NCBI GenBank assembly: GCA_030068145.1
Contig: JAPJBO010000512.1
Span: forward strand, 90,001 to 154,000
DNA: 64,000 nt
Source: Diplonema papillatum
Taxonomy: Eukaryota > Euglenozoa > Diplonemea > Diplonemida > Diplonemidae
Reading direction: 5' to 3'
Shown here piece by piece: positions 1 to 64,000 of the stretch. The notes beneath the pieces are model-generated. The model was not told the origin of the DNA, searched no databases, and saw nothing but the letters and a program-made list of their open reading frames with translations. Both the position numbers and the translations under genes were made by a program. Each line of letters starts with the position of its first letter. Positions within the stretch are counted from its first letter, which is position 1.

Positions 1-1020
1 GTCTTTTTTTCCCGACGACGTGTCAGACTAGCCTACCCGAAGGCACATGATTTCTTTTGGCAGGTTTACTCTACCTTTTTTTTTCCGCTGTGTGAGTCCC
101 ACAGTGTGACGGTGTTGCGGTCGATCGTTTTGTTTTCCGCTTCCGTTCCCCAAAAAACCGCTCCTCTACTCTTTTCCACCGCATTCCGACGTTTTCCCCC
201 GGTTTTTTTTTTTGTGTTGCAGATCTTTCGTTGTGGACTAACCAGAGCGGACGTTTTTTTGCTCGCTTTTCTTCTCATTTTTTTTTTTTTTCCAACTTTT
301 TAAACTGGTTCGGGTACATATAGATGGATTTTGATTCTGGGAACATAGGAGCGGGCGTGCAAGGTTGCAGTGATTACCGCCGGTGAGGGTAGTTTTGTTT
401 GTCCTTTGTGCGGACACACTTTTTTTCGTACGCTTTCGGCTGGTCTGGGGGCGAGACTCGGGAGACCGGTGCCGACAACCTGTGTTCTAAGGTTCTTCCT
501 CTTTTTCGTCCCCAACGCGAACTTGTGTCAGGCTAGCCCGACCGACCGGGGCCAACCCTTGCAAGATGGCAAGGAAGCCACACACCATTGTCCCAATTTT
601 CGGGGTGGCGGCCTTGCTCCTTTTCTTTTCTTTTTTTTAGCACGTCCGCGCTGGAGGCTGCATGGAATCCCCGCTTCTGCTTTTTTTTTTTTCCCCCAGA
701 GTGAAAGTTGTGAGGGTCCGGGGTTTTTTTGTTTCGAGTCAAAGTTCGCTTTTTTCTAGCATTTCTTGAGGGCTTTTTTTTTTTTTTTTCTTCACCATCT
801 AGTGCGTAGGTAGGGTTCTCTACCGTAAAAAACAAAAAACAAAAAGATTTTTTGAACCAGTTGTTTTCCTCTTGTCCCCCCCCCCCCTCGCATCCCGGAT
901 TCGTAGTAACTTTCTTTCGCTGTTCTTCCGCGCCCGTTCACGGTGCGGCCGAGCCTCAGGAGCTGGAGTTGAAGAAAGTGTGTCCGAGTCACACGCACCC
1001 GCCATAATTTTTTTTCGGTG
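1..1020. other. T-rich non-coding stretch, no gene seen
   Basis: Many homopolymer T runs of 7 to 14 bases are mixed with GC-richer sequence. Short open frames on both strands are low-complexity F/K tracts created by these runs. I see no recognisable domain, RNA or terminal repeat. Confidence 0.6.
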
Positions 1021-1024
1021 GAAT

Positions 1025-1150
1025 GCCCTTATATCCCGGTCAAAACAAATTTGTGCCCTTATATCCCGGTTCGGGATATAAGGGCACCAAATTTGTTTTG
1101 AACCGGGATATAAGGGCACACATTTGTTAGGGGCGGGATATAAGGGAAAT
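1025..1150. repeat. Foldback repeat with 'TTATATCCCG' arms
   Basis: Two copies of CCCTTATATCCCGG are followed by two copies in inverted orientation (CGGGATATAAGGG), giving a short foldback. The same motif, as CCCTTATATCCCAATGGG, recurs in every unit of the large tandem array at 33.2-40.7 kb. This looks like a related, older copy of one MITE-like family. Confidence 0.6.
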
Positions 1151-1155
1151 TTACC

Positions 1156-1600
1156 TTTTTTTTTTCACGGTACCAAACGCGTTTGTCAATCATTAAAAAG
1201 AGACGGTTGGCAGCGTATCCTGTGTGCACCACCAAAAAATGGCAACGCTACAAGTAGACCCTTGTTTTTTCCTTGAGGACTCTGTTGGACCCACAGCTGT
1301 CAGCCACAAGGTAGCCACTGGTGGTTAAGTGGGAGCCTCAAACCGTTGTGGCTAATCATGCAAAATTTTGGCAGCAAGGAAAACCCCGTGAAGCTAGCTT
1401 TTTTCGGCCAGAAAAATGCATCTGAAACACAGTTTCTGATGATTTTGACGGGGTTTTTTTGCGCCAGAGAATCGGAAACGGACTGGCTGCTGTTCGGTAT
1501 ATCCTGGGTTGCGCACTCTGTGGTCGGCATTGGGGGTTTTCCAGCTCCAGCTCTCAAGGCAAGGACTCCCACCGCTTTTTCTCAAGTACACTTTGGGGGT
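1156..1600. other. Intergenic sequence, nothing recognised
   Basis: Mixed-composition sequence between the foldback repeat and the duplicated cyclin tail. Open frames here have no recognisable domain. Confidence 0.5.
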
Positions 1601-1609
1601 CCTCATGTA

Positions 1610-2160
1610 AAGGAGTTGCTGCTGCTGCTGCTGCAGCGGCTGCTGCTGATGGTGGTGGATGCTGCTGCTGCTGCCGCCGCCGCTGGGAACGGCCGGGTTT
1701 GTTCAGATTCTCACAGGATGGTCTTTTCTTTCCCGTCCCTTTTCCGTCTTTCCCCATCGTCCCGCAGCGTTCACTGTGGTTTAGTCCCTTTTCGTCTTTC
1801 TTCAAGCCTCGGGCCCTCATCAGTTCGCGAAGGCGGCGCCGACCGGCGGGGCGAAGAAGGGCTGGTAGAAGAGGCTGGGGGTAGAGCTGGGGTTCGGCTG
1901 GGGGTAGAGGGGTTTTGCTGCTGCTGGTGCTGGTGGTTGGAGTACAGGAGGCCGCTGCTGCTGCTGGTGTTGCTGCAGCTGCTGCAGCTGCCTGCTGCTG
2001 CCGCCGCTGTGGTGGCGGTGGCAGTTGACAAGCGGGAGTGCAGGGACAACGGGAATGGCCGGAGTTGTTCAGATTCTCACACAGGATGGTCTTTTTTCTT
2101 TTCTTTTTTTTTTTCCGTCGCCTTTTTTCGTCTTTCAAGCCTCAAATGCACTCTGGGACT
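1610..2160 (-). pseudogene. Duplicated 3' end of the cyclin gene (non-coding copies)
   Basis: Positions about 1793-2058 repeat, with indels, the 3' end of the neighbouring cyclin gene (about 2130-2400). Shared parts are the terminal FYQPFFALPAGAAFAN-type coding, the CAG/CTG repeat tract and the HHSGGSSSS-like stretch. A shorter third copy with CTG repeats lies at about 1610-1720. The copies lack the cyclin box and PDZ segment and differ in frame, so they are partial duplications downstream of the gene rather than a second gene. CTG-repeat instability or unequal crossing-over could have produced them. Confidence 0.7.
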
Positions 2161-2178
2161 TCCCCGGGGGGGCCCTCA

Positions 2179-2252
2179 TCAGTTCGCGAAGGCGGCGCCG
2201 GCCGGCAGGGCGAAGAAGGGCTGGTAGAAGAGGTTCGGCTGGGGGTAGAGGG

Positions 2253-2289
<37 letters not shown>

Positions 2290-3651
2290 GTGATGGTTGG
2301 AGTTCAGGTGGCCGCTGCTGCTGCTGCAGCTGCTGCTGCTGCTGCCGCCGCTGTGGTGGCGGTGGCAGTTGACGCGCGGGAGGCAGGGGACGGGGATGAC
2401 CGGGGTTGCGGACATGGTCGAAGACCGAGCCGAGTCTACGCACGACAGCAGCTCCGAGGAACCCGCCGATCCTTCCTGCGAGCACCACGACGCCGCCGGA
2501 GGAAGGATGGGCAGCACCAGCGGCTGCATCGCCCGCACCTTCTGCCGCACCTGCTGGACGCCAACCAGCTGCTGCTGCTGCTGCTGCAGCTGCTGCATCA
2601 TCTGCAGCTGCGCCTGCACCTGCTGCTGGAGGTGCTGCGCCGCGAAGCATGCCTTCGCGGGTTTGATGACGCCTGAACTCGCGTTCGACGACGGCCCCGA
2701 CGATGGTGCGCCGCCGACGGACCGGCAAGCCGGGGTAGCCGCCGCCTGCACCGGCTCCGAAGCCCACAGCAGCGTCTGCTGCATCTGCGCGGCGGCCGCC
2801 GCGTTGGAGGCGAAGGCCTGCGCCAAGAAGTCGGGAGCCGCGGCAGCCAGGCTCTCTACGGGCGCCGCTGGGCCCGCGTCCACTTGCACCTGGAGGACCA
2901 CGGTGGTCCCAGCAGCCCGCACGGCTTGCACGAAGGCGTCTCTCGACGCGACGGGAACGCCTTGCACAGCGCACACGACCATCCCCCTCGACACGCCTGC
3001 CTTCGCCGCAAGCGACCGGGGGACCACTCCGCTGATGCGAGTGCCCGACGCAGCCAGCAGCACGCCCAAAGGCTCGCTGGGAGACGCCCTGTGCACCGGG
3101 ATCGTGAGGAACTGCACCGATTTCGCGGGGGCGAACTCGCCGGGGGGTGCAGTCTCCCGCTCGTTTTCGTGGCACGTCGCGAGGACTTCGGCGTACTCGT
3201 GCTCGGAGACGTGCAGGTTCCAGTCGGTGAGGGTGACGACGGCGGTTTCGAGCCGCGTCAATTCATCGCGGGTGGTCCCGCCGACTTCTGCGTACGCTGA
3301 GTTCGCGTAGTAAACGTCATCCCGCCACTTGATGGCGACAACGAGGCAAGCGAGGAGGACCCTGTGGACCGTGTTCGGGTTAAGCGGCACGCGGAGCCGG
3401 AGGATGTACACCAGCGCGATGATATACACTTCCTCCGAGCAGTCGAGGTTGCTTGCCCACCACGTCAAATACTCTGTCATCCCGATCGGCGGCGCGTTCT
3501 GCGCGTCGAACACGCCCCGCTGCCTGCCCTCCGTGTCCGGCCCCATCCACTTCTCGAGCTGCCGGCACACCCCTGCCAGCGGCACCGACATCCCCCTGCT
3601 GCGCACCAGCGCCTTCAACGTCGCATCCTTGTCCGCAACCTGGAGGCACAT
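2179..3651 (-). CDS. P/U-type (Pho80-like) cyclin fused to a PDZ-like domain and a poly-Q tail
   Basis: A single 490-codon frame starts at an ATG (3651) just after an A-rich leader. Residues 60-155 form a cyclin box of the Pho80/PCL (P/U) type: YLTWWASNLDCSEEVY, then ILRLRVPLNPNTVHRVLL, ACLVVAIKWRDDVYY, and a TDWNLHVSEHEY end. Such cyclins bind a CDK partner in phosphate or cell-cycle signalling. Residues about 183-257 (LGVLLAASG...ISGVVPRSLAAKAGVSRGM...V...VPVASRDAFVQAVR...VVLQVQV) read as a PDZ domain. The C-terminal half is low complexity: Ala-rich, several poly-Q blocks encoded by CAG/CTG repeats, a Ser tract and HHH-poly-Q. Cyclin-PDZ fusion is unusual. The cyclin call is good, PDZ is likely, and the CDK partner is unknown. 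An upstream exon cannot be excluded. Confidence 0.82.
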
Positions 3652-3654
3652 CTT

Positions 3655-4420
3655 TCTTCTTTTTTTTTTTTTTTTTTAGTGTCAGCAGGTTTTGCCAATC
3701 GGTCGCCTTCTGGCGAGGAGTTTTCTTTTTTTTTTTTTTTGCTTTTTTTTCTTCTTTTTTTTTTGCGGGTGGGTGTGTGGTGTAAGAGAGACCCCTTCTC
3801 GGTGCAAGCTTGTGAGTAAGCGGTGGCTTTGGAGAAGTGGAAAGAAGAAAAGAAGCGGTCTTACAGAAAAGAAGGTGGGTGTGTTTGTTGGGGGTGTACT
3901 TGAGAGAGATAGAGAGAGTGTGTGTGTGCGCTAGAGTGTGCGTGTGTGAAGCAAACTGTTTGGGTTTGCCGAAGGTAAATGGGTTTTTTTTTCTTCTTTT
4001 TTTTTTTCTGTTTTGGCTTCTTTGACGGTTGGAAAGAGAGTGGATGGAGTTTCTCTTCCTGTTTTTTTCCCTTCTTTTGTTTCTCAAGGTTCCTCTGGTT
4101 GGGGAGGACAAGGCTTTTTACTTCTTGTTGTTGAGAGCGTGTGTTTTCTTTTGTTTATTCCTGCAGGGGGTGAGGTCGATACTGGTGGTAGCGAGTCTTC
4201 TTCGCAAGAACTGGCGGGCTGTCTACGTCTTTTCACCACTTCCAGACGAACCTCCGTAGTGGTAGTTAATTCAAGCTCGCGGGTGTCAAGCTCGCGGGTG
4301 AGAGGCCAAATAATATGGTCGAAAGTGGTCTCCGTTTGCGATATTGGAAAGATCGGACACAAATCCTTGAAATGCATCCTTCACCGGGCAGAAATCGTGT
4401 TCCGAGCTCTCAAGACCTCG
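3655..4420. other. Upstream region of the cyclin gene: poly-T/A runs and GT-rich stretch
   Basis: Long T runs (3658-3678, 3722-3740, 3748-3774) are followed by a GA/GT-rich segment (3835-3960) that includes a GTGTGTGTG tract. This is the 5' flank of the minus-strand cyclin gene, so promoter elements may lie here, but no specific site can be named. No gene is supported. Confidence 0.5.
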
Positions 4421-4424
4421 ATAC

Positions 4425-4639
4425 CATGCAGGGTCAAAACCTTGTGTCTTTTTGGTAAATGGCCAAACCTTTTTTAACGGAAAAAAATTGGGTTTTTTAA
4501 ATTTTAAAATTTGGGAACAAACACTGCAGTATTTTTTGATGAAGTTGAGCAAAATCATTTTTTTCCAAAAAAAAAACCTTTGGGGGTCATCGGCCCCGCG
4601 GCAGCGTTTTAAAAAGACACAAGGTTTTGACCCTGCATG
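4425..4639. mobile_element. 215-bp TIR element (MITE) with 4-bp target duplication
   Basis: A perfect 29-bp terminal inverted repeat beginning CATGCAGGGTCAAAACC spans 4425-4453 and 4611-4639. The flanks carry a 4-bp direct repeat ATAC at 4421-4424 and 4640-4643. The interior is AT-rich and has no coding capacity, so this is a non-autonomous DNA element. The superfamily cannot be assigned. Confidence 0.82.
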
Positions 4640-4956
4640 ATACCTGAGATTTGCCAGTGGAGCCCCCCCCTTTTCCCAAATTAACTCTCGCCCCCTCGTA
4701 CTTAAGTATTTAAGCTTCTATAGCACGACCCAGCAGTCGCACTACTGAAATGTAGAAGCGCGGCACGGGTCACGGTATGGCTGAATAAGCGAGCCGGGCA
4801 CGTATCAACACAACACCTGCCCGAAGGTACAGCTCGCTGGCCCGTCTATATGTGAGTGGACCTTATGGTGAGCCAACTACATTGTGTGCGTGCGTGTGCG
4901 CGTGGAAGTCAATATCATGTCCCGAGCTTCTCCTACTGCCAGCATGCCGCATATCA
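4640..4956. other. Unassigned spacer
   Basis: A C-rich run and mixed sequence lie between two inverted-repeat elements. I see no gene or RNA. Confidence 0.5.
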
Positions 4957-5521
4957 TACATGGACGCCTAGGCCGGAGGCACGTGGTAGACGGTAGGCGC
5001 TTTTCACTTTTTTCAAAATCTGGGATTTGTGGTAGGCGCATGGTAGGCGCATGGTAGGCGCTTTTCCCAATGGAACTTGTTAGCGCGAAATTTTTCCCCG
5101 CGATTCAAGTGCGCACCGAGGTGTCCTAAGGGTCGTTTGTTTTACTTTACCTAGTAGAATTCCCCCGATAAAATCAATACACTTGGTAGGTGCATGGTAA
5201 GCGCTTTTTGGGCCTTCGTAGGCTCTAAAAGGCGTGGTGGGCGCTTGGTAGGCGCTTTTTGCTGCTCATTTCCTTCAAGATTGCATGGCTGCTAAGCCCA
5301 GGCCTTGAAAGTAGCCGAAGCCAAAAAGTAGCCTGAGATCTACTGGACCACCCATTGCCCAAAGCGCCTACCGCGCCTACCAAGCGTCCACCAACAGGAC
5401 TTTGGGGTTGGTAGGCGCCGAAAATGCGGAAAAGCGCCTACGAAGCGCCTACCATGAGCCTAAAAAGCGCCCTATGAAACGCCTCCCAAATTCACGCGCC
5501 TACGGTAGGCGTCCATCTATG
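4957..5521. repeat. Foldback element built from GGTAGGCGC motifs
   Basis: The left half (about 4960-5260) holds many copies of GGTAGGCGC and CATGGTAGGCGC. The right half (about 5360-5515) holds the inverted form GCGCCTACC. The outer ends are near-inverted (CATGGACGCCTA at about 4961, TAGGCGTCCATC at about 5506). The interior has no coding frame. The structure could form a long imperfect hairpin and is probably a non-autonomous foldback transposon. Confidence 0.65.
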
Positions 5522-5965
5522 GCATTTAAGTCAAATTCTGAGTGCGTGGGTCCGTCCAGAGAAAGGTCTATCACACTTGTTCAACATGCTGCAGTGTGGA
5601 AGTCAATATCCTGTCCCGAGTTTCTCTTGCTGCCAACATGCCGCATGTAAGCCGAATTCTGCCCATCGTGGGCTCCCATGTTTAGGTGCCGTTGCACAAT
5701 GCATTGCGTACCACACATCCAACAAAAGAAGCGTCGTGTCCACGGGCAGTAAAGCAGCGGATCTCCAGGGGCAAAGCTCCCGCCAAAGGCTACCTACGGA
5801 AGAACGCCATTGTTAACCAGGCCACTCTGGCAGAATCATTTGTGGCCGTCCCTGACAGGGCTATTCTGTACACCGGAGCTCAATCAAGCTGCTTCGCGTC
5901 GGGGCTATTCCTACTCTGCCACACCACACAACACCCACCCACGGCGTGACTAACCTTGTCCCTGT
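5522..5965. other. Unassigned sequence
   Basis: No domain, RNA or clear repeat structure is seen. Part of it (5595-5650, near CAATATCCTGTCCCGAG) repeats the sequence at about 4910-4955 that precedes the foldback element, so the flanks of that element are partly duplicated. Confidence 0.45.
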
Positions 5966-6360
5966 CCCTCCCAGGGAGCCACCCCGGAACTAGTCTAGCC
6001 CACCTGACGGTGGAGGCCCACCCGGCACGTACAAACACAACGTCCGCTCTCCAGGAATGCCCCCCCAAGTTGTGTGGCGGACAGTCTAAACTAGCAGTCC
6101 CAGGGCCTCTCCCCACCCACCTGTATGTGTTCTCGTGGTCACCGCTACCGCGCTGACCTTTCCCGAGAACACATCAAAAGCCCAAGTCAAAGGGTGTGGG
6201 CCTCCACCGTCAGGTGGGCTAGGCTAGTTCCGGGGTGGCTCCCTGGGAGGGACGCCTTAGCAGTCCCAGGGCCTCTCCCCACCCACCTGTACCCTGTATG
6301 TGTTTTCGTGGTCACTGCTACCGCGCTGACGTTTCCAGAGAACACATCAACCCAAGTCAA
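5966..6360. repeat. Compound inverted and direct repeat
   Basis: Sequence at 5966-6028 (CAGGGAGCCACCCCGGAACTAG, then CCACCTGACGGTGGAGGCC) recurs inverted at about 6198-6252. The segment at about 6089-6180 (CAGTCCCAGGGCCTCTCCCC to AACACATCAA) recurs in direct orientation at about 6259-6355. There is no coding evidence. Confidence 0.65.
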
Positions 6361-6700
6361 ATAACGAGCTGGCCCAACTTTACAGCTGCTTCTGTGATAG
6401 CAAAACTGACCAGGTTGTCAAAGTCAGAAAGGTTGCCACCGTGGTCTATTCGATTCAAAAAAAGCCACAGCACAAAATTTCAAAACCCATGTTCTTACCG
6501 ACGTACTTCTTGATGATCCGAGGTTTCTGCTCTTCGCACCTGCCACGGCAGAGTTTTCTTGCTGCGCGTTGCTGGCCGTGACCGCGGGAGCGGAAGTTGC
6601 GCCGGGAACCGAGGCAACGAGGTCCCCCGCGTGTAGGGGTCCGCCAGCTGTCCGCCGGACGGCACCCAGTTCAGGGTGCCGTGGGGGAAGTTAGCCTGTT
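6361..6700. other. Unassigned sequence
   Basis: No gene, RNA or repeat recognised. Confidence 0.45.
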
Positions 6701-7258
6701 AGTGAATGAACATGATCGTCAGGCTAATCTCCTCCCAAACACGCTGCCAGCGCTCTCTTTCGCGTTTGACAACTGAGGGGAACGCGTCAGTTAGACTTTG
6801 GCGGACACTTGCCGGCATGGCGGAGAACCCCCCCACCCTTGTACTTTTTGACGGACAGATGGCATAGCAAACCAGGGCTTTGTCCATAGGCCACTGTGCC
6901 GCCCCCCCCACCCCCCTTTTTATCCCGCACCACGTACTTGTCATACGTATGACAAGTACATGTACTTGTCATATTATGACAAGTACTATGACAAGCATGT
7001 ACTTGTCATATGACAAGTATGTACTGTGCCTGTGTACCCGCTGGTAGGGAACACTTCAAGGGGACCAGGTGCTGTCCATACCAAGGTGGCGGACAAACGG
7101 GGCAAACCATAAAAAATGAGGCCCAAGACCGCGCCCCCCCCATGCCGGACATCGTCCGCCAAAGTCTAACTGACACGTTCCCTTAGTGAATGAAGATGAT
7201 CGTCAGGCTAATCTCCTCCCAAACACGCTGCCAGCGTTCTCTTTCGCGTTTGACAACT
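6701..7258. mobile_element. Palindromic MITE flanked by a duplicated ~75-bp segment
   Basis: The core 6778-7184 has about 43-bp imperfect terminal inverted repeats (GGAACGCGTCAGTTAGACTT on the left and its inverse on the right). It is bracketed by direct copies of a 75-bp sequence (TAGTGAATGAA to TTTGACAACT) at about 6701-6776 and 7184-7258. Inside, 6941-7022 is a run of overlapping palindromes such as ACTTGTCATACGTATGACAAGT halves, able to form cruciforms. No coding capacity. Confidence 0.65.
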
Positions 7259-7268
7259 AATTGACATT

Positions 7269-7660
7269 CGTTGAACGCTTACGCCCGCCACTAGACCCAG
7301 ATTTACCTGTGTTTCGTGTACAGCACACTTACCTCCTTTGATCTATCGCAACTGGCAGTCTCCTCAAGCAGTTCCTACAAAACAGGTGCTAATACAAAAT
7401 ACTCGAGGGGCTGCCTTGTGCTTACTTCGAAGGAGGCTAGAGGGGGAGAAACAATACAACTACAAAATGGTCTTTTATGTTGAACGCTTACGCCCGCCAC
7501 TAGACCCAGATTACCTGTGTTTCGCGTGGGCTACAGCACGTTTACCTCCTTTAAGGAAGGAATGCTGTGTTGCCATAGCGGGGATTCCCACACTATACTT
7601 TGAGATTTTGCAGCTGGCAGCCTCCTCAAGTATCTCCTACAAAGCAGGTGCTGAGACAAA
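7269..7660 (-). mobile_element. AB-element derivative, order A-B-A (YR retrotransposon remnant)
   Basis: On the minus strand this reads as an A half (7660-7475, with about 62 bp of extra sequence), a B half (7475-7399) and another A half (7398-7269). A and B are the terminal-repeat parts of the YR retrotransposon at 44946-49609. The A-B-A order is what an internally deleted element lacking B2 would leave, or partial tandem integration. The ORFs are absent. Confidence 0.75.
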
Positions 7661-7661
7661 G

Positions 7662-8563
7662 CAAAGGAAGGACCGGTTGCAACGCCGGCAGCATCGGAGT
7701 GGACCAGTACGTGCTGCCCCTCTCTGTCGAGGCAAGGAAAAAGGTGTAATTGCTCGTCAGAACGGGTGTGTTCCGGTGCCCGCTGCCAACGCCCAGCGTA
7801 GCTAGGCTGCTTCATGGGTTAACCCCCCCCCCTTAAATGGACGGGGGCCGACACGCCATTTACGTCAAAAAGTGTCGTGGCTCTGTTTGTGCGCACAGCC
7901 GGCATAATTTTCTTCTTCTTTCTTCGTCCCGCAGCAGACGAGCTGCTCGTTGGGGGCTAACGAAGCAATGGCAGACGGCGTAAACCTAGCCGTGAGAAAG
8001 TGCGTGCTGATCCATGGGGCTCATGGATTCAAAAAAGTCCCAGTGCATGCATCACTACCGAGTGCAAATTTTGAACTCATTTTGAGTTCTTCGCAAACCC
8101 GGCGAAAGAAGCTCCCAGAGGGCAGAAATACCGTCCTGGGACACTGAAAACGAGTAAATGACGATCTCGCACTTATATACGATAAGAATTCCAACTGAGC
8201 ATGCGCTAAAAGCGAATTTTGGCCCGAGGTTTGGCAACATAGCCTCGAGTGCCGGGGGTAGTAACTGATCCAGGTGGGTTCGGTTGGAACTACATTCCGT
8301 CGATTGCAAACGTGTTCGATGCACCGTCTACATTGAACGTCGTCCGTGACGGTCTGTTACCTTCCGCCCGCACATTCGACGGCCGCCGCCTGTGGGTTGG
8401 TATGTTTTGTTCGAGACTGGAGGTCCTATGAACATGCAATGTGAATAGCCTCTATTCGAGCCAACCCGGCTTTTTCTTGCAACAATTATGAAACCGTATT
8501 GTTTTTTGGACTGGATAATAGTTCAGAGCAAGCCTTTTTTCCCTTCTGGGAAAATGCACAGGG
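7662..8563. other. Unassigned sequence
   Basis: Mixed-composition sequence without recognisable gene, RNA or terminal repeats. Open frames are short and have no domain. Confidence 0.45.
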
Positions 8564-8564
8564 G

Positions 8565-8760
8565 TGGCAGAGTGAGCGGGCGCCGGCCTTCAGGCCGGTC
8601 GGCCCGGGTTCGAACCCCGCCCCTCAGGTCGAAGATGGTTTTCGAGGTTTGTTGGGTTTCGGGGTCGAATGTGCCCGAAAATTGCGTTTTTGGCGGAGTT
8701 TCTCAGTATCTCGCGGTATTTGGGTCGCCCCGGGAAACGGAGTCGGGCGGCCGAACTTGC
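8565..8760 (+). mobile_element. tRNA-derived SINE (head plus body)
   Basis: The head starts at about 8569 with a pol III box A-like TGGCAGAGTGAGCGG, then a GC hairpin (CCGGCCTTCAGGCCGG) and a box B GGTTCGAACCCCG. A body follows (TTTCGGGGTCGAATGTGCCCG ... TTTCTCAGTATCTCGCGG) that recurs at 11930, 12385, 12776 and 13405. The anticodon arm does not fold as a normal tRNA (4-nt loop), so this is a SINE and not a tRNA gene. Confidence 0.7.
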
Positions 8761-8764
8761 CATC

Positions 8765-9340
8765 ACAGGCCAAACTTGCTACGAGAACCGAACTTTGCTT
8801 CACCAGAACTCAGCTGCGCCCGAACTTTGCTTCGTCTGAACTCAGCTGCGCCCGTACCAGAATTTAACATCGCCCGAACTTTGCAGCGCCCGAACTTTGC
8901 TTTGCCAGAACTTAGCTTCGCCCGAGCGTTGCTTCGCCCGAACTCAGCGAACTTTGCTCCGCCCGAACTTAGCATCACTCGAACTTATTATCGTCCAAAA
9001 CTGAGCTTCACCAGAACTTAGCTGCGCCCGAACTTTTCTTCGCCGGGGGGCGGCGGGGGGGGCGCCCACCCGGGTACCAGCGCCAAACTTTTCCCGCACT
9101 CGGTGGGTCGGGGGGTGTCCCCCCCCCGGGCACGAGCACCGACCTTGGCTTCACCCGGACTTTACCACCCTAGCCGAACTTCGCTTCGTGCCCGAACTGT
9201 TTTTTAGTACCAGCGCAGCCTGAGCGCTGAGCAACGCCCGAACTTAGCATCACTCGAACTTAGCTTCACCAGCATTGCCCGAACTTAGCTTCGCCCGAAC
9301 TTTACTGTTCCCCGAACTTTAACTGCTGCCTCCAGTCTCG
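8765..9340. repeat. Degenerate ~15-bp repeat cluster 'CCCGAACTTTGCTTC'
   Basis: Dozens of imperfect copies of CCCGAACTT(T/A)GCTTC, with variants such as ACCAGAACTTAGC, occur here. The same motif follows SINE bodies at 12015-12180, 12475-12610 and 12970-13125, so it appears to be the 3' region of the SINE family expanded by slippage. Translations are artefacts. Confidence 0.75.
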
Positions 9341-9375
9341 CCACGCGCCGGCCTTAGCCGAGCGCACGTACTTTT

Positions 9376-9410
9376 TAGAGTGAAAGTTCGCTTGAAACTC
9401 CGGGGTTTGA
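9376..9410 (+). repeat. Short dispersed 'TTAGAGT..AGTTCGCTTGA' motif, copy 1
   Basis: A short sequence beginning TTTTTAGAGTGAAAGTTCGC, followed by a CTCCGGGGTTT core, recurs with small changes at 14031, 28368, 49751, 54900 and 59883, always in plus orientation and usually after a T run. Confidence 0.6.
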
Positions 9411-9595
9411 AAGGTATGCGCTCAACACCGCACTGGTCCCGTCTGCGCCGTGTTTCGGTCCTTTAAGCCACGGACACATACGGCGGACCATCATCAGCGC
9501 GGAACCTGAGTGTCTGCAGACAGGACAGCGGTGTGAGTCAGGTTTTTCAGGCGGCTGTTCGTGGCTCGTCACAGCCAGGATTACAGTCTCACTGC
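9411..9595 (+). repeat. Dispersed R2 repeat, partial copy
   Basis: R2 is a repeat of about 230 bp that reads CTCAACACCGCACTGGTCCC, CGTGTTTCGGTCC, CCACGGACACATA, then GCGGCTGTTCGTAGCTCGTC. Here the 3' part of the unit is present. Other copies are at 10322, 10815, 26712, 42058, 42263, 42484 and 44505. No coding or tRNA-like feature was found in it. Confidence 0.75.
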
Positions 9596-9980
9596 GGGAA
9601 TGCTGCTGCGCAGTCGTCAAGCCACCCAAGAACCAGGTGGTTGGGGGGGGGGAAATCTTAGTTTCGTGTTCAGGCGCTACTTGCCTCTAAGTGTTTGATG
9701 CTAGCATCAAGTCTTCTTCGCGGAATGGGGGGGGGTGTCGTTGGACGGGAAGAAAACCCACCCTCCCTTCCCCCTGTGACCTTGACCAGACAAGCTTATT
9801 TCCGTAAGTCCCCTGGACGGGTATTTTCATCTTGCCCCTACGCAATGTAAGTGATAGGTTTACCCTGGATGGTTTGATTCCTCTTCGTTCTTTCTTGCAG
9901 TCATGACCAAGAAGTATCCCGCAGACTTTACGTCAGCGAACACAAAAGGCGCAGACAGATCAGTAAGCAGAATTCCCACC
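9596..9980. other. Unassigned, G-run rich
   Basis: Contains G homopolymers (9637-9652, 9727-9736) and a segment (about 9655-9730, TTAGTTTCGTGTTCAGGCGC) that recurs at 10999-11070 and 28777-28860. No gene. Confidence 0.5.
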
Positions 9981-9984
9981 CGTG

Positions 9985-10565
9985 CTACCAGAGCACAGGC
10001 GAATCCGTCACGGGAGGAGGCCCCTACAACCGTGTCTGAGTCCCCGCCCTGACTGTGACTGCGACTCGCTAGGCAGCACTGACGTGTCTTTTTTTATATA
10101 CGGCGGCAATCCTGCGAAGGGGCGGATGGCGGAAGCATACCTGGTGCCAGGAAAGCGGGGTTCCGTGGCGTTGCGTGCCGAGTCAATGATGCTGTCCACT
10201 TCCCGCTCTACGGCAGACCCGCCGCTGACGATATTTCGGCGGACAACTCTGCAGTTGGGGGGTGTGTTTCTCATTTCCCTTCCCTTTTGGGGGGTTTTCC
10301 GCCGGTCTACTACGGGGGGGGGGGTTGCAAGAACGTGCTTGGAATGGGTATGTACTCAACACCGCACTGGTCCCGTCTGCGCCGTGTTTCGGTCCTTTAA
10401 GCCACGGACACATAAGGCGGACCATCATCAGCGTGGAACCTGAGTGTCTGCTGACAGGACTGCGGTGTGAGTCTGGTTTGTCAGGCGGCTGTTCGTAGCT
10501 CGTCACAGCCAGGACCACCCGCTACTAGAGCACAGGCGAATCCGTCACGGGGAGAAGGCCCCTAC
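9985..10565. repeat. R2 repeat with flanking duplicated sequence
   Basis: A full R2 unit lies at about 10322-10540. The sequence on both sides (GAATCCGTCACGGG, then CCCCTACAACCGTGTCTGAG, then TGACTGCGACTCGCTAGGCAG) occurs at about 10005-10080 and again at 10540-10645, so R2 is embedded in a larger duplicated block. Confidence 0.65.
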
Positions 10566-10814
10566 AACCGTGTCTGAGCAATCAGTTAAAAAACTCAGGG
10601 CACTCGCCCTGATTGTGACTGCGACTCGCTAGGCAGCACTGACTTGGCTTCTTTTTACGGTGGCAATCTGCGAAGTAAACTCCGCAGAGCACAGTGGACA
10701 TGGGGTTGCCGTGTGCAGCACCAATGGTTGAAGTACCAAAAGGAAAAGAGTGCGAGGAAGTAATCCTGCGTGCTGAGGGCAGCAAGTCGCGTTACGCGAA
10801 GTACCCTACTGGAA

Positions 10815-11000
10815 TGGGGGGATTGCAAGAACGTGCTTGGAATGGGTATGTGCTCAACACCGCACTGGTCCCGTCTGCGCCGTGTTTCGGTCCTTTAAGC
10901 CACGGACACATAAGGCGGACCATCATCAGCGTGGAACCTGAGTGTCTGCAGACAGGACTGCGGTGTGAGTCTGGTGGGGGGGGGGGGGGGGGGGGGGGAT
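10815..11000 (+). repeat. R2 repeat ending in a poly-G tract
   Basis: A partial R2 unit (AACGTGCTTGGAATGGGTATG onward) is interrupted by a G run of over 20 bases at about 10976-10998, after which the TTAGTTTCGTGTTCAGGCGC segment follows. The G tract probably marks slippage or a recombination junction. Confidence 0.65.
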
Positions 11001-11090
11001 CTTAGTTTCGTGTTCAGGCGCTACTTGCCTCTCATGTAGTGTTTGATGCTGGTAAGTCTTCTTCGCGGGAATGCAGAGTCTTGTTTTTTT

Positions 11091-11297
11091 TTTGTATACG
11101 CACCTGCTTTGTAGGAAATGCTTGAGGAGACTGCCAGTTGCGATAGATCAAAGGAGGTAAATGTGCTGTAGCCCAGGTAAAACTGGGTTTAGTGGCAGGC
11201 GTCAGCGTTCAACAAAAAAGACCCACTTTGTAGTTGTATTGTTTTCTCCCCGTCTAGCCTGCTTCGAAATGAGCACAAGGCAGTCCCTCGAGTATTC
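11091..11297 (-). mobile_element. Solo AB element (YR retrotransposon terminal repeat)
   Basis: On the minus strand it runs from TGTATACGCACCTGCTTTGT through GCGTTCAACAAAAAAGACCC to CCCTCGAGTATT. It is colinear with the AB unit at 44946-45166, with point differences and a short deletion in the middle (CACACGAAACA is missing). Flanks are T-rich. No ORF. Confidence 0.85.
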
Positions 11298-11303
11298 ATT
11301 TTT

Positions 11304-11505
11304 CTCCTTCTCTTCTCTTTCTTCTTCTTCGGGAGGTCTGCGGGCGTGAGCGTGGGCGTGATTCACGCGCGTACCAAAAATTAGTATGGCGCTTTCTTTT
11401 GTTTGTGCGCACTAGCGGAACTCACCTGCTTTGGTAAGTTTCATGTAGTACGCTGCCAACTACTAATTATTAGTACCAACAATGCATTGTTAACACAAAA
11501 AAGAG
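11304..11505. other. Spacer with GCGCGTACC motifs
   Basis: Contains a TTCACGCGCGTACCAAAAA copy (11361-11380) related to the palindrome that follows. No gene seen. Confidence 0.5.
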
Positions 11506-11548
11506 CCCGTTTTGGTACGCGCGTGAATCACGCGCGTACCAAAACGGG
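11506..11548. repeat. Perfect 43-nt palindrome
   Basis: Two 21-nt arms (CCCGTTTTGGTACGCGCGTG then A, and its inverse) are separated by one base. A half copy lies 145 bp upstream, so this may be the terminus of a small foldback element. Confidence 0.85.
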
Positions 11549-11819
11549 CGTCGTGTTGCAAGTCTGCCTGTTGTTCTTTTTGTAAAGGGGGGGGGGGGGG
11601 GGGTCGAATAATAACAGTTATTTGACACACGTCTGGTTGTCTAAAAACACTACCACTACTTGATCCTGCTACTGTTCGGCTACCGGAACTTCTCTGAGAC
11701 TAGAGGTATGCTAATAGCTCTGTCGAGCCAACCCCACTTTTTGGGGGGTCCACGGGCGAAGCCCGGGGGCAATTGTTTTAGGGTCAAAAATATGATCTAG
11801 TCAATTCCCTCGATCCAGG

Positions 11820-12630
11820 TTTTTTTCGACCCGTGACTCGGCACCGGGTATTTTGCCTACTCGGGCCTGGAGGCCCGGGTTCGAACCCGGCCGAGGGCCT
11901 TTTCCCGGTCGAAAACGAATTTCGGGGTTTGTTGGTTTTCGTGCCCGAAATTTGCGTTTTTGCCGAGTTTCTCAATAACTCGCGGTTTATGGGTCCCCTT
12001 GGGTAATTTGAGTCGGTCTAAGAACTTAGCATCGCCCGAACTTTGCTTCTCCCGAACTTTGCTTTCACCAGAAGTGCAGGCAGAACTTAGCATCGCCCGA
12101 CCTTCAGCTTAGCTTCTCCCGAACTTTGATTCACCAGAACTTAGCTTCGCCCGCACGTTGCGTTCGCCCGAACTTTACAAACCCCGAAAATCATCATCAT
12201 TTCAATCATAATCAGTTTCGACCGGAAAAGTGCCTCCGCCCGCCGGCGGCTCGGGTTCGAACTCGGGACCTCCAGCTGAAGCCTTGCGCTGTTCACTCTG
12301 CCATCACGGTGTCGTTGAAGTTCCTGACCCTTTACGAAATGTTATAACAAAGTGCGGCTTTCGCGCGTAGAGGCAGCAGTTTGCGTTTCGGGGTCTAATG
12401 TGCCCGAAATTTGCGTTTTTGCAGAGTTTCTCAATAACTCGCGGCATTTGGGTCTCCTTGGGTAACGGGAGTCAGAACTGAGCATCGCCCGAACTTTGCT
12501 TCACCCAAACTTTGCTTCACCAGAAGTTAGCTTCGCCCGAACTTTGCTTTTGCATCACCACAACTTAGCAACTTAGTTTCGCCCGAACTTTGCTGTTTTC
12601 CGAACTCTACAAACCCCGTAAATCTTTGTC
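11820..12630. mobile_element. Cluster of tRNA-derived SINE copies, part 1
   Basis: A plus-strand box B (GGTTCGAACCCGGCC at 11878) is followed by a SINE body (11930-12010). Then come the CCCGAACTTTGC repeats and a minus-strand head at 12240-12310, where box A reads CAGAGTGAAC on the minus strand and box B GGTTCGAACTCGGG on the plus. A further plus-strand body lies at 12385-12475. Heads and bodies in opposite orientation show repeated insertion or rearrangement. Confidence 0.65.
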
Positions 12631-12639
12631 GACGGAAAA

Positions 12640-13475
12640 GTGCCTCGCCCGGGTTCGAACCCGGGACCTCCAGCCCTGAAGGCTTGCGCTGTTCACTCTG
12701 CCATCACGGTGTCATTTCCAGAGGGAAAACTTCCTATGGAGACCCTTGAAGTTGAATTTCGCGCGTAGAGGCAGCAGTTTGGGTTTCGGGGTCTAATGTG
12801 CCCCAAATTTGCGTTTTTTTGCAAGGTTTCGCAGGGTTTTGGGTCACCTTGGCCCGGCAGTGCGAGGTTTAGCTACAGTAGCCTTTTGTAGCAGCTATAG
12901 CTGCTACAGTTTTTTAGCTACTGTAGCTCCTGTGGCTTTTTGCGGCCTTTGTTGTCGCGGTTGTTCGTCACCCAGTCTACCAGAACTTGCCCAAATTTTG
13001 CTTCACCAACCAGAACTTTGCTTCTAGCATTGCCCGAGCTTTGCTTTGCTTCGCCCGCACCAGAACTTTGCATCGCCACTTTGCTTCGCCAGAGCTTAGC
13101 TTCCTCAGAACGAACTTAGCTTCGGAAAAGTTTTTTCCAGGGGGGAAAACTTCCTGTGGAGGTGGTCCCGGGTTCGAACCCGGGACCCCCAGCCCTGAAG
13201 GTTTGCACTGTTCACTCTGCCATCACGGTGTGGGGGAAAACTTCCTGTGAAGGTGGTCCCGGGTTCGAACCCGGGACCCCCAGCCTTGAAGGCTTGCACT
13301 GTTCACTCTGCCATCACGGTGTCATTTCCAGGGGGTAAAACTTCCTATGGAGGTGGTCCCGGGTTCGAACCCGGCCGAGGACACTTTTCCGGTCGAAACG
13401 ATTTTCGGGGGTTGTTGGTCTAATGTGCCAAATTCTGCGTTTTTTTGCAGAGTTTCTCGATATCTCGTCGTCTTG
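12640..13475. mobile_element. Cluster of tRNA-derived SINE heads, part 2
   Basis: Minus-strand SINE heads occur at 12648-12715, 13165-13232, 13255-13322 and, in part, 13350-13380. Each pairs the inverse of TGGCAGAGTGAACAGTGC with GGTTCGAACCCGGGAC. Heads at 13165 and 13255 form a 90-bp tandem. Bodies on the plus strand lie at 12776 and 13405. The pol III boxes are intact enough to be transcribed, but none folds as a conventional tRNA. Confidence 0.65.
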
Positions 13476-13479
13476 TTGC

Positions 13480-13985
13480 GTTAGTGGTATGGTCCTTTGA
13501 CAGAGTGAGCCGATGCCTCTCATCTCACCTTTAAAGCACGGCTGAGTCACGCATGCTCTTGACAGACGCTAGCGTCCGACATTTCGCACGCGCGTCGCAG
13601 TCTTTGGGTGGTATTGACAAAGGGTTTCATCGGACACTCGGATGAGCTTCGTTACTTCACCGCCGCAGGTTCCCCCCTGCCCTGGGAGGTCCGCTTGGCT
13701 GCCTTCGGTGCGTCTCCGTGTTGGTGTTGTTGCTTCGCTTTTGGACTCCTTCTTCGGCTTGGGACGGTCCCAACGTCCTGATCTGCTCTTGGCGCCCGTC
13801 TTGCGCTCATTCTGCGCTGCTCGTCTCTCCTGCATGACTTCGTGTTTCCATCGGAACTCGTATTGTTGCGTTAGTGGGGAGTCATTTGCATGCAAATGAG
13901 TACCACACTACGCCAGCTTTTCGCTACGTGACTCCAGAAGGGTTACTTTTTCCGCGCTTTCGGCGCGGTGCTCTAGTCGGTTGCA
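13480..13985. repeat. Repeat with ATTTGCATGCAAAT palindrome
   Basis: GTTGCGTTAGTGG occurs at 13485 and 13864. The second is followed by the palindrome CATTTGCATGCAAATG and GTGACTCCAGAAGGG. Related sequence occurs at 26317-26350 and 50408-50540 (GGAGTCATTTGCACGCAAAT; GTGACTCCGGAAGGG). It is a dispersed element of unknown type. No gene is seen in between. Confidence 0.5.
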
Positions 13986-13988
13986 ACT

Positions 13989-14196
13989 AGCTAGAGGGGG
14001 AGAAAACAATACAACTACAAAGTGGGTCTTTTTTAGAGTGAAAGTTCGCTTGAAACTCCTTTTTGTTGAACGCTTACGCCCGCCACTAAACCCAGATTTA
14101 CCTGTGTTTCTGTGGGCTACAGCACATTTACCTCCTTTGATCTATCGCAACTGGCAGTCTCCTCAAGCATTTCCTACAAAGCAGGTGGTTATACAA
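13989..14196 (-). mobile_element. AB element interrupted by the short dispersed motif
   Basis: Colinear with the AB unit but lacking the first bases of B. At the T6 tract that separates B from A, about 30 bp have been inserted: the TTAGAGTGAAAGTTCGCTTG motif seen at 9376 and elsewhere. No ORF. Confidence 0.8.
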
Positions 14197-14231
14197 AGAA
14201 AAGTGTTAAACAAAAGAGGAACAGCAACAGG

Positions 14232-14885
14232 ATGGAAAGGCAACGAGACGCATCTGGAAACCCCCGACAGCAAAATCAGCAGCAGCTTCCGCACCAGCTG
14301 CAACTTCCGCAGTTTCAGCACCCGCAGCAGTTTCAGCACCAGCAGCAACTTCCGCATCAGCATCACCAGGCACCGAACCACCCGCAGCAGTTCCAGAACC
14401 AGCAGCAACTTCCGCACCAGCTTCACCAGGCACAGTACCATCCGCAGCAGTTTCAGCACCCGCAGCACCACCAGCCGCACCAGCACCAGCAGCAGCAGCT
14501 TCAGCACCAGCAGCATTTTCAGCCCCAGACTGTGCAGTACCAGCACAGTCCGTACTCCTACCCGGCGGGTTATCCGGGTTACTACAACCCAGTGCCCTCC
14601 TACGGTCCGGGTGCCTATATGGACGCACCATACAACCCGCATCCAGACGCACCGCGAGGCGCAGCCTCTGGGCACGTGCGAGCAGCACAGCATCAGGCCG
14701 CACCACGGGCAGAAAGAGCAGCCCCACCAGCGGCCAGGGAGGTGCAGGCGCAGCATCGGGACGCACCACGAGCAGAAGAAGCAGCCCCACCAGCTGCCGG
14801 GCTGCAAGCACAGCATCGGGACGCACCGCAAGCAGAAGGAGCAGCCCAGGGCAGCAGGTCGCAGCAGCGGAAGCAGAAGACGTGA
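14232..14885 (+). CDS. Q/H/P-rich low-complexity protein
   Basis: The frame starts at ATG 14232 and ends at TGA 14883-14885 (217 aa). Residues about 15-110 are dominated by Gln, His and Pro in imperfect QQQLPHQ / QQFQH repeats. A Tyr/Pro/Gly stretch (SPYSYPAGYPGYYNPVPSYG) follows. The C-terminal half is Ala/Arg/Glu-rich with three repeats of the type AAPPAA..QAQHRDAPRAE. There is no catalytic domain, signal peptide or membrane segment. Such composition fits RNA-binding or scaffold proteins, but function is unknown. It lies just after an AB element, and its first 45 codons recur inverted at 15168-15345. Repeat expansion without selection is a real alternative. Confidence 0.5.
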   Translation: MERQRDASGNPRQQNQQQLPHQLQLPQFQHPQQFQHQQQLPHQHHQAPNHPQQFQNQQQLPHQLHQAQYHPQQFQHPQHHQPHQHQQQQLQHQQHFQPQTVQYQHSPYSYPAGYPGYYNPVPSYGPGAYMDAPYNPHPDAPRGAASGHVRAAQHQAAPRAERAAPPAAREVQAQHRDAPRAEEAAPPAAGLQAQHRDAPQAEGAAQGSRSQQRKQKT

Positions 14886-15167
14886 CGATGGGCGGGGTGA
14901 AAAGTGAGGATTGCTTCGCGAAGTGGGAAGACTGCAGGGGGCTCTCCTCAGCCACGCGAGCAAAACAGGGAGATTCTTTAAGAAGGTCTTCTCTAGCGAA
15001 GTTCGAGGTCAATGGAAGGTGAGGTGTTGTGATGCGCCTTCCTGGCCTCGCCAGCTCAAAGAGGGCTCTTGCCGGGGCTCTACCCCAGATCTTCTTGGAT
15101 GGAACCGCGCTGCATGGTGGTTTCGGGGGTGTGGCCTTAGTGGCCTGCTGCAAGGACGCCCACCGGA
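14886..15167. other. Spacer between inverted Q-rich copies
   Basis: Unique-looking sequence in the centre of an inverted duplication. Nothing recognised. Confidence 0.45.
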
Positions 15168-15345
15168 ACATCGTTCCGTTGTGTGCCTGGTGATGCTGAT
15201 GCGGAAGTTGCTGCTGGTGCTGAAACTGCTGCGGCTGCGGAAGTTGCAGCTGGTGCGGAAGCTGCTGCTGATTTTGCTGTCGGGGGTTTCCAGATGCGTC
15301 TCGTTGCCTTTCCATCTTGTTGCTGTTCCTCTTTTGTTTCTCTAG
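15168..15345 (-). pseudogene. Inverted partial copy of the Q-rich gene's 5' end
   Basis: Starting at ATG 15315 on the minus strand, this segment encodes MERQRDASGNPRQQNQQQLP and the following QH-rich repeats, almost identical to the start of the gene at 14232 but shortened. The similarity ends near 15170. The reading frame beyond runs antisense to the plus-strand gene and is not believable coding. With 14232 it makes an inverted repeat separated by about 0.8 kb. Confidence 0.7.
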
Positions 15346-15447
15346 TTAGGCTTTCTTCGTTATCTAGTTAGGCTTTCTCCGGTGACTTTGGGCCTGCATT
15401 TCTGTGTGTTGACTTATGGAAACACTCCAATCTTTATCAGAACATAG

Positions 15448-15690
15448 CATATATAACGGAAGCTGGAAAATATATAGCGGAAGCTGGAAAATATATAACG
15501 GAAGCTGGAAAATATATAACGGAAGCTGGAAAATATATAACGGAAGCTGGAAAATATATAACGGAAGCTGGAAAATATATAACGGAAGCTGGAAAATATA
15601 TAACGGAAGCTGGAAAATATATAACGGAAGCAGAAAAAATATATAACGGAAGCTGGGAAAAATATATAACGGAAGCAGCTTCCGTTATAT
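15448..15690 (+). repeat. 21-bp minisatellite
   Basis: About ten head-to-tail copies of ATATAACGGAAGCTGGAAA plus two bases occur. The unit is a multiple of three, so one frame stays open (IYNGSWK repeated), but there is no sign that it is coding. The array ends in an inverted copy (GGAAGCAGCTTCCGTTATAT), giving a terminal hairpin. Confidence 0.9.
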
Positions 15691-15767
15691 ATTTTCCCGA
15701 CTTAAGTGCTTCCCTTATGGTTAAGTCCGAACAAAAAAAGGCCGCTTCTGGTCCAGGAACGTGCCGG

Positions 15768-16025
15768 TCAACCACAAGCTTGCAAAGCTTGAGTCGGAGG
15801 CAGCACAGTGCTACAACCCCGTCCGCTCTGCCTTGCGGCTGACCGTCTCGACGAGCTTGTGTTCAGCGCGACCGCCAAGCCCCAAGGTGCGCCAAGCCTT
15901 GATGCTTTAGTTGTGGAAATCGGTAGCCACTTTGACCCGTAGGCCCGTGGCTCTGCAGAACACACCGCCGAACACGTGAAGCTTGGATACCGTGTGGCAG
16001 GCTTTCCCTGGTACCGCAGACCTCC
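15768..16025 (-). repeat. Dispersed R3 repeat
   Basis: A sequence of about 250 bp shared with 43700-43980, 63419-63655 and 63710-63911. Landmarks in the orientation of the later copies are AAGCTTCACGTGTTCGGCGG, GGGCCTACGGGTCAAGTGG and CTCGTCGAGACGGTCAGCC. It sits directly beside an AB element here and at 43.7-44.2 kb. No coding or RNA identity found. Confidence 0.75.
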
Positions 16026-16029
16026 CGAA

Positions 16030-16240
16030 AAATACTCGAGGGACTGCCTTGTGCGCATTTCGAAGGAGGGGGAGAAAACAATACAACTACAAAGTGGGTC
16101 TTTTTTGCTGAACGCTTACGCCCGCCACTAAACCCAGATTTACCTGTGTTTCGTGTGGGCTACAGCACATTTACCTCCTTTGATCTACCGCAACTGGCAG
16201 TCTCCTCAAGCATTTCCTACAAAGCAGGTGCTTAGACAAA
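16030..16240 (-). mobile_element. Solo AB element
   Basis: Colinear with the 216-bp AB unit, with a small deletion in B. The flanks are A-rich (CGAAAAATACTCGAG on the left, GACAAAATAAAAATAAATAA on the right), consistent with insertion in A/T tracts. No ORF. Confidence 0.85.
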
Positions 16241-16288
16241 ATAAAAATAAATAAACAAATAAATAGCGAGAGCGTAACGCGCGTTTCA

Positions 16289-16963
16289 CTACCGTGTCAA
16301 GCGTTTCCTACAAAGCAGGGTGCTTATACAAAAAGAACAAGGGTCAGACTTGAAACACGACGCAGGGCACAGCGCGACGACAGTGAAACCGAAGGCGGCT
16401 ACCATCAGCAGCACCAGCGACAGGTGCTCGTCTTGTGCACCTAGGTTTTCGACGGTGTAGATGATGCGGCACGTCTCGGTGTCCACGGCGATGCTGTCAG
16501 GAGACATGCGGAGCAGGTCTTCGGTATCGACCCCAGGGATGCGGATGTTCATCGTGTCCAGCGGTACCCACGCCAGCCCTCTGGACTCAGCCACGTTGCT
16601 GTCACACGTGATGGACAACGGGGTGAACACAAAGACGCTGCCGTGCAACCCGCTGTCTAAAGAAGGCGACGTGTGGTCGCCAGCAACGTGCTCTTCGCAC
16701 GTCCAGACGAAATCCAAAGACTCTTCAAGCGCGGCCGGGTCGTGGGTGCAGGTTGCTCCATCCAGCTTCATGTGGTGGCAGTTGAAGCCGTTGCACACGA
16801 ACTCGTCTACGGTCTTATGCCCAACGCCGGGTTCCCCGGCAGCGTGCACCGTCTTCCCGAGCTCAAACCGGACCATGGGCCCCAGGTCCTTCAGCCGCGC
16901 CAAGCGCGCCTCCGCAGGCAGAACGCACAGCGCCGCGGCCACCGCCGCCGCCACCCGCGCCAT
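16289..16963 (-). CDS. Small secreted/membrane Cys protein, possibly SARAF-like
   Basis: The frame runs from ATG 16963 to a stop at 16289 (224 aa). Residues 1-19 (MARVAAAVAAALCVLPAEAR) are a signal peptide. A Cys-containing luminal region follows (CNGFNCHH, GATCTHD, DFVWTCEE, LSITCDS, ETCRIIYTVE), then a membrane segment near residues 180-200 (LVLLMVAAFGFTVVALC). The W-x-C, S-x-x-C and C-x-x-x-Y order recalls SARAF, an ER regulator of store-operated calcium entry, but the match is only by eye. The last ~15 residues are encoded by a fragment of the AB element (16295-16335), so the native C-terminus is probably lost or lies in another exon. Six further copies of the 5' part lie upstream. Confidence 0.6.
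   Translation of the reverse strand: MARVAAAVAAALCVLPAEARLARLKDLGPMVRFELGKTVHAAGEPGVGHKTVDEFVCNGFNCHHMKLDGATCTHDPAALEESLDFVWTCEEHVAGDHTSPSLDSGLHGSVFVFTPLSITCDSNVAESRGLAWVPLDTMNIRIPGVDTEDLLRMSPDSIAVDTETCRIIYTVENLGAQDEHLSLVLLMVAAFGFTVVALCPASCFKSDPCSFCISTLLCRKRLTR
16295..16335 (-). mobile_element. AB-element fragment forming the end of the preceding ORF
   Basis: On the minus strand TTTTTGTATAAGCACC and GCTTTGTAGGAAACGCTTGA match the start of the A half. The host frame reads straight through it. Confidence 0.75.
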
Positions 16964-17219
16964 GACACCCCCCTACCTCTCCCTCGCCTGTTTCGTTTCC
17001 TTTTCCAAACGGATAGCCACCCGAGGCGAAATGCCAAAAAGGGGGGGAGAAATTTCTAGAGTTGAATGTTTACACGGTTGGAGTGCAGCATCAAGAAGCT
17101 GGACTTGGAAAGAAAAGAACGGGTGCCACACCCGCTTTTCGGGTAACATCTTCTTCGAAGAAGATTCGACGCTCGCGTCCAACAGGGCTGTCTACACGGT
17201 GAAGTCGAGCCTCAAAAGC

Positions 17220-19480
17220 TGGAGCTAAAGAGCGTATGCCGGCGTAACACCCGTAAAGCGGGTGTGCTGTAGCCAAAACGCGTGTAAATGCAGCACACAA
17301 AGACGCTGCCGTGCAATCCGCGGAGTGCGGTCGCCAGCAACGTGCTCTTCGCACGTCCAGACGAAATCCAAAGACTCTTCAAGCGCGGCCGGGTCGTGGG
17401 TGCAGGTTGCTCCATCCAGCTTCATGTGGTGGCAGTTGAAGCCGTTGCACACGAACTCGTCTACGGTCTTATGCCCAACGCCGGGTTCCCCGGCAGCGTG
17501 CACCGTCTTCCCGAGCTCAAAGGGCCCCAGGTCCTTCAGCCGCGCCAGGCGCGCCTCCGCAGGCAGAACGCACAGCGCCGCGGCCACTGCCGCCGCCACC
17601 CGCGCCATGACACCCCCCTTCCTCTCCCTCGCCTGTTTCGTTTCCTTTTCCAAACGGATAGCCACCCGAGGCGAAATGCCAAAAAAGGGGGGGAGAAATT
17701 TCTAGAGTTGAATGTTTACACGGTTGGAGTGCAGCATCAAGAAGCTGGACTTGGAAAGAAAAGAACGGGTGCCACACCCGCTTTTCGGGTAACATCTTCT
17801 TCGAAGAAGATTCGACGCTCGCGTCCAACAGGGCTGTCTACACGGTGAAGTCGAGCCTCAAAAGCTGGAGCTAAAGAGCGTATGCCGGCGTAACACCCGT
17901 AAAGCGGGTGTGCTGTAGCCAAAACGCGTGTAAATGCAGCACACAAAGACGCTGCCGTGCAATCCGCGGAGTGCGGTCGCCAGCAACGTGCTCTTCGCAC
18001 GTCCAGACGAAATCCAAAGACTCTTCAAGCGCGGCCGGGTCGTGGGTGCAGGTTGCTCCATCCAGCTTCATGTGGTGGCAGTTGAAGCCGTTGCACACGA
18101 ACTCGTCTACGGTCTTATGCCCAACGCCGGGTTCCCCGGCAGCGTGCACCGTCTTCCCGAGCTCAAAGGGCCCCAGGTCCTTCAGCCGCGCCAGGCGCGC
18201 CTCCGCAGGCAGAACGCACAGCGCCGCGGCCACTGCCGCCGCCACCCGCGCCATGACACCCCCCTTCCTCTCCCTCGCCTGTTTCGTTTCCTTTTCCAAA
18301 CGGATAGCCACCCGAGGCGAAATGCCAAAAAAGGGGGGGAGAAATTTCTAGAGTTGAATGTTTACACGGTTGGAGTGCAGCATCAAGAAGCTGGACTTGG
18401 AAAGAAAAGAACGGGTGCCACACCCGCTTTTCGGGTAACATCTTCTTCGAAGAAGATTCGACGCTCGCGTCCAACAGGGCTGTCTACACGGTGAAGTCGA
18501 GCCTCAAAAGCTGGAGCTAAAGAGCGTATGCCGGCGTAACACCCGTAAAGCGGGTGTGCTGTAGCCAAAACGCGTGTAAATGCAGCACACAAAGACGCTG
18601 CCGTGCAATCCGCGGAGTGCGGTCGCCAGCAACGTGCTCTTCGCACGTCAGGCGCGCCTCCGCAGGCAGAACGCACAGCGCCGCGGCCACTGCCGCCGCC
18701 ACCCGCGCCATGACACTCCCCTACCTCTCCCTCGCCTGTTTCGTTTCCTTTTCCAAACGGATAGCCACCCGAGGCGAAATGCCAAATAGGGGGGGGGGAG
18801 AAATTTCTAGAGTTGAATGTTTACACGGTTGGAGTGCAGCATCAAGAAGCTGGACTTGGAAAGAAAAGAACGGGTGCCACACCCGCTTTTCGGGTAACAT
18901 CTTCTTCGAAGAAGATTCGACGCTCGCGTCCAACAGGGCTGTCTACACGGTGAAGTCGAGCCTCAAAAGCTGGAGCTAAAGAGCGTATGCCGGCGTAACA
19001 CCCGTAAAGCGGGTGTGCTGTAGCCAAAACGCGTGTAAATGCAGCACACAAAGACGCTGCCGTGCAATCCGCGGAGTGCGGTCGCCAGCAACATGCTCTT
19101 CGCACGTCCAGACGAAATCCAGAGACTCTTCAAGCGCGGCCGGGTCGTGGGTGCAGGTTGCTCCATCCAGCTTCATGTGGTGGCAGTTGAAGCCGTAGCA
19201 CACGAACTCATCTACGGTCTGATGCCCAACGCCGGGTTCCCCGGCAGCGTGCACCGTCTTCCCGAGCTCAAACCGGACCATGGGCCCCAGGTCGTTCAGC
19301 CGCGCCAGGCGCGCCTCCGCAGGCAGAACGCACAGCGCCGCGGCCACCGCCGCCGCCACCCGCGCCATGACACCCCCCTACCTCTCCCTCGCCTGTTTCA
19401 TTTCCTTTTCCAAACGGATAGCCACCCGAGGCGAAATGCCAAAAAGGGGGGAGGAAAAATCTAGAGTTGAACGTTTACAC
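17220..19480 (-). repeat. Tandem copies 2-5 of the SARAF-like 5' exon and promoter region
   Basis: Start codons equivalent to 16963 recur at 17608, 18254, 18711 and 19368 (spacings 645, 646, 457 and 657 bp). Each unit carries the upstream region, the signal peptide and, except at 18711, the Cys region to CEEHVAGD. Similarity to the full gene then ends, and a frame of about 30 codons runs to a stop. Copies at 17608 and 18254 are almost identical and lack two codons (MV after LGP). The 18711 copy has an internal deletion. None includes the membrane segment, so alone they would encode short secreted peptides. Confidence 0.85.
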
Positions 19481-19499
19481 GGTGGAGTGCAGCATCAAA

Positions 19500-21040
19500 G
19501 AAGCTGGACTTAAAAATACAGGTGCCACATCCCGCTTTTCGGGCACGGCTTCAATTGCCACTTCGCATGCACAGCATCGTATCATCTGAAGAAGATTCGA
19601 AGCTCGCATTCAACAGGGCTGTACACGGTGATGTCGAGCCTCAAAAACTGGAGCTGAAGAGCGTGCGGTAACAATTGGCACCCTCGGCGTTCACGGTGTC
19701 GCATGAGGGATAGAACACACAAGTTGTTCTTTCATCAGCTTTCGTCTCCTCCGCGGGCCACTCAACCGCGGCCACGTCCTTCCACTTCACAGTAGAAAGA
19801 TCAATGTCGTCACGATGTACGGCGGGCATTTTCACTTACGTCCCTTTTTGTTTGTGCGCACTTCCTTCAAACCTGTTTTGTTCATCTAACGGGAGTGAGG
19901 ATAGTACGCTGCCATCGATCTGTTTTTGTTCTTGACAAATTGCATTTGTTGACACAAAAAACACCCGTAAAGCGGATGTGCTGAAGCCAAAACGCGTGTA
20001 AATGCAGCACACAAACTCGTCGACGGTCCGATGCCCAACGCCGGGTTCCCCGGCAGCGTGCACCGTCTTCCCGAGCTCAAACCGGACCATGGGCCCCAGG
20101 TCCTTCAGCCGCGCCAGGCGCGCCTCCGCAGGCAGAACGCACAGCGCCGCGGCCACCGCCGCCGCCACCCGCGCCATGACACCCCCCTACCTCGCCCTCG
20201 CCTGTTTCATTTCCTTTTCCAAACGGATAGCCACCCGAGGCGAAATGCCAAAAAGGGGGGAGGAAAAATCTAGAGTTGAACATTTACACGGTGGAGTGCA
20301 GCATCAAAGAAGCTGGACTTAAAAATACAGGTGTCACATCCCGCTTTTCGGGCACGGCTTCAATTGCCACTCCGCATGCACAGCGTCGTATCATATGAAG
20401 AAGATTCGAAGCTCGCATTCAACAGGGCTGCACACGGTGATGTCGAGCCTCAAAAACTGGAGCTGAAGAGCGTGCGGTAACAATTGGCACCCTCGGCGTG
20501 CACGGTGTCGCATGAGGGATAGAACACACAAGTTGTTCTTTCATCAGCTTTCGTCTCCTCCGCGGGCCACTCAACCGCGGCCACGTCCTTCCACTTCACA
20601 GTAGAAAGATCAATGTCGTCACGATGTACGGCGGGCATTTTCACTTACGTCCCTTTTTGTTTGTGCGCACTTCCTTCAAACCTGTTTTGTTCATCTAACG
20701 GGAGTGAGGATAGTACGCTGCCATCGATCTGTTTTTGTTCTTGACAAATTGCATTTGTTGACACAAAAAACACCCGTAAAGCGGGTGTGCTGTAGCCAAA
20801 ACGCGTGTAAATGCAGCACACAAACTCGTCGACGGTCCGATGCCCAACGCCGGGTTCCCCGGCAGCGTGCACCGTCTTCCCGAGCTCAAACCGGACCATG
20901 GGCCCCAGGTCCTTCAGCCGCGCCAGGCGCGCCTCCGCAGGCAGAACGCACAGCGCCGCGGCCACCGCCGCCGCCACCCGCGCCATGACACCCCCCTACC
21001 CCTCCCTCGCCTGTTTCGTTTCCTTTTCCAAACGGATACT
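19500..21040 (-). repeat. 809-bp tandem copies 6-7 with an extra Cys exon
   Basis: Start codons recur at 20177 and 20986, 809 bp apart. In these units the copy breaks after VGHRTVDEFVC. A different coding piece follows at 19641-19829 and 20450-20638 (minus): MPAVHRDDIDLSTVKWKD, then ERTTCVFYPSC and ANCYRT. Its spaced cysteines resemble the CNGFNC...ATC pattern of the main gene, so it may be a diverged exon of the same family. The two units are nearly identical, pointing to recent duplication. Confidence 0.75.
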
Positions 21041-21145
21041 CTAGCTTCTGAGGCTCAACTTCACCGTGTTGACAACCCTGCTTCTGTAACGCGCATTTGA
21101 CGTCAAGAACACTTTTTTTTTTTTTTTTTTTTTTTTTTTTGACTC

Positions 21146-21553
21146 TCACAGGGCATTAGCTTGGTCTCCGGCCCATTTTCCAAATTTGGACCGATAACGG
21201 CTTTTTTGCGTTTTCACTGTTTTTCTGCAATTTTTGCACTGAGTTGGCTCGCCTGCCGGTGTCTCTGCCTCCTCTCCGGCCTCAACCTGCACCTGCCCTC
21301 CAGTCGCAGGTAAGCAACAGCAGGAGCTGCCGACCCGAATCCGCAGTATCTTGTCTGCATCCTCGCGAACAGCCTTCGGCTCGTCTGCTGGCTTTGGAGC
21401 AGGTTTGGGCTTCTTACTTGTGACAAAGCCTTGCAAGGTCGATTGACTTGTTTGACGCTTCATTTTTCGACTTTCTATGTGTTTTATCCCTGGCATTTTG
21501 TCTGGTAGATAGTTTGGGTCAGAATGCAAAGAATCTGTGGCGATAATCTGCAT
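21146..21553 (-). CDS. Hypothetical basic protein with CxxC pair, weak
   Basis: An open frame of about 135 codons, probably starting at the internal methionine of MPGIKHIESRKMKRQ (about codon 20). It is Lys/Pro/Ala/Glu-rich, has QSTLQGFVTSKK, which resembles a PCNA-interacting (PIP) box, and a single CKNCRKT near the C-terminus. The plus-strand poly-T at 21111-21140 lies just past the end of the frame and would read as poly-A in the transcript direction, so a retrocopied 3' end is possible. No family is recognised. Confidence 0.3.
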   Translation of the reverse strand: MQIIATDSLHSDPNYLPDKMPGIKHIESRKMKRQTSQSTLQGFVTSKKPKPAPKPADEPKAVREDADKILRIRVGSSCCCLPATGGQVQVEAGEEAETPAGEPTQCKNCRKTVKTQKSRYRSKFGKWAGDQANAL

Positions 21554-21770
21554 CGCCGGCGGTTATCTCTTCGCACGTGATGTGTCATGCAGAGCTGTTG
21601 TTCTTTCCCCCGTGCCCGTCCAACTTGCATCCAAACTGGCCACTTCTACTGGTGCTGGGAAGTGGGATTCCCCCTGCGTGCACTCCTTCTGTAGCCTTTG
21701 CTGGTGCAGTGGTTGCCCCTCCAATTGGCCACCGCTGCCGGCGCCTGGGGGACGATGCAGTCACGGTAGT

Positions 21771-21801
<31 letters not shown>

Positions 21802-21860
21802 CCGGCGGCCTTTCCAAATTCTGACCGACGGTCCAAATGTGGATATAGAAGCTTATCCCC
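21554..21860. other. Unassigned, with T21 tract
   Basis: Mixed sequence and a T run of about 23 bases (21777-21800) come immediately before the 28S-like fragment. The poly-T next to an rRNA piece could be a retroposition scar. No gene seen. Confidence 0.45.
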
Positions 21861-21865
21861 TGGTT

Positions 21866-22013
21866 GAGACCCGAAAGATGCTGAATACTATGCCTGGATA
21901 GGACGAAGCCGGGGAAAACCCTGGTGGAGGTCCGTGGCGGTGTTGACGCGCAAACCGCTCGTCAAAGCTGGGTATAGGGGCGAAAGACCCATCGAACCAT
22001 CTAGTAGCTGGTG
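21866..22013 (+). rRNA. 28S rRNA-like fragment
   Basis: GACCCGAAAGATGCTGAATA, TATGCCTGGATAGGACGAAG, CCTGGTGGAGGTCCGT, GGGTATAGGGGCGAAAGAC and CGAACCATCTAGTAGCTGG are in the order found in eukaryotic 28S rRNA domain II. About 150 nt are present, with substitutions, and the flanks are not rRNA. It is a displaced fragment and not part of an rDNA unit. Confidence 0.9.
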
Positions 22014-22138
22014 GATTCCCACCCTCTGAGCTCGCAAGAAAGACAGGCGCTTCGTTTTGTTTGCGCGTGCCGGTTGATCGTTTTCCGCTTGTATTCACCC
22101 TGACTCATTTTCAGGTTAGGAATTCTGATCAACCACCA

Positions 22139-22412
22139 AAACACGTAGTTGGCGCCTCAGTAGGAGGTGCAAGAGTGGGCGGTGCATTGGCAGCTGGCGC
22201 CAAAAACAGCAGGTGCAGCAGTAGGTGGTGCATTGGAAACCGGTGCAACATTTGGTGGTGCACTGGCGGCTGGCGCCACAGTAGTAGGGTGGTGCATTGG
22301 TAACCGGTGCAACAGTTGGTGGTGCACTGCCACAGTAGGAGGTGCAACAGTGGGTGGTGCATTAGTAGCTGGTGCAACAGGTGGTGGTGCACTGGCGGTA
22401 ACGTCTTTTTAG
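22139..22412 (+). repeat. Degenerate GGTGGTGCA minisatellite
   Basis: Irregular repeats of GGTGGTGCATTGG(C/T)A(G/A)C and GGTGCAACAGT(A/T)GG, about 18-50 bp per unit. Coding frames over it are repetitive (GWCIGNRCN type) and not credible genes. Confidence 0.75.
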
Positions 22413-22433
22413 CCAATACATTGAAGGCCCGCA

Positions 22434-22862
22434 GGTTTGGTAGTTTGTTCTTCGCTTACACCACCGTGTGTTGTTTTCTCACTCAGGACTTTGACCTGTG
22501 GTGTTTGTGTGTCTTGTCGTGTAGGGGTAGCCCCGCGTGACCTCACGTCCGTTCAACACGTGGTTCGGTAGTTGCAGCACTTGGGAACCCCTTCGGTTCT
22601 TTGTTTAGTAGTTTTTTGTCGAGCATTTCCTTCCCGGGAATCCTTCGGTTCTTTGTCTAGCAGCTTTTGTCGAGCATTTCCTTCCCGGGAATCCTTCGGT
22701 TCTTTGTCTAGCAGCTTTTGTCGAGCATTTCCTTCCCGGGAATCCTTCGGTTCTTTGTCTAGCAGCTTTTGTCGAGCATTTCCTTCCCGGGAATCCTTCG
22801 GTTCTTTGACTAGCAGCTTTTGTCGAGCATTTCCTTCCAAGCTGGCGCTTCTGTAAAAAAAG
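22434..22862 (+). repeat. R4 repeat carrying a 51-bp minisatellite
   Basis: R4 begins TTTGTTCTTCGCTTACACCA and ends AGCTGGCGCTTCTGTAAAAA. It is also present at 44764-44950 (+) and 57715-57880 (-). In this copy the segment GGGAATCCTTCGGTTCTTTG through GTCGAGCATTTCCTTCCC is expanded to about four 51-bp units (22630-22835). The A-rich 3' end suggests retroposition, but no pol III box was recognised. Confidence 0.75.
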
Positions 22863-23004
22863 GAAAAACGCGCCACACGTGGGGCCGCAGCATCGAGCAA
22901 CAGGCCCCTTCACCCTCCCTGTCTCGGAAAGCGAGGGCGAATTTTCAACACGTAAAGGAAGTACTCCGTGCACGACATATTATTTTGGTACTCTCACGGT
23001 TGTG

Positions 23005-23155
23005 ATACGAATCGTGTATTGTATTTTATTGTATTTTATTGTACAGATTTTCGTATATTATTGTATACAATACTGTACAATAATACAATAATTTACAATA
23101 ATGTACAAGAATGTACAATAATTTACAATAATATACCATACATTATTGTACGACT
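23005..23155. repeat. AT-rich (TACAATAATG)n-type array
   Basis: Imperfect TGTACAATAAT and TTTACAATAAT units. The same simple sequence lies on both sides of the LINE fragment, at 24088-24125 and 25379-25515. Confidence 0.8.
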
Positions 23156-24087
23156 GCAGTCCCAGCGATCCTGATGCTCCAGCAGCAATCAGGCACTCTT
23201 CTGATATCCTAGAAATGACAGGAACTGCCTCCCTTTTCTGCAAATAGAACACATGGCCCACGGTTCTGAGGGCCAAACTCCTGCAGAAGGGAAGAAACTC
23301 CACGAAAAGGTCAACGAACAAACTGGGCCGCAACAAGAAACTGCCCAGTGCACTTAAACAACTGCGAGATCGAGAAGGGATTGAGCAGAACAGCAAACTC
23401 GAAAAAGGCTTTCCCAGATGTTGAAGACTGGAATACACAGTCCGAGCATTTACCAAAAATGCGCGCACTCCACAACCCCTTTAGGCACATCAGGCGCACC
23501 TGGATTTACCACCCAATTCGAAAAAAGTTAGTTTGCAGAGATGTATATTCCGTTGCGGGAAGCTTCTGACAGCTATCTCGCTGCGCCCAATTGCAGCAGG
23601 TATCTGAATGAAAGGGGCAGTATATCCGTTCACGCCCTGGAGAGCATGCTCGGTCGGGGAAACGAGAAAGAACGAAATACGATGTATTTCACTTCCCTGC
23701 TGCGTTCGACCCTGAAAACGTCGTTTTGAAGCAAACGTCTGTATCAAGGGGGTCTTCACCTCGGGAAACCTTCACTTCAATTTCCGGGCTGAACTGAGTT
23801 CGAAGTGAAGATTGCCAAAGTGAAGATCGAAGTGGAGATCCACCAAGACGTCCTCCTCGCCAAGACACCTGTCGTGGCAACTGCCTTTCCGATGCTTGTC
23901 GCTTTTTCTGGTAGCCCATGATATGGCACCTGCTGCATTTTCACCCTCTTGAACTGCAACGCTGTCTTTTTGCGCTCGAGCACCCCTGACAAAGACACCA
24001 TGTTCGGAAGTCTGTTGAGTTCATCGGGTCATTCCGTGTAAAACCTGTCGTGAACCTTCCACACGTCGTACCCCCTGCAGCACTGCG
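23156..24087. other. Unassigned sequence
   Basis: About 0.9 kb of mixed sequence without a recognisable domain, RNA or repeat. Short frames on both strands have no support. Confidence 0.45.
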
Positions 24088-24123
24088 TGTACAATAATGT
24101 ACAATAATCGTACAATAATATAC

Positions 24124-25378
24124 AGAGAGAGAGACGAGTTAGAGTGCAGGGACCATCTCTCCGAGGAGTATCCGGTCGCCCCACTACTATCCCGTACTAC
24201 TTCGGCGGGCGCAAGTCGTTGCGCCGTGGGCGCGGAGCGAGCCGTGGCCCTGTCAAAGATGATTGTTGCACCGATGGTGGCGCAGCCGGGGGCGTTCTGA
24301 CTGGCGGACGAGACCGCCTGGCAGGCGTGTGTTGGCACGTTGTTTCGCGGGCTTTCCTCCTTTTGGCAATAGCCCGCCCTATGGCGGCGGCTAGCATCTT
24401 GACAGAGAATCTCAACTCCCACTGAACATAGGGTACGTCGTGCGGATATTCAGGCACGGCATCGTTCCAGCTGTTACGGGCGCAAATTGTTTCCAGCTTG
24501 CCCAACATCCACTCGGTCTTCCGTCCAGCCGCAAAGCGTGGGCGGTGGGTACAACCCGGCATAGCCGGCGCACCAAAACAGCGGAGGGAACAGACCCCCT
24601 GCCGCCACTTCCCAGGGAAGGAGGCGACTCCTGAGTCGGCGCAGCACAGGTCGTTGATGGCTCGCATAAGGTACCCAATTTGCAGCCCCTTCTCGGCGAA
24701 GGTTCTCCCTGGGAGCTTCGAACGCGTAAATGCCTCAAAATCAAGCGCGAGTTCCACGCCTGTCGTCGGGAGAGGGTTGGAGCTGACCCATGATAGACTC
24801 CGCAGCCAGAAGACCAACGTCGCTGCGAAGCGGGTTCCGATGTTGGTCGTTAGCAACTTACGACTGTCCGTTGCTAAGTGTACGTCGTATTTCGTCGACG
24901 CACCTGAGGCGAGTTCCCAAGGGCGTGTTGCCGCAAGGCGCCGCTGCGCCTGCGCCATCTCGATTGAGATCGTACCGATCAGCCTCTGGATCTTCTCCAG
25001 GAGGTCAGGAGGGGTCCCGTAGGGGGGTATCCCTCTAATGCACAAGCACTGGGGCATGTCCCGGACCATCGCCTCAGCAATGCAAAACCGGGATCGCAGC
25101 TCGTTCCATCTACAACCTGGGCCCGGACATTGCCAGTAGTAATGCCACAGGGTCCCCGTCGCACCGCTGTCGCAGAACTCGCAGTCGCCGCTCCCCGAAC
25201 CCCACTTCCTGCGGCACCATTCCCGTGAGTACACCGCTCCCCCAATACATCGACTGATCGCGGAACTCAATTTGTGGTCCGTCGCGCGGTTCAGCCAAAG
25301 CCGATTCATGGCACGTAAGTCCACCCCTCCTTCGATTCCGTCAAATCCTTGTCTCTGTGTGGTCAAGTAACGCCACGC
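24124..25378 (-). mobile_element. 5'-truncated non-LTR retrotransposon (LINE) 3' end
   Basis: The minus strand keeps one frame open from about 25370 to the stop at 24197. It encodes about 390 residues: LNRATDHKLSSAISRC, then a CCHC-type zinc motif (CEFCDSG...HYYWQCPG) and a long basic tail. This arrangement is seen at the C-terminus of LINE polyproteins after the RT domain. The RT itself is missing, so the copy is 5' truncated. The 3' end carries a short CT tail (GAGA on plus). A related copy is at 42690-43118. AT-rich TACAATAATG repeats flank it on both sides. Confidence 0.72.
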
Positions 25379-25515
25379 TATATATATACAATAACTGTAC
25401 AATAATGTACAATACTGTACAATAATGTACAATAATATACAATAATGTACAAAAATGTACAATAAAAATACAATAATTCTTGGTCGGCGGGGGAAATACA
25501 ATAATGTACAATAAT
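25379..25515. repeat. AT-rich (TACAATAATG)n array
   Basis: Imperfect GTACAATAATGTACAATA units at the 5' truncation point of the LINE fragment. Same family as 23005-23155. Confidence 0.8.
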
Positions 25516-26711
25516 CCATTCGTTTCACAACCGTGTACTCTCCTTTTTTTTTTTTTCTCTCTTTTTTTGAAAGTATGCAAATGCCGCGGGGGATCGTTGA
25601 CCCGAGAGGCAATGTGTAAAGAAATACAGTCTTGAGGGCAGACCCATCGCAACCTGAACGAGAAAACGCACACTCCGGTTCGGTGCGGGTGGTAGTGTGC
25701 CCATGAAGCCATGCACTTTGCTCCAGCTCTCATCGTTGCTGTTAATGGCAGGGCCGACATCATCCATTTTCGGGACCGGCGCATTCGGCAGGTGAGTTGT
25801 TACACATTCATTATCGGATGCCGACTTCCATGGCCACCGTCCTGCTGTCAAGATGAACCAACACCCTTTGTGGGATCTGATGAGCGATCACTCGGACACC
25901 TTAAGTCAGCTCTCGGTTCATCCCGCGTCGCCCGTCCTGCTTACCAGAAGTGGCCCAGTTAGAACCAGGGTTCTACGTCAGGGCTCAATGAAGGAACCCC
26001 GAGCTCACGCCCATTTAAAGTTTGAGAATAGGTTGAGGAAGCGATTTCCCCAATGCCTCCTACCATTCGCTTTACCGGCAGCAGGGCCATCAGTCCATCA
26101 TGAGCTTGCGCCTATGCTTTCTCGTGCCCTTGTCCAACAATTCTTGCACAACAGAGCCTGCTTATCGCCGGAATCGGCACACAGCAGTGGGTTGATACTG
26201 TTTAGCAGAAATTTCTTCACAACTTTTTCGCAATCAGTGTTGACCCATAGTACTGCGGAGTTCTGCAAAGCTCTGCAAAAATTTGCGAAAGGTTGCAACA
26301 AGTTGTTAGTGTGGTACTCATTTGCATGCGAATGAATCCCCACCAACGCAACAAGGAGACAACAAGTTGTGAAAACTTGTGTATTGATTTTCTCGCTGGG
26401 ATATTTTTGCCCCTGTCCCTCCCTACACGAGGGCCCGGATGGGGCAACCGGAGCATATGGAGGGCATCGTATTATGGAGGACATGCCCAAGCGGTAACAA
26501 GTTGTGAAAAGTTGCAACAAGTTGTGAAAAGTTGCGTATTGATCTGAAATTCAGATTTCTGCTATAAAAGAAAAAATGGTGGATCACCCCCACAACAGCT
26601 AGTTTCCTGCCTGTACCCAACCGTCAGCATGTATAATATTATTGCGCTACGCCCCGCCTCACCTTTCTCCGGGGCGTTGGCAGCAACACGAAGGGGAGAG
26701 AGAGAGAGAGC
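25516..26711. other. Unassigned region with GTTGCAACAAGTTGTG repeats
   Basis: No gene recognised. Between 26200 and 26545 there are short repeats (AACAAGTTGTGAAAA, three copies) and a TCATTTGCATGCGAATGA palindrome (26319-26336) related to those at 13878 and 50410. A T/C-rich run lies at 25540-25567. Confidence 0.45.
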
Positions 26712-26945
26712 GGGGATTGCAAGAACGTGCTTGGAATGAATGTATGCTCAAATTCCGCACCCCCGTCTGCGCCGTGTTTCGGTCCTCTTAAGCCATGGAC
26801 ACGTAAGGCGGACCAGCATCACGCGGAACCTGAGTGTCTGCAGACAGGACAGCGGTAGGAGTCTGGTTTCTCAGGCGGCGCTGTTCGTAGCTCGTCACAG
26901 CCAGGGCTACTTGTAAGGCACGGGCGAATCCGTCACGGGGAAAAG
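26712..26945 (+). repeat. R2 repeat, near-complete copy
   Basis: Runs from GGGATTGCAAGAACGTGCTT through CGTGTTTCGGTCCTC and GCGGCGCTGTTCGTAGCTCG to GGGCGAATCCGTCACGGGG, with a short (GA)n tract just before it (26697-26710). Confidence 0.75.
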
Positions 26946-27084
26946 TGAGGAGGGAATGGGGGGGGACAAATTCCGAAAGCGGGGCCCTCAGGCATGGATT
27001 CGCGCGGCTTTGTCGGAAATGGCTTGGTTATGGGCTAGTTGCTTTTCTGTATGGAGTTCTTAGGAGAGAGGAGACAGAGCGCGC

Positions 27085-27190
27085 GAGTGAGTGTGTGAGA
27101 GAGAGAGAGAGAGAGAGAAAGAACACATCACAAGCAAGTCAAGGCCACCTGCAGTGTTCTCGTACCGAAGAGAGAGAGAGAGAGAGAGCG
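27085..27190. repeat. (GA)n microsatellites
   Basis: GAGAGA tracts at 27096-27118 and 27170-27188 on either side of unique sequence. Confidence 0.85.
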
Positions 27191-27447
27191 AAGAAAGACA
27201 GTGTTCAACTCTGGGTTGGCCCGCAGAGCAAACTTCGCCACGTTTTGGGGATGTACTGACGGTCACCTGACTCCCTTTTCTGCATCTTTGAGAGCTACCT
27301 TTCTTACGCATAGCAACTTTTCTTGCACGCGTAAATACGTACACGACAGGTGCTTATCCAGTACCTGGCGTGTAGTGGGCTCGACATCTTTCTTGCCTTC
27401 GGCGTAACCCAGGCTGGTTAATAAGAAAGCCGTGGTTAATAAGAAAG

Positions 27448-27763
27448 CCAGGGCTTACGCTCCGCTTTCGGTCTCAGAGAAAATACGTGTGGTCCACATG
27501 TGGGCGCTTAAGGTTCGAGGGGGAAAACCCCTTTCCCCTCATGGGCGCGCGGCAAAAGAAAATAGCGTAGCTAGGTGGCTACTGGACTTGGCGACACCTG
27601 GCTGTGCGGCCTTGGCCACTAGTGGGCCTAGACTCCCCTGCATGTGGACCAATAAATCAAAATCCACATGTGGTGCCTGTGGATCCACACGTGGGGAAAC
27701 AAAATCCAAAAAGAATTAACGTGTGGAAATCCACACGTTCCACACGTGGAGCGTAAGCCCTGC
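27448..27763. mobile_element. ~316-bp TIR element (MITE)
   Basis: Terminal inverted repeats CAGGGCTTACGCTCC (27449) and GGAGCGTAAGCCCTG (27748). Subterminal motifs CCACATGTGG, CCACACGTGG and GTGTGG recur in both orientations, as in binding sites near transposon ends. The interior has no transposase. A clear target-site duplication was not identified. Confidence 0.65.
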
Positions 27764-28367
27764 ATCAGCCCGGAGCCCGGAGCCGTCGGCTGGGTCCGGG
27801 CTTGGCTGAGCCATTTTCTCTGCAGAAACTCCACGGCTTCTAAGGCGGTCTCCAGAGGAAGCCGGTGAAAAAGAACGTGTTCTTTTTTTTTTTTTCAAGT
27901 GCCGGAATGACCTACCCGCACTTCGTAAAAGTCTTGTCCCACAGTTTTTTTCCAGGGGATTCTGGCCATTTCACCGTAGTCTCTCGGACGCAGAAAAGTC
28001 AGGTGATGCGGCAATAAAGCAATCTTCTTACCTCGAGAAGCCGTTTTCTTGCACTCAGTTTTCCAGACTTACACTGCGGGCTCTCGTGGCAATCTATAGA
28101 ACCGAGCGCAAGTACACGACTTTTCTCTCGGTGAATATATAGCTATTTTCCCTTCGTCCACTTCCTAGTACATTGCGGGTTTGCCCACAATGCCTTCCGG
28201 AAAGTTGAAAGGATGTAGACGCCGCGTGCTTTGGTCGTTGACTAGACTACTTGCAGTCGGCAGCTAGCGCGTGGGTCTGATCGGGGCAATGCGGGATGGG
28301 GTGAGCATTGGTGCACGATACGGCTTAGCCTGACAGAGAGTCCGTGGGCACTGCACAGCTGGGTTTT
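27764..28367. other. Unassigned sequence
   Basis: No gene, RNA or repeat recognised. Contains a T run at 27882-27895. Confidence 0.45.
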
Positions 28368-28432
28368 TTAGAGTTATAGTTCGCTTGAGAATCCGGGATT
28401 TTAGAGTCTCCGGATGACCTTCGTCGAATAAG
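28368..28432 (+). repeat. Short dispersed 'TTAGAGT..AGTTCGCTTGA' motif, longer copy
   Basis: The motif is followed by ATCCGGGATTTTAGAGTCTC and CGGATGACCTTCGTCGA. The same extended form occurs at 54900-54962, and a variant at 49751-49812. Confidence 0.65.
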
Positions 28433-29567
28433 TTCTTTTAAAGCTAATCCGTACTGGGTGGGTTTGGGGGGCATGCATGGCTTCTTTCGTGTACACTTTA
28501 TTTGCTCGCTTAGGCGAGTCAGGTTCGAGACAATTTGTGACCGACACCAAGTTCTCGCCAGGATAGGTGAGTGCTCTTGGGCTCCCCACGTCTTACAAGT
28601 TGAGCAGGAGTTGCCCTGTAAACCGTACCGGTTTTTTGTGCGAGAGCATTTCCGGAGTTGGGGCTTGCACTGATAAACGAAGCAACGGACGATCAGCATC
28701 AACTGACCAAAGGTGATGAAAATGATAAGGCTGTTGTTCTTCGCGTGTACAGGGTATAAACCTCTCTGGGGGGAAAATCTTAGTTTCGTGTTCAGGCGCT
28801 ACTTGCCTCTCATGTGTTTGATGCTAGCATCAAGTCTTCTTCGCGGAATGCAGAGTCTTATTTTCTGTTCTTTTCTTTCTTTCGTTGTCGACAACTTCTT
28901 TTTTCTCCTTCTACTTTCTTTACCATGGTTTTTTGGACTTTCTGGTGCCGTAGAGTAGTTCTTCTTTCTCTATGCCGCCCACGTCGATGTTCGTTTAGCA
29001 GCGGCTGCCGAATCATGCCGTGGCACCGTCCCTTTGTGCGTCTGCTTCGCAGAAAAAGTGTGGGAAAGGAGTCCAGGACTCCGTGGTTTGAAACCATACG
29101 GTATGGTTCCACTTCCTCCTTCCTTCGGTCCGTTCTTCTTTAAAAAAAAGGGGTTTTCAAAGTGCGTTGTGGCTCGTACCAACCGCCACGGGGCACTACT
29201 TCCACCAGGGGGGGGGGGGGGTTCCTGTATTAGCACTTTTTCGTTGGCTTCGTTTTCTCTTTCATGTGCAACCGTTGTACCGGAAATGTTCCCGTCAGTA
29301 CAGATGTACTATTAAGAAAATAAAATGAGAGAGCAGGCCTGGTTGTTTGGACAACCATCTCACAAAAAGCTCGCTACGCTCGGTTTGCTATCTCAGAAAC
29401 AATTGCCGCACGAGTGCGATGACTGGCAGATACCCCCGAAACAGTGCCCCGTGGCCGCTTCATTTCGTGGCCGAGACACGCGGGACTCCATCCTGAAAGG
29501 CAACGACCTGCTTGCCAGTGTCTGCCTGGGGTTTGCTTTCGCAACACCCGTCTCCGGCAAATTTCTG
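28433..29567. other. Unassigned, includes dispersed TTAGTTTCGTGTTCAGGCGC segment
   Basis: Positions 28777-28862 match sequence at 9655-9730 and 10999-11085. The rest has T-rich and G-run segments (29209-29221) and no recognisable gene. Confidence 0.5.
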
Positions 29568-30332
29568 CCTCGCAGAAATCACAGAAACCGTGACCAGTGT
29601 CTTTTCAACCAAGACACACTGACTCTGGAGGTCAAATCTCCAGGGCAGTTGGCCTCGCAGAAATCACAGAAACCGTGACCAGTGTCTTTTCAACCAAGAC
29701 ACACTGACTCTGGAGGTCAAATCTCCAGGGCAGTTGGCCTCGCAGAAATCACAGAAACCGTGACCAGTGTCTTTTCAACCAAGACACACTGACTCTGGAG
29801 GTCAAAGCTCCAGGGCAGTTGGCCTCGCAGAAATCACAGAAACCGTGACCAGTGTCTTTTCAACCAAGACACACTGACTCTGGAGGTCAAAGCTCCAGGG
29901 CAGTTGGCCTCGCAGAAATCACAGAAACCGTGACCAGTGTCTTTTCAACCAAGACACACTGACTCTGGAGGTCAAAGCTCCAGGGCAGTTGGCCTCGCAG
30001 AAATCACAGAAACCGTGACCAGTGTCTTTTCAACCAAGACACACTGACTCTGGAGGTCAAATCTCCAGGGCAGTTGGCCTCGCAGAAATCACAGAAACCG
30101 TGACCAGTGTCTTTTCAACCAAGACACACTGACTCTGGAGGTCAAATCTCCAGGGCAGTTGGCCTCGCAGAAATCACAGAAACCGTGACCAGTGTCTTTT
30201 CAACCAAGACACACTGACTCTGGAGGTCAAAGCTCCAGGGCAGTTGGCCTCGCAGAAATCACAGAAACCGTGACCAGTGTCTTTTCAACCAAGACACACT
30301 GACTCTGGAGGTCAAAGCTCCAGGGCAGTCGG
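29568..30332 (+). repeat. 85-bp minisatellite, nine units
   Basis: Units start CCTCGCAGAAATCACAGAAA at 29568, 29653, 29738, 29823, 29908, 29993, 30078, 30163 and 30248. They are nearly identical except for AAATCTCC/AAAGCTCC. Each unit contains two small hairpins (GTGTCTTTTCAACCAAGACAC and TGGAGGTCAAATCTCCA). The unit is not a multiple of three, so it is not a coding repeat. Confidence 0.92.
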
Positions 30333-30531
30333 GCGCTTGGTTCCACGATGCCCGTCTGAGAGCTATGAAAACGATGTTCGACTGGCTGACAAATATCACC
30401 CGAAAAGGTGATCAGCGCCTGCTGTTCAACCTGTGTACGAGACACGCAGCCGATCGTCATCTGACGGTGGCTTTCGCATTACCCGTCTCTCCGGCAGATT
30501 TTGCCTGCAAATCGATGGCTCGCAGATATCA
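30333..30531. other. Flank of the 85-bp array
   Basis: Contains diverged pieces related to the array's left flank (TTTGCTTTCGCAACACCCGTCTC versus GGCTTTCGCATTACCCGTCTC). No gene. Confidence 0.5.
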
Positions 30532-31577
30532 ATGCTTGAGGAGACTGCCAGTTGCGATAGATCAAAGGAGGTAAATGTGCTGTAGCCCACACGAAACACA
30601 GGTAAATCTGGGCTCAGTGGCGGGCGTAAGCGTTCAACAAAAAAGACCCACTTTGTTGGTGTGGTCGGTGGGCCAGTTCCCCGTAGTTCCCCCGTAGTTC
30701 AACATGGGGGGGGCACGTGTGGCCCTATTTACGCTCTTTTTGGGCAAAATCCAAGATCCTATTTACGTTTTTTTGCACTTTTTCCGCCTGTTTTTGCACC
30801 CGTTTTGGATCGCAGCTACACTGAGAGGGTGAAAGATTTCGGACGGAGGAATGTCGGATCGGACTCTTCGCGCTTTCGCTTTCTTTCTGTCGTCTGTGCT
30901 AAGGAGGTTGTACCAGCACTGCCGCTAAGATCATCACCATCATCACAATCGGAAGTTTGTCAGGCGCAAGTTCCAACAGGAACTCGAATGGCTTTGTGTC
31001 AACGCTTGCCAATATAAAGCTAAGACCTTCAGAGGCTCCTAGCTTGGTCACAAAACATTTCTGAATAGTTCTTCATCGAACGAAGAAATCGAGCCGAGCC
31101 AGGACCAGTACAAGCACACAATGGTAGCAACTGAGCTTTTCCTTCAGTCCTCTGGGGAACGTTGAAGGGGGCCCGGTAGCGAGCTTTACTTAGGTTCCTG
31201 CAAGCGTGAGCCAACCGACTTCTGCGAGTCCTACGATAGCGTTCGAGTCTACTTTCCAACGAATCCTTCATGCCACGGCACCACGAAAGCACCACCCCCG
31301 ACACCCCGAAGGCTCCATTTTTCAAAAGGCTTGTCCCTTCTGTGGAAAGCCCAAGCAAGAGGAACCGTTTTGCTCACTCCAAAGCTCCCGGTTTGGCGCC
31401 AGTGCGTGGCGTTTCAAAAATCCACTACAAAAAAAAAAAGACACCCCAAGGTCAGTTCCCCGTAGTTCCCCCGTAGTTCCCCCTGGCTATACCGACCACA
31501 CCATTTGTAGTTGTATTGTTTTCTTCCTCCCTCTAGCCTCCTTCGAAATGAGCACAAGGCAGTCCCTCGAGTATTTT
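30532..31577 (-). mobile_element. AB element split by a nested TIR transposon
   Basis: The A half (30532-30656, lacking its outer ~25 bp) and the B end (31504-31577) of one AB element are separated by the 847-bp element described next. Removing that element and one copy of TTTGT restores the uninterrupted AB sequence CCCACTTTGTAGTTGTATTG. Confidence 0.88.
30657..31503. mobile_element. 847-bp non-autonomous DNA transposon with 13-bp TIRs
   Basis: Perfect 13-bp TIRs TGGTGTGGTCGGT (30657-30669) and its inverse (31491-31503). A 5-bp target duplication TTTGT flanks it (30652-30656 and 31504-31508), inside an AB element. Just inside both ends is a direct repeat, CAGTTCCCCGTAGTTCCCCC. No transposase frame is present. 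Confidence 0.9.
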
Positions 31578-31956
31578 TGTATACACGGTCAGCTTTTGAC
31601 CCTCGAACCTGATGGGTTGCTTCCGCATACCCGTCTTCACAATCTTACAGTTGAAAGTTTTAGGGTCATTAACTTTCGTGTTGGGCTGGCTGGCAAAATA
31701 TGACCCGAAAACAGTAAGCTCCGTCTGCAATGCCCAGACACACCACCGTTCTGAAGGCCGAAGCGGCCGTTGGACGGTCAACTTGTAGCCCACAAGGCTG
31801 GTGGGTTGCTTTGGCAATACCCAGAAATCTTCGCTTGCGAATCGCCCGAGAGCAGCGGAAGGCAACACGATACAGTCTCAATGCACGTTCGTGGGGACGG
31901 ACGGGACGCTGGAAGCAATGGATGACCATCAGGATCGATACCATCTCTTCGGACCT
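31578..31956. other. Unassigned sequence
   Basis: No gene or RNA seen. Starts with a TTTTTGTATACACGG that resembles the start of an A half. Confidence 0.45.
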
Positions 31957-31964
31957 GTCTAGGG

Positions 31965-32164
31965 CAGTGATGGGTGCGCACGGCATGCCGTGCGCGTGGG
32001 CAAAATTTGGGTCCAGAATTTGGGTCCCGATTTTGGGTCCAAATTCTGTGTCCAAATTCTGCGTCCAAATTCTGGGTCCCAATTTTGGGTCCAAGTTGGC
32101 GCACGCCGTGCGGCCGTGCGCACTTTCTTTGAAAACCGGCGCGCAGCGCGTGCGCCCATCACTG
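31965..32164. mobile_element. 200-bp hAT-type MITE
   Basis: Termini CAGTGATGGGTGCGCAC and the inverse GCGTGCGCCCATCACTG, flanked by a perfect 8-bp target duplication GTCTAGGG (31957-31964 and 32165-32172). An 8-bp duplication and CAGTG ends are typical of the hAT superfamily. The centre is a set of TTTGGGTCC(C/A) repeats. It lies 24 bp past the GST stop codon, in the presumed 3' UTR. Confidence 0.9.
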
Positions 32165-32188
32165 GTCTAGGGTGAGAGAGGCGAGGCT

Positions 32189-32492
32189 TCACAACTTGGG
32201 CGTCACGTTGAAGAGCTTCTGAAGCTGCTCGGGATCGGCCTTCTTCACGTCTCGAGTCGTCTCTTTTTGCACGCGGAGCCCTTTGTGCACGGCGGGCCGC
32301 TTCGCGAGCATTTTGGCCCACTTGCTCGTCCTCGGAAACTCCTGCTCCAGCTTGATGCCGAACCGTTTGGCCGGCACTACCCACGGGTACGCCGCCATGT
32401 CTGCGACGGTGTACTCCTCGGTGGCCAGGTGGGAATGCTTTTCCAGCTGCTTCTCCATCACGCCGAGCAGCCTTCGGTACTCCGCCCGGTAC
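32189..32492 (-). CDS. Glutathione S-transferase (Nu/YfcG-like), exon 2
   Basis: The acceptor CGACAG precedes GTACCGGGCGGAGTACCG at 32492. Joined to exon 1 it reads SLNRYRAEYRRLLGVMEKQLE, then HSHLATEEYTVADMAAYPWV and EFPRTSKWAKMLAKRPAVHKG, and stops at 32189. This is the all-alpha C-terminal half of a GST, including the conserved YTVADMAAYPW turn (N-capping/ADI region) known in YfcG/Ure2-type enzymes. 413 + 304 nt gives 238 codons plus stop, close to the family's ~215 residues plus a short tail. A damaged copy of this exon lies at 32835-33035. Confidence 0.9.
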
Positions 32493-33402
32493 CTGTCGAG
32501 TGATTAGATTGATTATTGCGCACGGTAATGGCCTGTCCACATACAATGAGCGTACTAACCCATGTCTTTTTGCTTTATAGCACTTGAGGTATCAGGAAAT
32601 GTATCTGGTTGCGCATGGTATGCATACTACATAGCATGTCCACATAATGAGCGTGCATCCACCTACTACAATCAACGTCCGTCGTCTCTTTTTTCTGTAT
32701 ACCGCTCGGGGTATTAGGAAATGTATCTGTTTGCGCATGGTATGGATACTCCACAGCATGTCCACATGGTGGGCGTGCATTCACCTACTACCACCATGTC
32801 TTTTTTCTGTATAGCTCTTGGGGGATCAGGGAACGTATCTGTGCTTTGCGAGCATTTTGGCCCACTTGCTCGTCCTCGGAAACTCCTACTCCGGCTTGAT
32901 GCCGAACCGTTTGGCCGGCACTACCCACGGGTACGCCGCTATGTCCGCGCCAGGTGGCCAGGTGGGAGTACTTTTCCAGCTGCTTCTCCATCACGCCGAG
33001 CAGCCTTCGGTACTCCGCCCGGTACCTGTCGAGTGATTAGATTGATTATTGCGCACGGTAATGGCCTGTCCACATACAATGAGCGTACTAACACCTGTGT
33101 CTTTTTGCTTTCTGGCACTTGGGGTACCAGGAAATGTATCGGTTTGCGCATGGTATGCACACTACATAGCATGTCCACATAATGAGCGTTGCCTTGCCCC
33201 AAGGTAATCCCATTGGGAAATAAGGAAACAAAGTTTGTTGTCCCATTGGGATATAAGGGAGCAAAATTTGAAGTGGTGGGATGTAAGGGAGTTGAAGGTT
33301 GGGCTAAAGATAAAGTGGTGTCACCTGAGGGGGTAATCTCGGGGCCGCCCACGTGGTAAGCCGTTAAGGAAAATTCACCATAAATTAGAGGCTGGACGGT
33401 AC
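32493..33402 (-). pseudogene. Intron end with a damaged duplicate of GST exon 2
   Basis: The piece 33035-32840 repeats the acceptor and the first half of exon 2 (RYRAEYRRLLGVMEKQLEKY). It has a deletion after HLAT that removes the EEYTVAD codons and shifts the frame, and it stops short. Two further copies of the intron segment GCATGTCCACAT(A/G)(A/G)TG lie between. A foldback-repeat fragment (33200-33300) and a segment shared with 55390-55460 (GATAAAGTGGTGTCACCTGA) follow. Confidence 0.85.
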
Positions 33403-36400
33403 CTGTTCAGACTGTACGAGTGGTCGGTGTTCGGGCTGATGACGCTGGCGTAGTTGACGAAGTGGGAGAGCCACACACTGCACCATTCCGCGGGCCTGCG
33501 GCGCCGCTGAAGCGGCGCCACCAAAAAGAAGTTAATTCATTGATCCACAAAGAGCGGTGCCGAGAATAATAATTCAGGATTTACCAAATTAGCGGCCGAA
33601 ATTTTTTTGCAACCCACGCATATTATTGGCCTATAAATTAGGGTGGAATTCCTTTATATCCCAACACTTGAAATTTTGTTCCCTTATATCCCAATGGGAT
33701 TGCCTTGCCCAAGGTAATCCCATTGGGATATAAGGGAACAAAATGTGTTGTCCCATTGGGATATAAGGGAGCAAAATTTGAAGTGGTGGGATGTAAGGGA
33801 AAAATCACCATAAATTAGAGGCTGGACGGTACCTGTTCAGACTGTACGAGTGGTCGGTGTTCGGGCTGATGACGCTGGCGTAGTTGACGAAGTGGGAGAG
33901 CCACACACTGCACCATTCCGCGGGCCTGCGGCGCCGCTGAAGCGGCGCCACCAAAAAGAAGTTAATTCATTGATCCACAAAGAGCGGTGCCGAGAATAAT
34001 AATTCAGGATTTACCAAATTAGCGGCCGAAATTTTTTGCAACCCACGCATATTATTGGCCTATAAATTAGGGTGGAATTCCTTTATATCCCAACACTTGA
34101 AATTGTGTTCCCTTATATCCCAATGGGATTGCCTTGCCCAAGGTAATCCCATTGGGATATAAGGGAACAAAATGTGTTGTCCCATTGGGATATAAGGGAG
34201 CAAAATTTGAAGTGGTGGGATGTAAGGGAAAAATCACCATAAATTAGAGGCTGGACGGTACCTGTTCAGACTGTACGAGTGGTCGGTGTTCGGGCTGATG
34301 ACGCTGGCGTAGTTGACGAAGTGGGAGAGCCACACACTGCACCATTCCGCGGGCCTGCGGCGCCGCTAAAGGGGCGCCACCAAAAAGAAGATAATTCATT
34401 GATCCACAAAGAGCGGTGCCGAGAATAATAATTCAGGATTTACCAAATTAGCGGCCAAAATTTTTTGCAACCCACGCATATTATTGGCCTATAAATTAGG
34501 GTGGAATTCCCTTATATCCCAACACTTGAAATTTTGTTCCCTTATATCCCAATGGGATTGCCTTGCCCAAGGTAATCCCATTGAGATATAAGGGAACAAA
34601 ATGTGTTGTCCCATTGGGATATAAGGGAGCAAAATTTGAAGTGGTGGGATGTAAGGGAAAAATCACCATAAATTAGAGGCTGGACGGTACCTGTTCAGAC
34701 TGTACGAGTGGTCGGTGTTCGGGCTGATGACGCTGGCGTAGTTGACGAAGTGGGAGAGCCACACACTGCACCATTCCGCGGGCCTGCGGCGCCGCTAAAG
34801 GGGCGCCACCAAAAAGAAGATAATTCATTGATCCACAAAGAGCGGTGCCGAGAATAATAATTCAGGATTTACAAAATTAGCGGCCGAAATTTTTTTGCAA
34901 CCCACGCATATTATTGGCCTATAAATTAGGGTGGAATTCCTTTATATCCCAACACTTGAAATTTTGTTCCCTTATATCCCAATGGGATTGCCTTGCCCAA
35001 GGTAATCCCATTGGGATATAAGGGAACAAATTGTGTTGTCCCATTGGGATATAAGGGAGCAAAATTTGAAGTGGTGGGATGTAAGGGAAAAATCACCATA
35101 AATTAGAGGCTGGACGGTACCTGTTCAGACTGTACGAGTGGTCGGTGTTCGGGCTGATGACGCTGGCGTAGTTGACGAAGTGGGAGAGCCACACACTGCA
35201 CCATTCCGCGGGCCTGCGGCGCCGCTAAAGGGGCGCCACCAAAAAGAAGTTAATTCATTGATCCACAAAGAGCGGTGCCGAGAATAATAATTCAGGATTT
35301 ACCAAATTAGCGGCCGAAATTTTTTGCAACCCACGCATATTATTGGCCTATAAATTAGGGTGGAATTCCCTTATATCCCAACACTTGAAATTTTGTTCCC
35401 TTATATCCCAATGGGATTGCCTTGCCCAAGGGAATCCCATTGGGATATAAGGGAACAAAATGTGTTGTCCCATTGGGATATAAGGGAGCAAAATTTGAAG
35501 TGGTGGGATGTAAGGGAAAAATCACCATAAATTAGAGGCTGGACGGTACCTGTTCAGACTGTACGAGTGGTCGGTGTTCGGGCTGATGACGCTGGCGTAG
35601 TTGACGAAGTGGGAGAGCCACACACTGCACCATTCCGCGGGCCTGCGGCGCCGCTGAAGCGGCGCCACCAAAAAGAAGTTAATTCATTGATCCACAAAGA
35701 GCGGTGCCGAGAATAATAATTCAGGATTTACCAAATTAGCGGCCGAAATTTTTTGCAACCCACGCATATTATTGGCCTATAAATTAGGGTGGAATTCCTT
35801 TATATCCCAACACTTGAAATTTTGTTCCCTTATATCCCAATGGGATTGCCTTGCCCAAGGTAATCCCATTGGGATATAAGGGAACAAATTGTGTTGTCCC
35901 ATTGGGATATAAGGGAGCAAAATTTGAAGTGGTGGGATGTAAGGGAAAAATCACCATAAATTAGAGGCTGGACGGTACCTGTTCAGACTGTACGAGTGGT
36001 CGGTGTTCGGGCGGGTGATGACGCTGGCGTAGTTGACGAAGTGGGAGAGCCACACACTGCACCATTCCGCGGGCCTGCGGCGCCGCTGAAGCGGCGCCAC
36101 CAAAAAGAAGTTAATTCATTGATCCACAAAGAGCGGTGCCGAGAATAATAATTCAGGATTTACCAAATTAGCGGCCGAAATTTTTTGCAACCCACGCATA
36201 TTATTGGCCTATAAATTAGGGTGGAATTCCTTTATATCCCAACACTTGAAATTTTGTTCCCTTATATCCCAATGGGATTGCCTTGCCCAAGGGAATCCCA
36301 TTGGGATATAAGGGAAGGGAACAAAATGTGTTGTCCCATTGGGATATAAGGGAGCAAAATTTGAAGTGGTGGGATGTAAGGGAAAAATCACCATAAATTA

Positions 36401-39400
36401 GAGGCTGGACGGTACCTGTTCAGACTGTACGAGTGGTCGGTGTTCGGGCGGGTGATGACGCTGGCGTAGTTGACGAAGTGGGAGAGCCACACACTGCACC
36501 ATTCCGCGGGCCTGCGGCGCCGCTGAAGCGGCGCCACCAAAAAGAAGTTAATTCATTGATCCACAAAGAGCGGTGCCGAGAATAATAATTCAGGATTTAC
36601 CAAATTAGCGGCCGAAATCTTTTGCAACCCACGCATATTATTGGCCTATAAATTAGGGTGGAATTCCTTTATATCCCAACACTTGAAATTTTGTTCCCTT
36701 ATATCCCAATGGGATTGCCTTGCCCAAGGGAATCCCATTGGGATATAAGGGAACAAAATGTGTTGTCCCATTGGGATATAAGGGAGCAAAATTTGAAGTG
36801 GTGGGATGTAAGGGAAAAATCACCATAAATTAGAGGCTGGACGGTACCTGTTCAGACTGTACGAGTGGTCGGTGTTCGGGCTGATGACGCTGGCGTAGTT
36901 GACGAAGTGGGAGAGCCACACACTGCACCATTCCGCGGGCCTGCGGCGCCGCTAAAGGGGCGCCACCAAAAAGAAGATAATTCATTGATCCACAAAGAGC
37001 GGTGCCGAGAATAATAATTCAGGATTTACAAAATTAGCGGCCGAAATTTTTTTGCAACCCACGCATATTATTGGCCTATAAATTAGGGTGGAATTCCTTT
37101 ATATCCCAACACTTGAAATTTTGTTCCCTTATATCCCAATGGGATTGCCTTGCCCAAGGTAATCCCATTGGGATATAAGGGAACAAATTGTGTTGTCCCA
37201 TTGGGATATAAGGGAGCAAAATTTGAAGTGGTGGGATGTAAGGGAAAAATCACCATAAATTAGAGGCTGGACGGTACCTGTTCAGACTGTACGAGTGGTC
37301 GGTGTTCGGGCTGATGACGCTGGCGTAGTTGACGAAGTGGGAGAGCCACACACTGCACCATTCCGCGGGCCTGCGGCGCCGCTGAAGCGGCGCCACCAAA
37401 AAGAAGTTAATTCATTGATCCACAAAGAGCGGTGCCGAGAATAATAATTCAGGATTTACCAAATTAGCGGCCGAAATTTTTTGCAACCCACGCATATTAT
37501 TGGCCTATAAATTAGGGTGGAATTCCCTTATATCCCAACACTTGAAATTTTGTTCCCTTATATCCCAATGGGATTGCCTTGCCCAAGGGAATCCCATTGG
37601 GATATAAGGGAACAAAATGTGTTGTCCCATTGGGATATAAGGGAGCAAAATTTGAAGTGGTGGGATGTAAGGGAAAAATCACCATAAATTAGAGGCTGGA
37701 CGGTACCTGTTCAGACTGTACGAGTGGTCGGTGTTCGGGCTGATGACGCTGGCGTAGTTGACGAAGTGGGAGAGCCACACACTGCACCATTCCGCGGGCC
37801 TGCGGCGCCGCTGAAGCGGCGCCACCAAAAAGAAGTTAATTCATTGATCCACAAAGAGCGGTGCCGAGAATAATAATTCAGGATTTACCAAATTAGCGGC
37901 CGAAATTTTTTGCAACCCACGCATATTATTGGCCTATAAATTAGGGTGGAATTCCTTTATATCCCAACACTTGAAATTTTGTTCCCTTATATCCCAATGG
38001 GATTGCCTTGCCCAAGGTAATCCCATTGGGATATAAGGGAACAAATTGTGTTGTCCCATTGGGATATAAGGGAGCAAAATTTGAAGTGGTGGGATGTAAG
38101 GGAAAAATCACCATAAATTAGAGGCTGGACGGTACCTGTTCAGACTGTACGAGTGGTCGGTGTTCGGGCGGGTGATGACGCTGGCGTAGTTGACGAAGTG
38201 GGAGAGCCACACACTGCACCATTCCGCGGGCCTGCGGCGCCGCTGAAGCGGCGCCACCAAAAAGAAGTTAATTCATTGATCCACAAAGAGCGGTGCCGAG
38301 AATAATAATTCAGGATTTACCAAATTAGCGGCCGAAATTTTTTGCAACCCACGCATATTATTGGCCTATAAATTAGGGTGGAATTCCTTTATATCCCAAC
38401 ACTTGAAATTTTGTTCCCTTATATCCCAATGGGATTGCCTTGCCCAAGGGAATCCCATTGGGATATAAGGGAAGGGAACAAAATGTGTTGTCCCATTGGG
38501 ATATAAGGGAGCAAAATTTGAAGTGGTGGGATGTAAGGGAAAAATCACCATAAATTAGAGGCTGGACGGTACCTGTTCAGACTGTACGAGTGGTCGGTGT
38601 TCGGGCGGGTGATGACGCTGGCGTAGTTGACGCCACACACTGCACCATTCCGCGGGCCTGCGGCGCCGCTGAAGCGGCGCCACCAAAAAGAAGTTAATTC
38701 ATTGATCCACAAAGAGCGGTGCCGAGAATAATAATTCAGGATTTACCAAATTAGCGGCCGAAATCTTTTGCAACCCACGCATATTATTGGCCTATAAATT
38801 AGGGTGGAATTCCTTTATATCCCAACACTTGAAATTTTGTTCCCTTATATCCCAATGGGATTGCCTTGCCCAAGGGAATCCCATTGGGATATAAGGGAAC
38901 AAAATGTGTTGTCCCATTGGGATATAAGGGAGCAAAATTTGAAGTGGTGGGATGTAAGGGAAAAATCACCATAAATTAGAGGCTGGACGGTACCTGTTCA
39001 GACTGTACGAGTGGTCGGTGTTCGGGCTGATGACGCTGGCGTAGTTGACGAAGTGGGAGAGCCACACACTGCACCATTCCGCGGGCCTGCGGCGCCGCTG
39101 AAGCGGCGCCACCAAAAAGAAGTTAATTCATTGATCCACAAAGAGCGGTGCCGAGAATAATAATTCAGGATTTACCAAATTAGCGGCCGAAATTTTTTGC
39201 AACCCACGCATATTATTGGCCTATAAATTAGGGTGGAATTCCTTTATATCCCAACACTTGAAATTTTGTTCCCTTATATCCCAATGGGATTGCCTTGCCC
39301 AAGGTAATCCCATTGGGATATAAGGGAACAAATTGTGTTGTCCCATTGGGATATAAGGGAGCAAAATTTGAAGTGGTGGGATGTAAGGGAAAAATCACCA

Positions 39401-40700
39401 TAAATTAGAGGCTGGACGGTACCTGTTCAGACTGTACGAGTGGTCGGTGTTCGGGCGGGTGATGACGCTGGCGTAGTTGACGAAGTGGGAGAGCCACACA
39501 CTGCACCATTCCGCGGGCCTGCGGCGCCGCTGAAGCGGCGCCACCAAAAAGAAGTTAATTCATTGATCCACAAAGAGCGGTGCCGAGAATAATAATTCAG
39601 GATTTACCAAATTAGCGGCCGAAATTTTTTGCAACCCACGCATATTATTGGCCTATAAATTAGGGTGGAATTCCTTTATATCCCAACACTTGAAATTTTG
39701 TTCCCTTATATCCCAATGGGATTGCCTTGCCCAAGGGAATCCCATTGGGATATAAGGGAAGGGAACAAAATGTGTTGTCCCATTGGGATATAAGGGAGCA
39801 AAATTTGAAGTGGTGGGATGTAAGGGAAAAATCACCATAAATTAGAGGCTGGACGGTACCTGTTCAGACTGTACGAGTGGTCGGTGTTCGGGCGGGTGAT
39901 GACGCTGGCGTAGTTGACGAAGTGGGAGAGCCACACACTGCACCATTCCGCGGGCCTGCGGCGCCGCTGAAGCGGCGCCACCAAAAAGAAGTTAATTCAT
40001 TGATCCACAAAGAGCGGTGCCGAGAATAATAATTCAGGATTTACCAAATTAGCGGCCGAAATCTTTTGCAACCCACGCATATTATTGGCCTATAAATTAG
40101 GGTGGAATTCCTTTATATCCCAACACTTGAAATTTTGTTCCCTTATATCCCAATGGGATTGCCTTGCCCAAGGGAATCCCATTGGGATATAAGGGAACAA
40201 AATGTGTTGTCCCATTGGGATATAAGGGAGCAAAATTTGAAGTGGTGGGATGTAAGGGAAAAATCACCATAAATTAGAGGCTGGACGGTACCTGTTCAGA
40301 CTGTACGAGTGGTCGGTGTTCGGGCTGATGACGCTGGCGTAGTTGACGAAGTGGGAGAGCCACACACTGCACCATTCCGCGGGCCTGCGGCGCCGCTGAA
40401 GCGGCGCCACCAAAAAGAAGTTAATTCATTGATCCACAAAGAGCGGTGCCGAGAATAATAATTCAGGATTTACCAAATTAGCGGCCGAAATTTTTTGCAA
40501 CCCACGCGTATTATTGGCCTATAAATTAGGGTGGAATTCCCTTATATCCCAACACTTGAAATTTTGTTCCCTTATATCCCAATGGGATTGCCTTGCCCAA
40601 GGTAATCCCATTGGGATATAAGGGAACAAAATGTGTTGTCCCATTGGGATATAAGGGAGCAAAATTTGAAGTGGTGGGATGTAAGGGAAAAATCACCTTA
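33403..40700 (-). repeat. Tandem array (17 units of ~430 bp) of GST exon-1 end plus intron
   Basis: Seventeen head-to-tail units, equivalent positions 33391, 33821, 34250, 34679, 35109, 35538, 35967, 36404, 36836, 37266, 37695, 38124, 38561, 38982, 39411, 39848 and 40280, precede the real exon end (40709). Each has (minus strand) a MITE-like foldback with CCCTTATATCCCAATGGG arms, a GGCGCCGC hairpin, GTGCAG, then the last ~70 nt of GST exon 1 with its donor CTGAACAG/GTACCG. Unit lengths of 421, 429, 430, 432 and 437 bp form higher-order blocks. The array fills most of the 8.2 kb GST intron. Confidence 0.95.
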
Positions 40701-40720
40701 AATTAGAGGCTGGACGGTAC

Positions 40721-41133
40721 CTGTTCAGACTGTACGAGTGGTCGGTGTTCGGGCTGATGACGCTGGCGTAGTTGACGAAGTGGGATAGCTGCCCGGCCAT
40801 GGGACCGAGCCCTCCTGCCTGCCAGAAGAGCCATTCGAGGGTACACGTGTGGTCAGCCGGTGTCTTCGGGTAGAAAAGCCCTGTCTTCTGCGCGAGGTAA
40901 ATGAGGATCGCCCCCGACTCGAAGACCGTCACCGGCGGGTGGGTGCTGCGGTCGATGAGCGCCGGCATGCGGCCGTTCGGGCTGATTTTGAGGAAGTCGT
41001 CGCTGAACTGGTCGCCCCGCAGCAGGTCCACGGGCACCACGTTGTACGGCAGGCCCATCTCCTCCAGCGCAATCGTGATCTTCCATCCATTCGGCGTCGG
41101 CGCGTAGTACAGGTCCAGCAGCGGCTCGCCCAT
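40721..41133 (-). CDS. Glutathione S-transferase (Nu/YfcG-like), exon 1
   Basis: Starts at ATG 41133 and ends at donor CTGAACAG/GTACCG (40721). It encodes the thioredoxin-fold half: LLDLYYAPTPNGWKITIALE, GLPYNVVPVDLLRGDQFS, FLKISPNGRMPALIDRS, PVTVFESGAILIYLAQKTG, then TLEWLFWQAGGLGPMAGQL. The APTPNG motif, cis-Pro in RMPALID and the FESGAI glutathione-binding Glu-Ser pair match YfcG/YghU (Nu-class) and Ure2-type GSTs, cytosolic enzymes that use two glutathiones in disulfide reduction. Phase 2 at the donor fits exon 2 at 32492. The gene is probably functional if the 8.2 kb repeat-filled intron is removed. Confidence 0.92.
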
Positions 41134-41544
41134 TGTTTTCGTGTTGCTTTTTGCTTCTTCTTTTTGGAGTGAAGGTTTTCTTCGTCCGGCTATCTGTATT
41201 AGTTTGGGTATGTTCAAGATCTTCGCGACCTAAATAATGTTAAAACGGGGATTTTCCTAGGGGCTTTACGTGCTATTCTGAAAGAAATGCGTAGTTGTTG
41301 GTTCATTGAAAGCAAGATTTGCTGAAACGTTCATTGTCTTGTTGTCTTGTTTTGAATTTCGAAGATCTTCAAAACATAAGGAATTCTTCACGACCAACGA
41401 TTCTCGCCGTGACAAATGATCCAAAACATGACTAGGCCGGACCCTATAAGCATGGTCACCAGAAAAAGGGCCCCTACTAGAACCTGAACTCAAATGGACA
41501 CCCGCAGGCACCCTAAACAAAGACCCTGAAAATGAGCCAACCTC
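41134..41544. other. 5' flank of GST, no gene
   Basis: AT-rich sequence between the intact GST start and its truncated duplicate, probably containing the GST promoter. No specific site recognised. Confidence 0.5.
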
Positions 41545-41791
41545 CCAGCGCGAGGTAAATGAGGATCGCCCCCGACTCGAAGACCGTCACCGGCGGGTGG
41601 GTGCTGCGGTCGATGAGCGCCGGCATGCGGCCGTTCGGGCTGATTTTGAGGAAGTCGTCGCTGAACTGGTCGCCCCGCAGCAGGTCCACGGGCACCACGT
41701 TGTACGGCAGGCCCATCTCCTCCAGCGCAATCGTGATCTTCCATCCATTCGGCGTCGGCGCGTAGTACAGGTCCAGCAGCGGCTCGCCCAT
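41545..41791 (-). pseudogene. Truncated duplicate of GST exon 1
   Basis: From ATG 41791 the first ~80 codons (MGEPLLDLYYAPTPNGWKIT to ILIYLA) are identical to the intact GST, then the similarity stops and the frame runs into unrelated sequence. The 5' flank is also similar (TTGTTTTCGTGTT), so this is a recent segmental copy that includes the 5' UTR. Confidence 0.92.
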
Positions 41792-42054
41792 TGTTTTCGT
41801 GTTTTCTTTTTTCTTCTTTTTTTTATCGTCCGGCTACCATATTAGCGTTCATTGTGGTTTGAAGATTCGGTGTTCTAGGGTCCTCGGTTGACCATTGAGG
41901 CTGGCGGACAGGGTGTAGCGACTTATTAGTTTGGATACGTTCAAGATCCTCAAGACCTAAAGAAATGTGAAAACGGGGGTTTGCCTAGGAGGTTTATGGT
42001 GTTCTTCTGCAGATGCTTTGAGCTATATTTATTTGTGTGTCTAGGTTTTCGTAC
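41792..42054. other. Spacer
   Basis: Partly similar to the GST 5' flank at 41200-41260 (TTAGTTTGG(A/G)TA(C/T)GTTCAAGAT). No gene. Confidence 0.5.
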
Positions 42055-42057
42055 CTA

Positions 42058-42605
42058 AAACGTGCTTGGAATGGATAAGTGCTCAACACCGCACTGGTCC
42101 CGTCTGCGCCGTGTTGTTCGGTCCTCTTAAGCCACGGACACATAGGGCGGGCCATCATCGGCGTGTCTGCAGACAACCAGGCGGCTGTTCGAAGCTCGTC
42201 ACAGCTAGGACCACCCGTGCTACCAGAGCACAGGCGAATCCGTCACGGGAGGAGGCCCCACCCCAGAGGGATTGCAAGAACGTGCTTAGAACGGATGTGT
42301 TCACCACCGCACTGGCTCCGTCTGCGCCGTGTTTCGGTCCTCTAAGCCACGGACACATAAGTCATCAGCGCCTGAGTGTCCGCAGATAAGACAGCGGTGT
42401 GAGTCTGGTTTGTCAGGCGGCTGTTCGTAGCTCGTCACAGCCAGGACCACCCGTGCTACGAGAGCACAGGCGAATCCGTCACGGGGAGATTGCAAGAACG
42501 TGCTTGGAATGGTTATGTGCTCAAAACACCGCACTGGTCCCGTCTGCGCCGTGTTTCGGTCCTTTAAGCCACGGACACGGAATCAGCGCGGAAGTTGAGT
42601 GTCAG
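42058..42605 (+). repeat. Three R2 repeat copies in tandem
   Basis: R2 units begin near 42058, 42263 and 42484 (AAGAACGTGCTT(A/G)GAA), each with CGTGTTTCGGTCC and the CACGGACAC segment. The third is truncated and runs into the (GA)n tract. Confidence 0.78.
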
Positions 42606-42616
42606 CAGCCCCGCAA

Positions 42617-42618
42617 AA

Positions 42619-42682
<64 letters not shown>
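42617..42682. repeat. (GA)n microsatellite at a LINE 3' end
   Basis: About 30 GA dinucleotides directly adjoin the 3' end of the LINE fragment at 42690. The other LINE copy has a short version of the same tail, so this is probably the element's own CT-repeat tail. Confidence 0.85.
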
Positions 42683-42683
<1 letters not shown>

Positions 42684-43118
42684 GAGTTAGAGTGCAGGGA
42701 CCATCTCTCCGGGGAGTTTCCGGTCTCCTCACTTCTCTTCACACTGCTACGGCGGGCGTAAGTCGCTCCGGAGGCGCGCTGCAGGTTGCGGCTCTGCTAC
42801 AGTGAGTGGCGGCACCGGAGTTGGTGCTGCAGCGGGCGCTCTGGCCGGCGGGTGAGCTCGTCTCGCGGGGGATCGCCGCCTTGTAACGCTGCGGGCCCTC
42901 TTCTTTCTCGCGACTGCGCTGCCTACGGCGGCGGCTAACACCTTGATGGGAAACTTCAGCTTCCATTGAGCGAAGGCTACGTCCTGAGGGTACACGGGTT
43001 TGGCGTCATTCCAGCTGTCTTTGGAGCAAACTGCTACTATGCCGTTTAACATCGCCTCTGTCCTCCGTCCAGCTGCAAAACGTGGACGGTGTGTGAATCC
43101 CGGCACAGAAGAAGACAA
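42683..43118 (-). mobile_element. LINE 3' fragment, second copy
   Basis: The minus strand encodes GFTHRPRFAAGRRTEAMLNG, SWNDAKPVYPQDVAFAQWKL, KVLAAAVGSAVARKKRARS and a basic, Pro-rich tail. It is clearly homologous to the C-terminal part of the frame at 24197-25370 but shows amino-acid divergence, so it is a separate copy. The 3' sequence CGTCTCTCTC follows. Upstream domains are missing. Confidence 0.75.
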
Positions 43119-43600
43119 GTCAGTGCTGCCTAGCGAGTCGCAGTCACAATCAGGGCGGGGACCCTGAGTTTTTTAACTGATTGCTCAGACACGGTTGTAG
43201 GGGCTGACGGATTCTCCTGTGCTCTGGTAGCACGGGTGGTCCTGGCTGTTGTGACGAGCTACGAACAGCCGCCTGGTCCGTCACGGGGGAGGGGGCAAGC
43301 TTCTTCATCTTCTGCCGGCGCTGATTTTTCCCGACTACGTTTGACGGAAGGCGAAAAAAGGGGGCGTCTGCCACTTGGTTCGAACTATTTACTACGGCGC
43401 TGACGCGTCACGTGTACGTCTGGGTGGGAAAACGACGAGCATCGTGTTAGTCCCACTTCAAAGACGGACGGGGGGCAGAAGGTTAGCAGGTGGGGATGGG
43501 GGAGGGTGCGGAAGTTGCAAAAACGTGCTTGGAATGGTTGTGTGCACGGTGCGGTCCAGCCTCAGAAGCTGGAGTTAAAGAGGGTGTCCTCCGACCCGCT
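43119..43600. other. R2-flank fragment and unassigned sequence
   Basis: 43120-43285 is an inverted copy of the sequence that flanks R2 near 10540-10640 (TGCCTAGCGAGTCGCAGTCA; ACACGGTTGTAGGGGC). The remainder shows nothing recognisable. Confidence 0.5.
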
Positions 43601-43601
43601 T

Positions 43602-43682
43602 CGACGGTAGTGGAATGGACTACCGTGGCTGTACCGGGTAACGGGGAATTAGGGTTCGATTCTGGAGACCACATCTAAGGAT
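43602..43682 (+). rRNA. 18S rRNA-like fragment with internal deletion
   Basis: ACGGTAGTGGAATGGACTAC, CGTGGCTGTACCGGGTAACG, GGGAATTAGGGTTCGATTC and GGAGACCACATCTAAGGA match the 5' third of eukaryotic 18S rRNA. The bases expected between GGAGA and CCACATCTAAGG (GGGAGCCTGAGAAACGGCTA in the conserved gene) are missing. It is an isolated fragment. Confidence 0.9.
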
Positions 43683-43694
43683 GGAATTGTTTTT

Positions 43695-43980
43695 TTTTTC
43701 TTGTATGAGCGGTAAGTGGTACCAGGGAAAGCCTGCTACACGGGAGCCAAGCTTCACGTGTTCGGCGGTACTGCAGAGCCACGGGCCTACGGGTCAAGTG
43801 GCTACCGATTTCCCAAACTAAAGCCTCAAGGCTTGGCGCACCTTGGGGCTTGGCGCTCGCGCTGAACACAAGCTCGTCGAGACGGTCAGCCGCAGGGCAG
43901 AGCGGACGGGGTTGTGGCACTGTGCTGCCTCCGACTCAAGCTTTGCAAGCTGTGGTTGACCGTCGTCCCTGGACCAGGAG
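43695..43980 (+). repeat. R3 repeat
   Basis: Full-length R3 (CAAGCTTCACGTGTTCGGCG to TTGACCGTCGTCCCTGGACC), nearly identical to 63419-63655, again next to an AB element. Confidence 0.8.
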
Positions 43981-44010
43981 CGGCGTTTTTATTTTTCTTC
44001 TTCTTCTCCT

Positions 44011-44226
44011 TGTATAAGCACCTGCTTTGTAGGAAATACTTGAGGAGGCTGCCAGCTGCAAAAGATCAAAGGAGGTAAATGTGCTGTAGCCCACACGAAA
44101 CACAGGTGAATCTGGGTCCAGTGGCGGGCGTAAGCGTTCAACAAAAAAGACCCACTTTGTAGTTGTATTGTTTCTCCCCCTCTAGCCTCCTTCGAAGTAA
44201 GCACAAGACAGCCCCTCGAGTATTTC
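44011..44226 (-). mobile_element. Solo AB element
   Basis: An uninterrupted 216-bp AB unit, from TGTATAAGCACCTGCTTTGT to AGCCCCTCGAGTATT in minus-element orientation, flanked by T/C-rich sequence. Close in sequence to the termini of the full element 0.7 kb away. Confidence 0.9.
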
Positions 44227-44504
44227 TTTTATCACTAACTGCGGCCTGCTGATGGTTTGTTATCAAGCAAGTTGAACAATCCGCTGAGCTAATCCCCTCA
44301 GGAAACTGCAATACGTAATTGCCCAATAGCAACGCTGCTGAGGCAGCGAAGAGAAATAGCCTTGACACGTACTTAGTACGTTGGAAGCAATGGATGGTAT
44401 CTAAACCTGTCGATGCAACACACCGAAACGCGTGGAAGTCCACACCCGAAAAGCGGGTGGGACACCCGCTTTTAAAACTCCGGCTTTCTTCAGGCTGGAC
44501 CCCG
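44227..44504. other. Unassigned sequence
   Basis: No gene or repeat recognised. Confidence 0.45.
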
Positions 44505-44690
44505 CCGTGTGCTCAACACCGCAATGGTCCCATCTGCACTGTGTTTTCGGTCCTTTGAGCCGCGGACACATATCACCAGCAGCAGACAGGACAGGGGCGT
44601 GAATCTGCTTTGCCAGGCGGCTGGATAGCTCGTCACAGCCAGGACCACCCACGCTGCGAGAGCACAGGAAAATCCGGGTGAGAAAATACT
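44505..44690 (+). repeat. Diverged R2 repeat
   Basis: TGCTCAACACCGCAATGGTC, TTTCGGTCCTTTGAGCC and TAGCTCGTCACAGCCAGGAC mark a diverged copy with several short deletions. Confidence 0.65.
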
Positions 44691-44763
44691 CGACGTAGCT
44701 GCTTCGACTCCGAATGGAAGGGAGGAAATATAGAGGTAGAGGGGCAAATACAATACAAACACA

Positions 44764-44945
44764 ATCTGATTTGTTCTTCGCTTACACCATCCAAACCTGT
44801 TGTGTTTGTGCGATTTGTCGTGTAGGGGTAAACCCGCATGACCTCACGTCCGTTCAACGCATGGTTAGGTAGTTACAGCACTTGGGATCCCTTCTGTTCT
44901 TTGTCGGGCATCGTCGAGCATTTCCTTTCAAGCTGGCGCATATGT
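44764..44945 (+). repeat. R4 repeat, target of the YR retrotransposon
   Basis: R4 without the 51-bp expansion. Its 3' A tract (GCGCATATGTAAAAA) is where the YR retrotransposon's outer B2 end begins, so the element inserted into this A run. Confidence 0.75.
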
Positions 44946-45166
44946 AAAAATACTCGAGGGGCTGCCTTGTGCTTACTTCGAAGGAGGCTAGAGGGGGAGA
45001 AACAATACAACTACAAAATGGGTCTTTTTTGTTGAACGCTTACGCCCGCCACTAAACCCAGATTCACCTGTGTTTCGTGTGGGCTACAGCACATTTACCT
45101 CCTTTGATCTTTTGCAGCTGGCAGCCTCCTCAAGTATTTCCTACAAAGCAGGTGCTTATACAAAAA
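44946..45166 (-). repeat. A2-B2 terminal unit of the YR retrotransposon
   Basis: 216-bp period, repeated directly at 45167 as B1. Boundaries follow from the repeat of TACTCGAGGGG at 44951 and 45167. It would be the circle-junction-bearing repeat in the YR integration model. Confidence 0.85.
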
Positions 45167-45261
45167 TACTCGAGGGGCTGCCTTGTGCTTACTTCGAAGG
45201 AGGCTAGAGGGGGAGAAACAATACAACTACAAAATGGGTCTTTTTTGTTGAACGCTTACGC
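45167..45261 (-). repeat. B1 half-repeat of the YR retrotransposon
   Basis: From AATACTCGAGG to the shared GTTGAACGCTTACGC. The internal region begins at 45262. Confidence 0.85.
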
Positions 45262-45289
45262 ATCAGGACCCCCAGGGACCACGCAGTGG

Positions 45290-47055
45290 CTACACCAAAT
45301 CTGAAGGCGGAGCAAGGTCCTCCGCTTGAGGCGACCAGACGCCCTCTGGCGTGTCGTCCTCTCTGGCTAGCACCCCGCGGGTGTACGGGTCGGCTCTCTG
45401 TTTATCAGTCGGTACCCACTCGGCACTGATGACAAGGCCGGCCGCCCGCGCAGCATCAAAAATCCTCGCCAAAAGGACATTTGCTGCAAAGTTCTTCGAG
45501 TGCCCCTTGACGAGACACTGGACAGCCGGAAGGTTGTCAACCATGAGTCTCATGCGCGTATTCGTGTGAAACCTTGCGGTCAGGTTTATGCCCCTAAGGA
45601 CCGCAAACAACTCCTTTAAAAAGATGTGAGTGTGTCTCAACTTCAAGAACGGGCCCTGCGATATCCGCTCAGGTTCGCCCTCCAGGACTGCGGCCCACCA
45701 TGATGATGAGGCGTCTGTCCAGAGAGTCACCGATGAGGAGATCGACTTCGAACGACTGACCCAGCGGTTGTCTTCGACGAGGGAGGTGAGGTGCTCCACC
45801 TCACGCACGGTCGAGGGCGGAACCGTCCTGGAGATGTCCCAGTCAGCTGGCTCCACCAGGGATGAGGCCAGCCTCTGCAGGAAGGACAGTGAACACCGGG
45901 CGTAGGCCAGCTGGAAATGCGTGGTGTAGGCAAACCAGACCAAAGCCCCAAACACCCGGTAAAACTCGCGGGGTGACGCCCCTCCGCGTTTAACTCTGGT
46001 GAGTTCGGCAGAGCCAAGTAACTTCGTCACCCATGCGTCCGCCATTCTGTATCGAGCGGGGCGGTTCGAATGGGAAAGGTCAAAGTGGAGGCCCAGAAGG
46101 TCGAACTCCCTGAGCGGTATTCCAAACTGCTCGTCGTTTTCGTTGAGCTCGCAGTTGACGCTCTTGCAGCGCTGCAAAAAAGAGTCAAACCGCGAAGTTG
46201 CTTCTCCCAACGAATCCCCAACGACGACGAAGTTGTCGACCCAGGGCAGACCGTCAGACTCCGGCAGGAGTACTCGAGAGGCCCTCTGCGCTATCGCCGG
46301 AGCCCAGCTCCAGCCCATGCACATGGCCACGAGCTGAGCCTTCACGAAATGGCCCCGCGGTCCGGCCAAGTGCATGCCAAAAAATGGGCGGATTCTCGCG
46401 TCCAGCCGGAACTGATAGAAATAGCTCCTGGCGTCTGCGAGAAAAACCACGGACGAGGCCAGGACGCGGTCGATGACTTCGTGCACGGAAGGAAGCAGCA
46501 TCGGAGGCGGACGCGCCATGATCGCGTTGAGCTTCCGCCCGTCACATACGAATCGTTGCCCCCCGCTCTTCTTGTCGACAGTGAAGGCAGGGAGGACGAC
46601 CTTTGACGGGCTCGAAGCAAGCTCCGTCACTCCATACTTAACCAGATCCGGGAGATGACGAAGCATGCGCCTTGACGTCGTCCGCGTGAACCCTCTTTCT
46701 GTCAGCGCTTCCTCCGCTCCCGGGAGTAGGGCAGAACGGAAGGACTCCCAAGAGCGAATCACATCCAGCACGCCACGCAGCAAACCCTGGCTGTCCAAAG
46801 CTGACAACCTGTCAAGGTTCATGAATGACGACGAGATGGGCGCGAGGTCCTCTCCTCTTCTGCTTTGCGACGGGGGGGGCGTAGAGTTGTTGACAAGGAG
46901 ATCGCCTCCGTACGCGACACCAACAAACGGGGTGAACGTAGAGGGCGGTAGCTCCACGTCAGGGATCCTCCCCGGCCCTGGATAAATCGCCGCCAGCGGG
47001 TCGGGGACTTTCCTCTTCGGTAGCTTGAACGGGAAAGGGGGTTCGAGGCGAAAGG
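45290..47055 (-). CDS. Reverse transcriptase-RNase H of the YR retrotransposon
   Basis: The frame is open from 47497 to the stop at 45290. The part before about 47055 overlaps the recombinase frame and looks like its shadow, so translation probably enters by frameshift or reinitiation. It lies in the -1 frame relative to the recombinase. RT motifs: KKSGGQRFVCDGRKLNA, VVFLADARSYFYQFRLD, KAQLVAMCMGWSWAPAIAQ, then PWVDNFVVVGDS where most elements have YxDD. RNase H residues: VTLWTDASSSWWAA (Asp), FLKELFAVLRGI (Glu), MRLMVDNLPAVQ (Asp), WVPTDKQRADPYTRG (Asp). It copies element RNA into DNA and removes the RNA strand. WVDN in place of xVDD is odd and may impair or alter activity. The start is uncertain. 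Confidence 0.88.
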
Positions 47056-47991
47056 CTATAGGAGACTCGCCGACGCCTCCGCGGTGTTCCGGACGAGCGG
47101 AACCTCCGCTTCCGGAAGGTACCGCATCAGAGCACTCAGCGTCGTGTGACGCGACACGCTCTGAATCACTCGCAGGTCGACCCCGCTTCTCAACAGGTGG
47201 AACAGGGCACCCCGCCGGAGGGAATGGCCCGTGAGGGAGAGGTTGGCGCGCTTCAGCGCGGACACAACTCGCCGAAAAGGGATGTCTGGAAACAGGAGGC
47301 GGCCGGGCGGCGTCTGAGACAGCAGCGAGCGAAGTTCCTGGTCCTGAGCTGGCGGAAGAATCACGCCCGTAACCTGACCTAGGCGGAAAGGATCCGACTT
47401 CGAGCCCACCCAGTTTACCGCCCAGAAACCGGCACCCTCGGTGATGTGCTCGGCCTTCCTCGTCAGGACGTCGTCCACGCGCGCAGCCCCCTGCCATGCC
47501 AAGGCCAACGCAACCCGCACGCCGGGATCCGACTCCAAACGAACAGCATGATGCAGTTCGTCCTTCGTCACCGGGACGGCCTGCTTCGATGGCTTCATCG
47601 CGCCCGCCCGCTTCAGAGACCTGACAAAATCCCTGACGAGCTGGCTGTCGACAGGTCGCCCCAAACGCTTCTCGGCCGACTGAACGTTCACGACGTACTG
47701 CACCGCAGAAGCTGCGCAGATATCCCCGCGGGCCAGCAGCCGAGTCACAAACAGGACCAGCGCCGTCGGGACGTCGAGGGGATCGTCGGACACCGCTTCC
47801 CAGTGGCGCCGGAACTCCAGAAAACGGCGATACACGGAGTGGATCCCGCGACGCGTGGACAGCGCCAGGGCATCCCCAATGTACGTGTTCGCGGACCGGA
47901 CAAGACGTTCCCGCTCGCCGGGGGAGAGCGGGGGCTCCGACAGGAGAGGACGTCCGCGTCGCCCCGCCACAGGAGGTGGGAAACGGTCCAA
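47056..47991 (-). CDS. Tyrosine recombinase of the YR retrotransposon
   Basis: About 311 residues. No ATG is present at the proposed 5' end (TTG at 47991), and the gag stop lies 6 bp upstream, so expression by -1 frameshift from gag or by reinitiation is likely. An N-terminal SAM-like core-binding region (RERLVRSANTYIGDALALST, HSVYRRFLEFRRHW) precedes the catalytic domain. Visible catalytic residues: Arg in WQGAARVDDVL, His and Arg in LTGHSLRRGA, His in SVSRHTTLSALM and Tyr in MRYL, giving the R-H-R-H-Y set. It would integrate a circular DNA intermediate without target duplication. It sits between gag and RT, as in VIPER. Confidence 0.9.
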   Translation of the reverse strand: MDRFPPPVAGRRGRPLLSEPPLSPGERERLVRSANTYIGDALALSTRRGIHSVYRRFLEFRRHWEAVSDDPLDVPTALVLFVTRLLARGDICAASAVQYVVNVQSAEKRLGRPVDSQLVRDFVRSLKRAGAMKPSKQAVPVTKDELHHAVRLESDPGVRVALALAWQGAARVDDVLTRKAEHITEGAGFWAVNWVGSKSDPFRLGQVTGVILPPAQDQELRSLLSQTPPGRLLFPDIPFRRVVSALKRANLSLTGHSLRRGALFHLLRSGVDLRVIQSVSRHTTLSALMRYLPEAEVPLVRNTAEASASLL

Positions 47992-47996
47992 GGCAC

Positions 47997-49472
47997 CTAC
48001 TGCCTGGCCCTCCCCTTGGCTGAGGTTGCTCGCTGAGGGTGCTGGGAGTCGGGGTGAGCTTCGCCCGGGTGTTGGGTGCGGGACTTCGGGCTGCGCTTCC
48101 TGGACGGCTTGGGGGCGGGCTGTTCCTCGGCTTTCTGCAGGGCCTGAAAGGCGTTCCGAAGATACGGAGGGAACCCGGCCTCGTGCTGGTGGCGGTGTTG
48201 GAGGCCGGCGGCCAACGACCAGCCGGCCTTCAAGGCCGTCTTGAGGACCATCATGCGGTGGATGGTGTCCCTCCCCAGCTCTACCAGGGCGTCGGGGTCG
48301 GAGGAGTCGTCCATCAGACGCATGATGGACGTTGCGTGGCTGAGCAGGTGTCCTGCGTCGTTGGCGATGCTCGGGACGGCGTCGAGTATATCCGCGAAGA
48401 AGCCGCGGATGTGGACGAGCGCGAGAGACCTCTCGACGGGAGAGAGGCTCACCCAGAGCTCGGGGTCGAGTAGCTCTGGTCCGGGAGAGAGAAGCGTGTG
48501 GGAGCCCTGGACCGACCCGCCTCCCCCCAGCGAAGACGGGTCCTCCGGAAAATCCGGAAGTGGATGGCTGGCGTAGGGCTGGCGGGGCTCGGCGTACGGC
48601 TGGTGGCAGGATGCGGCTGGCGGGCAGCGATAGCCCACTGGCAGAGGACCGCCCACGACGGCTTGCGGAAGGTTGCGAGGATTGTCCGGCAACAGGACAG
48701 CCCGCGGAAGGCGAGAAACGTCAACGAGGGGCGGAGGCGGCGGGAGTGGTCTCGTGAACGCCGGAAGCTGATGCAGCACTGGACCGGGGCATGTGCCCAC
48801 CGACGTGGGCGGAACGGGACGGGAGCCCGCGGGTGCCGCCTCAGGTGCTGCCTCAGGGGCGGGCGAAGGCCGGACGGGTGGCGAGGTGCGCGTTGGGAGG
48901 GCCGCCATCACCAACTCGGTGAGGCGGTCGATCTGACGCTGCAGCCGGCCTATGTCCGACGCGTGGTCGTCCCGGCCGCCCCCGGCGGAGTTGCATTCCC
49001 TCAGATCGTCGTCATCTGGGCTGAGGGGATCGTCGCTCTCGGCGAAAGAGACACGTCGCGCGGCTGGGGGAGATGGGCCGAACAATGCAGCGGTGGTCGA
49101 GTCGTCAGCGGGAGAAACGGTCGCGGGGAGCGGCATGTGCCCCGGCGTCTGCGGCGGGGGCGTGGCCTTCGGAGACGAGCGGAGCAGGTCCGCGAACTCG
49201 TCCGCGGTGGCGGACGGAGCCGACGCGACCGCCAGCCACGCGAGGACCCACTGGGCCACGCCTTCGGGGGGGGCCTCCTCGTCCGTGTACCCCAAGGCGC
49301 CCAGAAGGCGCCTCAGCCCCGCCTCCGCGGTCCCCTCGACGTCGCGCGCGACCTTGAGTACCGCCGCGAGTCGGCGGTTGTTTGCGGTGAATGAAAGAAG
49401 GGACGGGACATCAGTCCCGACCACCCTCTTCACCCAACTCACCGCGCCCGACCTGTCGAGTTGCTTCGGCAT
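47997..49472 (-). CDS. Gag-like protein of the YR retrotransposon
   Basis: Starts at ATG 49472, immediately inside the A1 repeat, and stops at 47997 (491 aa). The N-terminal ~110 residues look globular (MPKQLDRSGAVSWVKRVVGT, AGLRRLLGALGYTDEEAP). A long Pro/Ser/Ala-rich middle with an acidic patch (SDDPLSPDDDDLRE) follows. A helical region near residues 340-430 (SPVERSLALVHIRGFFADIL ... RDTIHRMMVLKTALK) comes before a basic C-terminus (PKPSRKRSPKSRT). There is no CCHC knuckle. Position and composition fit a nucleocapsid-like ORF1. No sequence family is recognised. The downstream recombinase is in the -1 frame. Confidence 0.75.
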   Translation of the reverse strand: MPKQLDRSGAVSWVKRVVGTDVPSLLSFTANNRRLAAVLKVARDVEGTAEAGLRRLLGALGYTDEEAPPEGVAQWVLAWLAVASAPSATADEFADLLRSSPKATPPPQTPGHMPLPATVSPADDSTTAALFGPSPPAARRVSFAESDDPLSPDDDDLRECNSAGGGRDDHASDIGRLQRQIDRLTELVMAALPTRTSPPVRPSPAPEAAPEAAPAGSRPVPPTSVGTCPGPVLHQLPAFTRPLPPPPPLVDVSRLPRAVLLPDNPRNLPQAVVGGPLPVGYRCPPAASCHQPYAEPRQPYASHPLPDFPEDPSSLGGGGSVQGSHTLLSPGPELLDPELWVSLSPVERSLALVHIRGFFADILDAVPSIANDAGHLLSHATSIMRLMDDSSDPDALVELGRDTIHRMMVLKTALKAGWSLAAGLQHRHQHEAGFPPYLRNAFQALQKAEEQPAPKPSRKRSPKSRTQHPGEAHPDSQHPQRATSAKGRARQ

Positions 49473-49609
49473 TTTTGTTGAACGCTTACGCCCGCCACTA
49501 AACCCAGATTCACCTGTGTTTCGTGTGGGCTACAGCACATTTACCTCCTTTGATCTTTTGCAGCTGGCAGCCTCCTCAAGTATTTCCTACAAAGCAGGTG
49601 CTTATACAA
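49473..49609 (-). repeat. A1 half-repeat of the YR retrotransposon
   Basis: Colinear with A2 (GTTGAACGCTTACGCCCGCC to AGGTGCTTATACAA), with very few differences. A poly-A tract of about 16 bases follows at 49610-49626. Confidence 0.85.
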
Positions 49610-49914
49610 GAAAAAAAAAAAAAAAACGGATCTGCACTTTCTTAGTGCGCACTTTCTTCAAACGTGTTTCGTACACCTAACGGGGGTGAGGACAGCACGC
49701 TGTCATTGGATCGGCTTCTGCTCGCTGACAAATTGCACAAGTTTGACAATTTTAGAGTGCAAGTTCGCTCAGGGATCCGGGGTTTTAAAGTCTCCGGGTG
49801 ACCATGTCGTAAAGGTTCCTTTAAGGTATAGTATGTGTTAGAGTGCGTATCGTATCTGCTGCAGTGGCAGTACGTGTGCTTGTATTTTTTTGTTAGACAC
49901 ATCCCCTGGCTTCG
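49610..49914. other. Spacer with the short dispersed motif
   Basis: 49670-49745 resembles the GTGCGCACTTCCTTCAAAC / GGGAGTGAGGATAGTACGCTG segment found in the 809-bp units at 19855-19940 and 20660-20745. 49751-49812 is a copy of the TTAGAGT motif (TTTTAGAGTGCAAGTTCGC, CCGGGTGACCATG). No gene. Confidence 0.55.
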
Positions 49915-50112
49915 TCCTATTCAGGCATAATTCACCATCTTTCGGGTCCCAACAAGTGTGATTGACTCGAAATCCCTTTCCAGTAAATCTGGATCGAGCA
50001 GCACCCAGTTTTGACGGGTGATTTGCACGTCAACACTGCAACGGACCTCCACCAGGGGTTCCCCCGGCTTCGTCCTATCCAGGCATAGTTCACCATCTTT
50101 CGGGTCGACTCG
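49915..50112 (-). rRNA. 28S rRNA-like fragments, 1.5 tandem units
   Basis: The minus strand reads GACCCGAAAGATGGTGAACT, ATGCCTGGATAGGACGAAGC, CCTGGTGGAGGTCCGTTGC and TGTTGACGTGCAAATCACCC, then a non-rRNA link (GATTTACTGGAAAGGGATTT), then the 28S start again. These are the same 28S region as 21866-22013 but in shorter pieces. Confidence 0.88.
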
Positions 50113-50580
50113 CCTTCTTTTTACGACGGCAATCTGCGAAGTATACTCCGCAGAGCACAGTGGACATAGGGTGGGGTTTGGATGCACGGCCCGTTTTGGT
50201 ACAACACGCGACATAACATGCGACCACATGGGGTGCAACTGTATCCATGTTCCGTCCTTTCACATGCTATATCGCGTGGTATCTCACATAGCATCTGAAG
50301 CCTCACAACGAGTAGGTCGTGTGAGAGGAGGGTACGGGGGGGACTGTATTTCTTGGGGAAGGGGAAGCGCAAGAACGTGCTTGGGAAATGGTACGTTGGG
50401 GGGGGGGGAGTCATTTGCACGCAAATAAGTACTATAATATGCCATTCCTTTCGCTCGGTGACTCCGGAAGGGTCACTTTCGGCCGCATTTCTTTTGTCGG
50501 GCTCGCAGAGTGTGAGCCGATGTCGTTCATCTCACTTTTCAGATATGGATGCGCCGCGTGCTTGCTCTTGCCAGACGATC
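50113..50580. other. Unassigned, with repeat debris
   Basis: Contains the GGAGTCATTTGCACGCAAAT element (50409-50540) related to 13860-13940 and a copy of AAGAACGTGCTTGG from R2 (50371). No gene. Confidence 0.5.
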
Positions 50581-50584
50581 GCAC

Positions 50585-51260
50585 CCGTCGGTGTGCGATG
50601 CCTCAAATCCCTTTCCAGTAAATCAGAACCGGGCAGCACTATGCCCAGCTTTGACGAGCGATTTGCACGGCAACACCGCAACGGACTGGATCCCCTGGCT
50701 TCGTCCGATCCAGGCATAGTTCACCATTTTTCGGGTCCCAACAAGTGTGCTTGACTCGAAATCCCTTTCCAGTAAATCAGAACCGGGCAGCACTATACCC
50801 AGCTTTGACGACGGCAACACCGCAACGGACTGGATCCCCTGGCTTCGTCCTATTCAGGCATAATTCACCATCTTTCGGGTCCCAACAAGTGTGCTTGACT
50901 CGAAATCCCTTTCCAGTAAATCTGGATCGAGCAGCACTATACCCAGCTTTGACGGGTGATTTGCACGCCAACACTGCAACGGACCTTAACCAGGGTTCCC
51001 CCTTCGTCCTATCCAGGCATAATTCACCATCTTTCGGGTCCCAACAAGTGTGCTTGACTCGAAATCCCTTTCCAGTAAATCAGGATCGAGCAGCACTACA
51101 CCCAGCTTTGACGGGTGATTTGCACGTCAACACTGCAACGGACCTTCACCAGGGTTCCCCCTTCATCCTATCCAGGCATAATTCACCATCTTTCGGGTCC
51201 CAACAAGTGTGCTTGACCCCAAAAATCCCTTTCCAGTAAATCAGGATCGGGCAGCACTGA
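50585..51260 (-). rRNA. Tandem array of 28S rRNA fragments
   Basis: About five units of 120-165 bp. Each joins a ~115-nt piece of 28S (CACTTGTTGGGACCCGAAAG, GATGGTGAATTATGCCTG, GGACGAAGCC, GTTGCGGTGTTG, CGTCAAAGCTGGGTATAGTG) to a link CCGATCCTGATTTACTGGAA followed by AGGGATTTCGAGTCAAG. Some units keep the GCAAATCGCTCGTC part and others have lost it. The array is not a functional rRNA gene. It could be transcribed, but no promoter is seen. Confidence 0.88.
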
Positions 51261-51329
51261 AGATCGCAAGCGTTTAACCGCGTCACAAGCCGAATTGGGA
51301 GCAGACGTTGTCCGAAGTCACCGACACTT

Positions 51330-51402
51330 ACCCACCCGCGGTAATTCCAGCACCGATAGCGTATATTAATACTGCTGCTGTTAAAAAGCTCGTAGTTGGA
51401 TC
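51330..51402 (+). rRNA. 18S rRNA-like fragment
   Basis: CCGCGGTAATTCCAGCACCG, ATAGCGTATATTAATACTGC and TTAAAAAGCTCGTAGTTGGA are the universal 530-loop/V4-entry region of 18S rRNA, on the opposite strand to the 28S pieces just upstream. The flanks are unrelated. Confidence 0.93.
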
Positions 51403-51530
51403 CAGAGCTCAGGTTGCAAGGTGGCCCAGTTTGCTGGGCATCAGCGGACTGCTGGTATTCAGAAGGCTGGGATCAACCCCTCGCATCTTCACTGGCGCCG
51501 CACCTCCGCTTTAGGCGGACACGCTGTGCT

Positions 51531-51980
51531 CTAACGCCGCGGTGGTTGACGCGCATCTCGAGGGCCGGGTGGACGGCTTTCACGCGCGCAACCTTGCCCA
51601 ACCTGCTCAGCGCGGTCCTCATCGCCCACCCTTTCGCGGTCGCCGAGTCGCTGTAGGCCTGTGCCGCCTGTCACTGTAGGCCTGTGCCGCCTGTCGCTGG
51701 CGGTGTCCATGGCGCGGTTGGACAGTTCGTCCGCATCCTTGCTGAGCTCGCGAGGAATGTGCACCGGCTCGATCGTCGTCCGTCGGTCGTGCTGCTTCGC
51801 CAACAGGTTCTGCGCCTGGTCGTAGTACCGCCGGAGTGCTTCGTTGCACCTCTTCGTTCCCTTCATCTGCCCAATGTGAGCCGGTCCATCCCCTCTTGAT
51901 AGACCGTGATAGACCGAAGAATACAGCACCGGGCGATTCGATGCAGTTCTAGGGATAGACCGTGGTGGACCGTGATTCAC
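51531..51980 (-). pseudogene. Retroelement RNase H fragment
   Basis: The minus-strand frame includes NEALRRYYDQAQNLLAKQHD, then TTIEPVHIPRELSKDADEL and SNRAMDTAS (about 51700-51850). This matches the last motif of retroelement RNase H domains (HIPRE..K.ADELSN.AMD). No RT domain or other RNase H motif is seen nearby and the rest of the frame is Arg/Pro-rich noise, so this is a relic. Confidence 0.55.
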
Positions 51981-52735
51981 TGTGATAAACAGCGGCAGGC
52001 ACTTCGATGCAGTTTCAAGAGATAGGGACGGACCGGCTCACAATGACCAGTTCACTGTCGCCCTTGACGACGATTCTTGGCGTCGGCGGCACGGGGTCCC
52101 GCATCAATCTCGCCAACACGCTGACGAACCCGACGTATTCCGCCACACTAAATGCGCGGGTGTGTGGTCCTTTTTAAGATGGATTGTGTCTGGCGCTCTC
52201 TCTCTCTCCCTTACGGTTGCCGCCCGAGGGAACCGGCTGCGAGCCGAAACTCGACGCCGGTCTCTCCGGACTGCACCAGAAGAGAACTTCGCGGCGGATC
52301 ACAAAACACCCGCCCTGCACGAGGCACGCGCCCAAGACCCGTGCACGGCTACCGTAGCACCCTCCATGTTTGCACCTTCCTCGGATGCTACGGTCGGGAA
52401 GGGGCTTCAATGTAGTAGGGAAAACACGTTCCCCTTCCCCGCGTTCTGCGTGTGTGGGATTACCACCGGGCAACTGCCGCAGCAGCCGCAGATACGTCCT
52501 TCGCCCTTGGCTCACTTTCGGGAGGTGTCGCTGCTCCACCTACCAGTGTGTTCCCGGTTGTTGCCCCACACTGGATGCGCGGGTGTGCGACACTAGATTT
52601 TCGGGTGCTCCCACGACTCCGGATTACCGCGTGGTTCCCTTCGCATAGGCGTCCAGGGCCTGCATTCGGGTGGGTGGCTGAAACCATCTGAAGTGCGCTG
52701 CGTCGCCTGCTGTCAGAATGTGTTGAGAGGTGGCC
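51981..52735. other. Unassigned, possible retroelement remains
   Basis: No confident gene. A minus-strand frame has CGLGGCNEKATSQHILT (about 52735-52785), which resembles a LINE C-terminal zinc motif at the edge of the adjoining tandem repeat, but no further support is visible. Confidence 0.4.
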
Positions 52736-52739
52736 TTTT

Positions 52740-54160
52740 CGTTGCACCCTCCTAAACCACATATCTCCGCTGTGCCGTTTTGTAGAACCGATCGCCTCAC
52801 CAGCGCACTGTTCCGCTGAACTTCCGGAGTTCGTGCAGCGTCTTGTCGTTGATGCTGCTCCGTGGCGCGTTTGGTCGCTCTCGGAGTCTGCTGTTCCTCT
52901 GATACTCGAGGGTCCTCCGTGCAAACCTGCCGGGCGCATACATATTGAAGGCCTGCATCATGGTAGACCAATCCACATCAAAGACGCTTCGTCCGTTCAG
53001 CACTCTTCCTGCTCACTTTGACCGCGCAGTTAACTCACTCACCTGGTGCTGGGGTATGCCGTGCGCACGAGGAGGCGCCTTCCCGAGGGAAATCGTGATG
53101 GGAAAACGGCACATATCTCCGCTGTGCCGTTTTGTAGAACCGATCGCCTCACCAGCGCACTGTTCCGCTGAACTTCCGGAGTTCGTGCAGCGTCTTGTCG
53201 TTGATGCTGCTCCGTGGCGCGTTTAGTCGCTCTCGGAGTCTGCTGTTCCTCTGATGGTCCTCCGTGCAAACCTGCCGGGCGCATACATATTGAAGGCCTG
53301 CATCATGGTAGACCAATCCACATCAAAGACGCTTCGTCCGTTCAGCACTCTTCCTGCTCCCTTTGACCGCGCAGTTAACTCACTCACCTGGTGCTGGGGT
53401 ATGCCGTGCGCACGAGGAGGCGCCTTCCCGAGGGAATTCGTGATGGGAAAACGGCACGTATCTCCGCTGTGCCGTTTTGTAGAACCGATCGCCTCACCAG
53501 CGCACTGTTCCGCTGAACTTCCGGAGTTCGTGCAGCGTCTTGTCGTTGATGCTGCTCCGTGGCGCGTTTGGTCGCTCTCGGAGTCTGCTGTTCCTCTGAT
53601 ACTCGATGGTCCTCCGTGCAAACCTGCCGGGCGCATACATATTGAAGGCCTGCATCATGGTAGACCAATCCACATCAAAGACGCTTCGTCCGTTCAGCAC
53701 TCTTCCTGCTCACTTTGACCGCGCAGTTAACTCACTCACCTGGTGCTGGGGTATGCCGTGCGCACGAGGAGGCGCCTTCCCGAGGGAATTCGTGATGGGA
53801 AAACGGCACATATCTCCGCTGTGCCGTTTTGTAGAACCGATCGCCTCACCAGCGCACTGTTCCGCTGAACTTCCGGAGTTCGTGCAGCGTCTTGTCGTTG
53901 ATGCTGCTCCGTGGCGCGTTTGGTCGCTCTCGGAGTCTGCTGTTCCTCTGATACTCGATGGTCCTCCGTGCAAACCTGCCGGGCGCATAAATTGAAGGCC
54001 TGCATCATGGTAGACCAATCCACATCAAAGACGCTTCGTCCGTTCAGCACTCTTCCTGCTCACTTTGACCGCGCAGTTAACTCACTCACCTGGTGCTGGG
54101 GTATGCCGTGCGCACGAGGAGGCGCCTTCCCGAGGGAATTCGTGATGGGAACCAAATTCC
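52740..54160. repeat. Tandem ~350-bp repeat, four units
   Basis: Equivalent points (TGGTAGACCAATCCACATCA) lie at 52961, 53306, 53658 and 54008. Units are nearly identical, differing by small deletions (ACTCG, CATA). Minus-strand frames repeat with the unit (FDVDWSTMMQAFNMYAPG, INDKTLHELRKFSGTVRW). That translation looks protein-like and may be a piece of a retroelement ORF, but no domain is recognised. Confidence 0.85.
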
Positions 54161-54895
54161 CCCTGCTGGCGATTGCGTTTTTTTTTTCGCTTATTTCCCG
54201 TTCCGCCTTGCAGCAGCTACGTGTCGATGTCGTCTAAGCCGAACTCCTTCTTCTCCTCATCGACGATTTGCGTTTCCTGCGGGGGGGGGAAAGGTTTTGG
54301 CAGGTCCTCTTTGACCCCCACAATCGTAGTAAGCACGAACTCAAACCCCCACAATCGTGGGGGGGTTGAGAGGGTTGAGAAAGGTGAGTGGGTGCTGCTC
54401 GTTTCGGGTGGTGTGTCACTCCGTTGTGAAACCTTGAGAAGTCCTCTAACGCGTTCAGGGGGTGTTTGGGATTGGGTAGGGTGTGATCGTTCTGCTACGG
54501 CGTGAAAAGCCAGGAAGAAATATTCACAAGCTGACGTCCTTCCAAGGGTACTTTGCAAAACTCTCTGTCCATACGAGGGCGCCTTGCGAAGCCCTGTGTC
54601 CATACAAGGGCACTTTCAGAGACTATTGAGCCCATACAAAGGTTTATTTCAAAGGTTTTCCTCCGGATGAGGAACTTTGTCCAATATCCTTGAATGAGGC
54701 TGGCATCTTCCAGACGACTAGAAAAAGTTCGTACGGGGGGCTAAAAGGAAGGAGGGATGTGCACACCTCTAGTTTCTTGTACTTTGTCTCGATGTTCGCG
54801 GCATGTTCTCTGATTTTCTGGGCCTGCGCTTCACGCACGTCGGCGGACATGCCCACGAATGGAACGCATCGACCTGTGTGGGATTCATGAAAGAT
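54161..54895. other. Unassigned sequence
   Basis: Contains short G-run repeats (CCCCCACAATCGT at 54316 and 54346). No gene. Confidence 0.45.
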
Positions 54896-54896
54896 C

Positions 54897-54965
54897 TTAT
54901 TAGTGTTACAGTTCGCTTGAGAATCCGGGATTTTAGAATCTCCGGGTGACCTTCGTCGATCTTTT
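54897..54965 (+). repeat. Short dispersed motif, extended copy
   Basis: TTAGTGTTACAGTTCGCTTG, then GAGAATCCGGGATTTTAGAA and CCGGGTGACCTTCGTCGA: the same extended form as 28368-28432. Confidence 0.65.
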
Positions 54966-55985
54966 TGCGTATACGTCGAACTTTGCGTGCGTGAGCCCCT
55001 CCGGAGAAAGGTCCAGCACACTGTCAATCTTTTTTGCGGAATTCTTGTCGCTTACTGGGGGGGGGGCCAACTACAATTGTAATATAACGATACACGGCGT
55101 GGAATTGGGGGGTCACAGACCCCCCCCAAAAACACTAGTGTATTACAATTGAAGTGCAGCTTGCCCGTTAGAAACACGTTGTTGTCGGGACAACATGACA
55201 CAGTGTGAGGACAATGCAACTCCGAGCAAAAACTGAAGGAAAACCTTCACACAACAAGCGAAAGGTTCGAGCCCGCAGTTCGGACTCCGAGCCCTGATTT
55301 CTCGTGCACCGGGTCGGAAATACCCAACTGGTGCATGCCGTGGGTGTTTCCACCAACACCTGGCAAGACTCCTGCCAAGACTCTTGGCAAGAGAGTTGAA
55401 GTATGGCCAAAGATAAAGTGGTGTCACCTGAGGGGGTAATCTCAGGGCCGCCCACCCTAACTTGGGCCTAAGGTTCACTTTTTCTGGGGCGGTTGCTCAG
55501 TATCAGAGTTTCCAACAGCATGGCGACCGCAGTCCACGAACGTACTGCTTTCTCTTTTTGACAGAGAGCGCTGGCGGCAGACGGGCACCACCGATAAATC
55601 TGGGGATAACAAGATGTCCCATCCGATGGGCCATGCCGGGCCACGGTCACGATTGGCAGTGGCTCCGAAGCTCAACTCCGGAGCTGGCTCAGCAGCTCCG
55701 GAGCCACCGCCACACTGCGATTGCCGGCCCATTACCATGTTTGTGCATGCATGATCCCCGCACACAGCCAGCTCCAAGACTTTGGCACGAGCAACGGCAT
55801 CAGCGACAGCATCATGATCATGCTCAAAACCTTTGGAAGACCCGGGTTCGGAATGCCTCGCTTTAAGATTTCTTCTCTGCTTTGGAGGTCCAAAATCACT
55901 TTTCCAAAAAAAAGCCGAAACGAAACCGGCCCTGAAACCGCCTCACTGGCTGGCTCACACTCAACGGCAGTGCGAAAGTGTCAGC
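54966..55985. other. Unassigned, with shared 60-bp segment
   Basis: 55393-55460 (GATAAAGTGGTGTCACCTGA, GGGGGTAATCTCAGGGCCGC) also occurs at 33308-33352 in the GST intron. The rest has no recognisable gene. 55485-55560 and neighbouring frames lack domains. Confidence 0.5.
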
Positions 55986-55989
55986 CGTA

Positions 55990-56100
55990 CAGTAACATTA
56001 CAATTCAATTGTATTATACGGTTGGGATGCGCCGATTCCCCGACAAAAAAATTCAATTGTAGTATACGGTTCAATTGTATTATACGGTTCAATAGTAATT
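55990..56100. repeat. AT-rich TTCAATTGTATTATACGG repeats
   Basis: Four imperfect copies of CAATTGTA(T/G)TATACGGTT occur, one within GGGATGCGCCGATTCCC sequence. Confidence 0.7.
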
Positions 56101-56175
56101 AGCCCCCCCCAGTAACCGCTGACCGGATTAGAGTCGCTCTGGACGAGAATTCTGAACTGCTTGAACCAGAAAGTG

Positions 56176-56722
56176 GGTATACAGGACTTCTGTAGGACTT
56201 GAATATAGGGCCTGCTGGAATACACCCATTGGTATACAGGACTTCTGTAGGACTTGAATATAGGGCCTGCTGGAATACACCCATTGGTATACAGGACTTG
56301 AATATAGGGCCTGCTGGAATACACCCATTGGTATACAGGACTTCGTAGGACTTGAATATAGGGCCTGCTGGAATACACCCATTGGTATACAGGACTTCTG
56401 TAGGACTTGAATATAGGGCCTGCTGGAATACACCCATTGGTATACAGGACTTCTGTAGGACTTGAATATAGGGCCTGCTGGAATACACCCATTGGTATAC
56501 AGGACTTCTGTAGGACTTGAATATAGGGCCTGCTGGAATACACCCATTGGTATACAGGACTTCTGTAGGACTTGAATATAGGGCCTGCTGGAATACACCC
56601 ATTGGTATACAGGACTTCTGTAGGACTTGAATATAGGGCCTGCTGGAATACACCCATTGGTATACAGGACTTCTGTAGGACTTGAATATAGGGCCTGCTG
56701 GAATACACCCATTGATATACGC
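56176..56722. repeat. 55-bp minisatellite, ~10 units
   Basis: Unit: GGTATACAGGACTTCTGTAG, GACTTGAATATAGGGCC, TGCTGGAATACACCCATT. The units are almost identical, with one short deletion each in units 3 and 4. Since 55 is not a multiple of three and no minus-frame reading of the unit contains a stop, all three minus frames stay open for about 190-235 codons. This is a repeat artefact rather than evidence for a gene. Confidence 0.92.
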
Positions 56723-57714
56723 CCCCTTCAAAGACGAATGCCTACGGCGCAAGTCACCAGCTCGCACTGATGACGTCCCTGCCATTCGTACACACTCGTT
56801 TCTGTCTCGAAGTCACGTTACCGAAGACCAAGCAGAAGGAATGGTCACCCAGTGCTCCCACTACGAAAAAGCCGGCCGGAAACGACACAGAAGTCTGCTC
56901 TCGAAAAGCACCCCCCAGCTGAACGAGAGCTTCTTTACGACGCCACAGCCTACGTGCTCTGCATGGGGCGCGGGTCGACCGGCGGCGGCGCGCAGTGCTT
57001 ACTGGTCTGCCTGCGCCTTTCGTTCGCTGGCGAAAAGTCTGCGGGATACTTCTTGGTGCGGTGACTGCAAGAAAGAACGAAGAGTAATCAACCCATCCAA
57101 AGTAAACCTATCACTTACATTGCGCAGGGGCAAGATGAAAAATACCCGTTCAGGGGACTTACGGAAATAAGCTTGTCTGGACAAGGTCGCAGGGGGAAAA
57201 TCTTAGGCAACATATCAGTAATCTATTGGCGACCGTTCAAATAAGTAGAGACCATCTGGACGTCAACCCCGGGTCATTTTCTTGGTGCGTGTATGCAGTG
57301 CTAACCTCACTTTTACTGAGGAACCCTAAAAACCTGGTTTAGGCTTTTTTCTTCTCCCCCGCTAGGCTCTCGCGTTTTGATGCAGGCTAATAGCTTCTGT
57401 TGCAGGGGGGCACCCGAGTCTTCCAAAGGGGCCGGCCCCCGGCGAACGGTATCAACGGGAAAAGGGTGAGGAATTCCTCATGAGGGATTCCTCACCCTCT
57501 TTTCTCCAGCCTCTTTTGTTTTTGAGGAATTCCTCGCACTTTTTCGTTAGCGGGAGCACTGGGTGAAGGACTGCCACAGCTTCCCCTGTGTCACCGTACT
57601 ATACCACTAGGGGCACTACGAGGACCTAGACCTTGTGGGCTTCGGCTCTTTATCCAGGGCACTGTCATTTTCCTGAGCAGTAGCTCAAAAAAATGACATT
57701 TTGCGTGTCGTACA
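56723..57714. other. Unassigned sequence
   Basis: No gene recognised. Contains a small inverted repeat GTGAGGAATTCCTCATGAGG at 57465-57500. Frames here are short and domainless. Confidence 0.45.
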
Positions 57715-57880
57715 GTTTTTTTACATAAGCGCCAGCTTGAAAGGAAATGCTCGACGATGCTGCCCGACAAAGAACAGAAGGGATCCCAAGTGCTGTAACT
57801 ACCGAACCACGTGTTGAACGGGCGTGAGGTCATGCGTACACGACAAATCACACCAACACAACAGGTCAAAGTCCTAGTAA
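57715..57880 (-). repeat. R4 repeat, inverted copy
   Basis: Inverse of the R4 unit at 44764-44945 (ACATAAGCGCCAGCTTGAAA; GAAGGGATCCCAAGTGCTGT; GTGAGGTCATGCG), including the A-rich 3' end. Confidence 0.78.
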
Positions 57881-58330
57881 GCCTGGAGGGCCCAGAGAAG
57901 CAAGAGGAAGAGGAACGGGAGTTTCTGTGCACAGTTTCCGTCTCCGATCGCATTATCTGCGCCGGCTCTTGATGCTGCCCTTGAACGAAGAGGGGTCGGA
58001 AGCAGACGAAAGTTTCTTCTTTCTGGTGGCGGTGTTGGAAGGATCACAAGTTCTCGAGTTGTGTCAGGTTCCTCCGTCCTTCTTCTTGGATTCCATATCA
58101 ACGAGCTGTTGCAAAACCATGCGGCCAAAATAAGCTGGCATTGTCGGAACTTCGTTAGAGAATGCGTGTGACATTGTTCTCGCCGCAGTCGTGGTCGGCA
58201 CTTGCCCGAATTCGCAACATCCAGAGGGTATCGAGAGGCGCTTTGCTGATGGGTTCTGCTCCGCCGAAAGGCACGCTTTGTAGCATCCGAAGCAGAGACT
58301 TCTGAGGGGTGCATAGACAGGAGATTCGCA
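57881..58330. other. Unassigned sequence
   Basis: Mixed sequence with no domain. A damaged copy of the adjoining 104-bp repeat starts at its right end. Confidence 0.45.
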
Positions 58331-58610
58331 ACAAGCATCCAATTCGGGCAGCTTGAAGGCGCCTGTCTATGTAGTCTTTGCCGTCGTTGTTTGGAACCTT
58401 GCACCTTGCAGTCGCATAGACAGGAGCATTCACAACAAGCATCCAATTCGGGCAGCTTGAAGGCGCCTGTCTATGTAGTCTTTGCCGTCGTTGTTTGGAA
58501 CCTTGCACCTTGCAGTCGCATAGACAGGAGCATTCACAACAAGCATCCAATTCGGGCAGCTTGAAGGCGCCTGTCTAAGTAGTCTTTGCCGTCGTTGTTT
58601 GGAAGCTTGC
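58331..58610 (-). repeat. 104-bp tandem repeat, about 2.5 units
   Basis: The segment GGCAGCTTGAAGGCGCCTGT to GCATTCACAACAAGCATCC repeats at a 104-bp period (58345, 58449, 58553). It overlaps a Cys-rich minus-strand frame. Because 104 is not a multiple of three, successive units are read in different frames. Confidence 0.85.
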
Positions 58611-58810
58611 ACCTTGCAGTCGTAGTTGTTGCCGCTGCAGTCGTAGTCGTATGCACTTCGTCCGAAGGTGTGCGTGGTACCACACTCCTGGCACTTCAAA
58701 CATGTGACCTCTTGTGTCAGTCTCTTCTTCACTTCCGAGCACACGCGACACGGGCTGAGGAAATGAAGCAACCTTTCTCCAGGTTTTCGCACCGCAGACT
58801 TTTGCAGCAT
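58430..58810 (-). CDS. Cys-rich hypothetical fragment, weak
   Basis: An open frame encoding CRVCSEVKKRLTQEV, then TCLKCQECGTTHTFG and YDYDCSGNNYDCKVQ, which could be a zinc-ribbon-like region with paired CxxC motifs. It continues into the 104-bp repeat, where frame and sense become doubtful. No family is recognised. It may be an exon of a gene on the minus strand whose 3' part was duplicated, like other loci in this window, or chance. Confidence 0.3.
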   Translation of the reverse strand: MLQKSAVRKPGERLLHFLSPCRVCSEVKKRLTQEVTCLKCQECGTTHTFGRSAYDYDCSGNNYDCKVQASKQRRQRLLRQAPSSCPNWMLVVNAPVYATARCKVPNNDGKDYIDRRLQAARIGCLL

Positions 58811-58908
58811 CCCTGCTCTTCACCCGCCATCCCCGTTCTGAAGTGCGTTCATAGGGTGATGGTGATTTGTCTGCTGAAGGGTGAGGTGCAAAAAGAGGGC
58901 CATAGGGG

Positions 58909-59072
58909 TCAACCTTTTTCGGAATCTGAGATGGTATTCGGACGATTTCGTGCCCGATCTTTCCATTCCGTGTCTTCTCGGGAGCAACGGGTACGTATCA
59001 TATCGGGCTGAACTTGTCCAGGGGGGTCATCTTCTTGTTCTAAACCCCCGGGAACAGAGAGACCGGGGACAC
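58909..59072 (-). CDS. Multipass membrane protein, proposed exon 3 (C-terminus)
   Basis: After the acceptor TATGAGCGCAG (AG at 59073-59074), the frame continues from exon 2 in phase 1. It reads GVPGLSVPGGLEQEDD, PPGQVQPDMIRTR and NRPNTISDSEKG, then stops at 58909. It is a soluble, acidic cytosolic-type tail. Exon lengths 955, 408 and 164 nt sum to 1527, exactly 509 codons with the stop. The exon is inferred only from splice signals and frame, so an alternative 3' exon is possible. Confidence 0.5.
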
Positions 59073-59396
59073 CTGCGCTCATAGCATCAAAGATTGGTCG
59101 ATTTAGTGACACCTTTGGTGACTGTATGCGCTGCAATAGGGTCATTTTTGAACGGTCATCATGAGAATGGCGGATATGATAACATAAGACACGAGCTACT
59201 TGTATAACTAGCACGAACTAGTTATACAACCTAACAGTTATAGTGTCAAATACGCGGGTGAGAGGCCAAAGAATTGTGAAAACGGAAAAAGAAGAGTCGA
59301 AAGTGGACCCCGTTTGCTTTTTTGGAACGGGCTAATCTTCTAAAATCCACGATCTTCTCAATTAACGGCAGAAAAGAAATGCGAAATGGGGAGTAC

Positions 59397-59804
59397 CTTG
59401 TTTGTCGTAGCCGGTGGCCTTTGCGTGCGTGAAGACAGTCGACAAGATGGGCACCGTGAAGATGATGAACGGAAACGCGCACATGCCGTAGAGTGCCTGG
59501 AGCCAGAAGAGCGTCGCGGTGAACCGCCAGTTGGACACGACGCCGCCCTCTCTGTCGTCTCCGACGACGCGGGCCCGTGCGTTAGCGTGCGCGAACATCG
59601 ACACGACGCCCAGGGCCACGCACACCGCGAACACAACGGCATCGTACAGCAGCCACTTCATCATTCGGTGGCCGAGCGCGGGATACTCCTCTCCCGTCGC
59701 GTTGTCCTTTTTGTCGTCGACTACCACGTTCGGCTGGTACACACCGTCTTCCATCACGATGCCTCGGCGCTGGTGGTCCGCTTTCAGCAGGACGTGATAT
59801 GAAC
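59397..59804 (-). CDS. Multipass membrane protein, exon 2
   Basis: Bounded by acceptor CACCCAAAG/GTTCATATC and donor GACAAACAAG/GTACTC, 408 nt, phase 1 at both ends. It encodes GSYHVLLKADHQRRGIVMED, then two membrane segments (WLLYDAVVFAVCVALGVVS; LFWLQALYGMCAFPFIIFTV) and a short loop between them with a charged RARVVGDDREGG. It joins in frame to exon 1 (SSKQK/GSYHV). A partial copy with a deletion lies at 59955-60162. Confidence 0.75.
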
Positions 59805-59954
59805 CTTTGGGTGGTGCATTTCATTGTTTAGACTGTGAGACGGTATAATACGACTTCTTCTTCTTGAACCAGATTTCTTTTTTTAGAGTTATAGTTCGCT
59901 TGAGAGAATCTTTACTCCGACAGCTCTCACAGTGACAGTCACACGGACCCCACG

Positions 59955-60162
59955 CGTGAGCGAACATGGACAGCGTCCAGGGCCACGCACACCGCGAACA
60001 CAACGGCATCGTACAGCAGCCACTTCATCATTCGGTGGCTGAGCGCGGGATACTCCTCTCCCGTCGCGTTGTCCTTTTTGTCGTCGACTACCAGGTACAC
60101 ACCGTCTTCCATCACGATGCCTCGGCGCTGGTGGTCCACTTTCAGGAGGACATGATACGAAC
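59955..60162 (-). pseudogene. Partial duplicate of membrane-protein exon 2
   Basis: Repeats the acceptor and the first ~70 codons (GSYHVLLKVDHQRRGIVMED, then YLVVDDKKDNATGEEYPALS) with a four-codon loss (QPNV) and a break after VFAVCVAL, so the second membrane segment and the donor are missing. It lies in intron 1, directly upstream of exon 2, in the same orientation. Confidence 0.85.
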
Positions 60163-60504
60163 CTTTGGGTGGTGCATTTCATTGTTTTAGACTGTGACAC
60201 CTTTTTTTGACCAGACTTCTTTTTTTACGTGCACTCCATTGAGACTGGGTGTATGTTAATGTTTCAGGTTTGGGGTTTTGGGGCATTGTCTCATGTGGAT
60301 TCTGTTCTGGGACCTGGTTGTTGGAAAAGTTGTCTCCAGACACGTTCTTCTCCAAAGGCCAGTCCCTTCAGAAAAGGTTGAATTACATCAAGGCCTCTAA
60401 AAACAGGCCTCCAAAGACTAGTTCCTTCAGACGCGTTCTCTAAATACTAGTCCCTTCAGACACGTTGACTCACATCCAGGCGTCTAAAGCACACTGTATT
60501 TGCA
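60163..60504. other. Intron sequence with CCTTCAGA(C/A) repeats
   Basis: Part of the proposed intron 1. Short repeats TCCCTTCAGACACGTT and GCCTCTAAA recur here and at 60645-60700, 61255-61300 and 61860-61910. No gene. Confidence 0.55.
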
Positions 60505-60620
60505 GGTGTGGCACACCCACCGCAGAGTTTAACTCCCCGCCCGGTGCTGGAGCACACCGTGTAGATATTAAGCTGTATAAGAGACACTAGACTTGATCAT
60601 AGCCAAAAGGCCGAGGCATG
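60505..60620 (-). ncRNA. U2 snRNA-like sequence (probable pseudogene)
   Basis: The minus strand from 60620 reads CCTCGGCCTTTTGGCTATGA, TCAAGTCTAGTGTCTCTTAT and ACAGCTTAATATCTACAC, matching the conserved 5' half of U2 (CUCGGCCUUUUGGCUAAGAUCAAG; UUAUCAG-UUUAAUAUCU). The branch-site pairing segment, GUAGUA in U2, is altered (TAGTGT), and no Sm site like AUUUUUG follows. Beyond about 75 nt the match ends, though a GC-rich hairpin is present. It lies in intron 1 of the membrane-protein gene, same strand. Confidence 0.75.
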
Positions 60621-61805
60621 CCCACCTACACGGCAGAGTCCAGCCACTAGCCCCTTCAGACCTTTCTCTGAAGACCATTCCCTTCAGACGCGTTGACTTT
60701 ACAACTAGCAGCGTGCTCGCTTGAACAGCTGACAGTGTCGAATCAGAGTGTAGTCGTTCAAAAAAGCTCTGTCGGTCGTTCGAGCGAGCAACACTGCGAC
60801 ACTGCACTCTGATTCGACGAAGAACCAAGCGATGGCATTCGAGACACACTTCTTTTGGAGAACAAGGCCTCTAAAGGCCAGCGCACACACCTTTCTGTTT
60901 GCTGCCCGGCAGGAATGCGAGCCCGCACCACACCAAAACCACCTGGAGCATGAGGAACGCGTGGACACGCCCCAGGTCTCGTCGCAGTTGGGCGGTTCCT
61001 TCGTGGCGCACGAGAAGAACAGTTGTTTTGGGCCCGTGTTTAAGATCGTCCCCCCCCCGCCTCAGTGGTGCAAGCACCACGCGCTCTTCAAGCCCAAGAA
61101 ACATTTTCCCCCCGTGTTTATTATTTTATACACCGGGGGGGGATAGGTATAAGAAATAGTAGACTTGATCATAGCCAAAAGGCCGAGGCATGCCCAGAAT
61201 CGGAAGAAGGAGATAATGGGACCGTTTAGATCCTGCACGGCAGAGTCCAGCCACTAGCCCCTTCAGACACGTTCTCTGAAGACCATTCCCTTCAGACGCG
61301 TTGACCTTACAACTAGCAGTGTGATCGCTTGAACAGCTGACGGCGTCGAATTAGAGTGTAGTCGTTCAAAAATGCTCTGTCGGTCGTTCGAGTGAGCAAC
61401 ACTGCGACACTGCACTCTGATTCGACGAAGAACCAAGCGATGGCATTCGAGACACACTTCTTTTGGAGAACAAGGCCTCTAAAGGCCAGCGCACACACCT
61501 TTCTGTTTGCTGCCCGGCAGGAATGCGAACCCGCACCACACCAAAACCACCTGGAGCATGAGGAACGCGTGGACACGCCCCAGGTCTCGTCGCAGTTGGG
61601 CGGTTCCTTCGTGGCGCACGAGAAGAACAGTTGTTTTGGGCCCGTGTTTAAGATCGTCCCCCCCCCGCCTCAGTGGTGCAAGCACCACGCGCTCTTCAAG
61701 CCCAAGAAACATTTTCCCCCCGTGTTTATTATTTTATACACCGGGGGGGGATAGGTATAAGAAATAGTAGACTTGATCATAGCCAAAAGGCCGAGGCATG
61801 CCCAG
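60586..61805 (-). repeat. 608-bp tandem repeat: exon-1 end plus U2 5' fragment
   Basis: Two and a half units. Each contains a copy of the last ~130 nt of membrane-protein exon 1 with its donor (60891-61021; 61499-61629) and a truncated U2 5' end (61148-61196; 61757-61804) in which the sequence after GATCAAGTCTAC differs from the longer copy. The exon copies carry a ~19-nt deletion that shifts the frame after DETWGVST. Spacing from the true exon end (62108) is also about 608 bp, so this is a tandem duplication of the exon end into its intron. Confidence 0.88.
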
Positions 61806-62107
61806 AATCGGAAGAAGGAGATAATGGGACCGTTTAGATCCTACACGGCAGAGTCCAGCCACTAGCCCCTTCAGACCTTTCTCTGAAGACCATTCCCTTC
61901 AGACGCGTTGACTTTACAACTAGCAGCGTGCTCGCTTGAACAGCTGACAGTGTCGAATCAGAGTGTAGTCGTTCAAAAATGGCTCTGTCGGCCGTTCGAG
62001 CGAGCAACACTGCGACACTGCACTCTGATTCGACGAAGAACCAAGCGAATGGCATTCGAGACACACTTCTTTTGGAGAACAAGGCCTCTAAAGGCCAGCG
62101 CACACAC

Positions 62108-63062
62108 CTTTCTGTTTGCTGCTCGGCAGGAATGCGAACGCACACCACACCAAAACCACCTGGAGCATGAGGAACGCGAGACCGAAGGACTCCCACGTGG
62201 ACACGCCCCAGGTCTCGTCGCAGTTGGGCGGTTCCTTCGTGACGCACGAGAAGAACAGAGCGGCGCCGATGACCGTCTTCACGACGCCCATGGTCACGAA
62301 CTGCAGCGCTTTGAACGAAAGGATGTACTGCAGCAGCTGGAACTCGTCCCCCTTGTCGATCACCAAGAACACGAGGAACCAAAGCGCCTGCAGCAGCCCA
62401 GGGAACGGGACCAGGCAGAGGACCTTGAACAGCAGGAAGGCGGGGTTGCGGAAGTTCTGCCAGACCGACTTGTCGTACGGAAACAACGCGTATCGCACCG
62501 CCGCCCGCATCTTCCGCAGGCAGGTCTGGGGCGGGAGTGGCGAGCTGGTGCGGACGGGGGGTCTGAAGCCGCCGACGATGATTTCGATGCACTCCTCCTT
62601 GATGTCGAACCAGAGAGCGTCGAACACCCGATCGGACACCATGTGGATGATTTTCGGGGCGTACGGGTCTTTCACCTGCTCCTTCAACCTCGGCAGGAGC
62701 CGGTCAAAGCCTGCGTTGAGCATTTCTTCCACTCTCTCGAGCACCCAGAGGTGGACCTTTTCCCTGACTTCTTCCAGCCATCGGGTGAACAGCTGCCTCT
62801 TCTCCTGTACCCACGCGGTCATTTGCCCTTTGGCCTTCGCGACCCATTCGTCGATGCTGTTGATGGCCTCCTCGATCTCTTCCATGATGTGGTCCTTCGC
62901 CTTTGAGCTCGCGCTGTCCGCGAACTGAGACATTTTCGCCTTCGCTTCGGCCAGATCTCCCAGCAGCTTCTGCCCATCCTCGCTGTTCAGCTTCGTCTCG
63001 ATCGCCTTGACGCGGTCCACCACCGACGACTTTCCTTTCTCAAGGAGTTTTCGCACGGGCAT
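62108..63062 (-). CDS. Multipass membrane protein of unknown family, exon 1
   Basis: Starts at ATG 63062 (MPVRKLLEKGKSSVVD) and ends at donor CAGAAAG/GTGTGTG. Residues about 15-135 are a charged helical, coiled-coil-like region (AIETKLNSEDGQKLLGDLAE, IMEEIEEAINSIDEWVAKAK, VREKVHLWVLERVEEMLN). A conserved-looking segment (IHMVSDRVFDALWFDIKEEC, YALFPYDKSVWQNFRNPAF) comes next, then membrane spans (FLLFKVLCLVPFPGLLQALW and beyond; FVTMGVVKTVIGAALFFSCV; FGLAFLMLQVVLVWCAFAFL). With exons 2 and 3 the protein has 508 residues and about 5-6 spans. I do not recognise the family. The frame extends upstream without ATG. Confidence 0.8.
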
Positions 63063-63410
63063 TTTGCTTTTGTTTCCACTTCGCTTCTTTGGCAAACGTG
63101 AAGGAAAAGTTTGCTTGAAACCTTTTGACTTTTTTTTGTGCGGTCGACGATATACGTCGTTCTGATGGTTGACGACTTTGTTTCTTTGCTTGCTTTGTTT
63201 TCCTTGTGGACGTTTGATTTCCTCCTTTCAAACAAAAACTTCTTCCTCTGGGACAATCCCCACTCACCAATCAGTTTGCTCCCTTTTGCAAATAGAAATT
63301 CAGCCAGGTGGCCCATTCTGACGCTTTGTCTCCAGGCTCTTGCTTAATTATCCGTAGACATACACTTTTCTTTTTTTTTTTTTGAGTTTGAGGTAATGTT
63401 TACATATATA
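63063..63410. other. 5' flank of the membrane-protein gene
   Basis: T/C-rich plus strand (A/G-rich in the gene's sense) with a T run at 63370-63383. The promoter is presumably here, but no motif is certain. Confidence 0.5.
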
Positions 63411-63411
63411 A

Positions 63412-63911
63412 TTAGGGTAAGCTTCACGTGTTCGGCGGTACTGCAGAGCCACGGGCCTACGGGTCAAGTGGCTACCGATTTCCCAACCTAAGCATCAAGG
63501 CGTGCCGCACCTTGGGGCTTGGCGCTCGCGCTGAACACAAGCTCGTCGAGACGGTCAGCCACAGGGCAGAGCGGACGGGGTTGTGGCACTGTGCTGCCTC
63601 CGACTCAAGCTTTGCAAGCTGTGGTTGACCGTCACGTTCCTGGACCAGGAGCGGCCTTTTTCTTTTTTCTTTTTCTTCTTCTTCTTCTGAGTTTGAGGGT
63701 AGGTACCAGGGAAAGCCTGCTACACGGGAGCCAAGCTTCACGTGTTCGGCGGTACTGCAGAGCCACGGGCCTACGGGTCAAGTGGCTACCGATTTCCCAA
63801 ACTAAAGCATCAAGGCTTGGCGCGCCTTGGGGCTTGGCGCTCGCGCTGAACACAGGCTCGTCGAGACGGTCAGCCGCAGGGCAGAGCGGACGGGGTTGTG
63901 GCACTGTGCTG
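63412..63911 (+). repeat. Two R3 repeats in tandem
   Basis: Copies at 63419-63655 and 63710-63911, nearly identical to each other and to 43700-43980. The second ends abruptly at CTGTGCTG, where the 41-bp repeat starts. Confidence 0.82.
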
Positions 63912-64000
63912 GGCCGATTGCAGCAGCCTTGGGTTAGTCAGCGTCAACGAAGGGCCGATTGCAGCAGCCTTGGGTTAGTCAGCGTCAACGAAGGGCCGAT
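63911..64000 (+). repeat. 41-bp tandem repeat at the window edge
   Basis: GGGCCGATTGCAGCAGCCTT followed by GGGTTAGTCAGCGTCAACGAA: two full units and the start of a third, continuing past the window. Confidence 0.85.

Follow-up and report, generated by a model that had tools for sequence, protein, structure and literature searches.

Diplonemids are the sister group of kinetoplastids, and the host considered here is most likely a marine diplonemid, a free-living flagellate. A 64,000-nucleotide stretch of its DNA (the window) carries an element resembling VIPER, a retrotransposon of Trypanosoma cruzi and other kinetoplastids. VIPER-type elements have so far been reported from kinetoplastids only, according to the available text of PMC6681497. 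The question raised by this locus is whether it represents a VIPER-type lineage outside kinetoplastids or a convergent rearrangement, the two readings offered by an initial annotation of the sequence.

An intact retrotransposon on the minus strand

Positions 44948-49609 of the minus strand hold an intact tyrosine-recombinase (YR) retrotransposon with gag-like, YR and reverse transcriptase (RT)/RNase H (RH) coding regions (Table 1). The initial annotation had placed it at 44946..49609, which is correct to within 2 bp, with no mention of the minus strand. The order that it gave for three open reading frames (ORFs) was borne out, but a conserved ATG is lacking in both the YR and the RT frame, and thus the "three ORFs" cannot be regarded as simple genes.

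The YR matches the Pfam family Phage_integrase above the family cut-off (E=1e-8), and the RT matches RVT_1 below it (E=2e-4). No Pfam match was obtained for RNase H, whose presence in the third ORF is suggested by a motif recognized by eye. The gag-like protein has no significant Pfam domain, and a CX2CX4HX4C box (CH-box) was found in none of the three families F1 to F3 described below. Among Pfam families, the F1-F3 proteins gave no methyltransferase match, which is an absence of match only. As motif C of the RT reads WVDN and not YxDD, RT activity is assumed from copy number and from selection, all three ORFs being under purifying selection in F1-F3 (dN/dS; three of four families tested).

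The window element was searched for direct and inverted repeats and has direct split repeats, in the layout A1-ORFs-B1-A2-B2. The lengths are 138 bp for A and 98 bp for B, and their overlap by a 20-bp core yields an AB unit of 216 bp. In this copy, B1 and B2 are identical, as are A1 and A2. The repeat coordinates confirm the half-repeats, the complete AB unit after B1 and the 20-bp sequence common to A and B that had been described initially.

Table 1. Features of the element and of its immediate surroundings, in window coordinates
Feature	Position	Strand	Details
A-run on + strand (coding-orientation T-tract)	49611..49626	.	16 bp; one base off element 5' end
A1, 5' split direct repeat	49472..49609	-	138 bp including 20-bp core; identical to A2; starts TTGTATAAGC
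Putative spliced-leader acceptor AG in A1	49514..49515	-	A position 95-96; leader joined at next base in four other copies
20-bp core (A end = B start)	49472..49491	-	final base = A of gag ATG
gag-like ORF	47997..49472	-	491 aa; dN/dS 0.29-0.49
RT-frame upstream extension	47054..48229	-	open through whole YR ORF and last 76 codons of gag
YR ORF	47056..47991	-	311 aa; R171-K198-H256-R259-H282-Y291; dN/dS 0.08-0.15
RT/RNase H part of third ORF	45290..47053	-	motif C WVDN at 46232-46243; dN/dS 0.11-0.13
B1, internal repeat	45164..45261	-	core at its beginning
A2, internal repeat	45026..45163	-	core at its end
B2, 3' terminal repeat	44948..45045	-	core at its beginning
Solo AB unit, family F3	44684..44947	-	window element placed exactly at the unit's A start
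Solo AB unit, family F1 (element's own)	44010..44225	+	98-99% identical; opposite orientation

Copies, families and insertion sites

The 271-Mb host genome contains at least dozens of near-identical copies of the element. A genome search with the RT gave a full score over all 586 residues in 38 of the 75 matches scored, out of 2,234 first-look candidates; with the YR, 41 of 127 scored matches reached the full score, out of 1,743 candidates. Thirty loci of family F1 differ on average by 0.37 nt in 1,758, with a maximum of 2. B1 equals B2 in 28 of the 29 F1 loci measured (L027 was left out of the 30), and the remaining one differs by 1 nt in length. Flanks differ between copies, except that two pairs among the 30 loci have a common 3' flank (L002/L005 and L014/L029), indicating that some copies belong to contigs or haplotypes that are duplicated and do not represent separate insertion events.

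Three further, more divergent families also have the YR before the RT, with identities down to 46% for the YR and 53% for the RT. In F1-F3, gag, YR and RT/RH lie on one strand with A1 at the 5' end and B1-A2-B2 at the 3' end, and the repeats are 99-100% identical within a copy; in F4, the YR is followed by the RT in the 1.8 kb examined. The search for other full copies, proposed initially as a check, thus returned dozens of near-identical elements and the same layout in F2 and F3. The gene order shared by the three additional families refutes a convergent rearrangement confined to one copy. Copy number, differing flanks and the existence of four families likewise rule out an assembly error or one swapped copy. 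Separately, one locus (L107) represents a second YR group; no RT was found in 4.5 kb, and by eye it has the look of a Crypton-type gene.

Of 19 intact 5' ends, 17 have a T-tract adjoining the start of A1, with 8 or more T among the 12 nt immediately before it; 1.2% of window positions reach this level. No target duplication beyond 0-5 nt was present in any of the 16 copies compared, the shared ends being all T except for one TTC; a duplication of a few T is indistinguishable from the T-tract itself. Two copies (C264 and C286) were left out of this comparison because their 5' ends are altered.

Overlapping reading frames

A feature not described initially is the avoidance of stop codons in the RT frame across the whole YR gene, in all four families. 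That frame has 0 stops, whereas synonymous shuffles predict 5.4-8.6 (P at most 0.003 in each family); in the same test, stops in the third frame were not depleted. Across the gag tail, stop avoidance in the RT frame was not significant. How the downstream proteins are made was approached through candidate signals. Inspection by eye revealed no conserved -1 slippery heptamer common to three families at the gag/YR or YR/RT junction. An ATG start for the RT was also rejected: ahead of the YR end, the RT frame has a single ATG, at different places in F1 and F2, and F3 lacks it. The YR ORF begins with TTG in the window copy, and with GTG and CTG in F2 and F3. The position of these NTG codons just past the gag stop is suggestive of termination followed by re-initiation.

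Spliced-leader scars in four copies

The host genome contains 608 copies of the 22-mer of a euglenozoan spliced leader (SL), presumably of the type of Diplonema, and the host is thus very likely a diplonemid. Four element copies genome-wide carry the leader itself, compared with zero in a reversed-pattern control. In all four, the leader exon abuts, at its 3' end and with nothing between, one exact acceptor in A1, AG/GT, and the sequence continues into gag, the fourth copy having a one-base variant of the core. The upstream joins differ. The leader is preceded by 18 bp of A in C110 and by about 64 bp of A in C122. In C286, the upstream piece comprises A, 46 bp of B and 124 bp also present 3' of that element, and in C208 genomic flank lies upstream of the leader and the A terminus is wholly missing. 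A repeat end is present beside the leader in three of the four scarred copies. In F3, a guessed acceptor, which may be wrong, revealed no scar with up to 2 mismatches allowed, and the genome-wide search with the F1/F2 pattern gave no F2-form match.

These scars point to copying via processed RNA, at least sometimes; as only four copies are scarred, the main template could be unspliced RNA. The abundance of the 22-mer, and the finding of other pieces within AB units, would also fit SL RNA genes that were inserted or converted into A1. We consider that origin very improbable, given a junction identical in all four copies, 5' joins that are all different, and gag following the leader each time. 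We found no earlier report of leader scars in a VIPER-type element in the literature on leaders and retrotransposons. In dinoflagellate retrogenes, relics of a 5' leader mark RNA-mediated copies, according to the available part of PMC12014239. The relic is alike here, but those are host genes and this is an autonomous YR element, with its own repeat end rebuilt beside the leader in the three copies.

Solo AB units

AB units outside full copies number an estimated 2,400, versus 212 gag-linked cores (the 12 cores obtained for F3 came from a pattern that excludes a base present in the F3 copy examined, and are not a usable count). Twenty sampled units are dispersed and show 89-99% identity in A; of the 13 whose start is intact, 10 lie at T-tracts. 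A 192-bp insert is present in one of the 20, and at least 2 retain only the first third of B. The parallel drawn initially with SIRE, the short element that accompanies VIPER, therefore holds: as in T. cruzi, a solo A2B2 unit is present in high copy number. They differ in that the AB unit is 216 bp here, whereas about 30 bp are specific to SIRE, as given in the available text of PMC6681497.

The solo units may derive from A1 x A2 recombination or from mobilization of AB itself. Their excess over gag-linked cores, their dispersal and their frequent location at T-tracts would also be expected of independent SINE-like elements captured by an autonomous element as its ends. We find such a capture unlikely, though it deserves weight: AB is precisely the product of A1 x A2 recombination, in the manner of solo-LTR formation, and the AB of F3 is a different one with a separate core.

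Relationship to known elements

Ngaro elements have the RT before the YR, an order that the diplonemid families do not share. The window repeats are direct, unlike the inverted terminal repeats with an internal complementary region of DIRS1-like elements (in F2 and F3, only direct repeats were searched), and the methyltransferase domain of PAT and DIRS1-like elements was not found by Pfam in F1-F3 proteins. Available portions of the literature describe VIPER-like elements as having the order gag-YR-RT/RH and A1...B1-A2-B2 repeats that are identical within some copies (PMC6681497, PMC12278014), overlapping YR and RT/RH frames, the short A2B2 derivative SIRE, no methyltransferase domain and no target duplication, with an RT that groups with TATE (PMC6681497). 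The diplonemid element is like VIPER in gene order, repeats, overlapping YR-RT/RH, the short AB derivative, lack of target duplication and lack of a methyltransferase match in F1-F3; the likeness is one of architecture. It differs in its host, all VIPER-like hosts reported in the available text being kinetoplastids (PMC6681497), in its 20-bp A/B core, in its dozens of near-identical intact copies and in its insertion at T-tracts, the terms "target site" and "insertion site" being absent from PMC6681497. The lack of a CH-box in gag is not defining because several VIPER copies also lack it, according to the same partial source.

A lineage of Ngaro or PAT type in which the YR moved ahead of the RT would make the likeness to VIPER convergent. 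The best matches of the RT to solved structures are weak and fit this possibility: 4ol8 (E=0.095), which we take to be Ty3 RT, "POL protein" (0.12) and Ty3 Gag-Pol (0.7). Repeats of the A1-B1-A2-B2 kind occur in Ngaro and PAT too, and repeated origins of structural features have been suggested for these elements (PMC4157794, in part). Ngaro, described with A-pol-B-A-B repeats and without a methyltransferase (PMC3783388, PMC4157794) and with genes listed as gag, pol and YR (PMC3783388, the available text in each case), resembles the element in its type of repeats and in the lack of a methyltransferase match. Such a convergence nevertheless appears improbable. The YR precedes the RT in four families diverged to 46% (YR) and 53% (RT) identity, no methyltransferase domain was found, overlapping YR/RT frames and solo A2B2 units fit VIPER, and the host very likely belongs to the sister group of VIPER's only reported hosts. 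A VIPER-type element outside kinetoplastids, as first suggested, is borne out in architecture and very likely in host.

No relatives were returned when prokaryote genomes and viral contigs (IMG/VR) were scanned by pattern, or by tblastn of plasmids with one RT. VIPER-type matches in two bacteria were judged to be contamination by the authors of PMC6681497, in the available text. The D. papillatum genome was reported to contain more than 60 ORFs resembling DNA-transposon proteins, including TATE, MULE and Helitron; for the TATE-like ORFs, the available part of PMC10161547 gives no structure, repeats, families or YR-retrotransposon assignment.

Proposed life cycle

We consider it highly probable, from sequence comparisons, that this is a recently mobile and probably still competent YR retrotransposon of VIPER organization in a diplonemid, copied through a cycle that involves trans-spliced RNA. 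The element would be transcribed, and the host would add the SL at the acceptor CACAG/GTGAATC in A1, as read from the four scars, taking off the first 96 nt of A1. Gag would be translated from the first AUG, and the YR and RT/RH, lying in the -1 and +1 frames, would be made by frameshifting or by re-initiation. On reaching the RNA 5' end, cDNA synthesis might switch template, taking either the internal A2 or the A of a separate AB RNA and restoring the lost A terminus, a step that we propose because of the split-direct-repeat layout and the SL scars; B1 may likewise restore B2. The YR would then join the product DNA, probably circular and containing a single AB unit, to T-tracts in the chromosomes, with no target duplication.

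Diplonemids and kinetoplastids both trans-splice their mRNAs. More tentatively, and at somewhat less than even chances, the split direct repeats of this lineage may serve to undo trans-splicing, A2 restoring the cut-off 5' end by template switch, and VIPER-type elements may date to the common ancestor of the two groups.

With the SL scars, the template-switch model of split direct repeats, so far unproven, becomes open to test. A set of intact and nearly identical copies in a diplonemid, from the sister group of kinetoplastids, would offer a free-living host in which to study the life cycle, and would push back the possible age of VIPER-type elements.

Architecture of the element

The order gag-like ORF, tyrosine recombinase (YR) and reverse transcriptase (RT)/RNase H, and the A1-ORFs-B1-A2-B2 termini, both proposed in the initial annotation, were seen, with the element on the minus strand of the window. 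The split repeats A and B measure 138 and 98 bp. Because A ends with the same 20 bp with which B begins (the core), a solo AB unit is 216 bp long. The YR carries a complete R-K-H-R-H-Y set, including the five residues noted initially, which is invariant across four element families of the host genome (F1 to F4); these residues presumably have the roles typical of the YR family. The D of RT motif A is invariant in F1 to F4, and a D-E-D-D pattern recognized by eye marks a candidate RNase H, but Pfam made no RNase H call and left RVT_1 under the cut-off. Motif C reads WVDN where YxDD is usual; it is invariant in F1 to F3, three families under selection (the F4 stretch stops before it), and is unusual for an active RT.

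Features of the window
Feature	Position	Strand	Remarks
Tyrosine-recombinase retrotransposon	44948-49609	minus	Coding direction: A1, gag-like ORF, YR, RT/RNase H, B1, A2, B2
Motif C of RT	46232-46243		WVDN
F1 and F3 AB units, solo or broken	7267-7659		
Same	11092-11296		
Same	13990-14196		
Same	16030-16331		
Same	22444-22856		
Tandem pieces of A start	22636-22856		Within 22444-22856
F1 and F3 AB units, solo or broken	30531-31576		
Same	57721-57870		
471-aa ORF	24197-25612	minus	CX2C...H...C pattern, by eye; looks like C-terminal part of non-LTR retrotransposon
Open frames of tandemly repeated peptide	55998-56785	minus	By eye

Families, selection and age

Further full copies of the same layout, for which a search was suggested initially, were found in the host genome. 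Relative to F1, the family of the window element, identities are 91% (YR) and 83% (RT) for F2 (locus L065), 74% and 64% for F3 (L066), and 46% and 53% over 206 aa for F4 (L108, partial). Within-copy repeats are 99 to 100% identical in each of F1 to F3, and each of these families has a 20-bp core, whose sequence differs in F3. The dN/dS ratios were 0.29 to 0.49 for gag, 0.08 to 0.15 for YR and 0.11 to 0.13 for RT, with silent distances to F3 of 1.1 to 2.5, near saturation. Across 30 F1 loci (the best 30 of 75 RT matches scored, window copy included), the RT region differs on average by 0.37 nt in 1,758 and at most by 2, so the F1 burst is recent. Not all F1 copies are independent insertions, since two pairs among the 30 AB loci (L002/L005 and L014/L029, members on different contigs) have their 3′ flank in common, which suggests that the assembly includes duplicated contigs, haplotypes or segmental copies.

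The genome holds more strong YR groups (contigs C175/C1574, C423, C37, C573 and C447). At locus L107 (C643:26000-30500), the 4.5 kb inspected show no RT, and the lone YR, within an open frame of 418 aa, is likely a Crypton-type DNA transposon.

Translation of YR and RT

The YR-then-RT order and a -1 step between the two are common to F1 to F4, and no ATG in either frame is common to the families. Across YR, the RT frame contains no stops in all four families, against 5.4 to 8.6 expected from 1,000 protein-preserving shuffles per test (P 0.000 to 0.003); as the families are related, these are not four independent tests. The other frame has 11 to 16 stops there, with 9.0 to 12.0 expected. Neither frame is significantly depleted of stops in the last 75 codons of gag. 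Over its last 200 codons, depletion of the YR frame is significant in F1 (0.019) and F2 (0.010) and narrowly misses significance in F3 (0.061). No exact start or shift site for RT was found; the stop-depletion pattern over YR and gag suggests that RT translation probably begins by a start or shift close to the border of gag and YR and then passes through YR out of frame.

Insertion sites

Twenty 5′ ends were fetched, two were dropped because the A start was missing or altered (L069 and L074), and the window copy was added. Among these 19 ends, three of them from copies with host spliced leader (SL) sequence joined inside A1, 17 had 8 or more T among the 12 nt directly before the element and the other two had 7; at least 8 T in 12 nt occurs at 1.2% of window positions. 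The exact start was present in 13 of 20 AB units fetched, and 10 of these 13 had at least 8 T. Both flanks were compared for 16 copies, excluding C264 and C286, and none showed a target duplication beyond 0 to 5 nt. The window copy (L006) lies exactly at the start of A in a solo F3 unit. A second A start lies immediately 3′ of B2 in 4 of 30 loci (F3-type in L006 and L027, F1-type in L018 and L028), as expected if the T-tract beside an A is a target.

Solo AB units and leader scars

Exact-string searches of the host genome gave 2,828 core+B and 212 core+gag matches. As each full copy contributes two core+B matches and one core+gag match, about 2,400 AB units lie outside full copies, an estimate by subtraction that misses variant-core copies. 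F1 or F3 internal sequence was absent from 801 bp at 20 of 20 AB places (20 of the first 24 listed), a sample far from the next match that favours solo units. The window holds other F1 or F3 AB pieces in at least seven places, and C280 has AB units in a tandem array. The AB units of L099 and L082 are interrupted at one common point, around B position 46 and following GTTT. The interrupting pieces differ, with lengths of 192 bp and at least 124 bp, as though this were an entry point for other sequences.

The host is taken to be Diplonema papillatum or a close relative, and we assume that the leader called 'Euglenozoa 14' is Diplonema's. A 22-mer of the euglenozoan SL matched the host genome (271 Mb, 2,910 contigs) 608 times, versus 0 for the reversed control, and at three of the four loci inspected it was preceded by ACCAACGATTTAAAAG. 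Together, ACCAACGATTTAAAAG and the 22-mer form the 'Euglenozoa 14' leader of PMC3795323, where the passage on this leader names no species. At L061 to L064 (C1, C3, C7 and C8), the sequence after the leader resembles that of a normal 5′ UTR or coding start (L061 and L064, by eye); these loci are perhaps SL-tagged retrocopies of host mRNAs.

In four element copies (C110, C122, C208 and C286), the leader exon is joined by its 3′ end to A position 97, directly after CACAG. Upstream of the leader are 18 bp of A terminus in C110, about 64 bp of it in C122, plain flank in C208, and in C286 a piece that contains A along with 46 bp of B and 124 bp also found 3′ of the same element. C122 belongs to a 98% subfamily and differs by one base beside the join. 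We read these scars as cDNA that would have run into the leader and then been completed on another template bearing an A terminus, which matches what the split-repeat model demands; normally, the leader would leave no trace. All four scars sit ahead of gag. The approximately 2,400 other AB units thus include none with an exact scar at A position 97, and this argues against an origin of solo units from RNAs spliced at that point.

Comparison with known elements

VIPER-like elements are defined by this gene order and these repeats in the relevant passages of PMC6681497, which report them from kinetoplastids, with matches in two bacteria that the authors took for contamination. The Diplonema element has the same order and repeats, a likeness of architecture, and may also be related to them by descent. 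SIRE is described as being of A2B2 nature in a part of PMC12278014, which also describes this diplonemid as having a low diversity of TEs, and a passage of PMC10161547 places TATE-like ORFs of D. papillatum among DNA transposons. None of the open-access matches listed was, by title or abstract start, a paper on a diplonemid VIPER, DIRS or Ngaro element. Thus, the kind of element is already known, and its host lineage, T-tract target and leader scars are new to us.
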